Assembly: GCA_934309475.1 (NCBI GenBank)
Contig: CAKRDK010000001.1
Coordinates: 186,001 to 250,000 of the forward strand
Source of the DNA: an uncultured Roseburia sp.
GTDB taxonomy: Bacteria; Bacillota; Clostridia; Lachnospirales; Lachnospiraceae
DNA: 64,000 bases
Direction: 5' to 3'
Part shown: positions 1 to 64,000 of the stretch, piece by piece
Position numbering within the stretch: the first letter of the stretch is position 1
Layout: each line of letters begins with the position of its first letter
Notes under the pieces: model-generated
The model's input: only the letters and a program-made list of their open reading frames with translations
Databases searched by the model: none
Told to the model about the DNA's origin: nothing
Program-made: the position numbers and the translations under genes

Positions 1-171
1 ACCGGACGTTTTCTTCCGCAGTATGATGAATGGATTACCCCGGCATTTCGTAGGGAGCACAAGGATAAAATCAGTTATTTCGAACTGACGGAGGATTTTT
101 TAGCATCCGAAACTATGCTTGCTTCTTATCTTAAGAATCTGGTGCACACCTTTTCCATCCAGAAAAAATAA
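1..171 (+). CDS. C-terminal fragment of an unrecognised protein
   Basis: An open frame enters from the left edge in frame 1 and stops at a TAA at 169-171, giving the last 56 residues of a protein. It is rich in aromatic and charged residues (for example FLPQYDEWITPAF and the tail HTFSIQKK) with no motif I recognise. The gene runs convergently toward galE. No plus-strand T-rich terminator follows directly; the shared hairpin at 312-346 could serve both genes. I assign no function. Confidence 0.6.
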   Translation, partial: TGRFLPQYDEWITPAFRREHKDKISYFELTEDFLASETMLASYLKNLVHTFSIQKK

Positions 172-188
172 TCCGTCTATATAAAAAA

Positions 189-309
189 GAATCCTGCTTG
201 CAGGATTCTCCGCCTGCGGCGGGTCGCATTTGCGACATGATTCAACTCCGCCGCAGTGCGATTCCCGCAAAGCATTTTTGTGTAATAGGAACGAAAGTTC
301 CTATTACAC
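189..309. repeat. Multi-hairpin intergenic element
   Basis: Three consecutive self-complementary units are visible. GAATCCTGC/GCAGGATTC (189-208) is followed on the minus strand by a T-run. CTGCGGCGG (214-222) pairs with CCGCCGCAG (248-256) and encloses GTCGCA/TGCGAC (223-236). A 13-bp perfect stem with a GAAA loop lies at 280-309. No plausible gene lies here. It may be a mobile palindromic repeat or a tandem terminator region; the last unit carries the motif also found near 2433 and 13061. Confidence 0.6.
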
Positions 310-311
310 GA

Positions 312-346
312 AAAACCCGAAACGTTTTCGAAACGCTTCGGGTTTT
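312..346. terminator. Bidirectional terminator after galE
   Basis: AAAACCCGAA (312-321) pairs with TTCGGGTTTT (337-346), with an inner CGTTT/AAACG stem and one A-C mismatch. Runs of A and T flank both sides, so it can end galE on the minus strand and the plus-strand gene that ends at 171. Confidence 0.85.
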
Positions 347-352
347 GTATTT

Positions 353-1369
353 TTAATCTTCGTATCCGTTTGGATTGTTTTTCTGCCATCTCCAGGAATC
401 TGCACACATTTCACGGATTCCGTATTGAGCCTTCCAGCCAAGTTCTCTCTCAGCCTTAGAAGGGTCACAATAACAGGTTGCAATGTCTCCGGCTCTTCTT
501 GGTTTAATCTGATATGGAATCTTGATGTCATTTGCCTCTTCAAAATTCTTAACGATGTCAAGCACGCTGTATCCATGACCTGTACCAAGGTTGTAAATAC
601 ATAATCCTGCTTTTTCTTCAATCTTTTTGAGGGCTTTTACATGACCGACTGCAAGGTCAACCACGTGGATGTAATCACGTACGCCTGTACCATCCGGTGT
701 ATCGTAATCGTTTCCAAAGACACCGAGTTCTTTCAATTTGCCAACGGCAACCTGTGTGATGTAAGGCATCAGGTTGTTTGGAATACCATTCGGGTTCTCT
801 CCCATGGTTCCGCTTGGATGTGCTCCGATTGGGTTAAAATAGCGAAGTAAAATAACGTTCCATTCCGGATCTGCTTTCTGCATATCCATCAATACCTGCT
901 CTAACATGGATTTGGTCCAGCCATATGGGTTGGTGCACTGTCCCTTCGGGCACTCCTCCGTAATCGGGATCTGTGCCGGGTCACCATAAACTGTTGCAGA
1001 AGATGAAAAGATGATGCTCTTGCATCCGTGCTGTCTCATTACATCTACGAGTGTCAATGTACCTGTGATATTGTTGTTGTAATACTCCCAAGGTTTTGCA
1101 ACGGATTCACCGACTGCTTTCAAACCTGCGAAGTGAATACAGCTATCAATTTTTTCTTTTTCAAAAATCTCGTTTAAAATGGTTCTGTCTAAAATGTCAC
1201 CCTTGTAAAACGTAACTTTTTTTCCGGTCAACGCTTTGACACGGTCTAATGATTTCTCGGATGCGTTGCTTAAGTTATCTAACACTACAACTTCATATCC
1301 GGCATTCAATAATTCTACACATGTATGGCTGCCGATGTATCCGGCGCCTCCTGTTACTAAAATTGCCAT
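353..1369 (-). CDS. galE: UDP-glucose 4-epimerase
   Basis: Interconverts UDP-glucose and UDP-galactose in the cytoplasm (Leloir pathway; supplies galactosyl donors). The 338-residue length is typical of GalE. An N-terminal NAD-binding Rossmann motif TGGAGYIG lies at residues 6-13, the SSSATVYG segment with the catalytic Ser/Thr region at 122-129, and the short-chain dehydrogenase YxxxK pair at Y149/K153. A ribosome site AAAAGGAG precedes the ATG. It stands alone between convergent terminators; galT and galK are not in view. A possible -10 (TATAAT, minus strand, 1434-1439) lacks a good -35. Confidence 0.97.
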
Positions 1370-1496
1370 AATAAAAACACTCCTTTTTCTCTGTAAACCT
1401 CATTCCAAATGTTTCAGTTGTTTTCTTTCTGTCATTATAATACCGCAGTTTTTCAGAAAAGTATAGCTATAAATGTTTATAATACATGTAAAAATG

Positions 1497-1525
1497 TTGC
1501 ACATTCCATTTCCCCTTATTATAAT
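1497..1525 (+). promoter_or_regulatory. Sigma-A-type promoter of the AraC regulator
   Basis: TTGCAC (1497-1502), a 17-bp spacer and TATAAT (1520-1525) lie about 30 bp before the start codon at 1556. Confidence 0.75.
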
Positions 1526-1555
1526 ATCTATATCGAACGAAAGGATTCTTATACG

Positions 1556-2380
1556 ATGCAGAAAAATTACAAAAATTCTTATAAAGCAACGGAAAAAGAG
1601 TTAGTCTCACTCTCCGTCTACAATGTCGGATACCAGAAATGCGACCCGCTTTATCAGTGGGGACCCGGCGTCCGCGACCATTATCTGATTCATTATATCG
1701 TCTCCGGAAAAGGATTCTACAAGGTAAACCGCCAGACCTATGAGCTTCATGCCGGCGATTCTTTTCTTGTATATCCAAACACGGAAGTTACCTACTACGC
1801 TGACGAATCCGCTCCCTGGGAGTATGCCTGGGTCGGCTTTACGGGAAGCGATGCCTCTATCATATTAAAAGCGACGGATTTTTCGCCGGAGTGCCCTGTC
1901 ATCACAGATACCCCGACCGGAGAGGCAATCCACCGCCAGCTTCTTCACATTTATGACGCGAGAGGAAACGAATTCGAGCACGCCGTCGAGATGACCGGAC
2001 GCCTTTACACAACCCTGGCGCTGTTCATGCATGCCTCCTCGAAATCGGACGTGCAGAATTCCACAAACAGCTATGTGCAAAAAGGGATTGAATTTATCAC
2101 CTCAAACTATTCCTACCCGATTACTGTCGAGGATATTGCTGATTACGTTGGTGTCAGCAGAAGCCACCTGTTCCGCTCCTTTGAATCCGTACTTCATGTT
2201 TCTCCTAAGGAATACCTGACGGATTTCCGCATGAAACAGGCATGTTATCTGTTAGAGCACTCTAACCTCTCCATCACAGCAATCGCCAATTCCGTTGGCT
2301 TTGACAACAGCCTTTACTTTTCTAAGACGTTCCATAAGCGAAAAGGGATGTCGCCAAAGGACTTCCGCAAAAGCGAATAA
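1556..2380 (+). CDS. AraC-family transcriptional regulator
   Basis: A 274-residue two-domain regulator. Residues about 30-100 look like the cupin sugar-sensing domain (HAGDSFLVYP), and residues about 175-272 hold two helix-turn-helix units (DIADYVGVSRSHLFRSF and ITAIANSVGFDNSLYFSKTF), the AraC DNA-binding signature. The frame is open further upstream, but the ATG at 1556 is chosen because GAAAGGA sits just ahead and the promoter TATAAT ends at 1525. AraC proteins of this layout often control carbohydrate use. Its target is unknown; the neighbouring galE is divergently placed but not necessarily regulated. Confidence 0.9.
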   Translation: MQKNYKNSYKATEKELVSLSVYNVGYQKCDPLYQWGPGVRDHYLIHYIVSGKGFYKVNRQTYELHAGDSFLVYPNTEVTYYADESAPWEYAWVGFTGSDASIILKATDFSPECPVITDTPTGEAIHRQLLHIYDARGNEFEHAVEMTGRLYTTLALFMHASSKSDVQNSTNSYVQKGIEFITSNYSYPITVEDIADYVGVSRSHLFRSFESVLHVSPKEYLTDFRMKQACYLLEHSNLSITAIANSVGFDNSLYFSKTFHKRKGMSPKDFRKSE

Positions 2381-2447
2381 CTTTTCTCAATATTGTTCGT
2401 AATATCTAACCTAAATCACATTAAAATAAAGTTTCCTATTATATAAG

Positions 2448-2482
2448 AAATTCCCGAATGGCACATGCCTTCCGGGAATTTT
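2448..2482. terminator. Bidirectional terminator between the AraC regulator and rplT
   Basis: AAATTCCCGAATGGCA (2448-2463) pairs with TGCCTTCCGGGAATTT (2466-2481), with a two-base loop and one mismatched region. T-rich tails follow in both directions, so it ends the plus-strand regulator and the infC-rpmI-rplT operon. Confidence 0.85.
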
Positions 2483-2495
2483 AAAATACTTTTTC

Positions 2496-2852
2496 TTAAG
2501 CTACTGCTTTTTTAGCGAGTTCAGCAAGTGCTGCAAATCCTTCTGCATCATTTACTGCCATCTCTGCTAACATTTTACGGTTGATTTCAACACCAGATAC
2601 TTTTAATCCGTGCATCATCTGGCTGTAAGAGATTCCATTCATTCTAGCTGCTGCGTTGATACGAGCGATCCATAACTGACGGAACTGTCTCTTTCTTTCT
2701 TTTCTACCAGCATAAGAACTTGTTAAGGCTCTCATAACTGACTGTTTTGCTACTCTATACTGTTTAGATCTAGCGCCTCTGTATCCTTTTGCTAATTTTA
2801 AAACTCTATTATGTCTTTTTTTAGCGCCTAAACCGCCTTTAACTCTTGCCAT
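2496..2852 (-). CDS. rplT: 50S ribosomal protein L20
   Basis: A 118-residue basic protein with the L20 start [19 protein letters not shown] and the conserved segment [15 protein letters not shown]. It binds 23S rRNA early in large-subunit assembly. In Firmicutes, L20 is also the repressor of its own operon by binding the infC leader (established for B. subtilis); the leader at 3640-3800 fits that model. It is the last gene of infC-rpmI-rplT, 24 bp after rpmI. Confidence 0.98.
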
Positions 2853-2876
2853 TTTTTATTCCTCCTTAACTCTTTC

Positions 2877-3074
2877 CTATAAGTATGGTAAAATCTTCTT
2901 CATGTTCTTAACATTTGTTGCATCAACAGTTGTTGCTTTTCTAAGATTTCTCTTAGTCTTTGTTGTTTTCTTTGTTAAGATATGTCTCTTGTAAGCTTTA
3001 TTTCTTTTTAATTTTCCTGTTCCTGTAACTTTGAAACGTTTTGCAGCTGCTCTGCTAGTTTTCATTTTTGGCAT
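2877..3074 (-). CDS. rpmI: 50S ribosomal protein L35
   Basis: A 65-residue, very basic protein beginning [20 protein letters not shown], the diagnostic L35 N-terminus. It is a structural protein of the large ribosomal subunit. The middle gene of infC-rpmI-rplT, preceded by a clear AAGGAGG-type ribosome site. Confidence 0.98.
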
Positions 3075-3118
3075 GATGTGTTTTCCTCCTTAAAATAAGT
3101 TGACTTGTAGCGTTGCTA

Positions 3119-3625
3119 CTACTTTCTTTCTGCCAGCACCATACTGATACTTCTGCCTTCAATTTTTGGTGCTTTTTCCACTACTGCTACCTCAGACATG
3201 CTTTCCGCAAAATCATCCAGGATGTGTTTGCTTGCATTCATGTGAGCCATCTCACGTCCACGGAATCTTAAAGTAATTTTTACTTTGTCTCCTTTTGCAA
3301 TGAACTTCTTGGCAGCATTCATTTTGGTATTCAAATCATTAGATTCAATATTTGGTGATAAGCGAATCTCTTTCAGCTCTACAACCTTCTGTTTCTTCTT
3401 GGCTTCTTTGTCTTTTCTCGCCATTTCATATCTGTATTTACCGTAATCGATAATCTTACAAACAGGTGGTTTGGCTGTTGGAGCAATTTTAACTAAATCA
3501 AGTTCTACTTCCTCGGCAAGCTTCATTGCCTCTCTCGCTGACATAATGCCAAGCTGTTCTCCATCTTTTCCAATCAGACGCACTTCTTTATCTCTGATCT
3601 GTTCATTAATCATTAACTCGCTAAT
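3119..3625 (-). CDS. infC: Translation initiation factor IF-3, probable AUU start
   Basis: IF-3 prevents premature subunit joining and checks start-codon and initiator-tRNA pairing. The N-domain (INEQIRDKEVRLIG, YGKYRYE), a lysine-rich linker (KDKEAKKKQKVVELKEIRL) and the C-domain (KGDKVKITLRFRGREM) are all present. The first ATG (3613) lies 21 bp from the only good Shine-Dalgarno, GGAGGTG (3633-3639). An in-frame ATT at 3623-3625 sits at normal spacing, giving 168 residues. AUU starts are a known infC autoregulatory feature. Shares a transcript with rpmI and rplT. Confidence 0.95.
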   Translation of the reverse strand: MSELMINEQIRDKEVRLIGKDGEQLGIMSAREAMKLAEEVELDLVKIAPTAKPPVCKIIDYGKYRYEMARKDKEAKKKQKVVELKEIRLSPNIESNDLNTKMNAAKKFIAKGDKVKITLRFRGREMAHMNASKHILDDFAESMSEVAVVEKAPKIEGRSISMVLAERK

Positions 3626-3639
3626 GGTATTGCACCTCC

Positions 3640-3800
3640 AAAATAAATTTTACATAAAAAAAGTGGATAGGCAGACTATCCACAATCATTCAAAATGCGA
3701 AAATGCAATGTTTGAAATATGAACCATGAGTCACTCTTTGTCTTCCATAGAAGAACTGTGCTCCGGTGAGAGTGGATACTCTACTTTGTTTTCTTACAAC
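3640..3800 (-). ncRNA. infC-rpmI-rplT leader with attenuator (L20-leader type)
   Basis: About 160 nt lie between the predicted transcription start and the infC ribosome site. Near the 3' end is an intrinsic terminator. Upstream, a TATCCAC segment (3772-3778) is complementary to the 5' arm of that terminator, so an antiterminator can form. This matches the L20-controlled transcription attenuation known from B. subtilis infC. The detailed fold was judged by eye only. Confidence 0.7.
3656..3683 (-). terminator. Attenuator terminator in the infC leader
   Basis: On the minus strand GTGGATAG, a five-base loop and CTATCCAC form a perfect 8-bp stem followed by seven T. It lies before infC, so it acts as a conditional attenuator rather than an end-of-operon signal. 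Confidence 0.85.
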
Positions 3801-3806
3801 CTCATT

Positions 3807-3835
3807 ACTATACCATACTCTATTTTTTCTGTCAA
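3807..3835 (-). promoter_or_regulatory. Promoter of infC-rpmI-rplT
   Basis: TTGACA (3835-3830), a 17-bp spacer and TATAGT (3812-3807) form a near-consensus sigma-A promoter on the minus strand. Confidence 0.85.
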
Positions 3836-3879
3836 CCATTTTTCTCACATTCATTTTTCTTTTTCCGGAAACCATTGTA

Positions 3880-3888
3880 TGCTATAAT
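3880..3888 (+). promoter_or_regulatory. Extended -10 promoter of the PHP-domain gene
   Basis: TGC directly before TATAAT (3883-3888) makes an extended -10; the -35 region is weak. It lies about 35 bp before the ATG at 3922 and is divergent from the infC promoter. Confidence 0.6.
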
Positions 3889-3921
3889 ATCTTACATAAT
3901 GAAAAGAAAGGAATCGCAATT

Positions 3922-4773
3922 ATGATGGAACGAAAAATCATTGATTTACATACACACTCCACCGAGTCTGACGGTACCTGCACCCCGGAAGAACTGATGG
4001 CAGAAGCAAAGCACGCCGGTCTCAGCGCCATTGCCTTAACCGACCACGACACCCTCTCCGGTATCCCGAAGGCTCGAGCACTCGCCTCCGAATACGGCAT
4101 TGAATTTATCCCCGGCGTCGAACTCTCCACGTCCTATCAGGAAAAAGAAGTTCACATTGTCGGTCTCTTCCTAGATGAGAAGAATCCTCTTCTTTGTGAA
4201 AAATTAGACGACTTCCGGAAATGCCGTGACGCACGCAACGAGAAAATGGTTGCAGCACTGCAAAAAGAAGGATTTTCAATTACGATGGAAGCTCTGATGG
4301 CTGAGAATCCAGACTGTGTGGTAACCCGCGCCAATATCGCACGCTTTCTGTTAAACCATGGCGAAATTGGAAGTATCAACGAGGCTTTCCGCAAATACAT
4401 CGGTGACGGCTGCAAATGCTATGTCGGAAGATTTAAGGTCTCCCCGATGGAAGCCGTCTCCCTCATCAAAAATGCCGGTGGGCTTGCCATCTTAGCGCAT
4501 CCGCTTCTCTACCATATGAAGCCAAAAGAATTGCGCGAGCTTATCCTCACTTTAAAAGAAGCCGGATTAGACGGTATCGAAGCCATCTATTCTACTTATA
4601 CCACCGGCGATGAACAGCAGGTCAAACGCCTGGCAAAAGAATACGACCTGCTGATTAGCGGTGGTTCGGATTTCCACGGACAGAACAAACCGCATATTCA
4701 CCTTGGTACCGGAACCGGTCATCTCTACGTTCCTTACTCGGTCTTAGAAAATTTAAAATCCGCGTTGCCCTGA
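3922..4773 (+). CDS. PHP-domain phosphoesterase (COG0613, RNase AM/TrpH-like)
   Basis: A 283-residue PHP-superfamily metalloenzyme. Metal-binding motifs appear in order: H10/H12/D17 (LHTHSTESDG), D41/H42/D43 (TDHD), E67 (GVELS), H78, H193 (LAHP) and D250/H252 (GSDFHG). Family members such as E. coli YciV remove 5' nucleotides from RNA and hydrolyse 3',5'-nucleoside bisphosphates; that role here is by family. The frame extends upstream, but the ATG at 3922 follows AAAGGA at good spacing and lies after the promoter. Single-gene unit. Confidence 0.88.
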   Translation: MMERKIIDLHTHSTESDGTCTPEELMAEAKHAGLSAIALTDHDTLSGIPKARALASEYGIEFIPGVELSTSYQEKEVHIVGLFLDEKNPLLCEKLDDFRKCRDARNEKMVAALQKEGFSITMEALMAENPDCVVTRANIARFLLNHGEIGSINEAFRKYIGDGCKCYVGRFKVSPMEAVSLIKNAGGLAILAHPLLYHMKPKELRELILTLKEAGLDGIEAIYSTYTTGDEQQVKRLAKEYDLLISGGSDFHGQNKPHIHLGTGTGHLYVPYSVLENLKSALP

Positions 4774-4789
4774 ACGGGCACGCGGATTT
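4756..4789 (+). terminator. Terminator overlapping the PHP gene stop codon
   Basis: AAATCCGCG (4756-4764) pairs with CGCGGATTT (4781-4789), with an inner TGCCC/GGGCA stem. The hairpin contains the stop codon, and a T-rich stretch follows. Confidence 0.85.
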
Positions 4790-4792
4790 CTT

Positions 4793-5611
4793 CTATTTTA
4801 AAATAAAACGTTCGATTACTTCTGCAACTGCATCATGTTCGCAGTCATTCTGCGTCACATAGTTTGCAGCTTTCTTGACATCGTTTTTGGCATTTGCAAC
4901 CGCAACTCCTAATTTTGCCATCTTAATCATGAAAATATCATTTGTCTCGTCCCCGATTGCAATCGTATTCTCATGCGGTACATCTAAAATCTTGCTGATG
5001 TACTGGATTGCGTATCCCTTGTCTGTCTCAAACGGACAGTATTCTAAGTATTCATCACATGAGAAGAAACTGTTGCACCGTCCCCTTTCCCACGCAAGAT
5101 TCTCTTTCTGGAATTGTTCAAGCTTTTTCCTGTCATCTAAGCTGATCAAAAGCACTTTCTGCGGTTCTTCCTCTAATGCCTCATAAATCTTTGGTGCAAT
5201 CTTATATTGCATCTTACTGTTTTTCACATAAAAATCGAGTTCTTTCGTATGCTTTTTCGTAATGATATCCGTGTTGGTATAAGTCTGCACATAGATGCCT
5301 GCCTTCTGTGCACGCTCAAACAATTCCTGCACATATTCAATCGGCAGTGACTTTTTCATTAAAATGCGGTCCGCCGCGCAGTCATATAACACAGCTCCAT
5401 TAAACGCAATCATGTAGCATCCCGGCATGGTAAGTCCAAGGTCTTTTGCAACCTTTCTTCCGCTCTCAACAGCGCGCCCCGTGGCAATCACAAAGTAATG
5501 CCCCTGTTTTAGCATCTTATGAATGGCTTCTCTATTCCGCGGCGTAATCTCCTTGTCCTTGTTCAATAAAGTTCCATCCAAATCTGAAAATAAAATCTTT
5601 CTGTCGTTCAT
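4793..5611 (-). CDS. Cof-type HAD-IIB phosphatase
   Basis: A 272-residue haloacid-dehalogenase-family hydrolase. Motif I DLDGTLL (residues 10-16) carries the nucleophile aspartate, a TGR threonine motif follows near residue 60, and the C-terminal IGDETND supplies metal-binding aspartates. The long insertion between motifs is the type IIB cap. Such enzymes dephosphorylate sugar phosphates, flavin or pyridoxal phosphates; the substrate cannot be read from sequence. It is the last gene of the pheA-ppk unit, 35 bp after ppk. Confidence 0.88.
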   Translation of the reverse strand: MNDRKILFSDLDGTLLNKDKEITPRNREAIHKMLKQGHYFVIATGRAVESGRKVAKDLGLTMPGCYMIAFNGAVLYDCAADRILMKKSLPIEYVQELFERAQKAGIYVQTYTNTDIITKKHTKELDFYVKNSKMQYKIAPKIYEALEEEPQKVLLISLDDRKKLEQFQKENLAWERGRCNSFFSCDEYLEYCPFETDKGYAIQYISKILDVPHENTIAIGDETNDIFMIKMAKLGVAVANAKNDVKKAANYVTQNDCEHDAVAEVIERFILK

Positions 5612-5646
5612 GTCTCTTCTCCCTTTTTTATTTTCCCTACATCAAC

Positions 5647-7791
5647 TTATTCTACAGGCTGCGCCGGAACAAACACCCTCTCTTTGTAAATATGCTCCTG
5701 CCTCGGCACTGCGGCGATTGCTTCCTTGCAGAACTGCTCCTGCGAATTCACCAATACCTTACCACGCTTATCAATTTTCTCATATTCACCGTTTGCTTTC
5801 AGCACACGGGCTTTTGTGTTATCACTTAACTCCACCTCAAGTATATGATACACTCTTTTCTTTATTTCGTCATCTAACACCGGGAAAATAATCTCCACTC
5901 TTCGGTCAAGATTTCGCGGCATCCAGTCCGCACTTCCCATGTAGATATCTTCCTCTCCATCATTATAAAAATAAAAAATACGGCTGTGCTCTAAGAAATT
6001 TCCTACGATTGAGCGCACGCTGATGTTCTCACTCACTCCCGGAATCCCGGTCTTCAAACAACAGATACCACGCACAATAAGCTGAATCTCTACCCCGGAG
6101 GAAGCAGCCTTATAAAGTGCTTCGATGATTCCCGCATCGCAAAGCGAATTCATCTTTGCGATAATTTTCGCTGGTCTTCCCTCTTTTGCATGCTTCGTCT
6201 CCCGCTCAATCAGTTTCATGAACTTTGCGCGAAGCCAGATTGGTGCTACGACAAGTTCATTCCACGACAGCGGCTCCGAATAACCGGATAACATGTTAAA
6301 GACTGCCGTTGCATCCTCGCCGATGGATTCCTGACAGGTAAAAATACCACAGTCCGTATATAATTTTGCAGTGGAATCATTATAGTTTCCGGTTCCCAAA
6401 TGCACGTATCTACGAATTCCGTCTTCTTCTTTCCTAACTACGAGCGCAATCTTACTGTGTGTCTTCAACCCTACCAGACCATAGATAACATGGCATCCTG
6501 CCTTCTCAAGTTTTTTCGCCCAGACAATGTTATTTTCCTCATCAAATCTGGCTTTTAATTCTACGAGAACCGATACCTGCTTTCCATTTTCTGCAGCGCG
6601 CGCCAAAGCTGCGATAATCGGAGAATTCCCGCTGACACGGTACAGGGTCTGCTTGATTGCTAATACTTTCGGGTCTGTCGCTGCCTGGCGGATAAAGTCA
6701 ACTACCGGGTCAAACGTCTGGTACGGATGATGCAGCAGAATATCTCCCGCCGCAATCGCATCAAAAATATTTTCGCCCGGCGCAATCTCCGGTACTCGCT
6801 GCGGCACATATGGTTTGACTCTCAAATCATCACAGCCCTCAAGTCCATACATTTTCATCAAAAATGTGAGGTCAATCGGACCCGATATCTCAAAGATGTC
6901 TTCTTTTGCCACCTTCAATTCCGTCTTTAAGAAATTCAAAAGCTTCGCATCAATTCCGGATTCTACCTCTAACCGGATGACCTCTCCCCACTGACGCATC
7001 TTAAGCTGTTTCTGAATCTCTTTTAAAAGGTCAGCCGCCTCATCCTCATCGATGGTTAAATCGGCGTTTCGCATGATACGGTACGGACACGCACATAACA
7101 CCTTATAATTTAAAAACAACTTATCGATGTTGCGCTCTATCATCTGTTCGAGCAGGATAAATACTTTTTCTTCCGGTTCCTCGGACGGAATCTGAATCAG
7201 TCTCGGAAGTACACTCGGCACCTGCACCGTTGCAAAATCAATCTCTTCTTTTTTCTTGCCGTCTTTTTCTTTTTTCCCGGAAAGGAGTGCGGCAATGTTT
7301 AGTGTTTTATTGCGAATAAGCGGAAACGGTCTTGAGGCATCCACCGCCATCGGCGTGAGTACCGGGTAAACGCTGTCTTCAAAATACCGGTCAACAAAAT
7401 CTGCCTGTTCCTTTGTTAGCTTCTCATGTTCATCAATAATCCGGATATGATGCTGTTCCATAAGCGGAACTAATGACCGGTTGTAAGTCGAATACTGTGT
7501 CTCCACTAACTCTCTCGTCTTCACATTGATTGCCGCTAACTGCTCACCTGCCGTCATTCCCGCAATATCTTTTTTCTTATAATTGGCATGTACCATGTCT
7601 TTTAAAGAAGCGACACGCACCATGTAAAACTCATCTAAATTCGATGCTGTAATGCTCAAAAACTTTAAACGTTCCAAAAGCGGATTGTTCTTATCGCGCG
7701 CTTCACTTAAAACTCTATAGTCAAACTTTAACCAGCTTAACTCTCTGTTCTCATAATACTCTGTGTTTCGAAATTCTTTCTTCTTATCCAT
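5647..7791 (-). CDS. ppk1: Polyphosphate kinase
   Basis: Reversibly transfers the ATP gamma-phosphate to inorganic polyphosphate. The N-terminal domain ENRELSWLKFDYRVL, the phospho-histidine segment GLKTHSK (H445), YVHLGTGNYN, and a second active-site histidine in LEHSRIFYFYN with SADWMPRNLDRR downstream all match PPK1. The ATG at 7791 gives 714 residues and has GGGAG ahead; a TTG 15 bp upstream lacks a ribosome site. It starts 15 bp after ppx, so synthesis and breakdown of polyphosphate are co-expressed. Confidence 0.97.
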   Translation of the reverse strand: MDKKKEFRNTEYYENRELSWLKFDYRVLSEARDKNNPLLERLKFLSITASNLDEFYMVRVASLKDMVHANYKKKDIAGMTAGEQLAAINVKTRELVETQYSTYNRSLVPLMEQHHIRIIDEHEKLTKEQADFVDRYFEDSVYPVLTPMAVDASRPFPLIRNKTLNIAALLSGKKEKDGKKKEEIDFATVQVPSVLPRLIQIPSEEPEEKVFILLEQMIERNIDKLFLNYKVLCACPYRIMRNADLTIDEDEAADLLKEIQKQLKMRQWGEVIRLEVESGIDAKLLNFLKTELKVAKEDIFEISGPIDLTFLMKMYGLEGCDDLRVKPYVPQRVPEIAPGENIFDAIAAGDILLHHPYQTFDPVVDFIRQAATDPKVLAIKQTLYRVSGNSPIIAALARAAENGKQVSVLVELKARFDEENNIVWAKKLEKAGCHVIYGLVGLKTHSKIALVVRKEEDGIRRYVHLGTGNYNDSTAKLYTDCGIFTCQESIGEDATAVFNMLSGYSEPLSWNELVVAPIWLRAKFMKLIERETKHAKEGRPAKIIAKMNSLCDAGIIEALYKAASSGVEIQLIVRGICCLKTGIPGVSENISVRSIVGNFLEHSRIFYFYNDGEEDIYMGSADWMPRNLDRRVEIIFPVLDDEIKKRVYHILEVELSDNTKARVLKANGEYEKIDKRGKVLVNSQEQFCKEAIAAVPRQEHIYKERVFVPAQPVE

Positions 7792-7806
7792 ATGCCAATC
7801 TCCCAA

Positions 7807-9348
7807 TTATTTTTCATTATATACGCGCTTTTCTTTTACCACCGGCTTCATGCTGAAAATATTCTCAAAGTAAGCCGTCTTGCTGTCAAACAAGGTTTTC
7901 TCTAACGCAATATCATCTAATGTTTCAATTGTGATGACTAATTCTTTTTCTTTGATTGCCACTTTCACATTTCTGAATTTCTGTTTATGGCTGCGGTCCA
8001 TTGCATTCGATACCCGAAGAATCGCTGATAACTTTGCCACCGTCAGATAACTCTTCTCGTCTAATTTATCTGCAAGTTCTTCGTAACGGACTAACTGTCT
8101 GGTATTGAACAGCACCGTACTTGCGATAATCTCACGCTCTAAGTGTGTCAGACCAATAATCTCCGATGACATGATAATATCATAGGAGCATTGCGGTGCG
8201 TTTGCAATACTGACGTACTTTCCGCAATCGTGCAAAATCGCAGCGACCTGCAAAAGAAGACGCTCTCTTTTTCCAAGCCCATGAATCTTTTTCATGGCAT
8301 CGAAAATCTGTGTCGACATCTTTGTCAGCGCATCAATATGGGGCGAATAACTCATGTACCTGCGTGATAATACTTTTGCAGCCGATAAAATATCATCGTC
8401 AAAATTGTGCACCGCCTCCATGTAATGATGTTTCTCCGCATAATCCGAGACAATACCCTCACTGATATTTACGCCCGGAATCCAGATATTTTCCGCCTCT
8501 AAACTTTTTGACATACACTTAAATATCATAATATACGGGATAATTAAGGCATCCCGCTCACTCGGAAGATTCAGTTCCTCCGAAATCTGCTCGATATTTT
8601 TTTTGCTTAATTTCTCCACATACTTCACAAATTCATCTACGGATATCGTTATTTTATCTTCATTCTTTTTGACATGCTTTTCGATTTCTGCGATGTAATC
8701 TCCAAGGATAATAAGGTTCTCAATCTGAATATCTTTCAGATACATGGAGCGGAACACTTCTATCTCTTTTACCACCAGCTCCTCAATCTGAAGCTCATAC
8801 TGTGCCAGGCTCCGGCTTTTTCCTGCAAGCTGTTCCCGCATCCGCATCGTGCCAAGTGCGAGATGTTCGGTCGTCACAACGTTTCCCTTCGAAAAAACGG
8901 TAATCTGTAAACCGCCGCCGCCAATGTCGACCACCGCCGTTCCCCTTTCAATCAGCTTTTCAAATTCCTGCCGCATGGCAACCGACTTGTAACTGATAAA
9001 ACGATGTTCAGAATTGCTTAAAACATGAACCTTTAACCCTGTCCTGATTTGAATCTGATCCAGAATAAAAATTTCATTCTTAATGCCGCGCAAAACGGAC
9101 GCCGCATAGGCCTGATAGTCCTTTACCTGATAGGTGTCCATAATCTTTTTAAATTCACCGAGCACATCGCAAAGGGACTCTACCAGTTCATATCCGATGC
9201 TGCCTTTCGAGTATGCATCACGTCCGAGTTCTAACCTGGTTCTCACATGGTCAATCTCTTTGATTCTCTTTTTCGGTGTGATTTCAAACACTTTCAGGCT
9301 CACTTCATACGAACCGATATAAATTGCCGCAAATGTATACACACTCAT
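7807..9348 (-). CDS. ppx: Exopolyphosphatase of the Ppx/GppA family with HD domain
   Basis: A 513-residue protein. The N-terminal ASKHA phosphatase part has the phosphate-binding motif VDIGGGG near residue 141; the C-terminal part (about 320-490) has an HD phosphohydrolase-like motif ILHDCGKYVS (H373/D374). Family members release phosphate from polyphosphate ends or hydrolyse pppGpp; which one applies cannot be decided here, but pairing with ppk favours polyphosphate. AAGGAGGG precedes the ATG. Confidence 0.92.
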   Translation of the reverse strand: MSVYTFAAIYIGSYEVSLKVFEITPKKRIKEIDHVRTRLELGRDAYSKGSIGYELVESLCDVLGEFKKIMDTYQVKDYQAYAASVLRGIKNEIFILDQIQIRTGLKVHVLSNSEHRFISYKSVAMRQEFEKLIERGTAVVDIGGGGLQITVFSKGNVVTTEHLALGTMRMREQLAGKSRSLAQYELQIEELVVKEIEVFRSMYLKDIQIENLIILGDYIAEIEKHVKKNEDKITISVDEFVKYVEKLSKKNIEQISEELNLPSERDALIIPYIMIFKCMSKSLEAENIWIPGVNISEGIVSDYAEKHHYMEAVHNFDDDILSAAKVLSRRYMSYSPHIDALTKMSTQIFDAMKKIHGLGKRERLLLQVAAILHDCGKYVSIANAPQCSYDIIMSSEIIGLTHLEREIIASTVLFNTRQLVRYEELADKLDEKSYLTVAKLSAILRVSNAMDRSHKQKFRNVKVAIKEKELVITIETLDDIALEKTLFDSKTAYFENIFSMKPVVKEKRVYNEK

Positions 9349-9378
9349 CCTGCGTCCCTCCTTCTATCTTGTCTTATC

Positions 9379-10683
9379 TCACTGACGTCCCGCCAGGTAA
9401 TTGATAAACTGCTGTGCTGTTCTCCCTGACAGTCCGCCGTGGGAAAGTTCCCACTTGTTTGCCTCAAGCAGCAGGGCTTCTTTTTCCATCCGGATTCCGT
9501 ACTTTTCTGCAAGCGCGCAGACAATCTCCTGAAATTCCATTTTCGTCGGTGCACCAAAGTAAATGGAAACTCCAAATCTTGCGTAGAGTGATAACTTTTC
9601 CTGTACAGTATCGGAAGTGTGCATGTCCTCGCGCACCTCCTCTTTATCCGAAAATGTCTCACGGATTAAATGTCTGCGGTTTGAAGTTGCATAGATTAAA
9701 ACATTATCCGGTTTCTTCTCTAATCCACCCTCAATGACCGCTTTCAGATACTTATATTCTATCTCAAATTCTTCAAAAGACAAGTCATCCATATAGATAA
9801 TAAATTTATAATTACGGTTCTTAATCTGGGCAATCACATCATTTAAGTCAGCGAACTGGTGTTTGTATATCTCAATCAGACGAAGTCCTTTTTCATAATA
9901 TTGATTTGCAATCGCTTTTATGCTTGTCGATTTTCCGGTTCCGGCATCTCCATAGAGAAGACAGTTATTCGCCTCTTTTCCATTGACAAATGCTTCCGTA
10001 TTATCGGTCAGTTTCTTTTTCGCAATCTCGTAGCCGACTAAATCGTCTAATTTCACATGTGCAATGTTTGTAATCGGAACAATCTCTGCTCCCTCTTCCT
10101 TATGCTCAATGCGGAATGCCTTGTGAAGTCCGAGTTTTCCGACACCAAAGTCGCGGTAAAAATCTGTCACAAACTCCTTGAACTGTTCCACAGTCTCCGC
10201 CCGCTCTAACTGCTTTGTGAGTCCACAGATGCGGTCACGGATTCTCTTGTTAAAAATCCTGCTGTTTCCATTGATGCTCACATAATCTTTTACCGCATCC
10301 ATACATTCCACCGAAAAATAGGTTTCGAGTACAGACAAGTCAAAATCAAACAGCGACTTCATGATGCGGAAGTCATGGAGCGCCACCTGGTTGATAGAAC
10401 CTTCTACGCTGCCGCGAATCTCACATGCGGTACTGTAGGCATTCTCGTTATTCACCATAAGAAACGTCAGAAAATTATGCCATAAATTTCCCTCAAAGCC
10501 GTGGCTCACCGCTAATTCCATCAGCTCATGCAGGCAGTCGTAGAGCAACGCCTCCACATCTTCTTTGTTATAATAATCATTTTTATAATTTTCCATAATC
10601 CAGGAAAAATCATAAAATAATGTTCCGTATTCAAAATCCTTATAAAGAATCAATTGATTGGTATGTCTTTGTTCTAATTCCAT
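9379..10683 (-). CDS. DUF815-family AAA+ ATPase
   Basis: A 434-residue ATPase of COG2607. About 190 N-terminal residues of no known fold precede an ATPase core with Walker A GDAGTGKS (245-252), Walker B IIYMDD (295-300) and a TSNRRHLI sensor region. The family's function is not established. The ATG at 10683 is preferred (GAGAGG ahead) over a TTG upstream that lies inside pheA; with the ATG it begins just after the pheA stop. Co-transcribed with pheA, ppx and ppk. Confidence 0.85.
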   Translation of the reverse strand: MELEQRHTNQLILYKDFEYGTLFYDFSWIMENYKNDYYNKEDVEALLYDCLHELMELAVSHGFEGNLWHNFLTFLMVNNENAYSTACEIRGSVEGSINQVALHDFRIMKSLFDFDLSVLETYFSVECMDAVKDYVSINGNSRIFNKRIRDRICGLTKQLERAETVEQFKEFVTDFYRDFGVGKLGLHKAFRIEHKEEGAEIVPITNIAHVKLDDLVGYEIAKKKLTDNTEAFVNGKEANNCLLYGDAGTGKSTSIKAIANQYYEKGLRLIEIYKHQFADLNDVIAQIKNRNYKFIIYMDDLSFEEFEIEYKYLKAVIEGGLEKKPDNVLIYATSNRRHLIRETFSDKEEVREDMHTSDTVQEKLSLYARFGVSIYFGAPTKMEFQEIVCALAEKYGIRMEKEALLLEANKWELSHGGLSGRTAQQFINYLAGRQ

Positions 10684-10699
10684 TGTGATTGCCTCTCTT

Positions 10700-11878
10700 C
10701 TAGTAATTTCCAAGAATCTTTACATGATTCGCTTCTTCTTTCAGTCCGCTCAATGCATTCTGCACGGCTCCGTCTTTTAAATTTCCATCGAAATCCACAA
10801 AGAAACGGTACTCCCATGCCTGTCCCTCCACCGGCCGCGACTCGATTTTGTTCATATTCAAATCGTTATAGATAAAGTGGGATAACATATGATACAGCGA
10901 ACCACTCTCATGCGGAACTTCAAAACAGATGCTGATTTTTCCTGCATTCTTCTCGTAAATCTTTTTGCCTGTTACAATGATGAATCTAGTCGAATTATCC
11001 TGATTGTTCTGGATTGCCTCGTCTAACACTTCAAGTCCATAGATATCCGCCGTCTTGATATTGGCGATTGCCGCCTGGTTCTTTCTGCCATCCTGCTGGA
11101 TTTTCTGTGCAGATGCGGCGGTATTTTTCAAACTCTTTTTATCCCATTCCCGATGCTCTTCTAAATATTTCGAGCACTGCATCAATGCCTGTGGATGCGA
11201 ATAGACCGTGTCGATGTCCGACAATTTTGCACCCTTTACGCCAAGCAGTGCGTGATCAATCTTGATAATCTGCTCTCCCACAATGCAGTTGTCATACTCG
11301 ACTAACAAATCATAATTCTCCGGCACGATTCCGGCAGAAGAATTCTCAATCGGAAGTACCGCATAATCCGCCTCGCCGTTTTTGATTGCTTCCATGGCAT
11401 CACGCCAGGTCTCCACATGGTAACTGTTCGTATGTTCACCGAAATATTCTTTTAACGCCACCTGGCTGTACGCACCTTCCACACCCTGAAATACAATCCG
11501 CGCATCTGCGTAATTTAATTTCTCTATTTCGACAAAATCCGGCTTATCTATAATGCCATGTTCCGTCAGAAGCTGGTACTGCTTTTTCCGGCTCATCGCC
11601 ATAATCTGCTCAAACAGCTCCCGGATACCATGTCTGGTAAACGAGGAATCCGCGAGTGCCGTCAGCATGCTTAATTTCTGATTCTCACGTTCTTTATCAA
11701 AGACTTTCTTTCCTGTGGAAATTTTATAGCTTGCCACCTGCTCCGAAATCTTCATTCTTTCTTCATATAGGGAAACGATCTGCTGATCAATTTTATCAAT
11801 CTCATCTCGTAATTCCAATAAATCTTTCATTTTCCTAACCATGCCTTTCTTTTCTTGACGGGTCGTCTCAACTTTCAT
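10700..11878 (-). CDS. pheA: Bifunctional chorismate mutase / prephenate dehydratase
   Basis: Makes phenylpyruvate from chorismate for phenylalanine synthesis. A chorismate-mutase helix bundle (ELRDEIDKIDQQIVSLYEER) is followed by prephenate dehydratase (FQGVEGAYSQVA, NSTRFIIVTG with the catalytic threonine) and an ACT regulatory domain with the phenylalanine-binding ESRP motif. The start is uncertain: the ATG at 11878 has AGGA nine bases ahead and lies just after the predicted transcription start, while MKDLLELRD at 11830 would match the usual family N-terminus. First gene of its operon. Confidence 0.95.
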   Translation of the reverse strand: MKVETTRQEKKGMVRKMKDLLELRDEIDKIDQQIVSLYEERMKISEQVASYKISTGKKVFDKERENQKLSMLTALADSSFTRHGIRELFEQIMAMSRKKQYQLLTEHGIIDKPDFVEIEKLNYADARIVFQGVEGAYSQVALKEYFGEHTNSYHVETWRDAMEAIKNGEADYAVLPIENSSAGIVPENYDLLVEYDNCIVGEQIIKIDHALLGVKGAKLSDIDTVYSHPQALMQCSKYLEEHREWDKKSLKNTAASAQKIQQDGRKNQAAIANIKTADIYGLEVLDEAIQNNQDNSTRFIIVTGKKIYEKNAGKISICFEVPHESGSLYHMLSHFIYNDLNMNKIESRPVEGQAWEYRFFVDFDGNLKDGAVQNALSGLKEEANHVKILGNY

Positions 11879-11907
11879 ACATCATAGTCCTAAATTCTTC
11901 ACTTAAT

Positions 11908-11936
11908 AATATAGTACATTCCCCTCATAATGGCAA
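11908..11936 (-). promoter_or_regulatory. Promoter of the pheA operon
   Basis: TTGCCA (11936-11931), a 17-bp spacer and TATATT (11913-11908) lie about 30 bp before pheA, in divergent arrangement with the promoter at 11945-11974. Confidence 0.65.
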
Positions 11937-11944
11937 GTCACCCC

Positions 11945-11974
11945 TTGCAACTTCCCTATGAGAAATGTTATAAT
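11945..11974 (+). promoter_or_regulatory. Promoter of the DUF5050 gene
   Basis: TTGCAA (11945-11950), an 18-bp spacer and TATAAT (11969-11974) lie about 70 bp before the ATG at 12047. Confidence 0.65.
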
Positions 11975-12046
11975 TTTCATATAGCTTTTCTTTATTTTTG
12001 AAATTGTCAGAAATCTAAAGAGAAACGAGAAAGAAGGTTCCGCATT

Positions 12047-13051
12047 ATGAAAAAGAAACTCCCTATTATCATTACTTGTCTACTTGTAGTTGGAATTGCA
12101 GCATTTTTTGTATACCAGCATTTCGCCTCGAAAACGGTTTTTAACGATGGTTATGTCAACGGTAACACCGCCGGCAATCTTTACAATTCCGGTCTTTACT
12201 GTGAATACAACGGTACGATTTATTTTGCCAATCCGGGCGACTCGAACCGTCTTTATTCGATGGATGCCAACGGCACCAACGTGAAAAAACTTTCGACTGA
12301 CGTTGTCTCCTACCTGAATGCAGATGACAATTACATCTACTATGTAAGAAATAACCTTACGGCAACCGAGTCCATTTTCAATTTCAATGCAAATGCGCTG
12401 TGCCGTTACTCCAAACGAAATGGGGATGTTCTTGTTCTTGATGACCAGCCAAGCATGTATGCTTCTCTCGTTGGTAATTATATTTACTACATCCACTATG
12501 ACACCGATTCCGCTTCCACGCTGTACCGTGTCAAGATTGACGGAAGCGAGCAGAAACAGATCAGCAAGACACCTTACTTTACCTGTTCCACAAACGGACA
12601 ATACATCTACTACAATGGCATTGAAGGCGACCACAACATTTATGAGTACAACACCGCAACCGGTTCCCAGACACAGCTCTACGCCGGGAACTGCTGGATG
12701 CCTGTCCGTGTCGACAACGAAGTTTATTTCATGGACTGTGAGGACGATTACAAGCTTGCGAAAGTAAACCTTTCCACCGGAGATAAGACAACGCTCACAC
12801 AAGACCGTGTCGACTGTTTCAATATCTATGGCAGCTATATCTATTATCAGGACAACACAACTTCCTATTTGAGCCGTGTCCGCACAGACGGAACCGATAA
12901 TCAGGAACTGTTTTCCGGAATTTACACGAAACTCAATGCAACGTCCTACTACTTGTATTTTACCGATTTTACGACCGAACGGACTTACCGCACTTCCCTG
13001 CAGAATCCTTCTACCTTAGAATATTTTGGTCCAAAATATGAGGACGACTGA
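12047..13051 (+). CDS. Membrane-anchored DUF5050 beta-propeller-like protein
   Basis: A 334-residue protein with an N-terminal hydrophobic anchor (about residues 4-23) without a lipobox, so it is probably held outside the membrane by an uncleaved helix. The rest consists of repeated units such as YIYYVRN, YIYYIHYD, YIYYNG and YIYYQD about 40 residues apart, each followed by a turn and a basic residue. This is the TolB/DUF5050 propeller pattern. The function is unknown; such domains often bind glycans or proteins at the surface. AAGAAGG precedes the ATG. Monocistronic. Confidence 0.82.
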   Translation: MKKKLPIIITCLLVVGIAAFFVYQHFASKTVFNDGYVNGNTAGNLYNSGLYCEYNGTIYFANPGDSNRLYSMDANGTNVKKLSTDVVSYLNADDNYIYYVRNNLTATESIFNFNANALCRYSKRNGDVLVLDDQPSMYASLVGNYIYYIHYDTDSASTLYRVKIDGSEQKQISKTPYFTCSTNGQYIYYNGIEGDHNIYEYNTATGSQTQLYAGNCWMPVRVDNEVYFMDCEDDYKLAKVNLSTGDKTTLTQDRVDCFNIYGSYIYYQDNTTSYLSRVRTDGTDNQELFSGIYTKLNATSYYLYFTDFTTERTYRTSLQNPSTLEYFGPKYEDD

Positions 13052-13074
13052 TGGTTCGTTTTCCTATTACATGA

Positions 13075-13121
13075 AAAAGACCTGTATCCTCTGATTCACT
13101 CAGATGGAATACAGGTCTTTT
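13075..13121. terminator. Bidirectional terminator between the DUF5050 gene and polC
   Basis: AAAAGACCTGTAT (13075-13087) pairs with ATACAGGTCTTTT (13109-13121), with an inner TCTGA/TCAGA stem. It serves both convergent genes. Confidence 0.88.
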
Positions 13122-13123
13122 CG

Positions 13124-16100
13124 TTATGCAAAATCAAACAGAGATAACTGGTTTGACTCCGGCATCTCGCCGAGCAAGCCCAAATCATTCATCAAATCAA
13201 TGGTAGTCTTACTTACTTTTGTTCTCTGACGGAAATCATCTTTGGAAAGGAATTTTCCGTCTTTTGCCGCTTCTGCCACCGCAATGGCAGCATTATCCCC
13301 CATTCCTTCGATGGTATTTAATGCCGGCATCAATTTTCCATTTACAATCTGGAAACGATCCGGTTTCGCCGTGTAAATATCAATTGGCGTAAAATCAAAT
13401 CCTCTTGCGTACATTTCCTGTACGATTTTCATATCCTTATAGGTATCCTGCTCTTTTTTGGAAAGAGAATCTTTTCTCCGTTCATAGTCCTTCATAAAAT
13501 AGAGCAGACGGTCTTCTCCCTGGCACATCAGTTCATAGTTAAACGCTGTCGCACGGATAGAAAAATATGCCGCATAGTAGGCAAGCGGATAAAATACCTT
13601 ACAGTAGGCAATTCGCCACGCCATCATAACGTAGGCAGCCGCATGCGCCTTCGGGAACATGTACTTAATCTTTAAGCAGGATTCTATGTACCATTCCGGG
13701 ACATCATGTGCGCGCATCTCCGTCTTCCATTCTTCCTTCAATCCTTTTCCTTTTCGGACGGATTCCATGATGGTAAACGAAAGCTCACTGTCGAGTCCCT
13801 GCTGAATCAGGTAAATCATGATATCATCTCGCGTACAGATTGCAGTCGAAATCGTTGCAATACCACTCTCAATCAACGTCTGCGCATTACCAAGCCATAC
13901 ATCCGTACCATGGGACAGACCGGAAATTCGAATCAAATCTGAAAATTCCTGCGGTTTTGCATCAATAACCATCTGGATGGCAAATTCCGTACCAAACTCC
14001 GGAATACCAAGACATCCCAGCGGACATCCCTTGATGTCATCCGGTGTGATGCCTAACGAAGACGTATCTTTGAACAGATTCATAACCGATACATCATCAA
14101 GCGGAATGGTCTGCGGATCGATTCCCGTCAAATCCTGTAACATACGAATCATGGTCGGATCATCGTGTCCGAGAATATCAAGTTTCAACAGGTTGTGGTC
14201 AATGGAATGGTAATCAAAATGCGTTGTAACGGTCGCTGTAGTCATATCGTTTGCCGGATGCTGTACCGGTGTAAATGTATTGATTTCCTCGCCCACCGGG
14301 AGAACTACGATACCACCCGGATGCTGTCCGGTCGTTCTTCGCACACCGACACAGCCTTGTACGATACGGTCTATCTCGCAGTTTCTCTTGCGGATGCCGC
14401 GCTCTTCGTAGTAATTTTTAATGTAACCAAATGCCGTTTTATCGGCAAGCGTACCAATCGTTCCAGCACGGAATGTCTGCCCATAGCCGAAAATAACTTC
14501 ACAGTAGGCATGCGCCTTACTCTGATATTCTCCGGAGAAGTTCAAGTCGATATCCGGCTCCTTATTTCCCTTAAATCCAAGGAACGTCTCAAATGGGATA
14601 TCAAATCCGTCTTTTACAAGCTTCCTGCCACAGACCGGACAGATTTTATCCGGCATATCACAACCGCTTCGTCCAGAAAATGCTTTTACCTCCGGCGAAT
14701 CAAAATCACTGTACTGGCAGTATTCGCAGCGGTAATGTGCCTGCAGGGGATTTACCTCCGTGATACCGGACATCGTCGCCGCAAAAGAAGATCCTACCGA
14801 ACCTCGGGAACCTACCAGGTACCCATCCTCATTCGATTTCCATACCAGCTTCTGCGCAATGATGTACATAACCGCATATCCATTCGAAATAATGGAGTTT
14901 AACTCACGGTCTAAGCGTTCTTTTACAATCTCAGGCAAGTTCTCTCCGTACATGTGATGTGCCTTGGTATAACAGATGTCACGCAGCATCTGGTCGGAAT
15001 TCTCAATGACCGGCGGACACTTATCCGGCCGGACAGGTGCAATCTTTTCACACATATCCGCAATCTTATTCGGGTTTGTGATGACAACTTCCTCTGCCTT
15101 CGCACTTCCTAAATACTCAAATTCTTTCAGCATCTCCTCTGTCGTGCGCAGATAAAGCGGTGCCTGGTCATCTGCATCTTTAAATCCCTTTCCCGCCATG
15201 ATAATCCGGCGGTACACCTCATCTTCCGGATCTAGGAAATGCACGTCACAGGTCGCCACGACAAGTTTCTGGAACTGCTCGCCTAATTTAATAATTTTCC
15301 GGTTGATATCCTGCAACTCTTCCACCGTATTGATGGCTTCTTTGTCGCTCTTAATCATAAAAGCATTGTTGCCTAATGGCTGGATTTCTAAATAATCGTA
15401 AAATTTCGCAATTCTTGCAATTTCTTCTTCCGGTCTTCCGCCTACGATGGCACGGTAAAGCTCTCCCGCTTCACAGGCAGAACCAAGCAGCAGCCCTTCC
15501 CGGTATTTCACAAATTCACTCTTTGGAATTCGCGGTCTCTTACTAAAGTAAGTCAAATGAGACTCGGAAACCAGTCGATATAAATTGATACGTCCGATAT
15601 CATTTGTCGCTAAAATGATGGCATGATAGGTAGGAAGCTTTTTCACCATCTCAACCGAAGTCGAGCTCATTTTATTAACGTCATCTAACGTCTCCATGCC
15701 GCGCTCTTTGAGCATCTGGATAAACTTGACGAAAATTTCAGCCGTACATCCGGCATCATCAACCGCACGGTGATGATTCTCCAACGAAACGCCAAGTGCT
15801 TTTGCAACCGTATCTAACTTAAAACGATTCAGATTCGGCAGTAAAATTCGTGCTAAAGCCACCGTATCAATGATTGTAAAATCGCAAGGCAGTCCCTGTC
15901 TCTCACAGTTCTTGTGAATGAAACTCATATCGAAATCTGCATTATGTGCCACCATAATTGCACCTTTACAAAATTTCATGAATTCCGGCAGAATCTGCTC
16001 AATTTTTGGTGCATCAATGACCATATCATCTTTAATCGAGGTCAGTTCCTCGATACGGAATGGAATCGGTTCCTCCGGATTGACAAAGGTCGAAAACTTG

Positions 16101-17641
16101 TCCGTGATGACACCATTTTCAACCTTCACGGCACCAATCTCGATAATTTTATTCAAATCCGGGCTGAATCCAGTCGTCTCTAAATCGAATACGACATAGG
16201 TATCCTCTAACTTCTGCCCTTTCGAATTCGTGATGATATCTTTTAAATCATCGACTAAATATGCTTCCACGCCATAGATAATCTTAAAATCATCATCCGG
16301 TGAAATCGCATGATTGGCATCCGGGAACGCCTGCACATCTCCGTGATCGGTGATGGCAATCGCCTTGTGTCCCCATGCTTTCGCACGTTTGACAATGTCT
16401 TTTACATCCGAAACGCCGTCCATATCACTCATCTTGGTATGACAGTGCAGTTCCACACGTTTTTCCGCACTGGTATCCATCCGGACGGATGTGAAATCGG
16501 AAATCTTTTTGATTCCCACAATCGAACCAATCGTCAGCTCACTGTCAAACTTATCAATTGTCGTCACACCCTTAATCTTTAAGAACGCACCTTTTTTCAG
16601 CCCTTCCATCAAATCCGGCAGATTTTCATTTTTGGTGAAAATCTTTAAGACAATGGAATCTGTAAAATCAGTCACAGACATAATTACAATCGTCTTTTCA
16701 TTCCGAATCTCACGTGTCTCAACGGACATAACCTGACAGCGAATGCAGACTTCTCCCATCTCGCCCACAATCTTTTCGATGTCGATTGTCTCGTCTTCAA
16801 AGTCACGTCCATAGATGACATCCGGGTTATCCGACTTCTTGTAACCGCCGCCGAAATCCCCGCGTCGTTTGAACTCTTTTTTAGCAAAATCTGCGCGTTT
16901 TCCTGCAGGTTTTCCTTCACCTTCCGCGGATTTTGCAGTCGTTTTTGCATTTTTTTGCAGTTTTGTGTCGCTACCCTCTGTCGAAATACCAGATGTAGTA
17001 GGTACTTCTGTCTCATTCTCGGAACCAGGTGCTGCAGCTCCCTCCTCTGCACGATGGTCGAAATTGGTTCTTTTTACAACATTCGACACTTCCATCTGCA
17101 TCTGAAGTTCGCTGTTTTTCTTGTATTTGCTCTCTTTTGGCTCCTCAAAAGCCAGCTCGATTGCAAGGTTTAACCCACAGCGCTCACAGATGACCTTCTC
17201 TAAAAATTCACGGATTTCGAAAGATTTTGTCTGTGCAATGATGGTATTCTCCAAGGTGAGTATCATATGATTTTCGCTGTCAAAATCCATTTTAGCGCCA
17301 CGCAGCAGATTATATTCCATCAGGCTGTAATCTTTCAGCTCATCTAAAATACTGTCTCTATATGCCTCAAACAGCTTCTCCGGTGTATACAATCCGGAGA
17401 GCTGATATTTTTCGATAATTTTAACAGACATCTCCTGCTTAGGAAAAATCTGTTCGCGGATTGCCTGTTCTATATGGTAAATATTCTTTTTATAAATCAA
17501 ACGAGGGCCGAAAAGATAGACACGCATCCGGTCTTTCTCCTGATTCATGCCTATCTTCGTTACCTCAGTTTCTTCCAGCAGTTTCTTTGTATCTCCATTC
17601 AGATTCAATGTTGGAAACACTTCAAAAAAAAGTTTGGACAT
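13124..17641 (-). CDS. polC: DNA polymerase III alpha subunit, PolC type
   Basis: The replicative polymerase of low-GC Gram-positives, 1505 residues. In order: an N-terminal domain, a low-complexity linker (about residues 196-270), an OB-fold, a PHP domain (ELHCHTKMSDMDG) split by a DEDDh 3'-5' exonuclease (FDLETTGFSPD, then HHRAVDDAG), and the polymerase core with PDIDLNFSGE and TTGQHPGG. The order with exonuclease inside PHP is diagnostic of PolC. GGAG precedes the ATG. The linker makes it somewhat longer than B. subtilis PolC. It ends the rpsB-polC run. Confidence 0.98.
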   Translation of the reverse strand: MSKLFFEVFPTLNLNGDTKKLLEETEVTKIGMNQEKDRMRVYLFGPRLIYKKNIYHIEQAIREQIFPKQEMSVKIIEKYQLSGLYTPEKLFEAYRDSILDELKDYSLMEYNLLRGAKMDFDSENHMILTLENTIIAQTKSFEIREFLEKVICERCGLNLAIELAFEEPKESKYKKNSELQMQMEVSNVVKRTNFDHRAEEGAAAPGSENETEVPTTSGISTEGSDTKLQKNAKTTAKSAEGEGKPAGKRADFAKKEFKRRGDFGGGYKKSDNPDVIYGRDFEDETIDIEKIVGEMGEVCIRCQVMSVETREIRNEKTIVIMSVTDFTDSIVLKIFTKNENLPDLMEGLKKGAFLKIKGVTTIDKFDSELTIGSIVGIKKISDFTSVRMDTSAEKRVELHCHTKMSDMDGVSDVKDIVKRAKAWGHKAIAITDHGDVQAFPDANHAISPDDDFKIIYGVEAYLVDDLKDIITNSKGQKLEDTYVVFDLETTGFSPDLNKIIEIGAVKVENGVITDKFSTFVNPEEPIPFRIEELTSIKDDMVIDAPKIEQILPEFMKFCKGAIMVAHNADFDMSFIHKNCERQGLPCDFTIIDTVALARILLPNLNRFKLDTVAKALGVSLENHHRAVDDAGCTAEIFVKFIQMLKERGMETLDDVNKMSSTSVEMVKKLPTYHAIILATNDIGRINLYRLVSESHLTYFSKRPRIPKSEFVKYREGLLLGSACEAGELYRAIVGGRPEEEIARIAKFYDYLEIQPLGNNAFMIKSDKEAINTVEELQDINRKIIKLGEQFQKLVVATCDVHFLDPEDEVYRRIIMAGKGFKDADDQAPLYLRTTEEMLKEFEYLGSAKAEEVVITNPNKIADMCEKIAPVRPDKCPPVIENSDQMLRDICYTKAHHMYGENLPEIVKERLDRELNSIISNGYAVMYIIAQKLVWKSNEDGYLVGSRGSVGSSFAATMSGITEVNPLQAHYRCEYCQYSDFDSPEVKAFSGRSGCDMPDKICPVCGRKLVKDGFDIPFETFLGFKGNKEPDIDLNFSGEYQSKAHAYCEVIFGYGQTFRAGTIGTLADKTAFGYIKNYYEERGIRKRNCEIDRIVQGCVGVRRTTGQHPGGIVVLPVGEEINTFTPVQHPANDMTTATVTTHFDYHSIDHNLLKLDILGHDDPTMIRMLQDLTGIDPQTIPLDDVSVMNLFKDTSSLGITPDDIKGCPLGCLGIPEFGTEFAIQMVIDAKPQEFSDLIRISGLSHGTDVWLGNAQTLIESGIATISTAICTRDDIMIYLIQQGLDSELSFTIMESVRKGKGLKEEWKTEMRAHDVPEWYIESCLKIKYMFPKAHAAAYVMMAWRIAYCKVFYPLAYYAAYFSIRATAFNYELMCQGEDRLLYFMKDYERRKDSLSKKEQDTYKDMKIVQEMYARGFDFTPIDIYTAKPDRFQIVNGKLMPALNTIEGMGDNAAIAVAEAAKDGKFLSKDDFRQRTKVSKTTIDLMNDLGLLGEMPESNQLSLFDFA

Positions 17642-17668
17642 AAACTCACTCCAATAATCAACTTTCCT

Positions 17669-18715
17669 TTATGTCTCGTCCCAGTGCAGTAATTCTTCCC
17701 GCAGCTCCGCAAGCAGTCTCTCTTCCGGTACTTTCTTGTAGACTTCACCATGTTTGATGATGAGTCCCTCTCCGATTCCGCCCGCGATTCCGATGTCTGC
17801 ACCTCTCGCCTCACCTGGACCATTTACGACGCAGCCCATAACCGCAACTTTAATGTCAAGTGGAATATCTGAAACCATCGCTTCCACCTGATTTGCAAGC
17901 TCAATCAGATTAATCTGGGTTCTTCCGCAGGTCGGGCAGGATACCACTTCCACACCGCCTTTTCGAAGCCCTAATGTTCTTAAAATCAGCTTTGCAGATT
18001 TAATCTCCTCTAACGGATCTCCGGTCAGGGATACCCGGATGGTATCGCCGATTCCCTGATGCAAAATCAGTCCAAGTCCGATGGAAGATTTGATATTTCC
18101 GCTAATCAGCGTTCCGGCTTCTGTAATGCCAACGTGAAGCGGATGGTCCGTCTGTGTATGAATCAGTTCATGCGCTTTGACGCACATCAGCACATCGGAA
18201 GATTTGATGCTGATGACTAAATTATCATAGCCCATATCTTCAATCAGTTTCACCTTGTCAAGTGCACTCTCCACAAGTCCTTCCGCTGTGACGCCATGAT
18301 ATTTTTCTAAAATATCCTTTTCTAAAGAACCGCTGTTTACCCCGACACGAATCGGAATATTGCGCTCTTTTGCCACATCCACAACTGCCCTGACACGCTC
18401 CACACTTCCAATATTTCCAGGATTAATGCGGATTTTATCTGCTCCGTGCTCCATAGCGGCAATTGCAAGCCGGTAATCAAAATGAATGTCTGCCACAAGC
18501 GGAATGTTAATCTGCTTCTTGATCTCGGTCAGCGCTTCCGCCGCTTCCATGGTCGGCACTGCACAGCGGATAATATCACATCCTGCCGCCGTCAGACATT
18601 TAATCTGCTCCACCGTAGCTTCCACATTCTCTGTCTTTGTATTTGTCATGGACTGAATCAGAATCGGATTGCCTCCTCCGATGACCCTGTTTCCAATCTG
18701 TACTGTCTTTGTCAT
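17669..18715 (-). CDS. ispG: 4-hydroxy-3-methylbut-2-enyl-diphosphate synthase
   Basis: The iron-sulfur enzyme of the penultimate step of the MEP isoprenoid pathway. A TIM-barrel start (QIGNRVIGGGNPILIQSMTN) is followed by the 4Fe-4S cysteines in SCPTCGRTQ and VMGCVVNGPGEA. The second ATG (18715) is chosen because AAAGGA lies nine bases ahead; an ATG three codons earlier sits against the ribosome site. It follows rseP closely and shares the pathway with dxr in the same operon. Confidence 0.96.
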   Translation of the reverse strand: MTKTVQIGNRVIGGGNPILIQSMTNTKTENVEATVEQIKCLTAAGCDIIRCAVPTMEAAEALTEIKKQINIPLVADIHFDYRLAIAAMEHGADKIRINPGNIGSVERVRAVVDVAKERNIPIRVGVNSGSLEKDILEKYHGVTAEGLVESALDKVKLIEDMGYDNLVISIKSSDVLMCVKAHELIHTQTDHPLHVGITEAGTLISGNIKSSIGLGLILHQGIGDTIRVSLTGDPLEEIKSAKLILRTLGLRKGGVEVVSCPTCGRTQINLIELANQVEAMVSDIPLDIKVAVMGCVVNGPGEARGADIGIAGGIGEGLIIKHGEVYKKVPEERLLAELREELLHWDET

Positions 18716-18754
18716 TTTTCTCATTCCTTTCGCGCAGCAATGCGCCTTATCTCA

Positions 18755-19789
18755 TCAAATAAAAAGTTTTCGAATATCATTAAACATTACAAGCACCATC
18801 AGAGCCAGCAGCAATACAAGTCCTATGAAGTGCACCATTCCCTCTTTGTCCGGGTCAACACGTTTTCCACGGATTGCCTCGATAATCAAAAAGACTAATC
18901 TTCCGCCGTCTAATGCTGGGAGCGGCAAAAGATTCATAACTCCAAGGTTTGCCGACAACAAAATACAGATATAAAGCATCTGTAAAAAAACGGCATAATA
19001 ACTGATGCTGACGGTCTGTTCATAGCTGTCCCCGATTACATTGACAATTCCGACAGGACCACTTAAGTCATTAACGCTGTAGCCGCCCGTCACAAGCATG
19101 CGAAGGCTCTGCACTGTCGTATAAATCCAGTATTCCACCTCGTAGGCACTGTATTTTAAGTTCTGGAAAACATTTCCCTTAAGACTCTCTGTTCCACCGG
19201 AAAATCCATACAGATAACGTCCGGTCTCCTCATCATATTTTGGAATTAACGTTGTCGTATATTTCTCGCCATCCCTCTCGTAGACCACTTTTACGGTCTC
19301 ACCGGAGTGAAACATGGAATATGCGCTGACTTCACTATAAAAATGAATATTCTTGTGATTCATTTTTAAAATTATATCGCCCTCCTGCATGCCGGCTTCC
19401 TGTGCCGCATAACCGTCAAGGACGCCTGCGAGCTTTGGAATATCAATTCCGGTACAGGAAATCAGGATAAACGAAAAAACAAACGCCATAATAAAGTTAA
19501 AAACCGGTCCTGCCGCAACGACACTGATACGCGCCCAGACAGACTTTTTCCCGAAAGCTCTCTCATCGGAACTTTCCTCATCTTCGCCTTCCATCATACA
19601 GGCACCGCCAAATGGCAGCAGTTTTAACGAATACTTCGTCTCCCCCTTTGTAAATCCACAGATGGTAGGTCCAAGGCCGAGGCAGAATTCATTAACGCGG
19701 ATTCCGTTTGCCTTTGCCAGAAGAAAATGACCTAATTCATGGAACAAAATGATAATACTAAATATAATTAATGCAACTATAATCTTCAC
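18755..19789 (-). CDS. rseP: Site-2 intramembrane metalloprotease (RseP/RasP)
   Basis: A 344-residue membrane zinc protease. The first transmembrane helix contains FHELGH (zinc ligands H17 and H21 with E18). A PDZ domain occupies about residues 115-190, and the C-terminal helix region has LLPLPALDGGR with the third ligand. Members cleave anti-sigma factors and signal-peptide remnants. It starts with GTG directly after the dxr stop, with a weak ribosome site, suggesting translational coupling. The position between dxr and the polC end matches rasP in B. subtilis. Confidence 0.95.
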   Translation of the reverse strand: MKIIVALIIFSIIILFHELGHFLLAKANGIRVNEFCLGLGPTICGFTKGETKYSLKLLPFGGACMMEGEDEESSDERAFGKKSVWARISVVAAGPVFNFIMAFVFSFILISCTGIDIPKLAGVLDGYAAQEAGMQEGDIILKMNHKNIHFYSEVSAYSMFHSGETVKVVYERDGEKYTTTLIPKYDEETGRYLYGFSGGTESLKGNVFQNLKYSAYEVEYWIYTTVQSLRMLVTGGYSVNDLSGPVGIVNVIGDSYEQTVSISYYAVFLQMLYICILLSANLGVMNLLPLPALDGGRLVFLIIEAIRGKRVDPDKEGMVHFIGLVLLLALMVLVMFNDIRKLFI

Positions 19790-20944
19790 TTAAATGCCCA
19801 AAACCTTTCTCTCAATCATCTCGTATACTGCTTTTTCTGTCTCTAATATCTGCTCCACATCTGGCGAATCAATAAAGCTGCACTCGCCCATACATTCTTC
19901 AATCAGTTCCGTAATACGCGGATAGGAAATCTTCCGGTCTAAAAACAGCGCGACCGCTTTCTCATTTGCCGCATTAAACACCGTTGGCACATTGCCGCCT
20001 TTTTTCATTGCATCATAGGCAAGGGCAAGCCCACGGAACGTGTCTGTATCCGGCCGCTCAAACGTCAAATCTTTCAGTTCAAACAAATCCAACCGCTTAC
20101 CGGAAAGATTCCTGCGCTCCGGATAATAAAGTGCATACTGAATCGGAAGCCGCATATCCGGTGTTCCAAGCTGTGCAATTACTGCTCCGTCCTCATATTC
20201 CACTGCGGAATGGATAACGCTCTGTGGATGTACCACAACCTGAATCTGATCTAATGTCACATCAAACAGCCATTTTGCCTCCATCACTTCCAAGCCTTTA
20301 TTTACAAGTGTAGATGAATCTATTGTGATTTTCCGTCCCATTGCCCAATTTGGATGTTTTAAGGCATCCTCCACCTGAACATTGGCAAGTTCCTCTCTGG
20401 TTCGTCCACGGAATGGTCCACCGGATGCCGTCAGAAGAATCTTATGAATCCGATTGCCTGCGCCACCCTGCAGGGACTGGAAAATGGCACTGTGCTCACT
20501 GTCTACCGGAAGAATCGGGACATTGTACTCTTTTGCGAGCGGCATAATAATGTGTCCTGCCGTCACAAGTGTTTCTTTGTTTGCAAGCGCAATCTTTTTC
20601 CCGGCACGAATTGCTGCGATAGTCGGCTGGATTCCCAACATACCTACAATTGCAGTTACAAGAATCTCGCTCTTTTCATAGACAGAAACTTCTAAAAGTC
20701 CCTCCATTCCGGACACTACTTTTACATTCAAATCTGCCACTTTTGTGCGGAGTTCCTTTGCTTTTTCTTCTTTCCAGATACTGACAAGTTCCGGCTTGAA
20801 TTCGCGGATCTGCTTTTCGAGCAATGTAATATTGCTTCCTGCCGCTAACGCTACCACGTCTAAGTCACCCTGTTCGCGCACTACCTCTAAGGTCTGGGTT
20901 CCGATAGAGCCGGTGGAACCTAAAATTGCTATTTTCTTTCTCAT
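19790..20944 (-). CDS. dxr: 1-deoxy-D-xylulose 5-phosphate reductoisomerase
   Basis: Second step of the MEP pathway: NADPH-dependent conversion of DXP to MEP. The N-terminal NADPH motif ILGSTGSIGTQT, the metal-binding PVDSEHSAIFQ, and the flexible-loop segment HPNWAMGRKITIDSSTL are present. The ATG at 20944 gives the usual family start (MRKKIAILG); a GTG three codons earlier is also possible, and the AGAAGGG ribosome site is not optimally spaced for either. Part of uppS-cdsA-dxr-rseP-ispG. Confidence 0.97.
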   Translation of the reverse strand: MRKKIAILGSTGSIGTQTLEVVREQGDLDVVALAAGSNITLLEKQIREFKPELVSIWKEEKAKELRTKVADLNVKVVSGMEGLLEVSVYEKSEILVTAIVGMLGIQPTIAAIRAGKKIALANKETLVTAGHIIMPLAKEYNVPILPVDSEHSAIFQSLQGGAGNRIHKILLTASGGPFRGRTREELANVQVEDALKHPNWAMGRKITIDSSTLVNKGLEVMEAKWLFDVTLDQIQVVVHPQSVIHSAVEYEDGAVIAQLGTPDMRLPIQYALYYPERRNLSGKRLDLFELKDLTFERPDTDTFRGLALAYDAMKKGGNVPTVFNAANEKAVALFLDRKISYPRITELIEECMGECSFIDSPDVEQILETEKAVYEMIERKVLGI

Positions 20945-20961
20945 GCCAAACACTTACCCTT

Positions 20962-21765
20962 CTATTTCATAAAATTCGCTGCAAGATAATAAATAATCGG
21001 AGCCGTAAAAATAACGCTGTCGAAACGGTCTAACACGCCACCGTGCCCCGGAATCAGTTTGCCATAATCTTTTATTTCGTAATTCCGTTTGATTGCAGAT
21101 GCCGTCAGATCTCCGACCATGGAGATAAGTGCACCCACTGCGGAAATTGCAGCAAGAATCCAGATTTCTCCCTCCTGCAATGCCATTGCATCACGGAAAA
21201 TAAAACTGTAAAGTGCTGTCAGAAGTGCTGCACCGACCACTCCGCCGATGGCTCCCTCCACCGATTTCTTCGGGCTGAGCTTTGGCGACATCTTGTGTTT
21301 TCCAATCAGGACACCGACACAGTAAGCACAGGTGTCGCATCCCCAGGAACATAAGAAAATCAGCCATACCAGATAAACTCCCTTTTCTAACATTCTTGTC
21401 TGATAGACATAGGATAACATTACAGCAACATAAAACAGCGCAAAAAATGCGGCAAACATCTGCTCCGTTTTGTATTTTGGAAATGTAAATACATAGACGA
21501 ACATCAGTACTACCAGAAATCCAAGTACAAGCATCCATGCATCAGTTATCCATGCAAAACGCAGATTCAGATAGAAAAAGGTCGCTGCCACATAACCGAC
21601 AACCGCCGGAAGTTCTTTTTCCATTTTAAAAATACGGTACAACTCAAACATACCAATATACGATAATATCAGTGTGGATGCAAGCAATACATCCCCACCT
21701 GTTATAATCAGAATTAATGCGAGAACCACGAGAACGATTCCGCTCAACAATCTTGTTTTAAACAT
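20962..21765 (-). CDS. cdsA: Phosphatidate cytidylyltransferase
   Basis: A multi-span membrane enzyme making CDP-diacylglycerol from phosphatidate and CTP. The 267 residues form seven or eight hydrophobic helices. The C-terminal signature (SMVGDLTASAIKRNYEIKDYG followed by IPGHGGVLDRFDS) is diagnostic of CdsA. It lies between uppS and dxr as in many Firmicutes. Confidence 0.96.
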   Translation of the reverse strand: MFKTRLLSGIVLVVLALILIITGGDVLLASTLILSYIGMFELYRIFKMEKELPAVVGYVAATFFYLNLRFAWITDAWMLVLGFLVVLMFVYVFTFPKYKTEQMFAAFFALFYVAVMLSYVYQTRMLEKGVYLVWLIFLCSWGCDTCAYCVGVLIGKHKMSPKLSPKKSVEGAIGGVVGAALLTALYSFIFRDAMALQEGEIWILAAISAVGALISMVGDLTASAIKRNYEIKDYGKLIPGHGGVLDRFDSVIFTAPIIYYLAANFMK

Positions 21766-21793
21766 CTTTTCCCATACCTTTCACCATATACCT

Positions 21794-22501
21794 TTATTCT
21801 TCGGATAATGCTCCAAATCTTCTGTCACGTTTATTATACGCTCTCACAGCCTCTTCTAATTCCTCTTTATGGAAATCAGGCCACGGTACACTCGTAAAAT
21901 AAAATTCGCTGTATGCAAGCTGCCACAAAAGATAATTGGAAAGTCTCTGTTCCCCACTCGTACGGATGAGCAAATCCGGGTCCGGTATCTCACTGGTATC
22001 TAAATATTGTTCGAATACTTCTTCTGTAATCTCATCTGCTTTCAGCGAACCGTCTTCTACCTTATGTGCCATTTTCTTCATGGCACGAATCATCTCATCA
22101 CGGCTGCCATAATTGATGGCAATTTGTAAATTCAATCCATCATTCTGTTTCGAATGTTCCTCTAACTCTGCAATCTGTTTCTGGAATTTTTCACTCAATC
22201 TGCTCTTATCCCCGATAACCCTCACACGGATATGATTCTTATCTGCTGTCTTCATACAGTTTTTCAGATAATTCTCTAACAGCTTCATCAATGCCTCAAC
22301 TTCACTGTCCGGTCGGTTCCAGTTCTCTGTGGAAAAGGCATACAACGTCAGATATTTGATTCCCATTTCAAATGCATCACGGCAAATCACTTCCACGTTT
22401 TTTGCACCCATCGTATGTCCGTAGTTACGTGGCATTCCTTTCGCTTTCGCCCATCTGCCGTTTCCATCTAAGATAATCGCTACATGCTGTGGAATCTTCA
22501 T
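21794..22501 (-). CDS. uppS: Undecaprenyl diphosphate synthase (isoprenyl transferase)
   Basis: Builds the C55 lipid carrier for peptidoglycan and wall polymers. Conserved regions: HVAIILDGNGRWAKAKG with the catalytic aspartate, GHTMGAKN, LTLYAFSTENWNRP, NYGSRDE and LLIRTSGEQRLSN. The frame is open upstream, but the ATG at 22501 has AAAGGAAG ahead and matches the usual 235-residue length. A terminator-like hairpin separates it from frr. Confidence 0.97.
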   Translation of the reverse strand: MKIPQHVAIILDGNGRWAKAKGMPRNYGHTMGAKNVEVICRDAFEMGIKYLTLYAFSTENWNRPDSEVEALMKLLENYLKNCMKTADKNHIRVRVIGDKSRLSEKFQKQIAELEEHSKQNDGLNLQIAINYGSRDEMIRAMKKMAHKVEDGSLKADEITEEVFEQYLDTSEIPDPDLLIRTSGEQRLSNYLLWQLAYSEFYFTSVPWPDFHKEELEEAVRAYNKRDRRFGALSEE

Positions 22502-22532
22502 AATTTTTCTTCCTTTCTGCGTTTTATGACGG

Positions 22533-22562
22533 AAAAAGGGACACGCATTGCTGGCATGTCCC
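22533..22562 (-). terminator. Terminator between frr and uppS
   Basis: On the minus strand GGGACATGC and GCGTGTCCC flank a short loop and are followed by TTTTT. It should partly separate rpsB-frr from uppS-polC; no clear promoter was seen for uppS. Confidence 0.7.
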
Positions 22563-22604
22563 CGTTTCACCTTCCTTCACACACCTATGTATGTGTCCGT
22601 TCTC

Positions 22605-23159
22605 CTAAACTGTAAGAATCTCTTTTGATTTTGCCTCTACAGCTTTGTCGATCTCTGCGATATATTTATCTGTCATTTTCTGTGCATTGTCTTCTAACTG
22701 CTTAATCTCATCCTCAGACACTTCTGTTGATTTTGCAAGCTTCTTGAAAGAATCATTTGCATCACGGCGAATATTACGAATGGCAACTTTTGCATTCTCG
22801 CCCTTTTTCTTTACATCTTTTGCAAGCTCTTTACGTCTCTCCTCTGTCAATTCCGGGAAAAGAAGACGCACTACTTTACCATCGTTTGTCGGATTAATCC
22901 CGAGGTCAGATGTCAAAATTGCTTTCTCGATTTCTTTTACCAAAGATGCTTCCCACGGCTGAATCTGAATCATTCTTGGTTCCGGAACGCTGACATTGGC
23001 AACCTGCTGAATTGCGGTCGGTGTTCCGTAATAATCAACTCTTAATTTGTCTAATACGTGTGGATTCGCGCGTCCGGCACGAATTGAACCAAATTCTTCG
23101 TATAAATTGTTCAATGATTTCTGCATTTTATCATCAAACTGAACTAATCTCTCATCCAT
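22605..23159 (-). CDS. frr: Ribosome recycling factor
   Basis: Splits post-termination ribosomes with EF-G. The 184 residues show the RRF pattern: SLNNLYEEFGSIRAGRANPH, LRVDYYGTPTAIQQVANVSVPEPRM with the long helical segments, then LTEERRKELAKDVKKKGENAKVAIRNIRRDAND broken across the hinge. AGGAG precedes the ATG. It lies 9 bp after pyrH, the usual bacterial pairing. Confidence 0.98.
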   Translation of the reverse strand: MDERLVQFDDKMQKSLNNLYEEFGSIRAGRANPHVLDKLRVDYYGTPTAIQQVANVSVPEPRMIQIQPWEASLVKEIEKAILTSDLGINPTNDGKVVRLLFPELTEERRKELAKDVKKKGENAKVAIRNIRRDANDSFKKLAKSTEVSEDEIKQLEDNAQKMTDKYIAEIDKAVEAKSKEILTV

Positions 23160-23168
23160 AATATTCTC

Positions 23169-23864
23169 CTATACTGTTACTTTTGTTCCCTTAAAGCTGC
23201 CACTCATGGCATTTACAATACTATCTTTTTCATTTAAGCCAAAGATATACATCGGCATCTTGTTCTCCATACACATGATGGATGCAGTAAGGTCAATCAC
23301 ACCTAACTGCTTGTCGATGACTTCCTGAATTGAGATTTCATCGTATTTCTTAGCATCCGGATTCAGTTTCGGATCGCTGTCATAGACACCATCAATCGCT
23401 TTTGCAAGGAAAATTCCCTCTGCTTCCATCTCGATTGCTCTCAATACGATACCGGTATCAGTTGAGAAATACGGATGTCCGGTTCCACCTGCAAAAAAGA
23501 CTACCATTCCTTTTTCAAAATATTTATTCGCACGGTCTTTTGAGAAAGGCTTTGTCATCGTACCACATTCAAATGGTGTCAGAATCTGTGTCTTCATTCC
23601 CACAGAGCGGAAAATCTCAGACACATAGATACAGTTCATGACAGTTGCAAGCATACCAATCTGGTCTGCTTTTGTTCTGTCGATTGTCTCACTCGTTCTT
23701 CCTCTCCAGAAGTTACCGCCGCCAATCACGATACCAACCTGGATTCCCTTGTCTACAATCTGTTTTACCTGTTTTGCAACATCTGTTACGGTCGGCTCAT
23801 CAAAACCGGTATGTTTGTCACCTGCTAACGCCTCACCGCTTAATTTTAAAAAAACACGTTTCAT
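23169..23864 (-). CDS. pyrH: UMP kinase
   Basis: Phosphorylates UMP to UDP. A 231-residue amino-acid-kinase fold: KRVFLKLSGEAL at the start, the glycine-rich GIVIGGGNFWRGR, and the ATP-binding region TGHPYFSTDTG. It starts 4 bp after the bactofilin gene, so it is co-transcribed with it. In most Firmicutes tsf directly precedes pyrH; here three genes intervene. Confidence 0.97.
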   Translation of the reverse strand: MKRVFLKLSGEALAGDKHTGFDEPTVTDVAKQVKQIVDKGIQVGIVIGGGNFWRGRTSETIDRTKADQIGMLATVMNCIYVSEIFRSVGMKTQILTPFECGTMTKPFSKDRANKYFEKGMVVFFAGGTGHPYFSTDTGIVLRAIEMEAEGIFLAKAIDGVYDSDPKLNPDAKKYDEISIQEVIDKQLGVIDLTASIMCMENKMPMYIFGLNEKDSIVNAMSGSFKGTKVTV

Positions 23865-23867
23865 GGA

Positions 23868-24740
23868 TTACATGTTTCCTTTCTTGGATTCAAAAAGTTC
23901 ATTTACATCTACGTCAGAATATGCCTGAGAACAGAAACCTTCGATTACTGCACCATTGTTAATCTGAACAGAACGTGATTTGATGTTACCCATCACAACT
24001 GCCGACGTGTCTACAACAACCGGTCCCTGTACATCGATATCACCTTTGATTGCACCTGCGATAACAGCAGATGAAGATGTCACATTACCGATGATAACAG
24101 AACCAAGACCAATTTTAACAGTACCTGTACTTACCACTTCTCCCTCAATCTTTGCTGCATCTGCAAAGAATTCAGAAGAATTGCTGTTACCGTTTACAGT
24201 TCCTGTAACAACTAATTTGCCATTGCACTCAACATTTCCCTGGATAGCTCCTCTGATATCAAGAGAACCATTAGAAGAAATGTCACCACGAATTACAGTA
24301 CCTTCTGTAATAACAGATACTTCGTCGCTTACCGGTGCGTTTGTCTGTGGTGCCATATTTGTTGCTGCGCTTGCGTTGTTTACTGGTGCTTCATTCATGA
24401 TTCTATTCTCCTCCTGCAATGCATTCTTATGCATATCTCTAAGTTCTTTTTCTAGTTTTTCTGAAAGTAAATTCTGTGCTGCTGATACATCTTCCGTCTT
24501 AACCGGTGCTGGCTCTCTCTTTACTTCTGCTGTCTTCTTTGCAGCTTCTTCCTGTTTGGAAACCTGCTCTAACAGACCATCGAGCTTGGACAATTCAGAT
24601 TCTACATCAACTTCTTCTTCTAAGGTATTGACTACAAGATCATCATTTAATGTCTCTTCTTCATTCACTGGTTCTTCTCCTGGAATAATATCATTCATCG
24701 CCTGAGAAAAGTCATCTTTAAAATCTTTAAAAAATCCCAT
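23868..24740 (-). CDS. Bactofilin-like polymer-forming cytoskeletal protein
   Basis: A 290-residue protein. Residues 1-140 are acidic and probably disordered or helical (DVESELSKLDGLLEQVSKQE), and residues about 142-270 are a bactofilin domain: short beta-helix rungs with repeated G-x-[IV] turns (TVIRGDI, GAIQGNV, GTVNGN, GSVIIGNV, AIKGDI). Bactofilins form nucleotide-independent filaments that position envelope enzymes. The ATG at 24740 has GGAGG ahead. It sits between a membrane deacetylase-like gene and pyrH. The long acidic N-terminal region is unusual for the family. Confidence 0.88.
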   Translation of the reverse strand: MGFFKDFKDDFSQAMNDIIPGEEPVNEEETLNDDLVVNTLEEEVDVESELSKLDGLLEQVSKQEEAAKKTAEVKREPAPVKTEDVSAAQNLLSEKLEKELRDMHKNALQEENRIMNEAPVNNASAATNMAPQTNAPVSDEVSVITEGTVIRGDISSNGSLDIRGAIQGNVECNGKLVVTGTVNGNSNSSEFFADAAKIEGEVVSTGTVKIGLGSVIIGNVTSSSAVIAGAIKGDIDVQGPVVVDTSAVVMGNIKSRSVQINNGAVIEGFCSQAYSDVDVNELFESKKGNM

Positions 24741-24768
24741 TTCTTTTCCTCCAATTATTCTCTTTTCG

Positions 24769-25755
24769 TTATTTGGCACTGTCTAATTGGACAGCCTGAA
24801 TAACGGTTGTATCTTCATCAATCGGTAATATCTGCGCATTCATCGCCTGCAACGCTTCAATCAGCGGAGCTAATGCCTCTACCGTTGTTGACTTATCATC
24901 TGCGTCGTGTAACAACACAACTGACGTCTTATATTTTACTACATTCGATGTCACATTTGCAACTATATCTTCAGAAGAATATGCCTGTGATGTTGCATCA
25001 CCGCTCGACACATTCCAATCATAGTAAACTACATTCTGTGAGTCCAGATACTGGATGAACTCTGCCATATCAACATTACTAATCTGATTACTGCTTCCTC
25101 CCGGGAATCTGTAATAGTGGGATTCCACTCCGGTCAGTTCATATAAATAATCCCTTAACTGTGTAAAATCGCTCTCAAACGCTTCCTTCGACTCATAAAT
25201 TGTACTGTATTTATTCGAATAGGAATGCATTCCTAATGTGTGACCATCCTCTACAATTCTTTTATACAATGCCTGAGATTCCTCGTCGGTCTTTCCAACC
25301 ACAAAAAATGTTGCCTTTACCTGATATTGGTCTAAAATATCTAAAATTGATTCTGTGTTCTCAGAAGGTCCATCCTCAAAAGTTAAATATACCTTTAAGG
25401 TATCGCCCTCCTGTGCAAGATTAAAACTGTCATCTACATTTGCCACCAGAGGTACCTTCTCACCGTCTTCCATGCTCTCCGTGTCGTAGTCCATCTGGGT
25501 ATCCCCTACACTCTCGCCTTTTCCTGTGTCTGACACCTCACCCGTCTGGCTGTATGTACTGTCTATTGTAAACTGATTTAATCGTTTCTCTAATATGCTC
25601 ACTTTCACAAGAAGCGTTACGATTAATATAATGGAAATCAGCATCCATGCCATAATTGTAAATATGATTCCATTTCGGATTCTTGCAACACGCTTCCTTC
25701 TTTGTCTCTGGTCTCTCAAAGCTGCCGAATCTTTCTCTTCCATGTAATGCACCAT
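24769..25755 (-). CDS. Membrane-anchored polysaccharide-deacetylase-like (NodB) protein
   Basis: A basic cytoplasmic N-terminus, one transmembrane helix (about 28-50), a linker, and an extracellular NodB domain (about 120-320): LTFEDGP (124-130), the RFPGG motif and VVLLHD. Such enzymes remove N-acetyl groups from peptidoglycan or other glycans. Two positions are unusual: the first Asp of TFDDGP is Glu, and the second His of the HSxxH metal motif is Asn (H177...N181). Activity is therefore uncertain. Start ambiguous (25755, or a GTG at 25752 or ATG at 25743). Confidence 0.85.
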   Translation of the reverse strand: MVHYMEEKDSAALRDQRQRRKRVARIRNGIIFTIMAWMLISIILIVTLLVKVSILEKRLNQFTIDSTYSQTGEVSDTGKGESVGDTQMDYDTESMEDGEKVPLVANVDDSFNLAQEGDTLKVYLTFEDGPSENTESILDILDQYQVKATFFVVGKTDEESQALYKRIVEDGHTLGMHSYSNKYSTIYESKEAFESDFTQLRDYLYELTGVESHYYRFPGGSSNQISNVDMAEFIQYLDSQNVVYYDWNVSSGDATSQAYSSEDIVANVTSNVVKYKTSVVLLHDADDKSTTVEALAPLIEALQAMNAQILPIDEDTTVIQAVQLDSAK

Positions 25756-25776
25756 GCCCTTCTATTCTCAGCTTCT

Positions 25777-25805
25777 ATTATATCTTTTCCTGGCACATGA
25801 ATCAA
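25777..25805 (-). promoter_or_regulatory. Promoter of the deacetylase-bactofilin-pyrH unit
   Basis: TTGATT (25805-25800), a 17-bp spacer and TATAAT (25782-25777) lie just before the deacetylase start and directly after the stop of the hypothetical gene. Confidence 0.65.
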
Positions 25806-25807
25806 CC

Positions 25808-26206
25808 TTAAAATTCTGCCTCATCAAATTCGCAAAATAAGCTGCCGCTCTCTGAATGGAACGTGTATGCTTCCTTTCCGCCCTGATACTCTGATTTTAA
25901 AGTTCCTTCCATATTGAGGAATGAATGTACATGCGCAATCTCTGCCAAAAGTTCTGCCACATCATCTAAAAATCCTTTTGCAGATTCACTGTCACTACAG
26001 TTTTCTTCTGCTTCTTCTTTCTGAATGTAGAGACGAAGTGCAAACTCATCCATATCGCTTTCATCTTCTATCTCTAAGGCCTTCAGATAGGTGTTTGGAG
26101 ACTGCTCTAACATAGCCTTCACAGAAGATGCAGAAGACATGATTCTTGACTGTGATACATCCTCAGCCTCTAAAAAGATATTAATTTCATATGAAAATTC
26201 AGCCAT
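25808..26206 (-). CDS. Hypothetical acidic protein
   Basis: A 132-residue, acidic, soluble-looking protein I do not recognise. It starts FSYEINIFLEAEDVSQS, has an acidic middle (EEAEENCSDSES) followed by a helical stretch (FLDDVAELLAEIAHVHSFLNM), and ends with an aromatic, acidic tail. No signal peptide or membrane segment. The ATG at 26206 is chosen for its strong GAGGAG ribosome site. It lies between the tsf terminator and the deacetylase promoter, so it may have its own weak promoter or depend on read-through. Confidence 0.75.
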   Translation of the reverse strand: MAEFSYEINIFLEAEDVSQSRIMSSASSVKAMLEQSPNTYLKALEIEDESDMDEFALRLYIQKEEAEENCSDSESAKGFLDDVAELLAEIAHVHSFLNMEGTLKSEYQGGKEAYTFHSESGSLFCEFDEAEF

Positions 26207-26249
26207 CTTTTTTCTCCTCATCGTAAACTATTTTCATGAATACAATGAA

Positions 26250-26289
26250 AACCCCGGCAAATCAAGGCAACACCTTGTTCACAGGGGTT
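26250..26289 (-). terminator. Terminator after tsf
   Basis: On the minus strand AACCCC and GGGGTT close an inner CAAGG/CCTTG stem and are followed by TTTTC. The outer stem is short, so read-through is possible. Confidence 0.6.
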
Positions 26290-26328
26290 CTCACCATATC
26301 AGCAATCAGAATGACTCTGATTTATTTA

Positions 26329-27261
26329 TTAGCCAAGCTGTGCAGCTACTTCTGCAGCAAAATCTTCCTGTTTCTTCTCGATACCTTCGCCTGTCTCGAA
26401 ACGAACAAATCTCTTGATAGAAACTGGAGCGCCAACTTTCTTAGAAACTTCTTCTAAGTATTTTGCAACAGTCTGTTTTCCATCTTCTGCTTTTACATAA
26501 ACCTGATCTACTAAGCAGATTTCTTTCATCTCTTTGCTTACACGACCTTCAATCATACCATTGATAACTTTCTCTGGTTTCTGGGACTCTTTTGGATCGT
26601 TCATAATCTGAGCTAAAAGAATCTCTTTCTCGTGTGCAATGTATTCCGGACTAACTTCGTCTCTGGAAACATATTTTGGATTTAAAGCAGCAATCTGCAT
26701 TGCAAGGTTTGTCATTGCCTCTTTTACTTCATCATTTACAACCGTAGTATCAGCTTCTACGATAACACCGATTCTACCGCCGCCATGTGTATAAGAAACA
26801 ACACATCCGTTCTCTGCAACAACTTTCTCAAATCTACGGATTTTTAAGTTCTCACCGATAACGGCAACTTTCTCCACTAAAGCTTCCTGAACTGTCTTAG
26901 AAGCATCTTCGTTCCATTTCTCTGCCATGAATGCATCCATATCAGTTGCGTTAGATACAACTGCCTGTTTTGCAACTGCTTCACAGAACTCCTGAAATGT
27001 TGCGTTCTTAGCAACGAAGTCTGTCTCAGAGTTTACTTCAACAACGGCTGCTGTCTTATCATCAGCAACAGCGATTGTACAAAGACCTTCTGCTGCGATT
27101 CTTCCAGCCTTTTTCTCAGCCTTAGCCTGTCCGTTCTTTCTTAAGAACTCGATAGCTTCGTCCATATTGCCGTTTGTCTCATTTAATGCTTTTTTACAAT
27201 CCATCATTCCTGCGCCGGTTGCCTCACGCAGTTCTTTTACCATAGCTGCTGTAATAGCCAT
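26329..27261 (-). CDS. tsf: Elongation factor Ts
   Basis: Nucleotide exchange factor for EF-Tu. The 310 residues begin with the UBA-like segment VKELREATGAGMMDCKKAL, followed by EF-Ts core motifs NSETDFVAKN and the coiled-coil and C-terminal region ending in AAEVAAQLG. GGAGG precedes the ATG. Downstream partner of rpsB, 33 bp apart, as in nearly all bacteria. Confidence 0.98.
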   Translation of the reverse strand: MAITAAMVKELREATGAGMMDCKKALNETNGNMDEAIEFLRKNGQAKAEKKAGRIAAEGLCTIAVADDKTAAVVEVNSETDFVAKNATFQEFCEAVAKQAVVSNATDMDAFMAEKWNEDASKTVQEALVEKVAVIGENLKIRRFEKVVAENGCVVSYTHGGGRIGVIVEADTTVVNDEVKEAMTNLAMQIAALNPKYVSRDEVSPEYIAHEKEILLAQIMNDPKESQKPEKVINGMIEGRVSKEMKEICLVDQVYVKAEDGKQTVAKYLEEVSKKVGAPVSIKRFVRFETGEGIEKKQEDFAAEVAAQLG

Positions 27262-27294
27262 CTTTATAATCCTCCAATAATTAAATTTATAATC

Positions 27295-28032
27295 TTATTC
27301 TTCTACTGCTTCTTCTACATCTGCAGCAGCTTCTTCAAAAGCTTCTTCTGCTCCCTGATTTGCTTCGATAACAGCATCAGCCATTTTGGAAACGATTAAT
27401 TTAACTGCTCTGATTGCATCGTCGTTACCTGGGATTACATAATCTAATTCTTCTGGATCACAGTTTGTATCAGCGATACCGATTAATTTAATTCCTAAAG
27501 AATGAGCTTCCTGAATACAGATTCTCTCTTTCTTAGGATCTACAACAAAGATAGCATCTGGGATTTTCTTCATATCTTTGATACCACCAAGGTTCTTCTC
27601 TAATTTTTCCCACTCTTTTTTGAGAGCGATAACTTCTTTTTTAGGTAAAACATCAAATGTTCCATCTTCAGACATTGTCTCGATAGCTTTTAATCTTGCG
27701 ATACGGCTCTGGATTGTCTTGAAGTTTGTTAACATTCCACCTAACCATCTCTCGTTTACATAGTACATTCCGCAACGCTCTGCTTCTGTTTTGATAGCAT
27801 CCTGAGCCTGTTTCTTAGTACCAACGAAAAGAATTGTACCACCTTCAGCAGCGATATCAGATACTGCTTTGTAAGCTTCGTCTACTTTACCTACAGATTT
27901 CTGTAAGTCGATGATGTAGATACCATTTCTCTCTGTGTAGATGTATGGAGCCATTTTAGGATTCCATCTTCTTGTCTGATGTCCGAAATGAACACCTGCT
28001 TCTAATAACTGTTTCATTGAAATAACACTCAT
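27295..28032 (-). CDS. rpsB: 30S ribosomal protein S2
   Basis: A small-subunit head protein. [22 protein letters not shown] near the start, the [15 protein letters not shown] region, and the [14 protein letters not shown] segment identify S2; the acidic tail ([17 protein letters not shown]) is common in the family. The frame extends upstream, but the ATG at 28032 follows GGAGGT at ideal spacing and gives 245 residues. Transcribed from its own promoter with a structured leader, although it also lies directly downstream of the flagellar operon. Confidence 0.98.
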
Positions 28033-28181
28033 TTTTTCTACCTCCGTGGTTTTAAATTTCAAGAGCCGTGTCAAGCTCTTAAAGTTGCTTCCATATGCTT
28101 CATCCTCAAAGGCGACCAATGTGGCACCTGTCTTTAAGTCCGCATATGTGATTACTATATGTTCTGCTTCTCACAGAAACA
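28033..28181 (-). ncRNA. Probable structured leader of rpsB
   Basis: About 150 nt from the predicted start site to the S2 ribosome site. It contains CTTAAAG near the 5' half and the complementary CTTTAAG near the 3' half, a GGTGCC/GGTCGCC region, and the hairpin AAGAGC/GCTCTT just before the ribosome site. This layout suggests a ribosomal-protein-controlled leader. No terminator T-run is present, so any control would be at translation. I cannot confirm a known RNA family. Confidence 0.5.
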
Positions 28182-28187
28182 TCAAGA

Positions 28188-28217
28188 ATTATATCACAAT
28201 CTTATACCAAAAATCAA
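28188..28217 (-). promoter_or_regulatory. Promoter of rpsB-tsf
   Basis: TTGATT (28217-28212), an 18-bp spacer and TGA-TATAAT (extended -10; core 28193-28188). It overlaps the start of the rpsB upstream gap and lies just before the stop codon of the LysM-like gene. Confidence 0.75.
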
Positions 28218-28222
28218 GTCTT

Positions 28223-28840
28223 TTATTGTCTTGTTATTAATATCTGTGCAATTTCTTCAAAACTTGCCCCATATGGTATCTCGTAATTTCCGGGACTAAT
28301 CTGTTTGGCATATCCGTTATCACCGAGATATTTGCGGAGTTCTTCTGAATTATCAATCACTCTGTTATCCTGCAGTTCATCACAAATCTGACGGCAAACG
28401 GCTCCCGCATTCACCACCAACATATAACTCTGTGCGCCCGCTTCCTGATTCTCAGCCGGAGTCTCTTCCTGTGTCTGTGCATCTGCTTCCTGCCCGTCTG
28501 TAATCTGACCATCCGTGCTCTCGTCTGTTGCCTGTGCATCATCTGTTGTCTGTGTATCGTCTGCGGTCTGTCCCACATCCTGTGTATCTGCCTCTGCCGC
28601 AGTCGTATCTTCCTGCGTGTCCGCCTCCGTCGCAGCGGTTTCTTCCTGTGTATCCTGCATCTGGTCTTTCAGGCGGCTTCCCGATGCATCTTCTTCCATC
28701 ACCATACCAAGTGCTTCTGCCCGTTTGATGACATCTTCATCTGACATACTTTTTCCGCCGGTCGCATTACTGATTGTCAAGACAATAGTAGTTACTATGA
28801 TGCCGATGCCAAGTCCTCTTAAATAATACTTTAACTTCAC
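28223..28840 (-). CDS. Membrane protein with MltG-type LysM-like domain only
   Basis: A 205-residue protein: an N-terminal membrane anchor (about 6-24), a low-complexity extracellular spacer rich in T, Q, E, D and A (about 58-135, with imperfect copies of EADTQ), and a C-terminal domain (about 137-205) resembling the LysM-like module of MltG/YceG (VIDNSEELRKYL, SPGNYEIPYGASFEEIAQIL). The transglycosylase catalytic part of MltG is absent. It starts with GTG overlapping the previous stop by one base. It is the last gene of the fla/che operon before rpsB. It may bind peptidoglycan; this is inference. Confidence 0.75.
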   Translation of the reverse strand: MKLKYYLRGLGIGIIVTTIVLTISNATGGKSMSDEDVIKRAEALGMVMEEDASGSRLKDQMQDTQEETAATEADTQEDTTAAEADTQDVGQTADDTQTTDDAQATDESTDGQITDGQEADAQTQEETPAENQEAGAQSYMLVVNAGAVCRQICDELQDNRVIDNSEELRKYLGDNGYAKQISPGNYEIPYGASFEEIAQILITRQ

Positions 28841-29547
28841 TACTTTCTCTCTCCCTCAAACAATCCAACTACAAGTCGTACTTCTCCGATTCCAATGTCT
28901 AATTTCTGTGCAATCTGAACATCCGTGCATCCTTCTTTATGAAGCTTTAAAATATCCAGATTATGATTTCCATTATCTAGATCTGCCACCGCGGCATCCT
29001 TGGAAGGTTTCTCATTCTTTTCCTGCTTCTGTGGCTTTGCCACTGATGTCTTTGGCACTTTCGGTATCTCCCGTACCGGTTTTGCATCCGGATTCTTCGG
29101 TACCGCACTGCGAACCGTCTGGTATTCTAAGGATTCCTGTGCCTTTTTGGCATCTCCGATAAGATTTTGAAGTTTTCCTGCAAAATTCGTCAAATCTGTA
29201 TGCTTGTCATTTAACATACTATATAAGAACATAATCTCATTATGTGTCTTATTCATCGACTCGACAACCGTGTCCGAATACTCACTGATTGCCATAATTT
29301 TCTCATTTGTCTCTTTTTCTAATGCACGGTCTACTTTATCAATCGAGCCCTCTATCTGCAGCTCAATTGCCTCCTCAATCCGTGTATTTGCTTTCTGCAA
29401 GGAACGATCTACGATTTTATCTATCTCGTTTTCACTTAATTCACTGATTTTGTTTACTTCACTTGTTGAAAGCTTCTCTGTTACCATAAAGCTTCCAACC
29501 ATAAATACTACTCCAATCAATAACAGGACAATCTCTACTCCAGTCAT
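28840..29547 (-). CDS. DUF6115 membrane coiled-coil protein, SwrB-like
   Basis: A 235-residue protein with an N-terminal transmembrane helix (about 4-22), a long coiled coil (about 28-135; SELSENEIDKIVDRSLQ), a basic linker, and a C-terminal helix-turn-helix-like unit (about 197-232; HKEGCTDVQIAQKLDIGIGEVRLVV). B. subtilis SwrB, which activates flagellar basal-body assembly, has the same anchor/coil/C-terminal-helix layout and the same place between sigD and rpsB. I infer a SwrB-type role from layout and position; overall sequence similarity was not measured. Confidence 0.75.
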   Translation of the reverse strand: MTGVEIVLLLIGVVFMVGSFMVTEKLSTSEVNKISELSENEIDKIVDRSLQKANTRIEEAIELQIEGSIDKVDRALEKETNEKIMAISEYSDTVVESMNKTHNEIMFLYSMLNDKHTDLTNFAGKLQNLIGDAKKAQESLEYQTVRSAVPKNPDAKPVREIPKVPKTSVAKPQKQEKNEKPSKDAAVADLDNGNHNLDILKLHKEGCTDVQIAQKLDIGIGEVRLVVGLFEGERK

Positions 29548-29575
29548 ATACTAACCATGCCTTTCCACAAGTTAT

Positions 29576-29593
29576 GTGTGAAAAATTTCACAC
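29576..29593. other. Small perfect hairpin
   Basis: GTGTGAAA (29576-29583) pairs with TTTCACAC (29586-29593), between the conserved small gene and the SwrB-like gene. The T-run lies on the plus-strand side, where no gene ends, so it is not an obvious terminator for this operon. Confidence 0.45.
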
Positions 29594-29596
29594 TTT

Positions 29597-29914
29597 TTAA
29601 ATTCTAATGTCTATACTTCCAGTACAATGTTTTTCCATCACCTTGTCTTCAACCTTCTCATGTTGCTTTTTCTTCTTCTGCCTGTTCTGCTGATACTGGT
29701 TGTTCCCCTTTTCCTTCGCATCATAACGATACTCCGGCTGGTTGCTGTCGTCAGCATGATGTACCTCTTTCGTCAGCTTCTGTTCTTCCTTCTTCACATC
29801 CTGCTGGATATTCTGCTGATCAATGTAGGGCTTCTCATCCTCCTGCTGTTTGATGGTTCCAACATCCTGCGTCCGCTGTATCATTCCACTCATGTCTATG
29901 GGTCTGATTGTCAT
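29597..29914 (-). CDS. Small conserved protein of the flagellar operon
   Basis: A 105-residue, hydrophilic, highly charged protein with no membrane segment. It starts MTIRPIDMSGMIQRTQDVGT, then has a Q/K/E-rich region (QQNIQQDVKKEEQKLTKEVHH) and a lysine-rich stretch near residue 80. I recall similar proteins of unknown function after fapA in clostridial flagellar operons, but I could not check this. GAAGGTG precedes the ATG. No function is assigned; it may be a partner of FapA or of the SwrB-like protein. Confidence 0.7.
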   Translation of the reverse strand: MTIRPIDMSGMIQRTQDVGTIKQQEDEKPYIDQQNIQQDVKKEEQKLTKEVHHADDSNQPEYRYDAKEKGNNQYQQNRQKKKKQHEKVEDKVMEKHCTGSIDIRI

Positions 29915-29943
29915 CTGCGTCTACACCTTCTTCCGTCTCTCTC

Positions 29944-31545
29944 CTATAACGGTCTGCGTTCGATTTCCCCTTCTTCCCGCACATACTTACAATAGGTATC
30001 ATCTTTCGTCACGTTATAGCATAAGTCAGATATGTTGATTACCGTTCCGGTAAATACCTGCTTGTTTACTTTAACACAAGCATTGTTTTCAAGCAACATT
30101 TCTCCGTGTAATTCGTCAAATTCTTCATGTAAAATATCAAGCTGCTTTTTGCGCCCTTTGTAATCTAATGTCAATTTCTGGACAAACATAAGTCTGTCAG
30201 CAGACAGACGTTCTCCTTTTGCCATCTTTTCTCCGTACGTCAATAAGATGGTTTTTGATTTTGCTAAGTCTTCCGTCTGTTCTTTGATTAATTTGCGAAG
30301 CTGTCCGTAGCGCTCTTTTCGTTCCGGGTTAATTCCAACTTCAACTGTGGTTATGCCGCCCATCTCAGAACCGATGTTATCTGCCTCAATCAGATTACCA
30401 GCGCGAACCTTTCCACCATTAATCAGTCCCTTTTTTCCTGTTACCTTTATATAGCTGGCAGCATCCACCTTGCTGTGCATGATGGTCTCTGTCTCAACAT
30501 AACCGCCGGATGCAACTGTTGCATTTTCGATAAATTTTACAATGACACTCTTTCCAGCTCTCATGATACCCTTATTCATGCCATGAATACCGCGCTTTAC
30601 GATAATCTGCCCTTCTGCCACAAGTGTTGCATCCTCCACGATGCCTTCCACGATAATATCGCCGTTTGCTCTTACCGTAAAACCACCCTTGACATTACCT
30701 TTTACAAGCACACTGCCCGGATAATCAATATTTCCAACCGAATTGTCAACATCTGCCGGAACTTCAAAAACATCCGAAACAAACATTTTTCCATTCACTA
30801 ACTGGGCATGTCCCGTCACATCGGAGTACGCTTCCGTTCCATCCTCCGATACGGAAATATTATTCCCGTATTCAAGCTTTGCCGTTTTGACAGTACGCGG
30901 CTTTATCTCTTCTCCGTAAATATTAAATCCTGCCGCTCCGATATCTTCTTTGATTAATTTTGCAATCAGTTCTCCGGCTTTGACTGCACTGATTGTATTC
31001 AATTCCTTGTAATCCACGGTGCCGTCTTCGTTGTGTTTTGGTGCAAGATTCACATCCGTGTTAAATCTATACTCAATTCTTGCATCGCTTCCCTGCACCG
31101 GTTCTTTTCCTCTTGCAAGAATATAATCCTTACAATACTCCCGGTTTGAGAGGAACGCAAACATTGCATTCTGATCCATTCCGTATTTTATCTTTTCTGC
31201 CACTAAATCATTTATGATTTCCTGTGCATCCATATACTGTCCCTTTTTAGACGGCGGGTAAAAACGGCAGACTGCCTGCATCTTATCAGTCGACACCTGT
31301 ATCTCCATCATTTCATTGATTTCGATTCCATCCCAGTCCCCTAATAAAACGTCCGACTCTCCCTCAACTGCTGTAATCGCATGATTTAATTCCTTTAAAT
31401 CATAATGGGAAAAACGCTTTGCATCCAGATAACGGATTACTTCATTAATCTCGACTTTTTTCCCATCTTCTACTGGAGGAAAAATATGTACATACGCTTT
31501 TCCTTCTTTAAATTTCACTTGAAAATATCCATTTTTTGCAGCCAT
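29944..31545 (-). CDS. fapA: FapA family protein (DUF342)
   Basis: A 533-residue protein with an N-terminal alpha/beta part (about 1-250) and a C-terminal region of bactofilin-like beta-helix rungs (about 270-400: SVLVKGNVKGGFTVRANG, DIIVEGIVEDATLVAEG, GGKVRAGNLIEADNIG) followed by a helical tail. FapA proteins help place or assemble polar flagella in other bacteria. It sits directly downstream of sigma-28, with GGGGAGG ahead of its ATG. Its exact role in Firmicutes is not settled. Confidence 0.85.
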   Translation of the reverse strand: MAAKNGYFQVKFKEGKAYVHIFPPVEDGKKVEINEVIRYLDAKRFSHYDLKELNHAITAVEGESDVLLGDWDGIEINEMMEIQVSTDKMQAVCRFYPPSKKGQYMDAQEIINDLVAEKIKYGMDQNAMFAFLSNREYCKDYILARGKEPVQGSDARIEYRFNTDVNLAPKHNEDGTVDYKELNTISAVKAGELIAKLIKEDIGAAGFNIYGEEIKPRTVKTAKLEYGNNISVSEDGTEAYSDVTGHAQLVNGKMFVSDVFEVPADVDNSVGNIDYPGSVLVKGNVKGGFTVRANGDIIVEGIVEDATLVAEGQIIVKRGIHGMNKGIMRAGKSVIVKFIENATVASGGYVETETIMHSKVDAASYIKVTGKKGLINGGKVRAGNLIEADNIGSEMGGITTVEVGINPERKERYGQLRKLIKEQTEDLAKSKTILLTYGEKMAKGERLSADRLMFVQKLTLDYKGRKKQLDILHEEFDELHGEMLLENNACVKVNKQVFTGTVINISDLCYNVTKDDTYCKYVREEGEIERRPL

Positions 31546-31572
31546 AAATCCTCCCCAGCAAAAGCCCTGCTA

Positions 31573-32334
31573 CTATAACATAATATCTAAATATTTTCCC
31601 ATTTTGCCACGCATTTTCTGTAATGCCTTCGTGTGCAGCTGTGAAACCCTCGATTCTGACACCTCTAAAATCTGACTGATTTCTTTTAGTGTCAAATCTT
31701 CATAGTAATATAATAAAATAACTTTTTTCTCTTTTTCTGTCAGCAATTCTAATGCATCCTGCAAAACTTCCTTCAACTCATTTTCCTGAACCAAATCCTC
31801 AGGCTGTATAAAATGAGAATTCTGTCTTGCATCCATAACCGGTTCGCTTCCCTGCTCTAAAAACTCATTCAGAGAAACAACATTCGTCACCTTAAGCTGC
31901 GACTGCCATATGCTTAACTCACCCTCGGAAAGTCCTAATTCATCGGCAATTTCCTCATCAAGTGCATTTTTCCCGGTACGCATCTCAATCTGCTTGATTG
32001 CTTCATCAATTTTCTTTTGTTTTTGACGTACTGTTCTTGGAATCCAATCCATTTTACGAATCTGGTCTAGAATCGCGCCTCTTATTCGCAAACTTGCATA
32101 AGTCTCAAACTTAACATCCTTGTTTAAATCAAATTTATCAATTGCATCTATCAGGCCAAATATGCCATAGCTTACCAAATCATCGTACTCTACGTTATAA
32201 CCTAGATACATGCTGAGCCTTCCTGCTACTACTTTTACAAGCTGCGCATATTCTAAAATTATCTTTTCTCTTAGTTCTGGCGACGGATTTTTGCGATATG
32301 ATTCCCAAAGCATTTCTCTTTCTTCTGCTCTCAT
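31573..32334 (-). CDS. fliA: Flagellar RNA polymerase sigma-28 factor (SigD/FliA)
   Basis: A 253-residue group 3 sigma factor directing late flagellar and chemotaxis genes. Region 2 (DDLVSYGIFGLIDAIDKFD...FETYASLRIRG), the conserved WIPRTVRQK of region 3, and region 4 helix-turn-helix (TLKEISQILEVSESRVSQLHTKAL) are all present. GGGGG precedes the ATG. It lies downstream of cheD, as sigD does in B. subtilis. Its partner anti-sigma factor FlgM is not in this window. Confidence 0.97.
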   Translation of the reverse strand: MRAEEREMLWESYRKNPSPELREKIILEYAQLVKVVAGRLSMYLGYNVEYDDLVSYGIFGLIDAIDKFDLNKDVKFETYASLRIRGAILDQIRKMDWIPRTVRQKQKKIDEAIKQIEMRTGKNALDEEIADELGLSEGELSIWQSQLKVTNVVSLNEFLEQGSEPVMDARQNSHFIQPEDLVQENELKEVLQDALELLTEKEKKVILLYYYEDLTLKEISQILEVSESRVSQLHTKALQKMRGKMGKYLDIML

Positions 32335-32364
32335 CTAATGCCCCCAAAATCCTATTGTTGTGTT

Positions 32365-32649
32365 TTATTCTTTCTCGTCCCCGTCAGACTCTTCCTGTTT
32401 GGTTTCTTCCATTTCTTCTTCGTCTGAAATTTCTTCTGTTTTTTCCGGCTCTTCTGTTTTATCTGCCATCTTCTGTATGTTACGTTCTAATACAATCCGT
32501 GCAACCTGACCCAGCAGCAAAAAAGCTACCATCGTAATCAGTACCGTTCTGACGAACGTTTCCATATCCATATGTTGGATAATTCCCAACACACATGCGA
32601 CAAATCCTGCCGTCAACATGATAATTACAGGTATTGGTTTTGTTTTCAT
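32365..32649 (-). CDS. Small membrane protein of unknown function
   Basis: A 94-residue protein with two hydrophobic segments (about 7-23 and 32-50) joined by a short loop (QHMDMETFVR), then a strongly acidic cytoplasmic tail rich in E and D. AAGGGG precedes the ATG. It lies between cheD and sigma-28, where B. subtilis has no gene. I do not recognise it. The acidic tail could be a binding region for a basic partner, which is only a guess. Confidence 0.7.
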   Translation of the reverse strand: MKTKPIPVIIMLTAGFVACVLGIIQHMDMETFVRTVLITMVAFLLLGQVARIVLERNIQKMADKTEEPEKTEEISDEEEMEETKQEESDGDEKE

Positions 32650-32665
32650 TCCATTACCCCTTCTT

Positions 32666-33151
32666 TTAAATGATTTTCAGCGGCTTTCCAACTGCTTTTA
32701 TATAAAATTCCCCTGTATCGCAGTGCAGCTCTACAGTCCTTCCGTAATTAAGTCCTGTATCCTCTGCAATCAGACGAATCCCCAACTCTTTTAATTTTAA
32801 TTTTGCCGCCTCGGCATTTCTCGCTCCGATATTTCCGATGTCTGATAATCCACTCACCTCAAACATCTTTGCACCACCTGCCATTTTTGCGACTAATCTT
32901 GTCCTGCTTGCTCCTGCCGCCACTACACGTTTCAACAGCTCTTCAATCCCCGTATCTCCAAACTTTGCAATGTTAGAATTATTTTTTACCTTGGTACTAT
33001 CCGGCAACATATAATGAACCATACCGCCAATTTTTGTAACCGGATCATAAAAAGTTAAACCGATACAAGAGCCTAAACCTAACGTTGTAATAACATTTGG
33101 GGATTTGCAGATATTCAAATCAGCCATACCCACTTTTATTACTTCACTCAT
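32666..33151 (-). CDS. cheD: Chemoreceptor glutamine deamidase CheD
   Basis: Deamidates glutamines of methyl-accepting receptors and activates CheC. The catalytic triad fits: T23, C29 (GLGSCIGL) and H46 (GMVHYMLP). The frame begins 17 codons earlier inside cheC, but the ATG at 33151 follows AAGGAG at normal distance and gives 161 residues, the usual length. It lies 14 bp after cheC, its known partner. Confidence 0.97.
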   Translation of the reverse strand: MSEVIKVGMADLNICKSPNVITTLGLGSCIGLTFYDPVTKIGGMVHYMLPDSTKVKNNSNIAKFGDTGIEELLKRVVAAGASRTRLVAKMAGGAKMFEVSGLSDIGNIGARNAEAAKLKLKELGIRLIAEDTGLNYGRTVELHCDTGEFYIKAVGKPLKII

Positions 33152-33164
33152 ATTTACCGACTCC

Positions 33165-33785
33165 TTAAATTGCAATTCCCAATGAAGATAGTATCTTATC
33201 ATAAGAATCTTCTTCTGGCATCAGAATAAAATATCCATTAATTGCCACATCTGCTTCAATTTCGGTCTCAATTAATAATGCTTTATCTCCATACTGTCCA
33301 AACTGTATTGCAGGTACGCTCAAGATAGATGCTGCCATATCGACTGCAATATACGGTACAGATGGAAAAATAGCCAGATTCGTCATGGAGGAAAGTGCTG
33401 ACAGGTAAGAACCTGCTATGATATTTCCGATTTCCTTCATAGCGGACATATCCATCTCGTCAAACGGTTCCTGATAACTCTGGTCTCTGCCCATCAATTT
33501 GTTTACCAGATAATGGGCGGAATCCATCTTCAGTAAAAACATCATACTTCCTTCAATATCATTCTGTACTTCCAGAAAAATACCTACAATTGTCTCATCT
33601 TCCTCGCAAATAGACGAACCTAATTTTGATACCTCTAAAAGCTGTACACGCGGAACAGCCATGTCAATTTTAAGGCCAAGCATATTTGCAATCGCCGTCG
33701 TGGCATTGCCTGCTCCTATATTTCCAATTTCCCTTAAGACGTCCACATACATGTTGTTGACTTCTTCTAAGCTAAATTTTCCCAT
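33165..33785 (-). CDS. cheC: CheY-P phosphatase CheC
   Basis: Hydrolyses CheY-P and adjusts adaptation with CheD. The two active-site repeats are both intact: E19/N22 (REIGNIGAGNATT) and E118/N121 (KEIGNIIAGSY). The 206-residue length is normal. It is separated from cheW by 84 bp holding a perfect hairpin, the longest gap inside the chemotaxis block. Confidence 0.96.
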   Translation of the reverse strand: MGKFSLEEVNNMYVDVLREIGNIGAGNATTAIANMLGLKIDMAVPRVQLLEVSKLGSSICEEDETIVGIFLEVQNDIEGSMMFLLKMDSAHYLVNKLMGRDQSYQEPFDEMDMSAMKEIGNIIAGSYLSALSSMTNLAIFPSVPYIAVDMAASILSVPAIQFGQYGDKALLIETEIEADVAINGYFILMPEEDSYDKILSSLGIAI

Positions 33786-33831
33786 TTAATCTTTAACCTC
33801 TTTCCGCCTTCCTAGAATGCCTTAATTATGA

Positions 33832-33863
33832 ACATAGTGAGACTATGTCTAGCCTCACTATGT
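33832..33863. other. Perfect hairpin between cheW and cheC
   Basis: ACATAGTGAG (33832-33841) pairs with CTCACTATGT (33854-33863). No T-run follows on the minus strand, so it is not a standard terminator. It may mark an RNA processing or stability site that sets different levels of cheAW and cheCD. Confidence 0.6.
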
Positions 33864-33869
33864 GTTTGC

Positions 33870-34334
33870 TCATGAGTTCTCTTTATCATCCACAATGGCA
33901 TTAATCTCAAACAATGAAACGAGTTCATCTCCATTTTTGCCGATACCGTTGATAAAATTGCTCTTTCCATCTTTAGGCGAATTTACTGCTTTGTCTATCT
34001 CATCTTCACTTAATGTCATGACTTCCCTTACTTCGTCTACAATAACGCCCACTGCACCTCTGTCTTCTAATTTCAGGATGATAATTCTTGTAGAGTTTGT
34101 AAAGACATCATCCTCTAATCCCATTTTTTTACGAATACTCATAACTGCCACAATCTCACCACGAAGGTTGATTACGCCCTTAAAATATGGCTGTGCAGTC
34201 GGAACACGTGTGATTTTCTGGGTACGGACAATATTATCAATATAGCTGATATCAATTCCATACTGCTCACTTCCGATTTTTACAACAATATATTGCTTTA
34301 CATCTTTTTCTGCCTGTTCGATTTCGTAAGCCAT
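33870..34334 (-). CDS. cheW: Chemotaxis coupling protein CheW
   Basis: Links receptors to CheA. The 154-residue SH3-like protein has YIVVKIGSEQYGIDISYIDNIV cut into two strands, VPTAQPYFKGVINLRGEIVAV with the receptor- and CheA-binding region, and EVMTLSEDEID near the end. AAGGGGGG precedes the ATG, a strong ribosome site. It follows cheA by 13 bp. Confidence 0.97.
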   Translation of the reverse strand: MAYEIEQAEKDVKQYIVVKIGSEQYGIDISYIDNIVRTQKITRVPTAQPYFKGVINLRGEIVAVMSIRKKMGLEDDVFTNSTRIIILKLEDRGAVGVIVDEVREVMTLSEDEIDKAVNSPKDGKSNFINGIGKNGDELVSLFEINAIVDDKENS

Positions 34335-34347
34335 TCCAAATCCCCCC

Positions 34348-36468
34348 TTACATCAATGTATTAACATCTAAGATCAGGGCAACTTCACCATCGCCTAAGA
34401 TAGTGGCTCCACTGATAATTTTGCTGTTATTAATATAATTGCCAAGAGATTTGATAACGATTTCCTGCTGTCCAATCAGATTGTCTACAACAAGTCCCGC
34501 CTGCTTATCTCCTTTATTCACAATTACAACTGTAAGTCTTTCTTCTTCCTCTTCCTTCGGTTCTACATCTAAGACATTGTCTAAACGAATCAAAGGAATT
34601 ACATTTCCACGAAGATGAATTACTTCCTGTGCCTGTACATATTTGATATCTTCTACCGGGATATCTTCAATATTCGAAATGGAACCTAATGCAATCGCAT
34701 ATTTTTCGTCGCGGATTTCTACCATCAATGCCTGAATGATTGCCAGTGTCAAAGGAAGTCTGACGGTAAAGGTTGTTCCCTCTCCAAGTTTAGTCTTAAC
34801 TTCCACATCTCCGCCTAACGCTTCGATATTTGATTTTACAACGTCAAGTCCAACACCTCGTCCGGAGATATCTGTAATCTTTTTCGCCATAGAGAAGCTC
34901 GGAAGGAATAAAAGATTTACAATCTCTTTCTGTGTCATATTCTCTGCCTGTTCTTCTGAGATAATGCCGCGTTCAATTGCTTTTAATTTTACCTTTTCAG
35001 TATCAATACCGTTACCGTCATCACCAACCTGAATGATGACATTATTTCCTTCCTGGAATGCGTTCAGGAAGATATTACCAATTTCCGGTTTCCCTCTCTC
35101 AATACGGACTGCATTCTCTTCCAGACCGTGGTCAGCAGAGTTACGCAGCAAATGCTGTAACGGATCTCCAATCTGATCTACCACCGTACGGTCAAGTTCT
35201 GTATCTTCACCGGTCATGACAAGTTCCATTTTCTTATCCAGTTTCCGGGACAAATCTCGAATCATTCGAGGGAATTTATTAACAACACTTTCAATTGGAA
35301 CCATTCGCACCTTCATCACGGATTCATGCAGGTTTGTTGTGATTCTCTCAAGGTATTCAATCTGCTCGTGAAATGTCTGGCTTTCAAAGTTGCCGCTCTC
35401 ACTTGCACTGATGGATACAAGACTGTTCTTTGCGATAATCAGCTCGGATACCTGATTCATCAAGGCATCTAACTTTTCAATATCGACACGGACCGTTCTG
35501 TTTGTAACTGGTTTCGCAACCGTCTGTTTCTTATTGTTCGCTGCCGGAGCTGCTGGTTTCTCAACCTTTGGCGCTGCCGCAGGTGCTGGCTTTTCTGCCT
35601 CTGCAGGATGTTCTTCTTCCTGTTTTGGTGTTTCCGGTTCGCCTGCTGTCTCAGTAAGATGTAAAATTGTATCGTATTTTACAAGTTCACCTTCTACTTC
35701 TTCAATCTCAGATACTGCTTTTGCTGCAGCCGCGATTTTATCAAATTCTTCTTCTGATGTCAGATAAAAGCTGAAATCAAATTCAAATTTCTCATCTTCG
35801 ATATCCTGAGAACTTGGACTGTAAATGATAATCTGTCCAAATTCTTCCACTGCTTTAAATACAAGAAATGCTCTCGCTGCTTTCAGCAGACATTCTTTCT
35901 GGATATGTACAGTGATACCATATACTTTAAGTCCTGACTCTTCTGCATTTTTGATTGCTTCACGGTCATGGTCTGTAAAGTCAATGGCAAGATATTTCTT
36001 CTTACCGTCGTTTGCATCAGAACCTGCAGTCGCTGTCTTTGCAGCTTCCGGTGCCGCTTCTTCTTTTGCAGGTGCTTCGCCATTGGCTGCCGCAATAAAG
36101 TTATTCAGCTCTTTGATAATCAGTTCGTTGTCTTCTGTTCCCTCATCGGAACTTGCTTTTACATTCTCTAAATAGCTGTCAATTGCGTCTAAGCACTTGA
36201 AAAGCAAATCAATCATGGCGCTGTCCACTTTGATTTTATCGCTTCGGACTTCCTGGAATACATTTTCCATATCATGTGTCAAATGCTGCATGCGCTTGAA
36301 TCCCATTGTTCCTGCCATACCTTTTAAGGAATGGGCAGCTCGGAATATTTCGTTAATGGTATCCTTATTCTCAGGTTCTTTTTCAAGTGTCATAATGCAG
36401 TCACTTAAAGTCTGTAAATGCTCTGATGTCTCATCAATAAAAATTTCAAGATATTGGCTTACATCCAT
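34348..36468 (-). CDS. cheA: Chemotaxis histidine kinase CheA
   Basis: A 706-residue kinase that phosphorylates CheY and CheB. The P1 Hpt domain carries the phosphorylated H46 in FRAAHSLKGMAG, P2 lies in the 160-290 region, followed by an A/P/E-rich linker. The P3 dimer region has TVRVDIEKLDALMNQVSELI; P4 has HLLRNSADHGLE and GRGVGLDVVK; the C-terminal P5 CheW-like domain follows. All expected domains are present. Directly after cheB. Confidence 0.98.
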   Translation of the reverse strand: MDVSQYLEIFIDETSEHLQTLSDCIMTLEKEPENKDTINEIFRAAHSLKGMAGTMGFKRMQHLTHDMENVFQEVRSDKIKVDSAMIDLLFKCLDAIDSYLENVKASSDEGTEDNELIIKELNNFIAAANGEAPAKEEAAPEAAKTATAGSDANDGKKKYLAIDFTDHDREAIKNAEESGLKVYGITVHIQKECLLKAARAFLVFKAVEEFGQIIIYSPSSQDIEDEKFEFDFSFYLTSEEEFDKIAAAAKAVSEIEEVEGELVKYDTILHLTETAGEPETPKQEEEHPAEAEKPAPAAAPKVEKPAAPAANNKKQTVAKPVTNRTVRVDIEKLDALMNQVSELIIAKNSLVSISASESGNFESQTFHEQIEYLERITTNLHESVMKVRMVPIESVVNKFPRMIRDLSRKLDKKMELVMTGEDTELDRTVVDQIGDPLQHLLRNSADHGLEENAVRIERGKPEIGNIFLNAFQEGNNVIIQVGDDGNGIDTEKVKLKAIERGIISEEQAENMTQKEIVNLLFLPSFSMAKKITDISGRGVGLDVVKSNIEALGGDVEVKTKLGEGTTFTVRLPLTLAIIQALMVEIRDEKYAIALGSISNIEDIPVEDIKYVQAQEVIHLRGNVIPLIRLDNVLDVEPKEEEEERLTVVIVNKGDKQAGLVVDNLIGQQEIVIKSLGNYINNSKIISGATILGDGEVALILDVNTLM

Positions 36469-36469
36469 A

Positions 36470-37549
36470 TTACTTTACCCCCACATTCTTGGTTATTGTT
36501 TGTGCAACTTCGTTTAACGGAACAACCTCGTCTACAAGACCGCTGTCTGCGATTGCTTTCGGCATTCCATATACAACACAGGTTTGTGCATTCTGGGCAA
36601 TGACATAAACAGGCTTTTTTCTGTTCAGTTCCATAATCCCCTTTGTTCCATCTGCGCCCATACCTGTTAAAACAACGCAGACAATCTGACTGTAGCCGCT
36701 TTTTGTAAGAGAATCGTACGTAATATCTGCACACGGTTTTAATCCGCCTATCGGTGGCATGTCGTTTAAAACAATCTTGTGTCCTCCGCCGGAAGCTTTT
36801 GCAACTTCCATATGCTTTCCACCCGGCGCGATGTAGACGGTTCCTTTTTTAAGCAGTTCACCATCTTCCGCTTCCTTTACGTGGATTGGACTAATTTCAT
36901 CTAAACGTTCTGCCATGGATTTTGTAAATCCTGCAGGCATATGTTGTACTAAAACCATCGGAGCATCCAGATTCTCCGGAAGATATGGAATGACACTCTG
37001 CAATGCTTTTGGTCCACCTGTGGAACATGCCAATGCAACAATCTTTCCGCCTGTACTTTCCGCGCTTCCTGTTCTTTTCGGAACGACCGGACGTTCTTCA
37101 CGTTTTTCTACATTTACCGGAGTGTTTTTCATGGAACGTACCAGACGTTCTGTCTTTAAAACTGCAGATAATACGCTCAGCAATTTTTCTTTAAATCGCT
37201 CACCTTTTGCCTCTACAATGTTAGTCGGTTTCGTTACAAAATCGACTGCACCGAGTTCCATCGCCAGTATCGTTGTCTCTGCATCTTTCGTTGTGGTTGT
37301 ACTGACCATGATTACTGTCGCTTTTATCTTGTCGTCCTGTAACTTTTTCAGTAATTCCAAGCCATCCATACGCGGCATATTAACATCTAAGACAACACCA
37401 TCATACTTTGTCGTCTTTAATCTCTCATATGCCTCCAAGCCATCCCGACAGAAATCTTTCGCCTCGAAATTACTATCTGAATTGATTATATCACAGATAA
37501 CCCTTCTCATGAGTGCAGAGTCATCAACTACCAAAACATTTTTTCTCAT
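36470..37549 (-). CDS. cheB: Chemotaxis methylesterase CheB
   Basis: Removes receptor methyl groups. An N-terminal receiver domain with the phosphorylated D55 (VVLDVNMPRMDG) is joined to an esterase domain with the catalytic serine in ACSTGGPKAL and the GMGADGTKG segment. The ATG at 37549 is chosen by family length; a GTG four codons upstream is also possible. Its partner methyltransferase CheR is not in the window, as in B. subtilis, where cheR lies elsewhere. Confidence 0.96.
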   Translation of the reverse strand: MRKNVLVVDDSALMRRVICDIINSDSNFEAKDFCRDGLEAYERLKTTKYDGVVLDVNMPRMDGLELLKKLQDDKIKATVIMVSTTTTKDAETTILAMELGAVDFVTKPTNIVEAKGERFKEKLLSVLSAVLKTERLVRSMKNTPVNVEKREERPVVPKRTGSAESTGGKIVALACSTGGPKALQSVIPYLPENLDAPMVLVQHMPAGFTKSMAERLDEISPIHVKEAEDGELLKKGTVYIAPGGKHMEVAKASGGGHKIVLNDMPPIGGLKPCADITYDSLTKSGYSQIVCVVLTGMGADGTKGIMELNRKKPVYVIAQNAQTCVVYGMPKAIADSGLVDEVVPLNEVAQTITKNVGVK

Positions 37550-37614
37550 AATTGAAAACACATCCCTTCAAAGTTCTGCAAGTTGTCGCGTCTCAGTCTT
37601 ATTGTCTGAAAATT

Positions 37615-38355
37615 CTACCTCATGCTGCGCATCCGGCGTTCCTCATCAAACACATAGCGAATGATTTCTTCCCGCACTTTGTTGTCCTTTAGAATAAACT
37701 GTACACGGTTCTCATATTTCGTCTCCTTTTCTGTGAGAACCGTCTCTGAACTGATTATTTCGCCCAACAGATAAAACTGCTTGTCCATTCTTTCCCCTAT
37801 CAATCTGACCACTACGAGTATCTTACAACCGGACAGATTTTCTTTCTTTGACACAAAACGTAGTCCACCACCACTGATGTCGACAATTGTGCCGTCTTTT
37901 TCAATTTCACGGATATCCATTTCAGATCTGAGTTCATCAAAAACTTCTTCTGCCGTCTTTTGCTCCGCATCCTTCTCCGTGATATCGTAATATTTCATAT
38001 CCAGCGTACATGCCAGCCGATAATATTCACGGCGCTGGAATTTCTCCAATTGGGATCTCAATTCAACTATAAGGGAATATAAATTATCTTTCTTAAAACG
38101 TTCCTTTACGGTTCCCTCCGCACGGTAAAGTCCTCCATGTGAATAAAAGACAAATTCAAAACGCACGCCTAACGGTAGCAGAATAATTTTTCCGCCCTGG
38201 CTTGGCATCGAAATCTCTAGTTCTCCACCCTCATAGATATCGTAAACCTGACTTTTGTAAACTCTTATCTCGTCCACTTTATTTCCATTCTGGCTAATCT
38301 GCTGGATGAGCCGGATATCAATTTTATCTCCTGGTTTAATGATGTTGTTTTCCAT
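37615..38355 (-). CDS. PilZ-domain flagellar brake protein (YcgR/MotI type)
   Basis: A 246-residue protein with an N-terminal YcgR-like domain (about 1-105) and a C-terminal PilZ domain with both c-di-GMP-binding motifs: RxxxR (R109-R113 in QRREYYR) and DxSxxG (D159-G164, VDISGGGL). Bound to c-di-GMP, such proteins act on the stator or rotor to slow swimming. In B. subtilis the equivalent gene lies outside the fla/che operon; here it sits between flhG and cheB. Confidence 0.92.
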   Translation of the reverse strand: MENNIIKPGDKIDIRLIQQISQNGNKVDEIRVYKSQVYDIYEGGELEISMPSQGGKIILLPLGVRFEFVFYSHGGLYRAEGTVKERFKKDNLYSLIVELRSQLEKFQRREYYRLACTLDMKYYDITEKDAEQKTAEEVFDELRSEMDIREIEKDGTIVDISGGGLRFVSKKENLSGCKILVVVRLIGERMDKQFYLLGEIISSETVLTEKETKYENRVQFILKDNKVREEIIRYVFDEERRMRSMR

Positions 38356-38369
38356 ATTTCCTCAACTCC

Positions 38370-39248
38370 TTAACTTCTGCGAGCGATAAAATAGGAAAAT
38401 AACTGTGCAACTCCCCATTTCATCCGCACCTCTTTATGCTCATGATGAATCAAATTAGATGCTAACACTTCAAAAGATTTTGCTGACTTTGAATTCGGAG
38501 CACTCATCGACACAATTTTCTGCTGTCTGACTGCCATCTCTAGTTCACTATCCTGTGGAATCATCCCAAGATATTCGATGTCTCCCTGTAAAAACTGGAG
38601 TACCACCGACTCTAATTTTTTAAAAACTGCCTGCGCTTCTTCTAAGGAAGACGCCTTATTGGCTACAATTTTTAACTGTGTTTCATCCTTTTTGAAATTC
38701 GGATTCGCATATAACACTTTTAACAGAGAATAGGCATCTGTCAGAGAACTCGGATCCGGTGTCGTGACTACTAACACTTCCGGACTTGCCAGGACGAATT
38801 CTAATACACTGTCCGAAATTCCGGCTCCCGTATCTACGATAATAACATCCGCCAAATCATTCAGCTCATTCAGGCACTTGATGAGATATACAATCTGTCC
38901 CTTGGTCAGATTCTCCATGCCGGAGATTCCAGAACCTCCGGAAATAAATCCAATTTCCATCGGTCCTTCCGTAATGATATCGCGGATTGTCTTCTCTCCA
39001 TAAATCAGGTCACTCAGATTAAATTTTGGAATTGCGCCAAACATAACCTCCACGTTTGCCAGACCAAAATCTGCATCAAAAATAATAACACGCATCCCCA
39101 TCTTACGAAACTGAACAGCTAAATTCACTGCTGTATTCGATTTACCGACACCGCCTTTTCCACTTGTAATTGTGATAATTCTAGCATTCGGCTTAGCTTC
39201 CAGATTCTGCTTTTTAATTACATTGCGCAAAGCTTCTGCCTGATCCAT
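38370..39248 (-). CDS. flhG: Flagellar number regulator FlhG (MinD-like ATPase)
   Basis: Controls flagellar number and position together with FlhF. The N-terminus DQAEALR (residues 2-8) is the FlhF-activating motif, followed by the deviant Walker A SGKGGVGKS (about 29-37), the VDTGAGIS switch region and a C-terminal amphipathic membrane-targeting tail. It follows flhF by 34 bp. Confidence 0.95.
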   Translation of the reverse strand: MDQAEALRNVIKKQNLEAKPNARIITITSGKGGVGKSNTAVNLAVQFRKMGMRVIIFDADFGLANVEVMFGAIPKFNLSDLIYGEKTIRDIITEGPMEIGFISGGSGISGMENLTKGQIVYLIKCLNELNDLADVIIVDTGAGISDSVLEFVLASPEVLVVTTPDPSSLTDAYSLLKVLYANPNFKKDETQLKIVANKASSLEEAQAVFKKLESVVLQFLQGDIEYLGMIPQDSELEMAVRQQKIVSMSAPNSKSAKSFEVLASNLIHHEHKEVRMKWGVAQLFSYFIARRS

Positions 39249-39282
39249 AAAGTAACCTTACCTTTCTAAAACAGTTCTGTTC

Positions 39283-40548
39283 TTATTTTCTTCCACTCAA
39301 AAGTTTCTTTACAATTTTTTGTGTGTTAAAAATCTCAATATCATCCGGTACATTCTGTCCAATTGCCACATAAGAAAGCGGTGCATCCGAATATAACTTT
39401 ATATTCATAATATTTCCATAGCAGGTTGTCTCATCCAGCTTCGTAAATACAAGTTTATACTCTGCAATCTGCTTATAAATATCCACGATGTCCAAAAGAT
39501 CTCTGTATTTTGTGGTCGCACTTAATACAAGATATACTTCCTTCTGATAAGAAGCATCCAGACCTGCAATCAGATTCTTCATGTCCTCACATTGTTTTGC
39601 ATTTTTGTGGGAGAATCCGGCTGTGTCGACAAACACCAAATCATAATTTGAAACCTTCGAAACCATCTCATTTAAATCATTTGCGGAATAAATAATATTC
39701 ATCGGTGCATCTAAAATGTTCGCATAGGTACGGAGCTGCTCTGTCGCTGCAATCCTGTAGGTATCTGCCGATAAGAACGCTACATTTTTACCATGTTCTA
39801 CTTTATATTTTGATGCAATTTTTGCAATCGTGGTTGTCTTTCCCACTCCTGTCGGTCCGATAAAGAAAATAACTCTCGGTTTTTTGCCGTTTGTCTCGAT
39901 TGTGCTAGGCTGTCCTAATTTCAGAATCATCTTCTGATAAACGGAAGATAAAATGTAATCCACACTATTTCCGCTATGCATCACTTTCTCAATCTCGTCC
40001 ATAATCTGGTTTACATATTTTTCATCAACTTCATTATCAAGAAGTGTTCGATACAACATCTTAATAAACCCAAAGCCTTCTGATCCAGCCTGTGATGCTT
40101 CTTCCTTTATCTCCTTCTTCTCTGCTTTTTCTTCAACACCTAACTGCTTTTCCAGGATATTTGACAAACTCGCAAGGCGCTCCTCTAACCCGATGTTCGC
40201 CTGTTCACGCTGTGTCATGGTTCTCTCCGGCATTACAGATTTCACTTCCCTTTTCTCAGGCATCTCAACTTTTTCACGCTGTACCTGTGGAATCTTAATC
40301 TGCTCATCCGCAGCTAAATTAATGCTGTCTGCCGGTTTCTGCGGGGCATTGTTTGTCATTGCACTGCTGAACTGTTCCTTTTCCTCAACAGCCGCTGTCA
40401 CTTCATACGTAGAATCCTTAAACACTTTCAGCATTCCTTTCGGTTTAATCTCCTTTACGTTCATGACTACCGCATTAACACCAAGCTCACTTTTCGCTTT
40501 CGCAATCGCTTCTTCTTTTGTCTTTCCCTGGAATTTCTTTATCGTCAT
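39283..40548 (-). CDS. flhF: Flagellar SRP-type GTPase FlhF
   Basis: A 421-residue GTPase that marks sites of new flagella. A basic N-terminal part (B domain), a long Q/E/P-rich linker (about 60-150), then the N and G domains with Walker A GPTGVGKTTT (231-240), the VFVDTAGFS switch region and TKLDET. It overlaps the end of flhA by one base (TAATG), a sign of coupling. Confidence 0.96.
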   Translation of the reverse strand: MTIKKFQGKTKEEAIAKAKSELGVNAVVMNVKEIKPKGMLKVFKDSTYEVTAAVEEKEQFSSAMTNNAPQKPADSINLAADEQIKIPQVQREKVEMPEKREVKSVMPERTMTQREQANIGLEERLASLSNILEKQLGVEEKAEKKEIKEEASQAGSEGFGFIKMLYRTLLDNEVDEKYVNQIMDEIEKVMHSGNSVDYILSSVYQKMILKLGQPSTIETNGKKPRVIFFIGPTGVGKTTTIAKIASKYKVEHGKNVAFLSADTYRIAATEQLRTYANILDAPMNIIYSANDLNEMVSKVSNYDLVFVDTAGFSHKNAKQCEDMKNLIAGLDASYQKEVYLVLSATTKYRDLLDIVDIYKQIAEYKLVFTKLDETTCYGNIMNIKLYSDAPLSYVAIGQNVPDDIEIFNTQKIVKKLLSGRK

Positions 40549-42581
40549 TATACTGTCACCATCCCTACTGATTGTAATTCGATATTGGAGTCAACTTCAT
40601 TGTAGGATACCACAATCAAGTCTTTAAAATAATCTTCTGTCATCTTCTTGAAATACATTCGCACAATTGGAGATGTGATTACAATTGCACTCTTACCCAT
40701 ATTTTCGAGTTTTGCAACTTCCTTTTCTAAGGAATCCATAATCGCCTTTGTCTTTTCCGGATCTAAGGTCAAATATGCACCCTGCTCTGTCTGTTTTACA
40801 GATGCCATGATTTCCTGCTCTACTTTCGGGTCTAATGTAACAACGCTTGTCGTCTCATTAGCCGGGAAATATTTGTTTGAGATAGCACGTTTCAGACTCT
40901 GTCTTACATACTCGGTCAGAACATCTGTATCTCTTGTTGTCGCTGCATGGTCTGCCAATGTTTCAAAAATCGTCAGCAAATCACGGATTGAAATTCCTTC
41001 ACGCAACAGATTCTGCAATACTTTCTGAATCTCGCCAAGTCCTAACAACTTTGGCACTAATTCATCTACAAGTGCAGAATTGTTCTCTTTCAGATTGTCA
41101 ACCAGATTCTTAACATCCTGTCTGGTGAGCAATTCGTCAATATGCTGACGGATTACTTCTGTCAAATGTGTTGCAATGATAGACGGTGGATCTACTACAG
41201 TATATCCAAGGCTTTCTGCCCTCTCTCTCTGTCCTTCCGTAATCCAGATAGCCGGCAGGTGGAACGATGGCTCAAACGTAGGAATACCTGTGATTTCTTC
41301 CTCCACATACCCCGGATTCATTGCCATATAATGGTCAAAAAGGATTTCACCTTCTGTTACCTGTGTTCCCTTAATCTTGATAATATACTGGTTTGGATTC
41401 AACTGAATGTTATCACGCAGACGGATAATTGGAACGACAGTTCCTAATTCCAACGCAATCTGTCTTCGAATCATAACAACCCGGTCTAACAGGTCTCCAC
41501 CCTGATTTACATCAGCCAGTGGAATAATACCATATCCAAACTCCAGTTCGATTGGGTCAACCTGCAACAGGGATACCACATTTTCCGGCTTGCGGATTTC
41601 TTCTGCTTCCTCCTCTGCGTTGTTGACTTCCTCTTCAATGTTCTCAATCGCAATATTCTTTGCAATCATTCTTCCGGATACAATAAAGACAATACCGAGT
41701 GCTACAAACAGATACCATTTCAATGGGGTTGCAATTCCAAGGAATATCAGAGATGCACCTACCAGATAAAGTACCTTAGGAATACCAAAAAGCTGTTTTA
41801 CAAGTACAGTACCAAAATCTGCTTCCTTCGATGCCTTTGTTACCAGAATACCGGTTGACAAAGAGATTAACAGCGATGGAATCTGGGAACAAAGTCCATC
41901 ACCGATGGTAAGAATACCATATCTCTGGATTGCATCTGCAAAGGCCATATCCTGACGCATCATTCCAATAATCGTTCCACCAATGAGGTTGATAAATGTA
42001 ATAATCAATCCGGAAACTGCATCTCCCTTTACATACTTTGTTGCACCATCCATGGAACCAAAGAAACCAGATTCCTCTTGAATCTTATTACGTCTCTCTC
42101 TCGCCTCACGCTCCGTGATGGCTCCGGTATTCAAATCGGCATCAATTGCCATCTGTTTACCAGGCATTGCATCCAAAGTAAATCGTGCCGTTACCTCTGC
42201 AACTCGCTCAGAACCTTTATTAATTACAACGAACTGAATAATGATAAGAATGATAAACACGATGACTCCGATGACCAAATCGCCACCACCAACGAAATTA
42301 CCAAATGTCTCGACAACGTTTCCCGGACTACCGGTTGATAAAATCAGACGTGTAGAAGAAACGTTTAATGAAATTCGAAAGATTGTTGTAAACAAAAGTA
42401 ATGTCGGGAAAAATGACATATCCAGAACTTCTTTCACAAACAACGTATTGAATAAAATAATCAGTGCAAACGAAATATTTATCGCAAGCATAACATCTAG
42501 TAAAGTGGAACTAATTGGGACAATAAAAAATATAACAGCGGCAAGTAAATACAATGCAACGCCAATATCCGCTTTCTTCAT
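40548..42581 (-). CDS. flhA: Flagellar export apparatus protein FlhA
   Basis: A 677-residue core of the type III export gate. The N-terminal half has about eight membrane helices with the FHIPEP-family motif (FTLDAMPGKQMAIDADLN) in the cytoplasmic loop. The C-terminal half (about 340-677) is the cytosolic ring that binds chaperones and FliI/FliJ. The first gene after flhB, 16 bp away. Confidence 0.97.
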   Translation of the reverse strand: MKKADIGVALYLLAAVIFFIVPISSTLLDVMLAINISFALIILFNTLFVKEVLDMSFFPTLLLFTTIFRISLNVSSTRLILSTGSPGNVVETFGNFVGGGDLVIGVIVFIILIIIQFVVINKGSERVAEVTARFTLDAMPGKQMAIDADLNTGAITEREARERRNKIQEESGFFGSMDGATKYVKGDAVSGLIITFINLIGGTIIGMMRQDMAFADAIQRYGILTIGDGLCSQIPSLLISLSTGILVTKASKEADFGTVLVKQLFGIPKVLYLVGASLIFLGIATPLKWYLFVALGIVFIVSGRMIAKNIAIENIEEEVNNAEEEAEEIRKPENVVSLLQVDPIELEFGYGIIPLADVNQGGDLLDRVVMIRRQIALELGTVVPIIRLRDNIQLNPNQYIIKIKGTQVTEGEILFDHYMAMNPGYVEEEITGIPTFEPSFHLPAIWITEGQRERAESLGYTVVDPPSIIATHLTEVIRQHIDELLTRQDVKNLVDNLKENNSALVDELVPKLLGLGEIQKVLQNLLREGISIRDLLTIFETLADHAATTRDTDVLTEYVRQSLKRAISNKYFPANETTSVVTLDPKVEQEIMASVKQTEQGAYLTLDPEKTKAIMDSLEKEVAKLENMGKSAIVITSPIVRMYFKKMTEDYFKDLIVVSYNEVDSNIELQSVGMVTV

Positions 42582-42597
42582 GTCATGTCCTCCTTAG

Positions 42598-43728
42598 TTA
42601 TGAATTATTTTTAAGATTGTAAACCATCGCAAGTACCTCAGCTACCGCCTGATACAACTCCGGCGGAATCTCCTGCCCAATGTCGACGTTCGCATATAAC
42701 ATACGCGCCAGTGGTTTATTCTCTACAATTTCTATATGATTTTCTTTTGCTGCCTCACGAATCTTCATGGCAAGGTAATCTTCTCCTTTTGCTAATACAA
42801 TCGGTGCCTTTGCCGTATCCGCATCATATTTGATGGCAACCGCCAAATGCGTCGGGTTCGTGATTACAACGTCCGCCTTCGGTACATCCTGCATCATTCG
42901 ACGCTGGGATGCCTCCCTCATGCGCTGCCTCTGGCGCCCCTTAATTTCCGGGTTACCTTCGGTATTTTTATATTCATCCTTTACTTCCTGCTTCGTCATC
43001 TTCATCTCTTCGTTGAACTTATGTTTCTGATAGATGAAATCTACGATGCCGATTACGAGATAGACCAGGCTGATTTTAAATCCTGCATTTATAATAATAT
43101 TACCACACAAGATGACAGCCTGCATTAAAGGAATATCATACAAAACAAATATATTATTGGCTTCCCCTTTTATGGACGAATACGCCACATAAATAATCAG
43201 TACAATCTTAATAATTGATTTCACCAGTTCAAACAGGGAATCCTTTGAAAAAATTCGTTTAAATCCATTGATTGGATTAAACTTATCCGGCTTTGGTTTC
43301 AACGGCTTTGTCGTTATCTTCCAGCCAACCTGCAATACATTCACAAGCACTGTCACCGCAAATCCAAACAGAAAAAACGGTGCGACTATCTTTGCCGATA
43401 TTCCTATCACCACATCGAAAAACGCCATAAAATTTTTCGATGTCAATCCAGCCGAATTATTTTTCACAAAATCAGGTATCGCTGTATAAATATAATCAAA
43501 TACACTGATAAAGCTGTCTCCCACATAGGATACAAATATTTTTAAGACAAGAAAAATTACAATCAAATCAACTGCTGATACCAGTTCCTTACTTTTTGCA
43601 ACTTTTCCGTCTTCTCTGGCCTCTCTTAATTTTTTTGCCGTTGCCGGCTCTGTTTTCTCGCCGCCCGGCCCATCCTTTGCAAACCATTGAAGGTTATACT
43701 CTAATTTTCTTCCATGCACCAGTTCCAA
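42598..43728 (-). CDS. flhB: Flagellar export switch protein FlhB
   Basis: Selects rod/hook or filament substrates. Four membrane helices are followed by a cytoplasmic domain with the self-cleaving NPTH motif (VITNPTHLAVAIKY, near residue 282). The 376-residue length and the N-terminal EKTEPATAKKLREAREDGKV segment are typical. Cleavage at NPTH changes export specificity in the known family. Confidence 0.97.
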   Translation of the reverse strand: MELVHGRKLEYNLQWFAKDGPGGEKTEPATAKKLREAREDGKVAKSKELVSAVDLIVIFLVLKIFVSYVGDSFISVFDYIYTAIPDFVKNNSAGLTSKNFMAFFDVVIGISAKIVAPFFLFGFAVTVLVNVLQVGWKITTKPLKPKPDKFNPINGFKRIFSKDSLFELVKSIIKIVLIIYVAYSSIKGEANNIFVLYDIPLMQAVILCGNIIINAGFKISLVYLVIGIVDFIYQKHKFNEEMKMTKQEVKDEYKNTEGNPEIKGRQRQRMREASQRRMMQDVPKADVVITNPTHLAVAIKYDADTAKAPIVLAKGEDYLAMKIREAAKENHIEIVENKPLARMLYANVDIGQEIPPELYQAVAEVLAMVYNLKNNS

Positions 43729-43755
43729 GTTAATACATTCCTTTATTAAGTCTTT

Positions 43756-44535
43756 CTAATACATTCCTTCTATAAACGAGACCATCATAGTCTTCATTTC
43801 CCTGAAAATAAAATCAGCAACACTCGGAAGTAAGATTACCGTTACAAACAAAACTAAAAAACCTACCATAACCTTCATCTGCATTCCGACTGCAAACATA
43901 TTCATCTGCGGTGCTACCTTTGCCATAATTCCCAGAATACAGTTTAATATCATAATGCATCCGAATACCGGTAAAAGAATCCGAAATGCAATTACAAACA
44001 TGTCACCCATATAGGTTGTAAACGATGCTGCAATGTGTTCCCAATCAAAATTCTGTCCATTGACAGGAATGACCTGATAGGAATCCACCACCGCACGCAA
44101 AATGTAATGGTGCATATCTGATACAACCAACAGCAGCAAAATCAGATAATTGTAAAGATTACCCGTTATTGTAACCTGCGTGTGCATGGTTGGATCAAAC
44201 TCACTTGCCATTGCGAGACCAATATCCATATCTATAATGTTTCCCGCAAATAAAATAATGGAATTACAAATATTTGCAGCCAATCCAATCAGCAGCCCTG
44301 TAATTCCCTCTCTTAAAACAATTATGGAATATCCCAGAATCCCTGTATAATCAATTCCCGTTTTGTCTACAAGTCCATAAATCATGAGTGAGACAAATAC
44401 CGATAAACCGATTTTCACTCTTGCTGGTGTATTTGACATTCCAAAAAAGGGAGCAATATATACAAAGCAGGATATTCGTACCAATATTAATAAAAATATT
44501 TCAAAATTAGCTAAAGAAAAACTATATTCAACCAT
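43756..44535 (-). CDS. fliR: Flagellar export protein FliR
   Basis: A 259-residue integral membrane protein of the export gate with about six hydrophobic helices. Recognisable by the N-terminal ARVKIGLSVF region, LREGITGLLIGLAANI, and the position fliP-fliQ-fliR-flhB. It forms the FliP-FliQ-FliR pore. Confidence 0.95.
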   Translation of the reverse strand: MVEYSFSLANFEIFLLILVRISCFVYIAPFFGMSNTPARVKIGLSVFVSLMIYGLVDKTGIDYTGILGYSIIVLREGITGLLIGLAANICNSIILFAGNIIDMDIGLAMASEFDPTMHTQVTITGNLYNYLILLLLVVSDMHHYILRAVVDSYQVIPVNGQNFDWEHIAASFTTYMGDMFVIAFRILLPVFGCIMILNCILGIMAKVAPQMNMFAVGMQMKVMVGFLVLFVTVILLPSVADFIFREMKTMMVSFIEGMY

Positions 44536-44543
44536 ACTTTATC

Positions 44544-44816
44544 CTAGCCCAGGTATACACTAAAATTTGTCCATAATTCAGTCATAAATCCAGTCATCTT
44601 ATTCAAAATCCATGCTCCAAAGAGCATCAATCCCAAGAATACAGCTATAATCTTTGGAACGAATGTCAGAGTCTGTTCCTGAATAGATGTCACCGTCTGA
44701 ATAATGCTGACAATCAAACCAACAACGAGTGAAATCAATAAAACTGGTGCCGAGCACATAATAATTGTATATATGGCTTCTCTCGCTATGTCTAATACCT
44801 GTCCCTCTGTTATCAA
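44544..44816 (-). CDS. fliQ: Flagellar export protein FliQ, probable TTG start
   Basis: A two-helix export-gate protein with ITEGQVLDIAREAIYTII at the start and GLIVSIIQTVTSIQEQTLTF. The GAGGTG ribosome site overlaps an upstream GTG, so the TTG at 44816 is the better start and gives 90 residues, matching the usual length. Next to fliP and fliR as expected. Confidence 0.93.
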   Translation of the reverse strand: MITEGQVLDIAREAIYTIIMCSAPVLLISLVVGLIVSIIQTVTSIQEQTLTFVPKIIAVFLGLMLFGAWILNKMTGFMTELWTNFSVYLG

Positions 44817-44847
44817 TCTTATCACCTCTAAATAACATTCTATTCTG

Positions 44848-45711
44848 TCAATAGAACGTCTTTACTAATCCGCCAATTACCAGATTCCATCCATCTGCCA
44901 GAACAAATAGTAAAATCTTAAACGGCAACGATATCGTTGTCGGCGGAAGCATCATCATACCCATTGACATCAACACAGATGCAACCACCATGTCAATTAC
45001 AATAAATGGGATATAAACTAAAAATCCAATAATAAATGCTGTTCGAAGCTCACTCAGAATAAATGCAGGTATCAGTGTTGTCATCGGAATATCATCATAG
45101 GAATCATATGTTTCTTCCGAAATATCTACAAACAACTCCAAGTCCTTTGTCTGTGTCTGACCGTACATAAACTCGCGCAGAGGCTTTTCTCCTTCCTCTA
45201 GTGCTTGTTCCATTGTAATCTCTCCGGCATCTAATGGCTGAATTGCATTTTCGTTAATCTCCTGAAAAGTCGGCCACATAATAAAAAATGTTAAAAACAA
45301 CGCTAACGCAATCAAAATCTGGTTTGGTGGCGATGTCTGTGTACCAATCGCACTTCTGACAAAATGTAATACGATGATAATTCTCGTATAAGATGTCAGC
45401 ATAATCAGGATTGATGGCGCAAGTGACAATACCGTCAAAAATAAAATGATTTTTATTGGACTCGAAACCGATCCCGTATCATTGTTATATGTAATTGACA
45501 GACCATCTACGACACTGTCCCCATCCTCCTCAGAGGACGGCTGTGATGTCTGTGTCAAATCAGATGCAGTGTCTGAACTAGTTCCTGTCTGATTCGTTGT
45601 GGAAGATGCATACACTGTTGTACTTCCCATAGAGAGATACAGCGATACACCAAATACCAGTACCGCAATGCATATACTCACGATACAATATGCCTTTTTT
45701 AACTTACTCAT
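44848..45711 (-). CDS. fliP: Flagellar export protein FliP
   Basis: A 287-residue gate protein. A cleavable signal-like N-terminal helix, an S/T-rich extracellular stretch, and then the conserved helices with MLTSYTRIIIVLHFVRSAIGT and VPAFILSELRTAF-type segments (here IPAFILSELRTAF). The ATG at 45711 is preferred to a TTG four codons upstream. Follows fliO by about 13 bp. Confidence 0.96.
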   Translation of the reverse strand: MSKLKKAYCIVSICIAVLVFGVSLYLSMGSTTVYASSTTNQTGTSSDTASDLTQTSQPSSEEDGDSVVDGLSITYNNDTGSVSSPIKIILFLTVLSLAPSILIMLTSYTRIIIVLHFVRSAIGTQTSPPNQILIALALFLTFFIMWPTFQEINENAIQPLDAGEITMEQALEEGEKPLREFMYGQTQTKDLELFVDISEETYDSYDDIPMTTLIPAFILSELRTAFIIGFLVYIPFIVIDMVVASVLMSMGMMMLPPTTISLPFKILLFVLADGWNLVIGGLVKTFY

Positions 45712-45724
45712 ATCAAGTCTCAAC

Positions 45725-46102
45725 CTACTTTTTCGGAAAATGTTCTTTTACCTTTTTTAGTATGTCCTGAAAACTATCCTGCGTCATTTCCTGCTGATTC
45801 TGAATCAGTTCCGGAATCTCTGTCATCTGCTCTTCTGTCAGATGTGCAAGAAGATTGATTTCATCCTTGCCGATTGCGATAACTAAATATTCAGTTCCCG
45901 CCTGCACAATCTGAATATATTTCGTATTGGTCAGACGGAGTGTCTCGATAATTTTCAGGTTCTTGCTTGTCTGATGTACTTTCTGATAATTTCCAATCCA
46001 CTTTGTCGTGTAATAGGTAATAACCAGAATTATAATAAAGATAATAAGCACACCAATTAATTCCAAAAAGCTGCTAAATGATGAACTGTTTAATAAAATC
46101 AT
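45725..46102 (-). CDS. fliO: Flagellar biosynthesis protein FliO
   Basis: A 125-residue protein with one N-terminal transmembrane helix (about 13-32) and a cytoplasmic domain with LKIIETLRLTNTKYIQIVQAGTEYLVIAIGK in two strands, the FliO pattern. It stabilises FliP during assembly. The position cheY-fliO-fliP is that of B. subtilis fliZ. Confidence 0.9.
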   Translation of the reverse strand: MILLNSSSFSSFLELIGVLIIFIIILVITYYTTKWIGNYQKVHQTSKNLKIIETLRLTNTKYIQIVQAGTEYLVIAIGKDEINLLAHLTEEQMTEIPELIQNQQEMTQDSFQDILKKVKEHFPKK

Positions 46103-46103
46103 A

Positions 46104-46466
46104 CTAGCCCACTACTTTTTTAACTGCTTCTAATACTCTCTCTGCCTGGAAAGGTTTTACAATAAAATCCTTTGCTCCAGACTGAATTGCCTCAATAACC
46201 ATTGCCTGCTGTCCCATTGCTGAGCACATGATAACACATGCATTCGGATCAGCCTCTTTGATTTTCTTTAATGCCTGAATTCCATCCATCTCCGGCATTG
46301 TAATATCCATTAATACTAAATCAGGCTTTGTCTCGTTGTATTTCTCAACTGCCTTTGCTCCATTTTCTGCTTCTCCAGCAATGTTGTAACCATTTTTTGA
46401 TAAGATGTCCTTAATCATCATTCTCATAAATGCTGCATCATCACAAATCAAAACACTCTTTGCCAT
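46104..46466 (-). CDS. cheY: Chemotaxis response regulator CheY
   Basis: A 120-residue single receiver domain. The acidic pocket D9/D10, the phosphorylated D54 (VLMDITMPEMDG) and K106 of the PFQ region (IVKPFQAE) are present. CheY-P binds FliM and FliY at the switch. It lies between fliY and fliO, as in B. subtilis. Confidence 0.97.
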   Translation of the reverse strand: MAKSVLICDDAAFMRMMIKDILSKNGYNIAGEAENGAKAVEKYNETKPDLVLMDITMPEMDGIQALKKIKEADPNACVIMCSAMGQQAMVIEAIQSGAKDFIVKPFQAERVLEAVKKVVG

Positions 46467-46493
46467 ATTTCTTCTCTCCTGTTCTTTATAACT

Positions 46494-47621
46494 TTATTTT
46501 ACAATTTCAGTGATTCTGACACCAAAACTTTCCTCAATAACAACGACTTCTCCTCTTGCAACATATTTTCCGTTAACAAGAATATCAATCGGTTCTCCGG
46601 CAACCTTGTCTAACTCAATAATTGTTCCCGGTGTAAAATCTAATATTTCTTTAATCGAACGGCTCGTCCTTCCTAACTCAACCGTCACTTCAAGTGGCAC
46701 ATCCATAATCAAGTCAATATTCTCTTGTGGAAAATTACCACCAAAATCACCCGTAAATGTCTGGAACTGCGCCGGTTGTACATTTACTGGCTGTTGATTC
46801 ATAAATTGCTGATTTGTCATCTGTTGATTCACCATCCGTTGCTCCATCTGTTGGTTCATCATAGGCTGAGCCTGGGCCTGTTGCTTCATCTGTGGCTGTG
46901 GAGTTGCTGTTGTTGTTTCAGTTTTTGCATACTCTTCAGCTGTCGACTCGGAATCTAACTCCATGTTTCTTGAAATACTCTTGCACATTTCCTTTGCAAA
47001 AGAAACCGGATATAACTGCATAATCTCACTGTCAACCAAGTCTCCAATCTCCATACGAAACGTTATTCGTACAAAGGTTCCCGACAAGAACTCATCAATT
47101 GTACTCTCATCTAGCGTTTCTGATAAATCAATCAAATCAGCCACTGGCGGGCTAATATCAATTGTCTTATTCAGCATGGAAGACAACGATGTAGCGGACG
47201 AACCCATCATCTGATTCATCGCTTCACTGATTGCACTCAGGTGAAGTTCACTAATCTCGCCATCTATATTAGTACCGTCACCGCCCATCATAAGGTCTGT
47301 GATAACCTTTACATCATCTTCTTTCAACACGAGAAGGTTGCTTCCGTCAAGTCCTACGGTATAGGCGATTCGAATAAAGACACACGGCTTTTCATAATTT
47401 TCAACTACATCTTCCCAATTTGCAAAAGAAACTACCGGGGTAGAAATCTCTACTTTTCTGTTCACCAGAGAAAATAGAGTAGTCGCTGCCGTTCCCATGC
47501 TAATGTTGGAAATCTCGCCAATCGCATCTTTCTCTTCATCCGAAAGAATCGCATTTTCAGCATCAGACGCAGCCGGTTCGTTTAATAATGCATCAATTTC
47601 ATTTTGTGATAAACCGTCCAT
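46494..47621 (-). CDS. fliY: Flagellar switch protein FliY
   Basis: A 375-residue switch protein in three parts. The N-terminal CheY-P-binding peptide LSQNEIDALL (4-13) is followed by a CheC-like phosphatase domain with two E-x-x-N sites (E36/N39 and E133/N136), both intact. A linker of Q, M and N with repeated MNQQ (about 240-290) joins it to a FliN-like C-terminal domain (about 300-375; MDVPLEVTVELGRT). In Bacillus, FliY removes phosphate from CheY at the switch. Confidence 0.96.
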   Translation of the reverse strand: MDGLSQNEIDALLNEPAASDAENAILSDEEKDAIGEISNISMGTAATTLFSLVNRKVEISTPVVSFANWEDVVENYEKPCVFIRIAYTVGLDGSNLLVLKEDDVKVITDLMMGGDGTNIDGEISELHLSAISEAMNQMMGSSATSLSSMLNKTIDISPPVADLIDLSETLDESTIDEFLSGTFVRITFRMEIGDLVDSEIMQLYPVSFAKEMCKSISRNMELDSESTAEEYAKTETTTATPQPQMKQQAQAQPMMNQQMEQRMVNQQMTNQQFMNQQPVNVQPAQFQTFTGDFGGNFPQENIDLIMDVPLEVTVELGRTSRSIKEILDFTPGTIIELDKVAGEPIDILVNGKYVARGEVVVIEESFGVRITEIVK

Positions 47622-47622
47622 G

Positions 47623-48603
47623 TTACTGCTCCTCTCTTATTACTGATGTAACTCTTACTGCATAATCATCGCCGGAAGCTCCCGGCAGAGCAGTAAATTT
47701 TTTTATACTTCCAACATAGACGCTCAGTTCTTCATCAACCTTTGTATCCAGTCGGATTATATCTCCAATTTGCAGATTAATAAAATCATTTACCGATATT
47801 GCACTGTTTCCCAATACTGCTTTGACTGGCATAGGCGCCTTAGAAATCAAAGCTTCAATTGTATCAGAATATACCTGTTCATCTTTCTCCTGCAAAGTTG
47901 AATACCAATATTTTGTATTCAATTTATCCATTACATCTTCTAATGTAATAAACGGAAGACAAATATTCATCAGCCCCTCTACGTCACCAATCTTTAAATT
48001 AATGGTAACCAAGGCAATCATCTCGCCAGGCGAGATAATCTGTGCATATTGCGAATTTGTTTCAATACGTTCAAGTCTTGGATGAATCTCAACTACGCTC
48101 TCCCATGGCTCTCTCAACAAATTGATACATATTGTCATAATTCTTTCAATAATTAACAATTCAATCTCTGAAAACTCTCGTGTCTTCTCAAGCGGGGTTC
48201 CTGCACCACCTAACATTCTGTCCACGATTGCATAACCCAAATTTGATGCAATCTCAACGATGATATTTCCCTGTAACGGTGCAAAATTTACGATACCCAG
48301 CAGAACCGGATTCGAAAGTGCATTTGAAAACTCCTGATACGTCACAGCCTCAGAGTTCATAACATCAACCTGTACATTTTTTCTTAAATAAACAGGAAGA
48401 TTCGTGGACAGTAAGCGTCCATAATGTTCAAAGATAATTTCCAAAGTCCTTAAATGTTCTTTTGAAAATTTCGAAGGACGGGCAAAGTCATAATCCTTTA
48501 CCTGTTTCTCGTCCTTGTCTTTCATTTCATCAACATCCAGCTCACCGCTGCTCAACGCCCGTAGTAAACTGTCAATCTCATCCTGGTTTAAGACATCACC
48601 CAT
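47623..48603 (-). CDS. fliM: Flagellar switch protein FliM
   Basis: A 326-residue C-ring protein. N-terminal CheY-P-binding motif LNQDEIDSLL (5-14), a middle CheC-like domain without the phosphatase residues (LLGIVNFAPLQGNIIVEI), and a C-terminal SpoA domain (VKAVLGNSAISVNDFINLQIGDIIRLD). GGTGGT-type ribosome site ahead of the ATG. Followed by fliY after one base. Confidence 0.97.
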   Translation of the reverse strand: MGDVLNQDEIDSLLRALSSGELDVDEMKDKDEKQVKDYDFARPSKFSKEHLRTLEIIFEHYGRLLSTNLPVYLRKNVQVDVMNSEAVTYQEFSNALSNPVLLGIVNFAPLQGNIIVEIASNLGYAIVDRMLGGAGTPLEKTREFSEIELLIIERIMTICINLLREPWESVVEIHPRLERIETNSQYAQIISPGEMIALVTINLKIGDVEGLMNICLPFITLEDVMDKLNTKYWYSTLQEKDEQVYSDTIEALISKAPMPVKAVLGNSAISVNDFINLQIGDIIRLDTKVDEELSVYVGSIKKFTALPGASGDDYAVRVTSVIREEQ

Positions 48604-48633
48604 TTATTCTCACCACCTGATATAAGTCTTTTA

Positions 48634-49158
48634 CTACTGCGTTGTGACACTTGAGAAATTCACACCAACGATAAAGTCAGCACCAAACATCTCCTGCAGA
48701 TCTTCAAGAATTGCATCCTGAACAGCGTCTGTATCTGCATTAAACTCTTCTAATGTATAAGAACTAACAATTGAATTAATATCATTTTTAATGATGGTCT
48801 CTTTTGCGCTCAATCCCTCGCCAGAATTTGCACCATATGTAGCATATGCATCACTCTTTGTATTCATGGATAAACCTACTGAAATAATTGCATAGTGATC
48901 TTTTCCATCATCGCCATGTTTCAAATTAATTGTCAGGCTGTCTGCAATATTATATACTTCAATATCTTCAATCGGAACGCTACTCTGATTTTCATTTGCA
49001 CCGCTCGTCAATTCCAAATCAATTGCACTACATACTTTTGTAATTAATTCGTTTGATTTCTTTGTCTGTGGCACGATTGTAAAAACTAAGATTGCTGACA
49101 ATACTAAGTTTGCCACAACCAACGCCAAAATAAGAACTGAAATAAGATTTTTCTTCAT
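48634..49158 (-). CDS. fliL: Flagellar basal-body-associated protein FliL
   Basis: A 174-residue single-pass membrane protein (helix about residues 5-25), then a periplasm-facing domain with ETIIKNDINSIVSSYT and a hydrophobic C-terminus near VGVNFSSVTTQ. FliL supports the stator. The ATG at 49158 follows AAGGTG; an earlier ATG would overlap motB. It lies directly after motB, consistent with a stator-linked role. Confidence 0.93.
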   Translation of the reverse strand: MKKNLISVLILALVVANLVLSAILVFTIVPQTKKSNELITKVCSAIDLELTSGANENQSSVPIEDIEVYNIADSLTINLKHGDDGKDHYAIISVGLSMNTKSDAYATYGANSGEGLSAKETIIKNDINSIVSSYTLEEFNADTDAVQDAILEDLQEMFGADFIVGVNFSSVTTQ

Positions 49159-49171
49159 CTTTCGCACCTTC

Positions 49172-49993
49172 CTATTCATTTAAGTCTGAACTATATGAAT
49201 TATATACTTTTATCTCTACACGACGGTTTCTTGCTCTTCCTTCCGGCGTTGCATTGTCTGCAACCGGATCATATTCGCCGCGTCCAGAAGATTTGATATG
49301 CGATGGTTCAAGGCTGGTCACCCCTCGCACATAATCAGCAACCGTCAGAGCACGATACATTGAAAGCACATCATTACTCTCATATTTTGCAGAGTTGATT
49401 GGCACATTATCGGTATGTCCTTCAATTTCAACCATATTGTCGGTATAGGTCTCCAACACAGTTCCAATTTTATCTAACAACGGATATGCTTCCGACTTCA
49501 ATTCCGATTTACCTGAATCAAACAAAAGTGTTCCGTTCAAATCAAGACAAACATATTCTGCATTAAAATCCACATCAACCTGATCCTGAATTCCATACTG
49601 CGCAACTGCATTCTCAATCTGTTCAGCCATCTCTTCTGACTCTGCTAATGCCTGCTCCTTGTATGCTTCTTCAACATCCGTCTCACCTTCTGTCCCCTCC
49701 AGATCAGTATCACTCTCTGAATTCGCCATCTGGTGATAATAAGCATCTAACATTTCAAGCTGGCTTACGCCGGACGAAACTAACTGTCCCTCTCCAATAG
49801 AGGCACCGCCTGACGGCAAAATACTAAAACTGCTTTGAAGCGATGCGACAACCTGTTCGAATTTTTCTGCATCTACAGATGACATTGAGAAAAGTAATAC
49901 AAAAAAGCATAAGAGCAGATTCATTAAATCACTAAACGTCGCCATCCATGCCGGCGAACCTTTTGGTGCCTCTTCCTGCTTTTTTCTAGCCAT
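49172..49993 (-). CDS. motB: Flagellar motor stator protein MotB
   Basis: A 273-residue stator subunit. The N-terminal helix has PAWMATFSDLMNLLLCFFVLLFS, with the proton- or sodium-carrying aspartate (D22). A plug/linker region and an OmpA peptidoglycan-binding domain follow (EIEGHTDNVPINSAKY, near residue 192). Overlaps motA by one base. Confidence 0.97.
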   Translation of the reverse strand: MARKKQEEAPKGSPAWMATFSDLMNLLLCFFVLLFSMSSVDAEKFEQVVASLQSSFSILPSGGASIGEGQLVSSGVSQLEMLDAYYHQMANSESDTDLEGTEGETDVEEAYKEQALAESEEMAEQIENAVAQYGIQDQVDVDFNAEYVCLDLNGTLLFDSGKSELKSEAYPLLDKIGTVLETYTDNMVEIEGHTDNVPINSAKYESNDVLSMYRALTVADYVRGVTSLEPSHIKSSGRGEYDPVADNATPEGRARNRRVEIKVYNSYSSDLNE

Positions 49994-50799
49994 TACTCTT
50001 CACCTCCGCCACCGTTCTCTCCATTCATACTGTTTCTAACAGATGGTGCCAAGAAAGATTTTAATTTTTCTTCGATAACTCGTGGGTTCTCTCCCGCCTG
50101 AATTGATAAAAGACCTTCTACTGTAATCTCTTTCATCATAATTTCAAGACCATTGTTTACAGAAAGCTTTGACGCAATCGGGTTACACAACCAGTTTGCA
50201 ATCAAAGATCCATATAACGTTGTAACCAAAGCAACTGACATGTTAGGTCCGATTGCAGAAGAATCTTCCAGGTTCTTTAACATGTTAATCAATCCGATTA
50301 ACGTACCAATCATTCCCCATGCAGGACCTAATTCAGCCCATTTCTCCCAAAATCCGATTACCTTTTTATGTCTGCTCTCAATACATTCCAAATCTGTCTC
50401 AAGAATTCCTCGAACCAGTTCTGGATCAGTACCGTCTACGACAAGCATAACTCCTTTTTTCAGAAAAGGATCCTCGATTCCGTTCGCCGCCTCTTCCAAT
50501 GCCAGAAGTCCCTCTTTTCTGGCGATATTGGATAGACTAATAATATTTTCAATAACAGCTCCCGCATCCTGCGTGTCATTTTTAAAAATAAGGGTAATAC
50601 CTTTCAATCCGTTGATAAAATCAGGAAGTTTGTTTGCTGCAAGAACACCGGAAATGGAACCACCGAGCGTAATGATTACTGACGGCAAATCCCACATACC
50701 TTCAAGTGCCGGTATACCACCATTCGACAATACACCGAACACGAACATTGCTACTCCGAGCAACATACCTCCAAGTGAAGCTATATCCAAATTATTCAC
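49993..50799 (-). CDS. motA: Flagellar motor stator protein MotA
   Basis: A 268-residue four-helix stator subunit. Helices 3-4 contain WGMIGTLIGLINMLKNLEDSS and ALVTTLYGSLIANWLCNPIA, the MotA signature, and a cytoplasmic loop between helices 2 and 3 carries charged residues for rotor contact. In B. subtilis motAB lie outside the fla/che operon; here they are inside, between flbD and fliL. Confidence 0.97.
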   Translation of the reverse strand: MNNLDIASLGGMLLGVAMFVFGVLSNGGIPALEGMWDLPSVIITLGGSISGVLAANKLPDFINGLKGITLIFKNDTQDAGAVIENIISLSNIARKEGLLALEEAANGIEDPFLKKGVMLVVDGTDPELVRGILETDLECIESRHKKVIGFWEKWAELGPAWGMIGTLIGLINMLKNLEDSSAIGPNMSVALVTTLYGSLIANWLCNPIASKLSVNNGLEIMMKEITVEGLLSIQAGENPRVIEEKLKSFLAPSVRNSMNGENGGGGEE

Positions 50800-50841
50800 C
50801 TACCATCCTATATGTATTTTTGAGTTACACTCCGGGCTTTC

Positions 50842-51036
50842 TCAGCCCAAATCAATTCTCAGAATATCTCTTTTATAGGATTTTACCAAATCCCGAACTT
50901 CTTGTCTACTTTCTTTTACGACAAGTTTTCTCCCTGTAGTCAGCGTCAGTACGGTGTCTGGCGTCTCTTCCACAAGTTCAATCAATTCGGCATTCACGAG
51001 TAATTTTGTGTCATTTAATCTTGTAACTTCAATCAT
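50842..51036 (-). CDS. flbD: Flagellar protein FlbD/SwrD
   Basis: A 64-residue protein starting MIEVTRLNDTKLLVNAELIE, the FlbD pattern. In B. subtilis SwrD raises motor power and swarming. Here it directly precedes motA, which fits a stator-linked role. GGAGG precedes the ATG. It is the first gene after the hairpin region at 51089-51133. Confidence 0.93.
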   Translation of the reverse strand: MIEVTRLNDTKLLVNAELIELVEETPDTVLTLTTGRKLVVKESRQEVRDLVKSYKRDILRIDLG

Positions 51037-51088
51037 GTCAAATCCTCCACACTAAAATTCTCTCTCCCAATCCTATCTCAAAGATAGA

Positions 51089-51133
51089 CCATGACCGAGA
51101 TAATTCCCATATACAGGAATTATCTCATCATGG
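51089..51133 (-). other. Long hairpin at the 5' end of the flbD leader
   Basis: CCATGA + GAGATAATTCC (51089-51107) pairs with GGAATTATCTC + TCATGG (51116-51133), with one small bulge, giving about 17 bp. It follows the predicted start site of an internal promoter. No T-run follows, so it resembles a 5' mRNA-stabilising hairpin. Confidence 0.65.
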
Positions 51134-51135
51134 CT

Positions 51136-51144
51136 AGTATACCA
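51136..51144 (-). promoter_or_regulatory. Possible internal promoter for flbD-motAB and downstream genes
   Basis: TGG followed by TATACT (minus strand; core 51141-51136) forms an extended -10; a -35-like TTTTAA lies 17 bp upstream. No sigma-28 motif was seen. The start would fall at the hairpin above. Confidence 0.5.
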
Positions 51145-51233
51145 TATATTGTTGGGTTTTAAAACACTTTTCCACAAGATATGACTACTATTTTCGACTA
51201 TTTCTTTCAAAATCTGACTATTTTCCAAAAGAA

Positions 51234-52877
51234 TTATCGTTTCAGGTTGATTAACTCTTCCAGTAAGGTATCAGATACTGTGATGATTCTTGAGTTCGCC
51301 TGGAAACCACGCTGTGTAATAATCATCTGTGTAAATTCTGTAGAAAGGTCTACGTTTGACATTTCCAACTGACCGGTTGTCATCTTGCTTCCGTCTGCTG
51401 TAATCTCAACACCGATGCCATCGAAATCTCCGGAATTCAATGTTGTGGTGTAGCAGTTGTCACCTAATTTTTCAAGACCGGCTGCATTTGCGAACTGTGC
51501 AACGGCAATCTGTCCTAACAATTCTGTATTACCATTATCGTAAGTACCATAGATTTTACCGTTTGTATCTATTGTGATACCGGTCATGGTTCCAAGCTTC
51601 TTACCTGCTCCGGTAGAGCCGTCCACATCACCCTTGTCCATACCAATGGTGGAGCTTCCGTTGTTGTTGGAATCCTTACACTGGCTGAAATCGATTGTGA
51701 TATCGTGGAAGTTTCCTCTTGTGCTAAGACCGCTTGCCTTGAATGTAACACGTCCGTCTGTCATACCACCCACGCTTGTGAATGAACCATCGGATGGATT
51801 GAATTTAACGGTGTAGTTTGTCAATACTGCTGTTGCGGTTGGTGGGTTTCCGGCATTCAATGTGATACCGGTTGCCTGATCCGGAATACCGAAGAAATCG
51901 CTGTAAGATAAATCTACTGTTGTTGCAGTTGAAGCATCAAAAGTAGAGTTTGTGCTGTCATATTCATATCTTGTAAAGTTTCCGGCACCGTCATCGATGT
52001 AGATATACGCAGAATCTGCATCGACATATCCGCCATTTGCAGCATCATAGGTATAACCACTCAGATTGTAAGTTACGCTGTTCTCATCACCGAACAAATC
52101 AGAGATACTTGTGATACCGTTGATAAAGTTTCCATTCGAATCATATACAATACTGTTTCCATCTGAGTCTAAGACATCGGATAACTCTACTGTATATTCT
52201 CCGCTGTCAGCATCCACCAGACGATATGTAAATTTAGCGGTATAAGAATATCCCAAATCATCGTAGAAGGAAAGATTCTTTACTAAACCATTCTTGCTGC
52301 TTAAGTTAGAATCGTTAGAATCAAATACACCTGTTACGGTTGCATTTTCTGTTGCTTCTGCATTCGATGTCAGGTTCTTCTCCTGCATGATACGAAGTGC
52401 AGATACCGTGTCTTTCTTAATATCTCCGGTTGTTGCATCTACCTGCCAGCCCATTACTGTATAACCGGTTCCGGACATACAAAGGTTACCGGATCCATCT
52501 ACATAGAAAGAACCATCTCTGGTAAATACATTCTCTGTACCGTTATTTACGATAAAGAAGTTCGTAGAATTTGAATCTGTTAACTTGATATCAAATGGAT
52601 CTCCGGTTGATTCTGCAGCACCTGCGCTTGTTACACTGACACGTGTTGCGGCTGCGGTAACGCCAAGACCGATCTGTTTTGCATTCACACCACCTGTATT
52701 GGTTGCAGCGTTTGCACCAGATGCATTCGATGTTGTCTGGTACATTACATCGCTGAATGTAACGGATGATGATTTAAATGCGACTGTGTTTACATTGGCG
52801 ATATTGTTACCAATAACGTCCATTTTGGTCTGATGTGTCTTTAAACCTGACACAGCAGAGTACAATGATCTCATCAT
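51234..52877 (-). CDS. flgE: Flagellar hook protein FlgE
   Basis: The hook subunit, 547 residues. N-terminal flagellar rod signature SLYSAVSGLKTHQTKMDVIGNNIANVNT, a large central region rich in N, D, S and G (surface-exposed), and a C-terminal helix ending RGFQANSRIITVSDTLLEELINLKR in two segments. GGAGGT lies eight bases before the first ATG. The gap to flbD (197 bp) holds a promoter and hairpin. Confidence 0.97.
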   Translation of the reverse strand: MMRSLYSAVSGLKTHQTKMDVIGNNIANVNTVAFKSSSVTFSDVMYQTTSNASGANAATNTGGVNAKQIGLGVTAAATRVSVTSAGAAESTGDPFDIKLTDSNSTNFFIVNNGTENVFTRDGSFYVDGSGNLCMSGTGYTVMGWQVDATTGDIKKDTVSALRIMQEKNLTSNAEATENATVTGVFDSNDSNLSSKNGLVKNLSFYDDLGYSYTAKFTYRLVDADSGEYTVELSDVLDSDGNSIVYDSNGNFINGITSISDLFGDENSVTYNLSGYTYDAANGGYVDADSAYIYIDDGAGNFTRYEYDSTNSTFDASTATTVDLSYSDFFGIPDQATGITLNAGNPPTATAVLTNYTVKFNPSDGSFTSVGGMTDGRVTFKASGLSTRGNFHDITIDFSQCKDSNNNGSSTIGMDKGDVDGSTGAGKKLGTMTGITIDTNGKIYGTYDNGNTELLGQIAVAQFANAAGLEKLGDNCYTTTLNSGDFDGIGVEITADGSKMTTGQLEMSNVDLSTEFTQMIITQRGFQANSRIITVSDTLLEELINLKR

Positions 52878-52955
52878 AATAAATGACCTCCTAAGTTCCT
52901 TTGCTGTAAGTTATTTCCTCTGTCAGTCAGAAATAATAGCCCCCCTAAGGTCCGG

Positions 52956-53354
52956 CTATGCAATTACAGCTCCATCAATGTTTGTAAAAATATTACCGTC
53001 CGACTCTGTCTGATCCACCGCTGTCACGACCGTTTTGTTCGGCACGCTTACGATAAATGCTAGCGAATCTACAATGACGAGCGACTCATTCATTCCCTTT
53101 TCACTTGCTTTCAGAACTCCTGTCTCTAAACGCTCACTCTGCTCCTGTGACAAACTGATATGTCTGTCCTCTAAACGCATGGATGCATGTTTGGAAAACT
53201 TTAGTTCCGAATTCTCAGTAACATCCTGTTTCTGTTTTAATATTTCTTCAAAAGAAACTCCTGATGATTCCGAAGCTGCTGATGAATTTTTCGAGTTCAG
53301 ATACCGATCAGTTACCTGTTCAATGGAAGTGAATTGGTTACTGATTTTATTCAT
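52956..53354 (-). CDS. TIGR02530-family flagellar operon protein
   Basis: A 132-residue soluble protein with the family pattern FSKHASMRLEDRHISLSQEQSERLETGV and a C-terminal beta-rich part (SLAFIVSVPNKTVVTAVDQ). TIGR02530 proteins lie between flgD and flgE in many Firmicutes and are thought to help hook assembly; their exact role is unknown. Between flgD and flgE here, as expected. Confidence 0.88.
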   Translation of the reverse strand: MNKISNQFTSIEQVTDRYLNSKNSSAASESSGVSFEEILKQKQDVTENSELKFSKHASMRLEDRHISLSQEQSERLETGVLKASEKGMNESLVIVDSLAFIVSVPNKTVVTAVDQTESDGNIFTNIDGAVIA

Positions 53355-53372
53355 AATTCCATCTCCTGTTCT

Positions 53373-54104
53373 CTAATCGGTTGTTGTATCTGAATCACTG
53401 CTGTCTGTGGAATCTGTCGAGTCCGTTGAATCCGTAGTATCTGACGAATCTGTGGAATCAGAACTGTCTGTTTCTTTTAATTTTGCCAACTGTTTCTCTA
53501 AATCTTCTAATGTACTCAGATCATCGGAATCGATAAATGTCTTCTGGTATGTTGTCAGCGAATCATAGTATTCGCGCGCTTCTTCCACATCAGAAGCATC
53601 GGATACTGTCAGTTTCGATACCGATGGTAATTTTGCAATCATGCTTTGGAACGTCTTCGCTAATGTAACAGCTTCCATATAATCTGCATCTGCAACTGTA
53701 TCCAAATCATCAATCGAATAAAGCGCATCATTTACGGAAAGATATGTCTCTCCATTTTCATACATGACATAATCTACTGTTCCAGCCACATAAGATGTCT
53801 CTCCTGTTGTAGATGACGTTGTCTTTAAAATAACGTATTTTCCAACCAGATTGTTTGCCATAGATGATGTTACCTTGTCATTCAAATCCAGTGTTGACTC
53901 TAACTGTGAGAACGTTGCAAGCTGTGCAATGTATTCTGTATTAGAAGTCGGCTCCAACGGGTCCTGATACTGCATCTCTGCACATAAAATCTGCAAGAAC
54001 TGGTCATATCCAAGGTCATTGCTTGACGAGGATGTTGACGATGTCGTAGACGATGTCGATGTCTCATCAATTTTACCGTTTGTTACGCTCTGTACTAATG
54101 CCAT
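53373..54104 (-). CDS. flgD: Flagellar hook-capping protein FlgD with unusual tail
   Basis: The hook cap scaffold, 243 residues. The conserved N-terminal part is LGYDQFLQILCAEMQYQDPLEP followed by TEYIAQLATFSQLE; then a short tudor-like beta region (about 90-135). The usual Ig-like domain is absent. Instead a helical unit (VEEAREYYDSLTTYQKTFIDSDDL, about 172-210) and a D/S/T repeat tail (211-243) follow. The helical unit resembles the repeats of clostridial surface proteins. Confidence 0.93.
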   Translation of the reverse strand: MALVQSVTNGKIDETSTSSTTSSTSSSSNDLGYDQFLQILCAEMQYQDPLEPTSNTEYIAQLATFSQLESTLDLNDKVTSSMANNLVGKYVILKTTSSTTGETSYVAGTVDYVMYENGETYLSVNDALYSIDDLDTVADADYMEAVTLAKTFQSMIAKLPSVSKLTVSDASDVEEAREYYDSLTTYQKTFIDSDDLSTLEDLEKQLAKLKETDSSDSTDSSDTTDSTDSTDSTDSSDSDTTTD

Positions 54105-54119
54105 TTTGTTTCCTCCTTT

Positions 54120-55628
54120 CTATGCTTTCACATCCATTGTATTGCCATTGTCCTGCATTATCTGTGCGACAAGGCTTTCTTCCTCGGTCATAACACCGGA
54201 AAGTTCATCCAAAGAGTTCAGATTCAGATTTCTGCGTCTTCTCTCGCCGGACTGCTCCTGTTCTTCCCTTTGCTCTGCAAGCTGTTCGTCCTGTTTTCCG
54301 TTCTGCTCTAAGTTACGCTCGAATTCATGGCTCGATACCGTTACTTCTACAGCATCAACTTTAACACCAGCCTGGTTCAGATTCTGTTTCAATTCCACAA
54401 CCTGAGCTTCGAGAGCATCTCTGACTGCTTCATTCTGTGCCACAATTTTGGCGGAAACAGCTCCTTCTTTTGTCGTGATTTCCATGAAAATCTTTCCAAG
54501 ATTCTCAGGATTCAACTGCATCTCCATTGTGGTACCTGACGATGTTGCAATCACTCTTGCAGACTGGACAATCTGTTCCATTACATCCTGAACATCAATC
54601 ACCTGCTGGTAAGTCTGTACAAACTCGCCCTGTACGGTCTGGACATTCTCTGTCTGCTGTCCCTGTGCCACATACACTTCTGTATGCTGCGTTGTCTGTT
54701 CCTGCGACATATCCGGCTGTTTCTGTCCGGATTCTGTATTCGAAGAATCTGTATTCTCCTCTTCTACCACAGTCACATTCACTTCTGTAGTTTTTTCATC
54801 CTGTGCATACTCTGTTACAGTCTCTGTTTTCTCCGGCTGAGTCTCTTTCACAACTGTAATCTGTTCGCCTGCTTGCTCCTGCGCCGTTGTCGGCTGTTCT
54901 GTCGAAACATTCTGTGTTGCTGCTTCCGTAGGAACATCATCTGCCACAACTGTAGCATCGTCCGGATTTGCCGCTGTCTCATCTGTCGTAACAGCCATCT
55001 CCTGCGGTTGCTCTGCCGGAACTGCATTCTCCTTGGTATCTGCCGGTTCCACGAAATCCTGCAATGCATCTGCCTGCTTACAGATATCCTGGAACTCCTG
55101 AAGATTCATTCCAAGCTCCTGTAACATATCATCTGTCAAAACAGAAACTTCCTGCATCACATTCACAAAGCTCTCATTGCAAAGTAAATCAGTTACATTT
55201 TCACCTGTCAGCTCAGATACCAGCTGTGCAAGATTCGTCTGGTTCGTCAAATCTGCATACTGTAATCCAAGACTTGCCATTGCCTGCTCGATTTCTTCTT
55301 CTGAAACGCCTAATTCCTCTTTCAAAACTTCTTTTACGGCGTCCCCATATTCAGACATCTTGTCTTCTATCTTCGCCATCTTTTCTTCTAACGTAACCGG
55401 CTGAACTTCTTTTACGGAAGTCTCTTTACGCTGATACTGCGCATAATCCGGGACACCGGAAGCAGTATTCTTATCAAGCTGCTTTGTAAAATTCTGTGCT
55501 GTCTGGCCGGTTGACTGTTGAAGTAAATTAGAAAACTGGACAGAAGCATTGCCTGCCTGCTCTTTCTTTGCGCCCTCCACTGTTCCAGTAGAAAACAACT
55601 GGCTTATTTCGGAAATTTTCGTACTCAC
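54120..55628 (-). CDS. fliK: Flagellar hook-length control protein FliK
   Basis: A 502-residue molecular ruler. The N-terminal half is rich in Q, T, E and A; the C-terminal domain (about 370-460) has MEMQLNPENLGKIFMEITTKEG and a helix VRDALEAQVVELKQNLNQAGVKV, the FliK switch domain contacting FlhB. The tail is Q/E-rich. It lies between flgD and the MotE-like gene. Confidence 0.94.
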   Translation of the reverse strand: MSTKISEISQLFSTGTVEGAKKEQAGNASVQFSNLLQQSTGQTAQNFTKQLDKNTASGVPDYAQYQRKETSVKEVQPVTLEEKMAKIEDKMSEYGDAVKEVLKEELGVSEEEIEQAMASLGLQYADLTNQTNLAQLVSELTGENVTDLLCNESFVNVMQEVSVLTDDMLQELGMNLQEFQDICKQADALQDFVEPADTKENAVPAEQPQEMAVTTDETAANPDDATVVADDVPTEAATQNVSTEQPTTAQEQAGEQITVVKETQPEKTETVTEYAQDEKTTEVNVTVVEEENTDSSNTESGQKQPDMSQEQTTQHTEVYVAQGQQTENVQTVQGEFVQTYQQVIDVQDVMEQIVQSARVIATSSGTTMEMQLNPENLGKIFMEITTKEGAVSAKIVAQNEAVRDALEAQVVELKQNLNQAGVKVDAVEVTVSSHEFERNLEQNGKQDEQLAEQREEQEQSGERRRRNLNLNSLDELSGVMTEEESLVAQIMQDNGNTMDVKA

Positions 55629-55664
55629 TCTTCTTTCACCTCCTTTCGCCGTATTTTATATATT

Positions 55665-56510
55665 CTAAGGCTTCATAATCTCTGTTACCTTTGCTGCGGT
55701 ATCAGAACTCATTTTACCAAGAATATCTGCTCTTGACTGCGCATCCATCTGACTTAAAATATCTGCCACAAGCTGCAAATTATCTGTCATCGTGTCAAAA
55801 ATAGCTGCCGCCTCTTTCGGCTTCATGGAAGAATAGGTGTTCACATAATCTTCTAAGTCCTGATCCTCCTGCAGCTGCTCTACAACCTGCTTGTATAAAA
55901 CCTCTGCATTGGCAGCATCAATGCTTTCATAATAGGTCTTATACTGTTCTATATCGGGTGCATTTTCTCCAAACACAACCTCCTGATAAAACTTCTGCTT
56001 CTCTTCCTCGAATGCAGCTTCATTCTCTTTATATTTCTGCAATTCAGCAATCTGGCTCTGTAAATCCGCCACAGAAGCATCGCTCGCAGAGCTCTGATTC
56101 TGCGCATCGGCAAGTTCCACTTCCAATTCCTTGATACGTGCAACCGCATCATCTAATGTCGCATATGCATACTCTGTATCTTCGGTTGAAAGTTCTTCCC
56201 CTGTATCCGGAAGAATCTTGTTGATGTAAGGCACATCTTTTAAAATCGGAGATAAAACGGTTGAACCGAAGCCACCGACATCCCATTTAATCAAAAGAAC
56301 AAGAATCGCAATCCAGATTGCAATGATAACCAATGTCACAAAGAAAACTGCAACCTTACCGCCACCGCTTTCTTCCTCATCGGTCAGCAAATCATCATTT
56401 TCCTGATTTTTGCCCTTCTTCTTCGCCTTTTTTTCTTCCTTTTTTCTTCGCTTTTCCGCTTTCTTTGCTTCTTTTTCGTCTAACTCTTCTTTCATTTCTT
56501 CATCTGCCAT
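55665..56510 (-). CDS. MotE/YlxF-like flagellar protein
   Basis: A 281-residue protein: a long charged cytoplasmic N-terminus (KKAEKRRKKEEKKAKKKG), one transmembrane helix (about 52-73), a coiled coil (about 120-175) and a C-terminal MgtE-N-like repeat (MKPKEAAAIFDTM, LSQMDAQSRADILGKM). B. subtilis YlxF and MotE of other bacteria share this layout; MotE is a chaperone of MotC in alphaproteobacteria. Its place between fliJ and fliK is that of ylxF. Confidence 0.9.
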   Translation of the reverse strand: MADEEMKEELDEKEAKKAEKRRKKEEKKAKKKGKNQENDDLLTDEEESGGGKVAVFFVTLVIIAIWIAILVLLIKWDVGGFGSTVLSPILKDVPYINKILPDTGEELSTEDTEYAYATLDDAVARIKELEVELADAQNQSSASDASVADLQSQIAELQKYKENEAAFEEEKQKFYQEVVFGENAPDIEQYKTYYESIDAANAEVLYKQVVEQLQEDQDLEDYVNTYSSMKPKEAAAIFDTMTDNLQLVADILSQMDAQSRADILGKMSSDTAAKVTEIMKP

Positions 56511-56529
56511 AATGCACCATCCTAACTGC

Positions 56530-56994
56530 TTATCCTAGCGTTTCTGCCTCAGCCTCATTATCGTGATAAGTGTAGCTGACTAGTTCATCAATCTCTTTGT
56601 TCTCTGAATATTGGATTTCTTTTTTGAATTCCTCAAAAGCCTTTTCTTTCAACTTCTCATGCGTCTTTCGTTCTACCATCAGCTCGTTCAACTGCCTGCG
56701 CGCTGCCTCTAAATTCTTTTCCGCAGCATGTACCTGCATCATCTGTGTTCGAATCAGTGATTTCATGGTATCGACCGACTGTCTGCAGGTCTTGATTTTC
56801 ATAACATCTATGGTTCCCTTTACTAATTCCCGCGCTTCACGCTCGTAACCGGCTCGCTGTACCATCAGCTTTTGGAGTTTCTTCTGTTCCTCCACCAGCT
56901 TGGTGTTCGCAATTCCATATGCAATCTTTGCCTGACTCTCCATTTTTAGTTTTACATCTAAAATATTCTGCATCCGGTACTCAAACTTTGCCAT
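56530..56994 (-). CDS. fliJ: Flagellar export chaperone FliJ
   Basis: A 154-residue, almost wholly helical coiled coil (LVEEQKKLQKLMVQRAGYERE, LEAARRQLNELMVERKTHEKLKEKAF cut into two). It starts FEYRMQNILDVKLKMESQAK, the FliJ pattern. It links the ATPase FliI to FlhA. Located directly after fliI. Confidence 0.93.
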   Translation of the reverse strand: MAKFEYRMQNILDVKLKMESQAKIAYGIANTKLVEEQKKLQKLMVQRAGYEREARELVKGTIDVMKIKTCRQSVDTMKSLIRTQMMQVHAAEKNLEAARRQLNELMVERKTHEKLKEKAFEEFKKEIQYSENKEIDELVSYTYHDNEAEAETLG

Positions 56995-57010
56995 AGACTA
57001 TCCTTCTTTC

Positions 57011-58321
57011 TTAATCCGTAAACAACTGTTGTAACATCTCTATCTCTTCATCAAACAGGAATTTCTCATCTGTCTGCTGACACAAAAATGCGTTCACAGC
57101 ATTGATTTTACGAATTGCGTAATCAATTTCTTTATTTGAGCCGCTCTTATAAGCGCCGATATTAATCAAATCTTCCGCTTCGTTGTATGTCGCCATGACA
57201 TTTTTCAGTTTTCCCGCAGCCTCTTTGTGCTCTTTCGTCGCAATTGCACTCATAACACGGGAGATACTCTGCAAAATATCAATTGCCGGATAATGATTCT
57301 TATGCCCTAACTTTCGTGACAACATAATATGTCCATCTAAAATGCTTCGCGCTGTATCCGTAATTGGCTCATTGAAATCATCACCGTCAACCAATACCGT
57401 ATACAATCCAGTAATAGAACCCTTGTCCGATGTTCCCGCACGCTCAAGCAGTTTCGGCATCTCCGAATACACACTCGGCGGATATCCTCTTGTTACCGGA
57501 GGCTCTCCTGAAGCAAGTCCTATTTCACGCTGTGCCATGGAAAAACGTGTCAGGGAATCCATCATCAAAAGTACATCTTTTCCCTGGTCTCTGAAATATT
57601 CCGCGATTGCGGTTGCCGTCTTTGCTGCCTTATTACGAATCAATGCAGGCTTATCTGACGTTGCAACGACAACAACTGAACGTTTCATTCCCTCTTCTCC
57701 AAGGTCACGCTCTATGAATTCGCGCACCTCTCTGCCTCGTTCGCCAATCAGCGCAATGACATTGATATCAGCCTTTGTATTTCTCGCAAACATTCCGAGC
57801 AATGTACTTTTACCAACTCCGGAACCCGCAAAAATTCCGATTCTCTGTCCCTTTCCAATGGTAATCAAGCCGTCTACAGCTTTTACGCCAAGTGGAAGTA
57901 CCTCACTGATAATCTCACGTTCCATCGGATCCGGCGGTGCCGCTTCAACCGGATACTCATATGGCAAATCCAGTTTTGCAACATCGGTAGGTCTTCCGAT
58001 TCCATCTAAGGTATGTCCTAAGACATCATCACCCACTAAGACAGATAAAGGATGCCCCGTATTCTCTACGATGCATCCCACACCGATTCCCTCTACGCTT
58101 TCAAATGGCATCAAAAGTAACCTTTTTTCGCGGAATCCTACTACCTCCGCCATTACCGAAATATTTTTGTTCTTGTCAATAATAATTCTGCATAAATCAT
58201 TTAGTTTTGCTTCTGGTCCGACAGATTCAATCGTAAGTCCGACAATCTTTACCACTTTTCCAAGTCGCCGGAAATACGTTCCATCTGCCAGTTTCAAGTA
58301 TTTCTCATATTGATTCGTCAC
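57011..58321 (-). CDS. fliI: Flagellar export ATPase FliI
   Basis: A 436-residue ATPase of the F1-beta type. Walker A AGSGVGKS (165-172), Walker B LLMMDSLTRF, the GLASGEPPVTRGYPPSVY region and the C-terminal helical domain are all present. It energises export with FliH and FliJ, both adjacent. Confidence 0.98.
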   Translation of the reverse strand: MTNQYEKYLKLADGTYFRRLGKVVKIVGLTIESVGPEAKLNDLCRIIIDKNKNISVMAEVVGFREKRLLLMPFESVEGIGVGCIVENTGHPLSVLVGDDVLGHTLDGIGRPTDVAKLDLPYEYPVEAAPPDPMEREIISEVLPLGVKAVDGLITIGKGQRIGIFAGSGVGKSTLLGMFARNTKADINVIALIGERGREVREFIERDLGEEGMKRSVVVVATSDKPALIRNKAAKTATAIAEYFRDQGKDVLLMMDSLTRFSMAQREIGLASGEPPVTRGYPPSVYSEMPKLLERAGTSDKGSITGLYTVLVDGDDFNEPITDTARSILDGHIMLSRKLGHKNHYPAIDILQSISRVMSAIATKEHKEAAGKLKNVMATYNEAEDLINIGAYKSGSNKEIDYAIRKINAVNAFLCQQTDEKFLFDEEIEMLQQLFTD

Positions 58322-58333
58322 GTTACCCCATCC

Positions 58334-59128
58334 TTATGAACATAATGATCTGATATCTTTAATCAGATTTTCAAGCTGTACACCCAGACTGCAGTCAAAC
58401 ACTCCGGACTCTGTTTCTATCACGCAATCGTTTCCATCCATTGTGGAATCCGCAACGATTTCTAATTCTACATCATGGCCAACACGATCTAACATCTCTT
58501 CTTTATGATTCTCAAGGAAAAGCAGATTGCCACGTGCAACACGAATTCGGAATTTTTTTTCACCCTCAATATTGAGCACTGCATTGTTAATCAGATACAT
58601 CAGAATATGTTTCTTGTTATCGAATTGAATATGAAAAACTTTGTTGAACACATCAAGGATTACGTCCACTAAATCTTTCTCCATATGTTCAAATTTATTG
58701 CGATAATCCGCATCCAACATTTCCCTTTTTTCTTCGTATTCCCGATTCAGTTTTTCACGGATTTCTTCTAACTCTTTCTGCTGTCTCTGCTGACCTTCCT
58801 GATAGCCCTGTTCTTTCGCTTCTTCTAACACTTTTGACGACTGCTCATAGGCGCCGTTTAACAGGCTGTCTGCTTTCTCTTTTGCCTCTGCTAAAATCTG
58901 CTCCGCTTCACTTTTTGCCAACGCAACGTGATCAACCGGTTCTTCTTCTGTAACCGTCACTTTTTCTGCAAGGATTCCCTCTGCGAATCCATCCTCACCC
59001 GGAACTAGCGTATCCTGCATTTCCTTGGCAGCCATCTCTAAACGTTCCGCAACGATTGCATTAGAATTAATGACTCTTTTCACCTGTTCCTGTGCAATTA
59101 CAAATTGCTGTTTGTAAAGATTAGACAA
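58334..59128 (-). CDS. fliH: Flagellar export regulator FliH, probable TTG start
   Basis: A 264-residue coiled-coil protein that regulates FliI. The middle (about 85-150) is highly charged (EQGYQEGQQRQQKELEEIREK), and the C-terminal part (FRIRVARGNLLFLENHKEEM) resembles the V-type ATPase E subunit. The start is a TTG at 59128, inside the fliG stop region, with GGAGGTGA in fliG coding sequence at ideal distance; upstream in-frame codons lack a ribosome site. Confidence 0.9.
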   Translation of the reverse strand: MSNLYKQQFVIAQEQVKRVINSNAIVAERLEMAAKEMQDTLVPGEDGFAEGILAEKVTVTEEEPVDHVALAKSEAEQILAEAKEKADSLLNGAYEQSSKVLEEAKEQGYQEGQQRQQKELEEIREKLNREYEEKREMLDADYRNKFEHMEKDLVDVILDVFNKVFHIQFDNKKHILMYLINNAVLNIEGEKKFRIRVARGNLLFLENHKEEMLDRVGHDVELEIVADSTMDGNDCVIETESGVFDCSLGVQLENLIKDIRSLCS

Positions 59129-60128
59129 CGATTTCGTCACCTCCGCCTCTTGAAATAACAATCTCTGCGGAATCCTCTAACTTACGAATAATACTTACAA
59201 TCTTCTGCTGTGCTTCCTCGACATCCTTCATACGGACAGGTCCCATGAATTCCATGTCTTCCTTAATCATAGCAGCAAGACGTTTTGACAAGTTCTTAAA
59301 GATAACATTCTGTACCTCTTCATTTGCAGATTTCAACGCAATTCCAAGGTCTGCATTATCTACGTCACGAAGAACACGCTGAATTGCTCTGTCATCAAGA
59401 AGAAGGATATCCTCGAATACGAACATCTTCTTACGGATTTCATCTGCAAGTTCTGGTTCTTCAATTTCAAGATTTTCCATAATGTGTTTCTCAGTTCCAC
59501 GGTCTACTGTATTCAAGATGTTTACAATTGCATCGACACCACCAACAATCGTGTAGTCCTGATTTACCAGAGAAGATAACTTTCTTTCTAACACACGTTC
59601 CACCTCTTTAATAACATCCGGCGATGTTCGATCCATCATCGCAATACGTTTTGCAACGTCTGCCTGCTTCTCCGGTGTTAATGAACTGATAACCATTGCT
59701 GCCTGCGCCGAGGTCAGATAAGACAAAATCATTGCAATTGTCTGTGGATGTTCATCCTGGATAAAGTTTAATAACTGGCTCGGATCTGTCTTTCGAACAA
59801 ACTCAAATGGACGTACCTGTAAGGATGCTGTAAGCTTCGAAATAACATCCTGTGCTTTTTCTCCACCCAGAGCCTTCTCGAGCAACTCTTTCGCATATCC
59901 GATACCGCCTTCTGCAATGTACTGCTGTGCCAGACAAATCTGGTAGAATTCATTTAATACATCTTCCTTTGTCTGTGGTGACACACTTCTCGTATTTGCA
60001 ATCTCCAGTGTCAATTCTTCAATTTCATCTTCTTTTAAATGTTTAAAAATATCTGCTGATTTTTCAGGGCCTAATGCAATCAGTAACACCGCTGCTTTCT
60101 GAACCCCCGACATTTCTTCCGCTGCCAT
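59121..60128 (-). CDS. fliG: Flagellar switch protein FliG
   Basis: A 335-residue torque-generating rotor protein. N-terminal domain (SGVQKAAVLLIALGPEKSADIF), the EHPQTIAMILSYL motif of the middle domain, and the C-terminal torque helix with VRMKDVEEAQQKIV and charged residues. The ATG at 60128 follows GGGAG; an upstream GTG overlaps fliF. Length matches the family. Confidence 0.97.
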   Translation of the reverse strand: MAAEEMSGVQKAAVLLIALGPEKSADIFKHLKEDEIEELTLEIANTRSVSPQTKEDVLNEFYQICLAQQYIAEGGIGYAKELLEKALGGEKAQDVISKLTASLQVRPFEFVRKTDPSQLLNFIQDEHPQTIAMILSYLTSAQAAMVISSLTPEKQADVAKRIAMMDRTSPDVIKEVERVLERKLSSLVNQDYTIVGGVDAIVNILNTVDRGTEKHIMENLEIEEPELADEIRKKMFVFEDILLLDDRAIQRVLRDVDNADLGIALKSANEEVQNVIFKNLSKRLAAMIKEDMEFMGPVRMKDVEEAQQKIVSIIRKLEDSAEIVISRGGGDEIVV

Positions 60129-60169
60129 ACGCATACTCCCATTCTTTTCATAAATCTCTATTTCATTTT

Positions 60170-61774
60170 TTATTCCCACTCTTCATTCAGCCAGTTACGC
60201 AATAAAGATGCAACTGCTTCCGGGTTCTCATCTACAAATTTTTCAATCAGCATTCTCGTCTCAGATTTCTCGTTAAATCCAATGTCTTCTAAAGGCGGCT
60301 GGTTTTCTTTTGTAGACTCCAGCAAACTTTCTACTGAAAGTTCTTCTTCCAGCTCCGGTTCACGCTCACCTCTTGTACTACGGAATACTACAAATCCAAG
60401 GACTGCAAAAATCAGCACTGCCAATGCAATCTGCAAATAATCTGTAAGTCCTTTTCCACTGTTAGAAGATGCCTGAAATACCGGTTCTTCATATGACATA
60501 ATTGTAATATTCGCAACAGGGAAACCGGTTGCATTTGCAATCATCTGGTATAAATCCTGATCTACATCAACCTTGACTTTACCGCCGTTTGCTGCTTTAT
60601 ATTCATCAAATGTCATATTATCAAGTTCACCGTTTGCACGTAACACATCTTCATCATAGAGAACATAGTCTGTCGTAACAACAGAGATGGAGGAATCTTC
60701 ATAATTGTAAGTTCCGATTGCACGGTTTGTATCTGTCACTGTCTCGTCATATAATAATTCTCTCTTGCTCTCTGTAACATTTGACTCTGTGTATTCATCA
60801 TCCGGCATTACATATGTAGTATCGTCACTGTTTGAATCCGTTCCCGGTGTTGCTGCCGCTCCACCAACTGCATTTGACTCATAGTCATATGTCGTAGAAG
60901 GAAGTCCTGCATTCTGTCCATCCGGAAGTGCATAATTATGTGTTGTCTCTTTTGTCTCGTCAAAATTCATATCCAGCTTTGTGGCAACTTCCACATCATC
61001 ACAGATGGAAGAATCTTTCATGACTTCTTTTACTTTATTCACAATCTGATTCTCAGCTTTTTCTCTCAGTGAAAGCTGTGTGCTTGCTGTTCCAGTACTA
61101 GAAGATGAATCTGTTCCGGAATACAGCACGTTCATCTGGGAATCTAAAATCACAACATTATCTGTATTTTCATTTCCAAGATTTGTTGCTAAGAACTGTG
61201 CAATTCCGTAAGCCTGGTCTGAATCCATGTCATCCGAAAGTGTCAAAATTGCTGTTACAGATGCCTCATCCTCTTTTGCAAGAATAGTTCCATCTTCATC
61301 CGGCAAATCCAGGTTGACCTTTGCGGATTCAACGTTGTCAAACAATTCCAAGCTTTCTGCATAATGTTCTTCCAGATATAATTTATATTTTTTCGTTTTG
61401 TCAGCATCTGTTGTACTGAACCCTCCATCAAACACACTGCTGATGGAGTAGCCCTGTGTTGGAATATCGTTCTGTCCCAACAATAATGCTGCTGTTCCTT
61501 TATCTGATTCGTTTACCTGGAAGGTCAGATTATCGTCTAGCAGTTTATAGGAAATACTCTCTCCTTCCAAAAGGTCTTTCACTTCTGCAGCCTGTGTTGT
61601 TGTCTCACATGTAATCAAATCTGTCATCTTTGGTTGTGACAAAACCGCTGCTAAAATAACAAGCGCCAAAATGACCGTCGCAGTAACACTCGATATTAAA
61701 ATTTTCTGTTTGGTGTTAAACGCTTTCCACCACTCTACTACCTTATCCAATATTTTCTGAACTTGTTCCGGCAT
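60170..61774 (-). CDS. fliF: Flagellar MS-ring protein FliF
   Basis: A 534-residue membrane ring protein. Two transmembrane helices (about 24-44 and 446-466) flank a large periplasm-facing region with the ring-building motif (EGRLTDADKTKKYKLYLE type) and a D/S/T/N-rich stretch. The C-terminal tail (ETRMLIEKFVDENPEAVASLLRNWL) binds FliG. First step of basal-body assembly. Confidence 0.97.
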   Translation of the reverse strand: MPEQVQKILDKVVEWWKAFNTKQKILISSVTATVILALVILAAVLSQPKMTDLITCETTTQAAEVKDLLEGESISYKLLDDNLTFQVNESDKGTAALLLGQNDIPTQGYSISSVFDGGFSTTDADKTKKYKLYLEEHYAESLELFDNVESAKVNLDLPDEDGTILAKEDEASVTAILTLSDDMDSDQAYGIAQFLATNLGNENTDNVVILDSQMNVLYSGTDSSSSTGTASTQLSLREKAENQIVNKVKEVMKDSSICDDVEVATKLDMNFDETKETTHNYALPDGQNAGLPSTTYDYESNAVGGAAATPGTDSNSDDTTYVMPDDEYTESNVTESKRELLYDETVTDTNRAIGTYNYEDSSISVVTTDYVLYDEDVLRANGELDNMTFDEYKAANGGKVKVDVDQDLYQMIANATGFPVANITIMSYEEPVFQASSNSGKGLTDYLQIALAVLIFAVLGFVVFRSTRGEREPELEEELSVESLLESTKENQPPLEDIGFNEKSETRMLIEKFVDENPEAVASLLRNWLNEEWE

Positions 61775-61826
61775 AAAACTTTCCCTCTATCATTCGTTTT
61801 TATTTGTACTAGCAGTCTCACTTCTA

Positions 61827-62138
61827 TTATATAGACATATTCATAATCTCTTTGTAGGCATCAAGCATCTTGTCGCGCACGGCAACCGTGTACTGTAATG
61901 CTACATTCGCTTTTTGCAGTGCAATCTGTAAATCATGTGTGTTCTCTGCATCGCCCAGCGCAAATTGTATTTCTGCTGATTCTGCCTTATTCTGTAAATC
62001 ATTTGTCTCATTCAACATACTTAATGCTGAATCTAAGACCGAGCTAAAACTATCGTCTGATGTATCCACTAAAGAATTATCTTTTGCAAATGAATTAAGA
62101 TAATCTGATGAAATTCCTGTAAGTGATGTGATATCCAT
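61827..62138 (-). CDS. fliE: Flagellar hook-basal body protein FliE
   Basis: A 103-residue rod-MS ring adaptor with the C-terminal FliE pattern (AENTHDLQIALQKANVALQYTVAVRDKMLDAYKEIMNM in segments). The N-terminal part is S/D-rich. The gene lies between flgC and fliF, the standard position. Confidence 0.96.
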   Translation of the reverse strand: MDITSLTGISSDYLNSFAKDNSLVDTSDDSFSSVLDSALSMLNETNDLQNKAESAEIQFALGDAENTHDLQIALQKANVALQYTVAVRDKMLDAYKEIMNMSI

Positions 62139-62171
62139 TTATAATCCCTTCTTTATCATAATATCATTGTT

Positions 62172-62615
62172 TTATTTACCAATTGACAGTCCTGACTGTG
62201 CCATGCTCTTACTTGCATCAAATGCTGTAGTATTGGCCTCGTATGCTCTTGTTGCATCAATCAGGTTGGTCATCTCCGTTACCGTATTAACATTCGGGTA
62301 TGACACATAACCATTCTCATCTGCATCCGGATGAGACGGGTCATATTCCATCGTAAAATCTGTTGAATCATCTTCCGTTACACTTGTTACTTTTACACCA
62401 TTCCCAACAAGCCCTGCTGTTCTCGCTGTTGAATAGTAATTGCTGAATGGAGTTAACTGTTTTTCTGAAAATGTAACAATCTTTCTACGGTATGGCGTAC
62501 CATCTTCCGTTCTCGTTGTATTCACATTTGCAATATTCTGTGCAATGATATCTGTTCTAAATCTCTGAGCCGTCATACCACTTGCACTGATGTCAAATGA
62601 CTGAAATAATCCCAT
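62172..62615 (-). CDS. flgC: Flagellar basal-body rod protein FlgC
   Basis: A 147-residue proximal rod protein. N-terminal ISASGMTAQRFRTDIIAQNIANVNTTRTEDGTPYRR cut in two, and a C-terminal helix with TNLIDATRAYEANTTAFDASK. AGGAGGT-type site ahead of the ATG. Downstream of flgB by 10 bp. Confidence 0.97.
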   Translation of the reverse strand: MGLFQSFDISASGMTAQRFRTDIIAQNIANVNTTRTEDGTPYRRKIVTFSEKQLTPFSNYYSTARTAGLVGNGVKVTSVTEDDSTDFTMEYDPSHPDADENGYVSYPNVNTVTEMTNLIDATRAYEANTTAFDASKSMAQSGLSIGK

Positions 62616-62625
62616 GTACTACCTC

Positions 62626-63021
62626 CTATTTGCCTAACGCAGTTGTAAGTCTGCTAAACTCTGAATTAATACAGTTTTCTGTTAAGGCCTGATAACGAAT
62701 CTGTTCAGAGGCCAACTCTACGTTTTCCGTGTCAATATCTACATTATTACCATCTAATCGATAAGAATAGGATGCAGAATCCGTGTAGGCGGAAACACTT
62801 AATTCACTCAAATCCAGATTCTTCACTTTCTCATCCAAAGATGTATATTGCGAATTACCCAGTTCTCTCTGGAGAACTGACTGGAAATCTACATCCTGCC
62901 GTTTGTATCCAGGTGTGCTGACATTCGAAATATTATTCGAAATAGCTTCCTCCCGCATCCAGCTCGCATCTGCGGCTTTATCCAAAATATTAATGTAACT
63001 ATATGCATCCGTACCGATCAT
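62626..63021 (-). CDS. flgB: Flagellar basal-body rod protein FlgB
   Basis: A 131-residue rod protein, the first gene of the fla/che operon. The N-terminal segment EEAISNNISNVSTPGYKRQDVDFQ is diagnostic, and the C-terminal region (VELASEQIRYQALTENCIN) forms the rod helix. AAGGAG lies before the ATG. Transcription arises from the region 63078-63238. Confidence 0.97.
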   Translation of the reverse strand: MIGTDAYSYINILDKAADASWMREEAISNNISNVSTPGYKRQDVDFQSVLQRELGNSQYTSLDEKVKNLDLSELSVSAYTDSASYSYRLDGNNVDIDTENVELASEQIRYQALTENCINSEFSRLTTALGK

Positions 63022-63077
63022 ATATCATACTCCTTTCCACCCGTTCTCTCGTCATTTTTCAACAATTTATAATAATA

Positions 63078-63106
63078 TTATAGGAATAACCTACCAAAAA
63101 AACAAG
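63078..63106 (-). promoter_or_regulatory. fla/che promoter P2 (flgB-proximal)
   Basis: TTGTTT (63106-63101), a 17-bp spacer and TATAAT (63083-63078) lie about 60 bp before flgB. Confidence 0.65.
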
Positions 63107-63209
63107 CATTTTTTAGTTATTTCACATGATATTGTACATTTTTTCATTATGGTCACAACATCTGCTTCGCTCAAAGTCTATACCATACTCATTTTTCATT
63201 CTCTTTTCT

Positions 63210-63238
63210 ATTATAGCATACATAATTTTGTTTTTCTG
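63210..63238 (-). promoter_or_regulatory. fla/che promoter P1 with extended -10
   Basis: TGC plus TATAAT (core 63215-63210) on the minus strand, with a poor -35 (CAGAAA, 63238-63233). It lies about 190 bp before flgB. A CodY-like sequence overlaps the -35. Confidence 0.5.
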
Positions 63239-63244
63239 ACCATT
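63230..63244. promoter_or_regulatory. Candidate CodY box
   Basis: GTTTTTCTGACCATT matches 11 of 15 positions of the CodY consensus AATTTTCWGAAAATT. It overlaps the -35 of P1. CodY represses the fla/che promoter in B. subtilis, so a site here is plausible, but four mismatches are weak evidence. Confidence 0.35.
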
Positions 63245-63299
63245 TTCGGTATACTTTTTCCCAAAACAGACATATACTTTTCTCAAAAGGCAGAAAAAA

Positions 63300-63325
63300 A
63301 TGAAGGTTGACCACGCAACCCCCAT
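63300..63325 (-). terminator. Terminator after codY
   Basis: On the minus strand ATGGGGGTTG and CAACCTTCAT flank a six-base loop and form a 10-bp stem with two wobble pairs, followed by a T-run. It separates codY from the fla/che operon. The remaining 63022-63299 holds only the promoters described; no gene was seen. Confidence 0.7.
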
Positions 63326-63340
63326 TTCAACTTTCACCCA

Positions 63341-64000
63341 CTATTCGTTTCCACGATTCTGCTTCTGTGTACCGGTCTCATTTGTTGTCTCTTCTTCTGC
63401 GTGTCCCACATGTCCGGCACCGCGTTTTTTGATTGTCTGGTTACGAATCTTATCAAGTTCATCAAACACCAAATCATTCAAAACCTTGATATAGGTTCCC
63501 TTCATTCCAGAAGAACGCGACTCTATAACGCCCGCACTCTCAAATTTGCGAAGCGCATTTACAATAACAGAACGGGTAATTCCCACTCTGTCTGCAATCT
63601 TACTTGCGACAAGAATTCCCTCATCGCCATCAAGTTCATCAAAAATATGTGTAATTGCTTCCAACTCCGAAAACGACAACGTGCTGATAGCAGACTTCAC
63701 AATATGAAGCTTTCTTGTTTCCTCTGCGTTCTCCTCATTGACAGAACGCATCATCTCTAATCCAACTACTGTTGTGCCATATTCAGTCAGAATAATATCA
63801 TCAATATCATACTGCACTTTACGACGATATACAAACAGAGTTCCTAAACGTTCCCCTGCAATGTCAATCGGCGTAATAATTGCATAATAACTTTTTGTAT
63901 CTCCTGTAAAACCTAATGTCTCTAAATTTACATTTTCTTTTGTCGAAAGGATTCCCAGCAAACGGTCATTTAAGATTGGATCAATAAATCCTCCCACCTC
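63341..64000 (-). CDS. codY: Global transcriptional regulator CodY (5' part missing)
   Basis: The C-terminal 219 residues of CodY, cut by the window edge. Part of the N-terminal GAF domain (which binds branched-chain amino acids) is seen in [14 protein letters not shown] and [15 protein letters not shown]. The winged helix ([35 protein letters not shown] in two parts) binds DNA. The remaining N-terminal part, about 40 residues, lies beyond 64000. codY just upstream of flgB matches B. subtilis. Confidence 0.95.

Follow-up and report, generated by a model that had tools for sequence, protein, structure and literature searches.

A DUF6115 gene at the end of a Roseburia flagellar gene group: probable membership in the SwrB family and apparent relationship to the FlhF-binding protein FipA

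Background

What is the function of the gene that lies between sigD and rpsB where the fla/che gene group of a Roseburia genome ends, and with which part of the flagellar base does its product work? The question is raised by a stretch of 64,000 nucleotides from an uncultured Roseburia sp. (assembly GCA_934309475.1, contig CAKRDK010000001.1, positions 186,001 to 250,000), here called the window. A preliminary description took this gene, which belongs to the family DUF6115, for a likely counterpart of swrB; this was thought to give a function to a DUF family, with FliF and FliG as the suggested partners.

In Bacillus subtilis, the last fla/che gene encodes SwrB (YlxL), a protein that spans the membrane once (PMC4526659). 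Bacillus basal bodies without SwrB often fail to proceed to hooks, and swrB suppressors involve FliP and FliG (PMC4526659). Its conservation has been said to be limited to the genus Bacillus (PMC4526659). The papers cited here by accession were available in part, and what we take from them is limited to those parts.

The gene and its neighborhood

The placement of the gene at positions 28840 to 29547 proved correct, with the minus strand as the coding strand. The ORF reads from 29547 to 28840 and encodes 235 amino acids, and the plus strand is full of stops over the same positions. A Pfam search places the product in DUF6115 well above the gathering cut-off (PF19610, E 1.4e-38, 132.7 bits against 27), and the C-terminal motif noted earlier, EGCTDVQIAQKLDIGIGEV, is found near its C-terminus.

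The minus-strand fla/che group, with gene names taken from sequence, runs from flgB through flhF, flhG, and the che genes to sigD, and is followed by fapA, a 105-aa ORF, the DUF6115 gene, a YceG-like ORF, and rpsB-tsf (Table 1). The DUF6115 gene is the third ORF past sigD, at the end of the group. Its location in the sigD-to-rpsB interval is therefore borne out, with fapA, the 105-aa ORF, and the YceG-like ORF inside the same interval. The DUF6115 gene and the YceG-like gene overlap by one base, with which the stop codon of the former ends and the latter begins. The true start of rpsB is probably inside the ORF given in the table.

Table 1. Features of the DUF6115 locus and predicted segments of its product (window positions)
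Feature	Position	Strand	Basis
rpsB, closes interval	27295..28119	-	named from sequence; order as in B. velezensis
YceG/MltG-like gene, partial similarity	28223..28840	-	PF02618 25.7 bits, below cut-off 32.4
DUF6115 / SwrB-family gene (probable), 235 aa	28840..29547	-	ORF, PF19610, synteny
Three-helix HTH-like C-terminal tail, residues 193-234	28846..28971	-	AlphaFold2, conservation
Variable linker, residues 148-192	28972..29106	-	low conservation, low pLDDT
Long helix, residues 28-147	29107..29466	-	AlphaFold2, block pLDDT 96-98 over residues 41-140
Most conserved block, residues 76-120	29188..29322	-	mean fraction identical to window protein 0.84-0.88, 60 rows
Predicted N-terminal helix, residues 2-25	29473..29544	-	AlphaFold2; hydrophobic sequence
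105-aa ORF, upstream of DUF6115 gene	29597..29914	-	homologue scored in 57/59 loci
fapA	29944..31545	-	PF03961, PF20250
sigD (FliA/WhiG sigma factor)	31573..32334	-	TIGR02479 262.7 bits, cut-off 189.6
flhG	38370..39248	-	named from sequence and position; order as in B. velezensis
flhF, proposed partner	39283..40548	-	named from sequence and position; order as in B. velezensis

We identified 59 relatives of the gene by genome scan, with 37-59% identity over the best segment and record titles naming Roseburia, Agathobacter, Eubacterium, Lachnospiraceae, and similar clostridia. The YceG-like gene is directly behind the DUF6115 gene in all 59 loci, and sigD is upstream in 57; in the two exceptions, L029 and L053, the locus begins 283 and 968 bases away from the gene. 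Downstream, rpsB was seen in 40 of the 59, while some of the remaining 19 end shortly after the gene and others go on with different genes. Since this order is kept across the 59 related loci, the position of the DUF6115 gene is not a matter of chance.

A broader sample consisted of twenty 20-kb clostridial loci, hand-picked from 144 hit genomes (16 high-scoring and 4 lower). All 20 have sigD and flhG upstream, 19 have flhF, and 12 have rpsB downstream. Where the che genes are elsewhere, the order shrinks to flhF-flhG-x-sigD-DUF6115 (L134, L138, and L141).

The YceG-like ORF has a hydrophobic N-terminus and an acidic, repetitive middle, and it weakly resembles YceG/MltG in a C-terminal piece. 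The 105-aa ORF has conserved ends, approximately VDMQVLLPR near the start and IDLRI at the very end, with a charged and variable middle; the window copy matched no Pfam or NCBIfam family above cut-off. Its homologue is missing from L029, which is cut, and from L048 among the 59 loci. The strict end pattern occurred in 9 of 41 loci (L135, L144, L147, L148, L159, L161, L162, L168, and L171), and ORFs of similar size occupy the position between sigD/fapA and DUF6115 in many others. No small ORF of this type is present beside swrB of B. velezensis. Between cheD and sigD, a 94-aa minus-strand ORF (32365-32649) with two hydrophobic stretches and an acidic tail was scored in 56 of the 59 loci; it has weak similarity to a FliF model (17.8 bits, cut-off 129.75).

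Predicted architecture

The AlphaFold2 model of the window protein (mean pLDDT 85.8, pTM 0.43) has a hydrophobic N-terminal helix leading into a long helix, then a mostly disordered linker, with pLDDT under 50 in residues 151-156, 158-160, and 172-191, and finally a compact tail. By comparison with SwrB and FipA, the N-terminal helix is presumably a membrane anchor, and the long helix is expected to form a coiled coil. The tail consists of helices at residues 193-204, 209-216, and 220-234, with block pLDDT of 96-97 over residues 201-230. In 64 aligned rows, G206 and E222 are invariant, and I212, A213, G219, and L225 are kept in 90% or more. Together G206, E222, and L225 form the pattern G-x15-E-x2-L, which is common to FipA.

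The block most conserved among the 59 relatives, residues 76-120, lies within the long helix and is peculiar to the subfamily of the window protein. An HMM of residues 66-130 clearly matched 4 of the 26 proteins in our clostridial set (the window protein and those of L060, L061, and L062) and clearly matched no SwrB or FipA.

Searches for relatives of solved structure returned HTH proteins, coiled-coil proteins, and a repetitive "CAP repeat" chain, with no flagellar relative among them. The E-value of the match to the "CAP repeat" chain (1e-12) is a sum over five stretches of 13-17 bits. A Foldseek search with the window model gave no match at E<=0.001. The C-terminal ends of the window protein and of the ORF at 23560-24027 of L150 weakly match the C-terminus of the NCBIfam model SpiroCoCo_C (17.3 and 19.5 bits, cut-off 125). 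On this sequence match a spirochaete relative is possible; we found no literature on the name SpiroCoCo.

Relationship to SwrB

The preliminary description had suggested a profile-profile comparison of DUF6115 with SwrB, and this comparison was positive. We assembled 32 SwrB proteins after filters on length, on the letters GKTEI, and on 92% likeness. In hhalign, this set matched 26 clostridial DUF6115 proteins, including that of the window, at 98.3% (E 1.3e-14), and matched the subfamily of the window protein (60 rows) at 91.8% (E 7e-7). The SigD control reached 1.4%. A single BLASTP comparison of the window protein with B. subtilis SwrB (P0102) aligned only the tail, with 10 of 29 residues identical (E 4e-4).

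Six Bacillaceae proteins were scored against the DUF6115 cut-off of 27 bits with the copy of Pfam used here. In B. velezensis, the ORF between sigD and rpsB, annotated as hypothetical, scores 35.0 bits; of the 112 relatives listed for it, most carry PF19610 and many bear the name swarming motility protein SwrB. Two of the six Bacillaceae proteins tested fall below the cut-off, namely B. subtilis SwrB (26.1 bits) and a B. pumilus SwrB (25.7 bits), and three other relatives exceed it (29.3, 30.7, and 35.2 bits). In Thermomicrobium and Rossellomorea, the ORF that comes first after sigD had no DUF6115 match at E<=1. A tail search from the L088 protein returned 27 proteins, of which 26 have a precomputed PF19610 assignment and none is named SwrB.

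The shared architecture claimed for the two proteins, an N-terminal helix, a long helix, and a helical C-terminal tail, is matched in the AlphaFold2 models, of which that of SwrB is the less confident (mean pLDDT 74.8, pTM 0.25). The three tail helices of SwrB, at residues 125-134, 139-145, and 150-166, agree with those of the window protein and also carry G-x15-E-x2-L, with G136, E152, and L155 (P0102 numbering) as its residues. Like the window protein, SwrB is encoded between sigD and rpsB and fits the DUF6115 profile. There are differences as well. B. subtilis SwrB has 167 amino acids, whereas the window protein has 235; the tail ends in SGKTEIELFLKF in SwrB and in IGIGEVRLVVGLF in the window protein; and the sigD-rpsB interval of B. 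velezensis lacks fapA, the 105-aa ORF, and the YceG-like gene, all three of which are in the window interval. SwrB lacks block 76-120 and cannot account for it, so a shift in function is possible.

Because position, architecture, and profile point the same way, we assign the window protein to the SwrB family, and we consider it likely that the gene is the Lachnospiraceae member of this family (DUF6115) with the role of SwrB. With profile match, gene order, and predicted fold in agreement, the SwrB-counterpart reading is supported. The idea that it would give a function to a DUF needs qualification, since the family is not wholly without a studied member: many entries named SwrB already carry PF19610, and the identity of DUF6115 with SwrB is already implicit in databases. 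Judged by these sequences, the description "conserved only in Bacillus" is too narrow, DUF6115 already containing SwrB. We found no literature on DUF6115 and no experiment on a clostridial member, although the query by clostridial names was swamped by papers without SwrB and is not a test of absence.

Two further flagellar proteins have been set beside SwrB. FlgW of the Campylobacterota carries the label FlgW/SwrB (PMC9321776), and is compared here by label rather than sequence. Fluke of Salmonella, set beside SwrB by description, is a membrane-anchored regulator of flagellar secretion (PMC13344023). The anchor of Fluke is C-terminal, and SwrB instead activates FliP for early export (PMC13344023).

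Relationship to FipA

FipA contacts FlhF through its DUF2802 domain (PMC11620751). It cannot function without its N-terminal membrane helix, and it also has a coiled region (PMC11620751). Three of its residues, G110, E126, and L129, are invariant (PMC11620751); by spacing they correspond to G206, E222, and L225 of the window protein. FipA of Vibrio, Pseudomonas, and Shewanella resembles what is predicted for the window protein in its N-terminal membrane helix and coiled region, and its C-terminal domain has the same motif spacing. The two also agree in gene position, fipA lying downstream of the flhA-flhF-flhG-fliA-che operon (PMC11620751), and like DUF6115, FipA occurs mainly with flhF. FipA differs in being shorter (163 amino acids in V. 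parahaemolyticus, against 235; PMC11620751), in having polar flagellates as hosts, and in having cheW upstream of its gene in 24 of 30 gammaproteobacterial loci.

Our FipA set comprised proteins from 27 of 30 gammaproteobacterial loci, L115 and ORFs without [GE]-x15-E-x2-L or longer than 200 amino acids being left out; before filtering, the motif was present in 28 of the 30. The clostridial DUF6115 profile matched this DUF2802 profile at 96.7% (E 3.4e-10), aligned from membrane helix to tail. As controls, 24 other gene families from the same loci reached at most 9.0% against either profile, the reversed profile 0.6%, and 30 column shuffles at most 0.6%. The SigD control reached 14.3% in the DUF6115-DUF2802 comparison, and one control gene family reached 11.6% against SwrB. 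The direct matches are weak, at 36.5% for SwrB with FipA and 21.4% for the window subfamily with FipA, and the link therefore runs through other clostridial members.

The Pfam DUF2802 model scores 21 of the 26 clostridial DUF6115 proteins at E<=0.1, and two database proteins pass both Pfam cut-offs over overlapping residues: P0008, with 34.5 bits for DUF2802 and 37.3 for DUF6115, and P0034, with 42.5 and 27.4. DUF2802 (PF10975) is not among the Pfam matches of the window protein at E<=1. Among 3,918 ORFs at E<1e-4, an HMM built from the 27 gammaproteobacterial proteins found all 30 gammaproteobacterial genes, 27 of which had gone into it, together with the DUF6115 gene in 15 of the 20 long clostridial loci and in 19 of the 30 short ones. 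The two clostridial sets overlap (L060-L089 with L130-L149). The HMM found none in the 59 loci of the window subfamily and no other gene. Conversely, the clostridial HMM matched 3 of the 30 gammaproteobacterial genes under the same conditions.

The pattern G-x15-E-x2-L occurs in 24 of 26 clostridial, 58 of 60 window-subfamily, 32 of 32 SwrB, and 27 of 27 FipA proteins, the last two counts being partly circular, as both sets were filtered partly on motif letters. We rejected the spacing as evidence by itself, since 176 of 2,172 ORF tails of the loci, family members included, hold the pattern. The motif carries weight only because of its fixed place in the aligned tail, where G206 and E222 are invariant. 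A general HTH similarity was rejected as the whole explanation, given the low values for SigD and other families and the specificity of the FipA HMM.

We conclude that DUF6115 appears, on profile evidence, to be homologous to the FlhF-binding DUF2802 domain of FipA. The preliminary description, right about SwrB, had missed this relationship, which adds FlhF as a candidate partner beside FliF and FliG. FipA homologues have been described as absent from Bacillus (PMC11620751). The passages of the literature that we consulted contain no statement that unites SwrB/DUF6115 with FipA. Priority is nevertheless uncertain: the file of PMC11620751 contains the phrase "between FipA and SwrB", which may belong to review correspondence, and its readable main text has no mention of SwrB.

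Occurrence with flhF

We searched 249 clostridial genomes for PF19610 at E<=0.001. A genome was counted as having flhF by the gap that the best E-values show between 1e-26 and 1e-40; this gave 195 genomes, 194 of them above the profile cut-off. Among genomes with flhA, a PF19610 match was found in 140 of 194 with flhF and in 2 of 15 without it (Fisher 9e-6, kinship and genome incompleteness ignored). Genomes with neither flhA nor flhF had a match in 2 of 39 cases, and the one genome with flhF alone had none. At the Pfam cut-off, the counts with flhA were 110 of 194 and 2 of 15 (Fisher 0.002, kinship ignored). A few of the E<=0.001 matches, in long and unlike frames (for example in G085 and G227), are probably false. 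Two of 14 named control genomes, those of B. subtilis and Thermotoga maritima, matched at E<=0.001, and one of these two matches exceeded the cut-off. DUF6115 follows flhF more than it follows flagella as such. DUF2802 behaves similarly in 114 gammaproteobacteria, being present in 44 of 53 with flhF and 5 of the 61 others. One gammaproteobacterium (G284) has DUF2802 at 81 bits and no FlhF above cut-off. This conflicts with the published claim that FipA is found only where FlhF is present, and may be a limit of the assembly or of the model.

No PF19610 match at E<=0.001 was found in 54 of the 194 genomes with flhA and flhF, and the protein is therefore not needed everywhere. When 20 genomes of the flhF-containing, PF19610-lacking type were inspected with a custom HMM, 9 had a divergent copy behind sigD and no copy was found in 11. 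A looser profile, A1, was run at E<=0.001 on 80 genomes. It matched 23 of 55 with flhF and without PF19610 (16 of the 23 within 12 kb of flhF), 6 of 15 without flhF (four of these matches being marginal or lying in unlike frames), and one of the 10 non-flagellated genomes.

Four genomes are exceptions to the association with flhF. In G110, flhA is at a contig edge, and flhF may have been missed in assembly; a 4.8-kb contig of G194 carries sigD-x-DUF6115-x-rpsB; and the PF19610 match of G245 is weak. G199 (loci L176 and L178) is a real exception. It has an intact DUF6115 gene between a codY-like gene and rpsB, while its flagellar genes are on another contig in the order flhB-flhA-sigD, flhA being followed directly by sigD. 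No flhG was seen in the 19.9 kb read, and no FlhF match rose above the SRP-GTPase background in the genome. It is as if the operon had moved and left DUF6115 behind.

Proposed mechanism and alternatives

As the likely Lachnospiraceae member of the SwrB family, the window protein would sit in the membrane by its N-terminal helix, and its long helix would pair with others as a coiled coil and carry the HTH-like tail, a module for protein docking rather than DNA binding. The tail would contact FlhF and/or the young MS/C-ring, and this contact would lead to completion of the base and activate the type III export gate of the flagellum, the part that SwrB plays in Bacillus. By analogy, then, we infer a membrane-tethered rod with a docking tail that may act on the young base. 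FlhF is the prime candidate partner because DUF6115 appears homologous to the FlhF-binding domain of FipA; homology and co-occurrence suggest, tentatively, that the family of the window protein docks FlhF. In a stronger form of this reading, which we regard as a serious possibility short of probable, SwrB/DUF6115 and FipA/DUF2802 would be one family whose tail recruits FlhF to the membrane or holds it there, the effect of SwrB on basal bodies being exerted through FlhF.

Docking of FlhF is favored by the 96.7% profile match with its low controls and shuffles, by the selectivity of the FipA HMM in clostridial loci, by the two proteins that satisfy both Pfam models, and by the bias of both families toward flhF-containing genomes. 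The V. parahaemolyticus mutants point the same way, as G110 and L129 of FipA are needed for FlhF binding (PMC11620751). Against it stand the weak direct matches of FipA to SwrB and to the window subfamily, the failure of the FipA HMM in all loci of that subfamily, the A1 matches in genomes without flhF, the retention of DUF6115 in G199, and the disregard of kinship and incomplete genomes in the co-occurrence counts. Moreover, the E126A variant of FipA, altered at a position that is invariant in DUF6115, still binds FlhF (PMC11620751), and the mobility of B. subtilis basal bodies increases on loss of swrB and not significantly on loss of flhF (PMC12153297).

The protein could instead be an export-gate helper that acts only on the conformation of FliG, FliF, or FliP, its likeness to FipA being old and no longer about FlhF; we take this possibility seriously as well and rate it slightly lower. 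SwrB genetics, which indicate FliP and FliG (PMC4526659), the DUF6115 gene of G199 without flhF, and the difference between swrB and flhF mutants (PMC12153297) all agree with such a helper. The bias of DUF6115 toward flhF-containing genomes, and the sharing of motif positions that FipA requires for FlhF binding (PMC11620751), do not.

It is improbable that the protein is a membrane-bound transcription regulator whose HTH tail binds DNA, for example in tuning sigD-dependent genes. The tail fold does resemble LuxR/NarL-type DNA-binding domains, which make up most of the best Foldseek matches (best E 0.18, none significant), and there are weak matches to HTH families. The PDB alignments listed, however, span 33-60 columns of a common fold, the last helix has an invariant glutamate and few basic residues, and the related domain of FipA binds protein (PMC11620751). 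A predicted membrane anchor also sets the window protein apart from LuxR/NarL-type domains. Least probable of all is a coiled-coil membrane protein that resembles SwrB by convergence, which would fit the low direct identity and a middle block (76-120) not common to SwrB, and which the profile match, Pfam scores, gene position, and tail all oppose.

Significance

Should docking of FlhF be correct, SwrB, DUF6115, and FipA may represent one ancient family of membrane-tethered FlhF receptors in both peritrichous and polar flagellates, a view that we offer tentatively. A Bacillus swarming factor and a gammaproteobacterial polarity factor would then be one and the same component, which keeps FlhF at the membrane and licenses the base, and SwrB would be the FlhF partner that is missing in Bacillus. 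According to the part of a 2025 review available to us, the spatial cues and regulatory partners of FlhF/FlhG in peritrichous B. subtilis are unclear (PMC12826062); with one family, SwrB would be a concrete candidate for such a partner. G199 offers a natural test of an FlhF-independent function. If there is one family and it is common in clostridia, the FipA residues would indicate which residues of SwrB to change, and the role of SwrB in export activation would in turn become a hypothesis for FipA.
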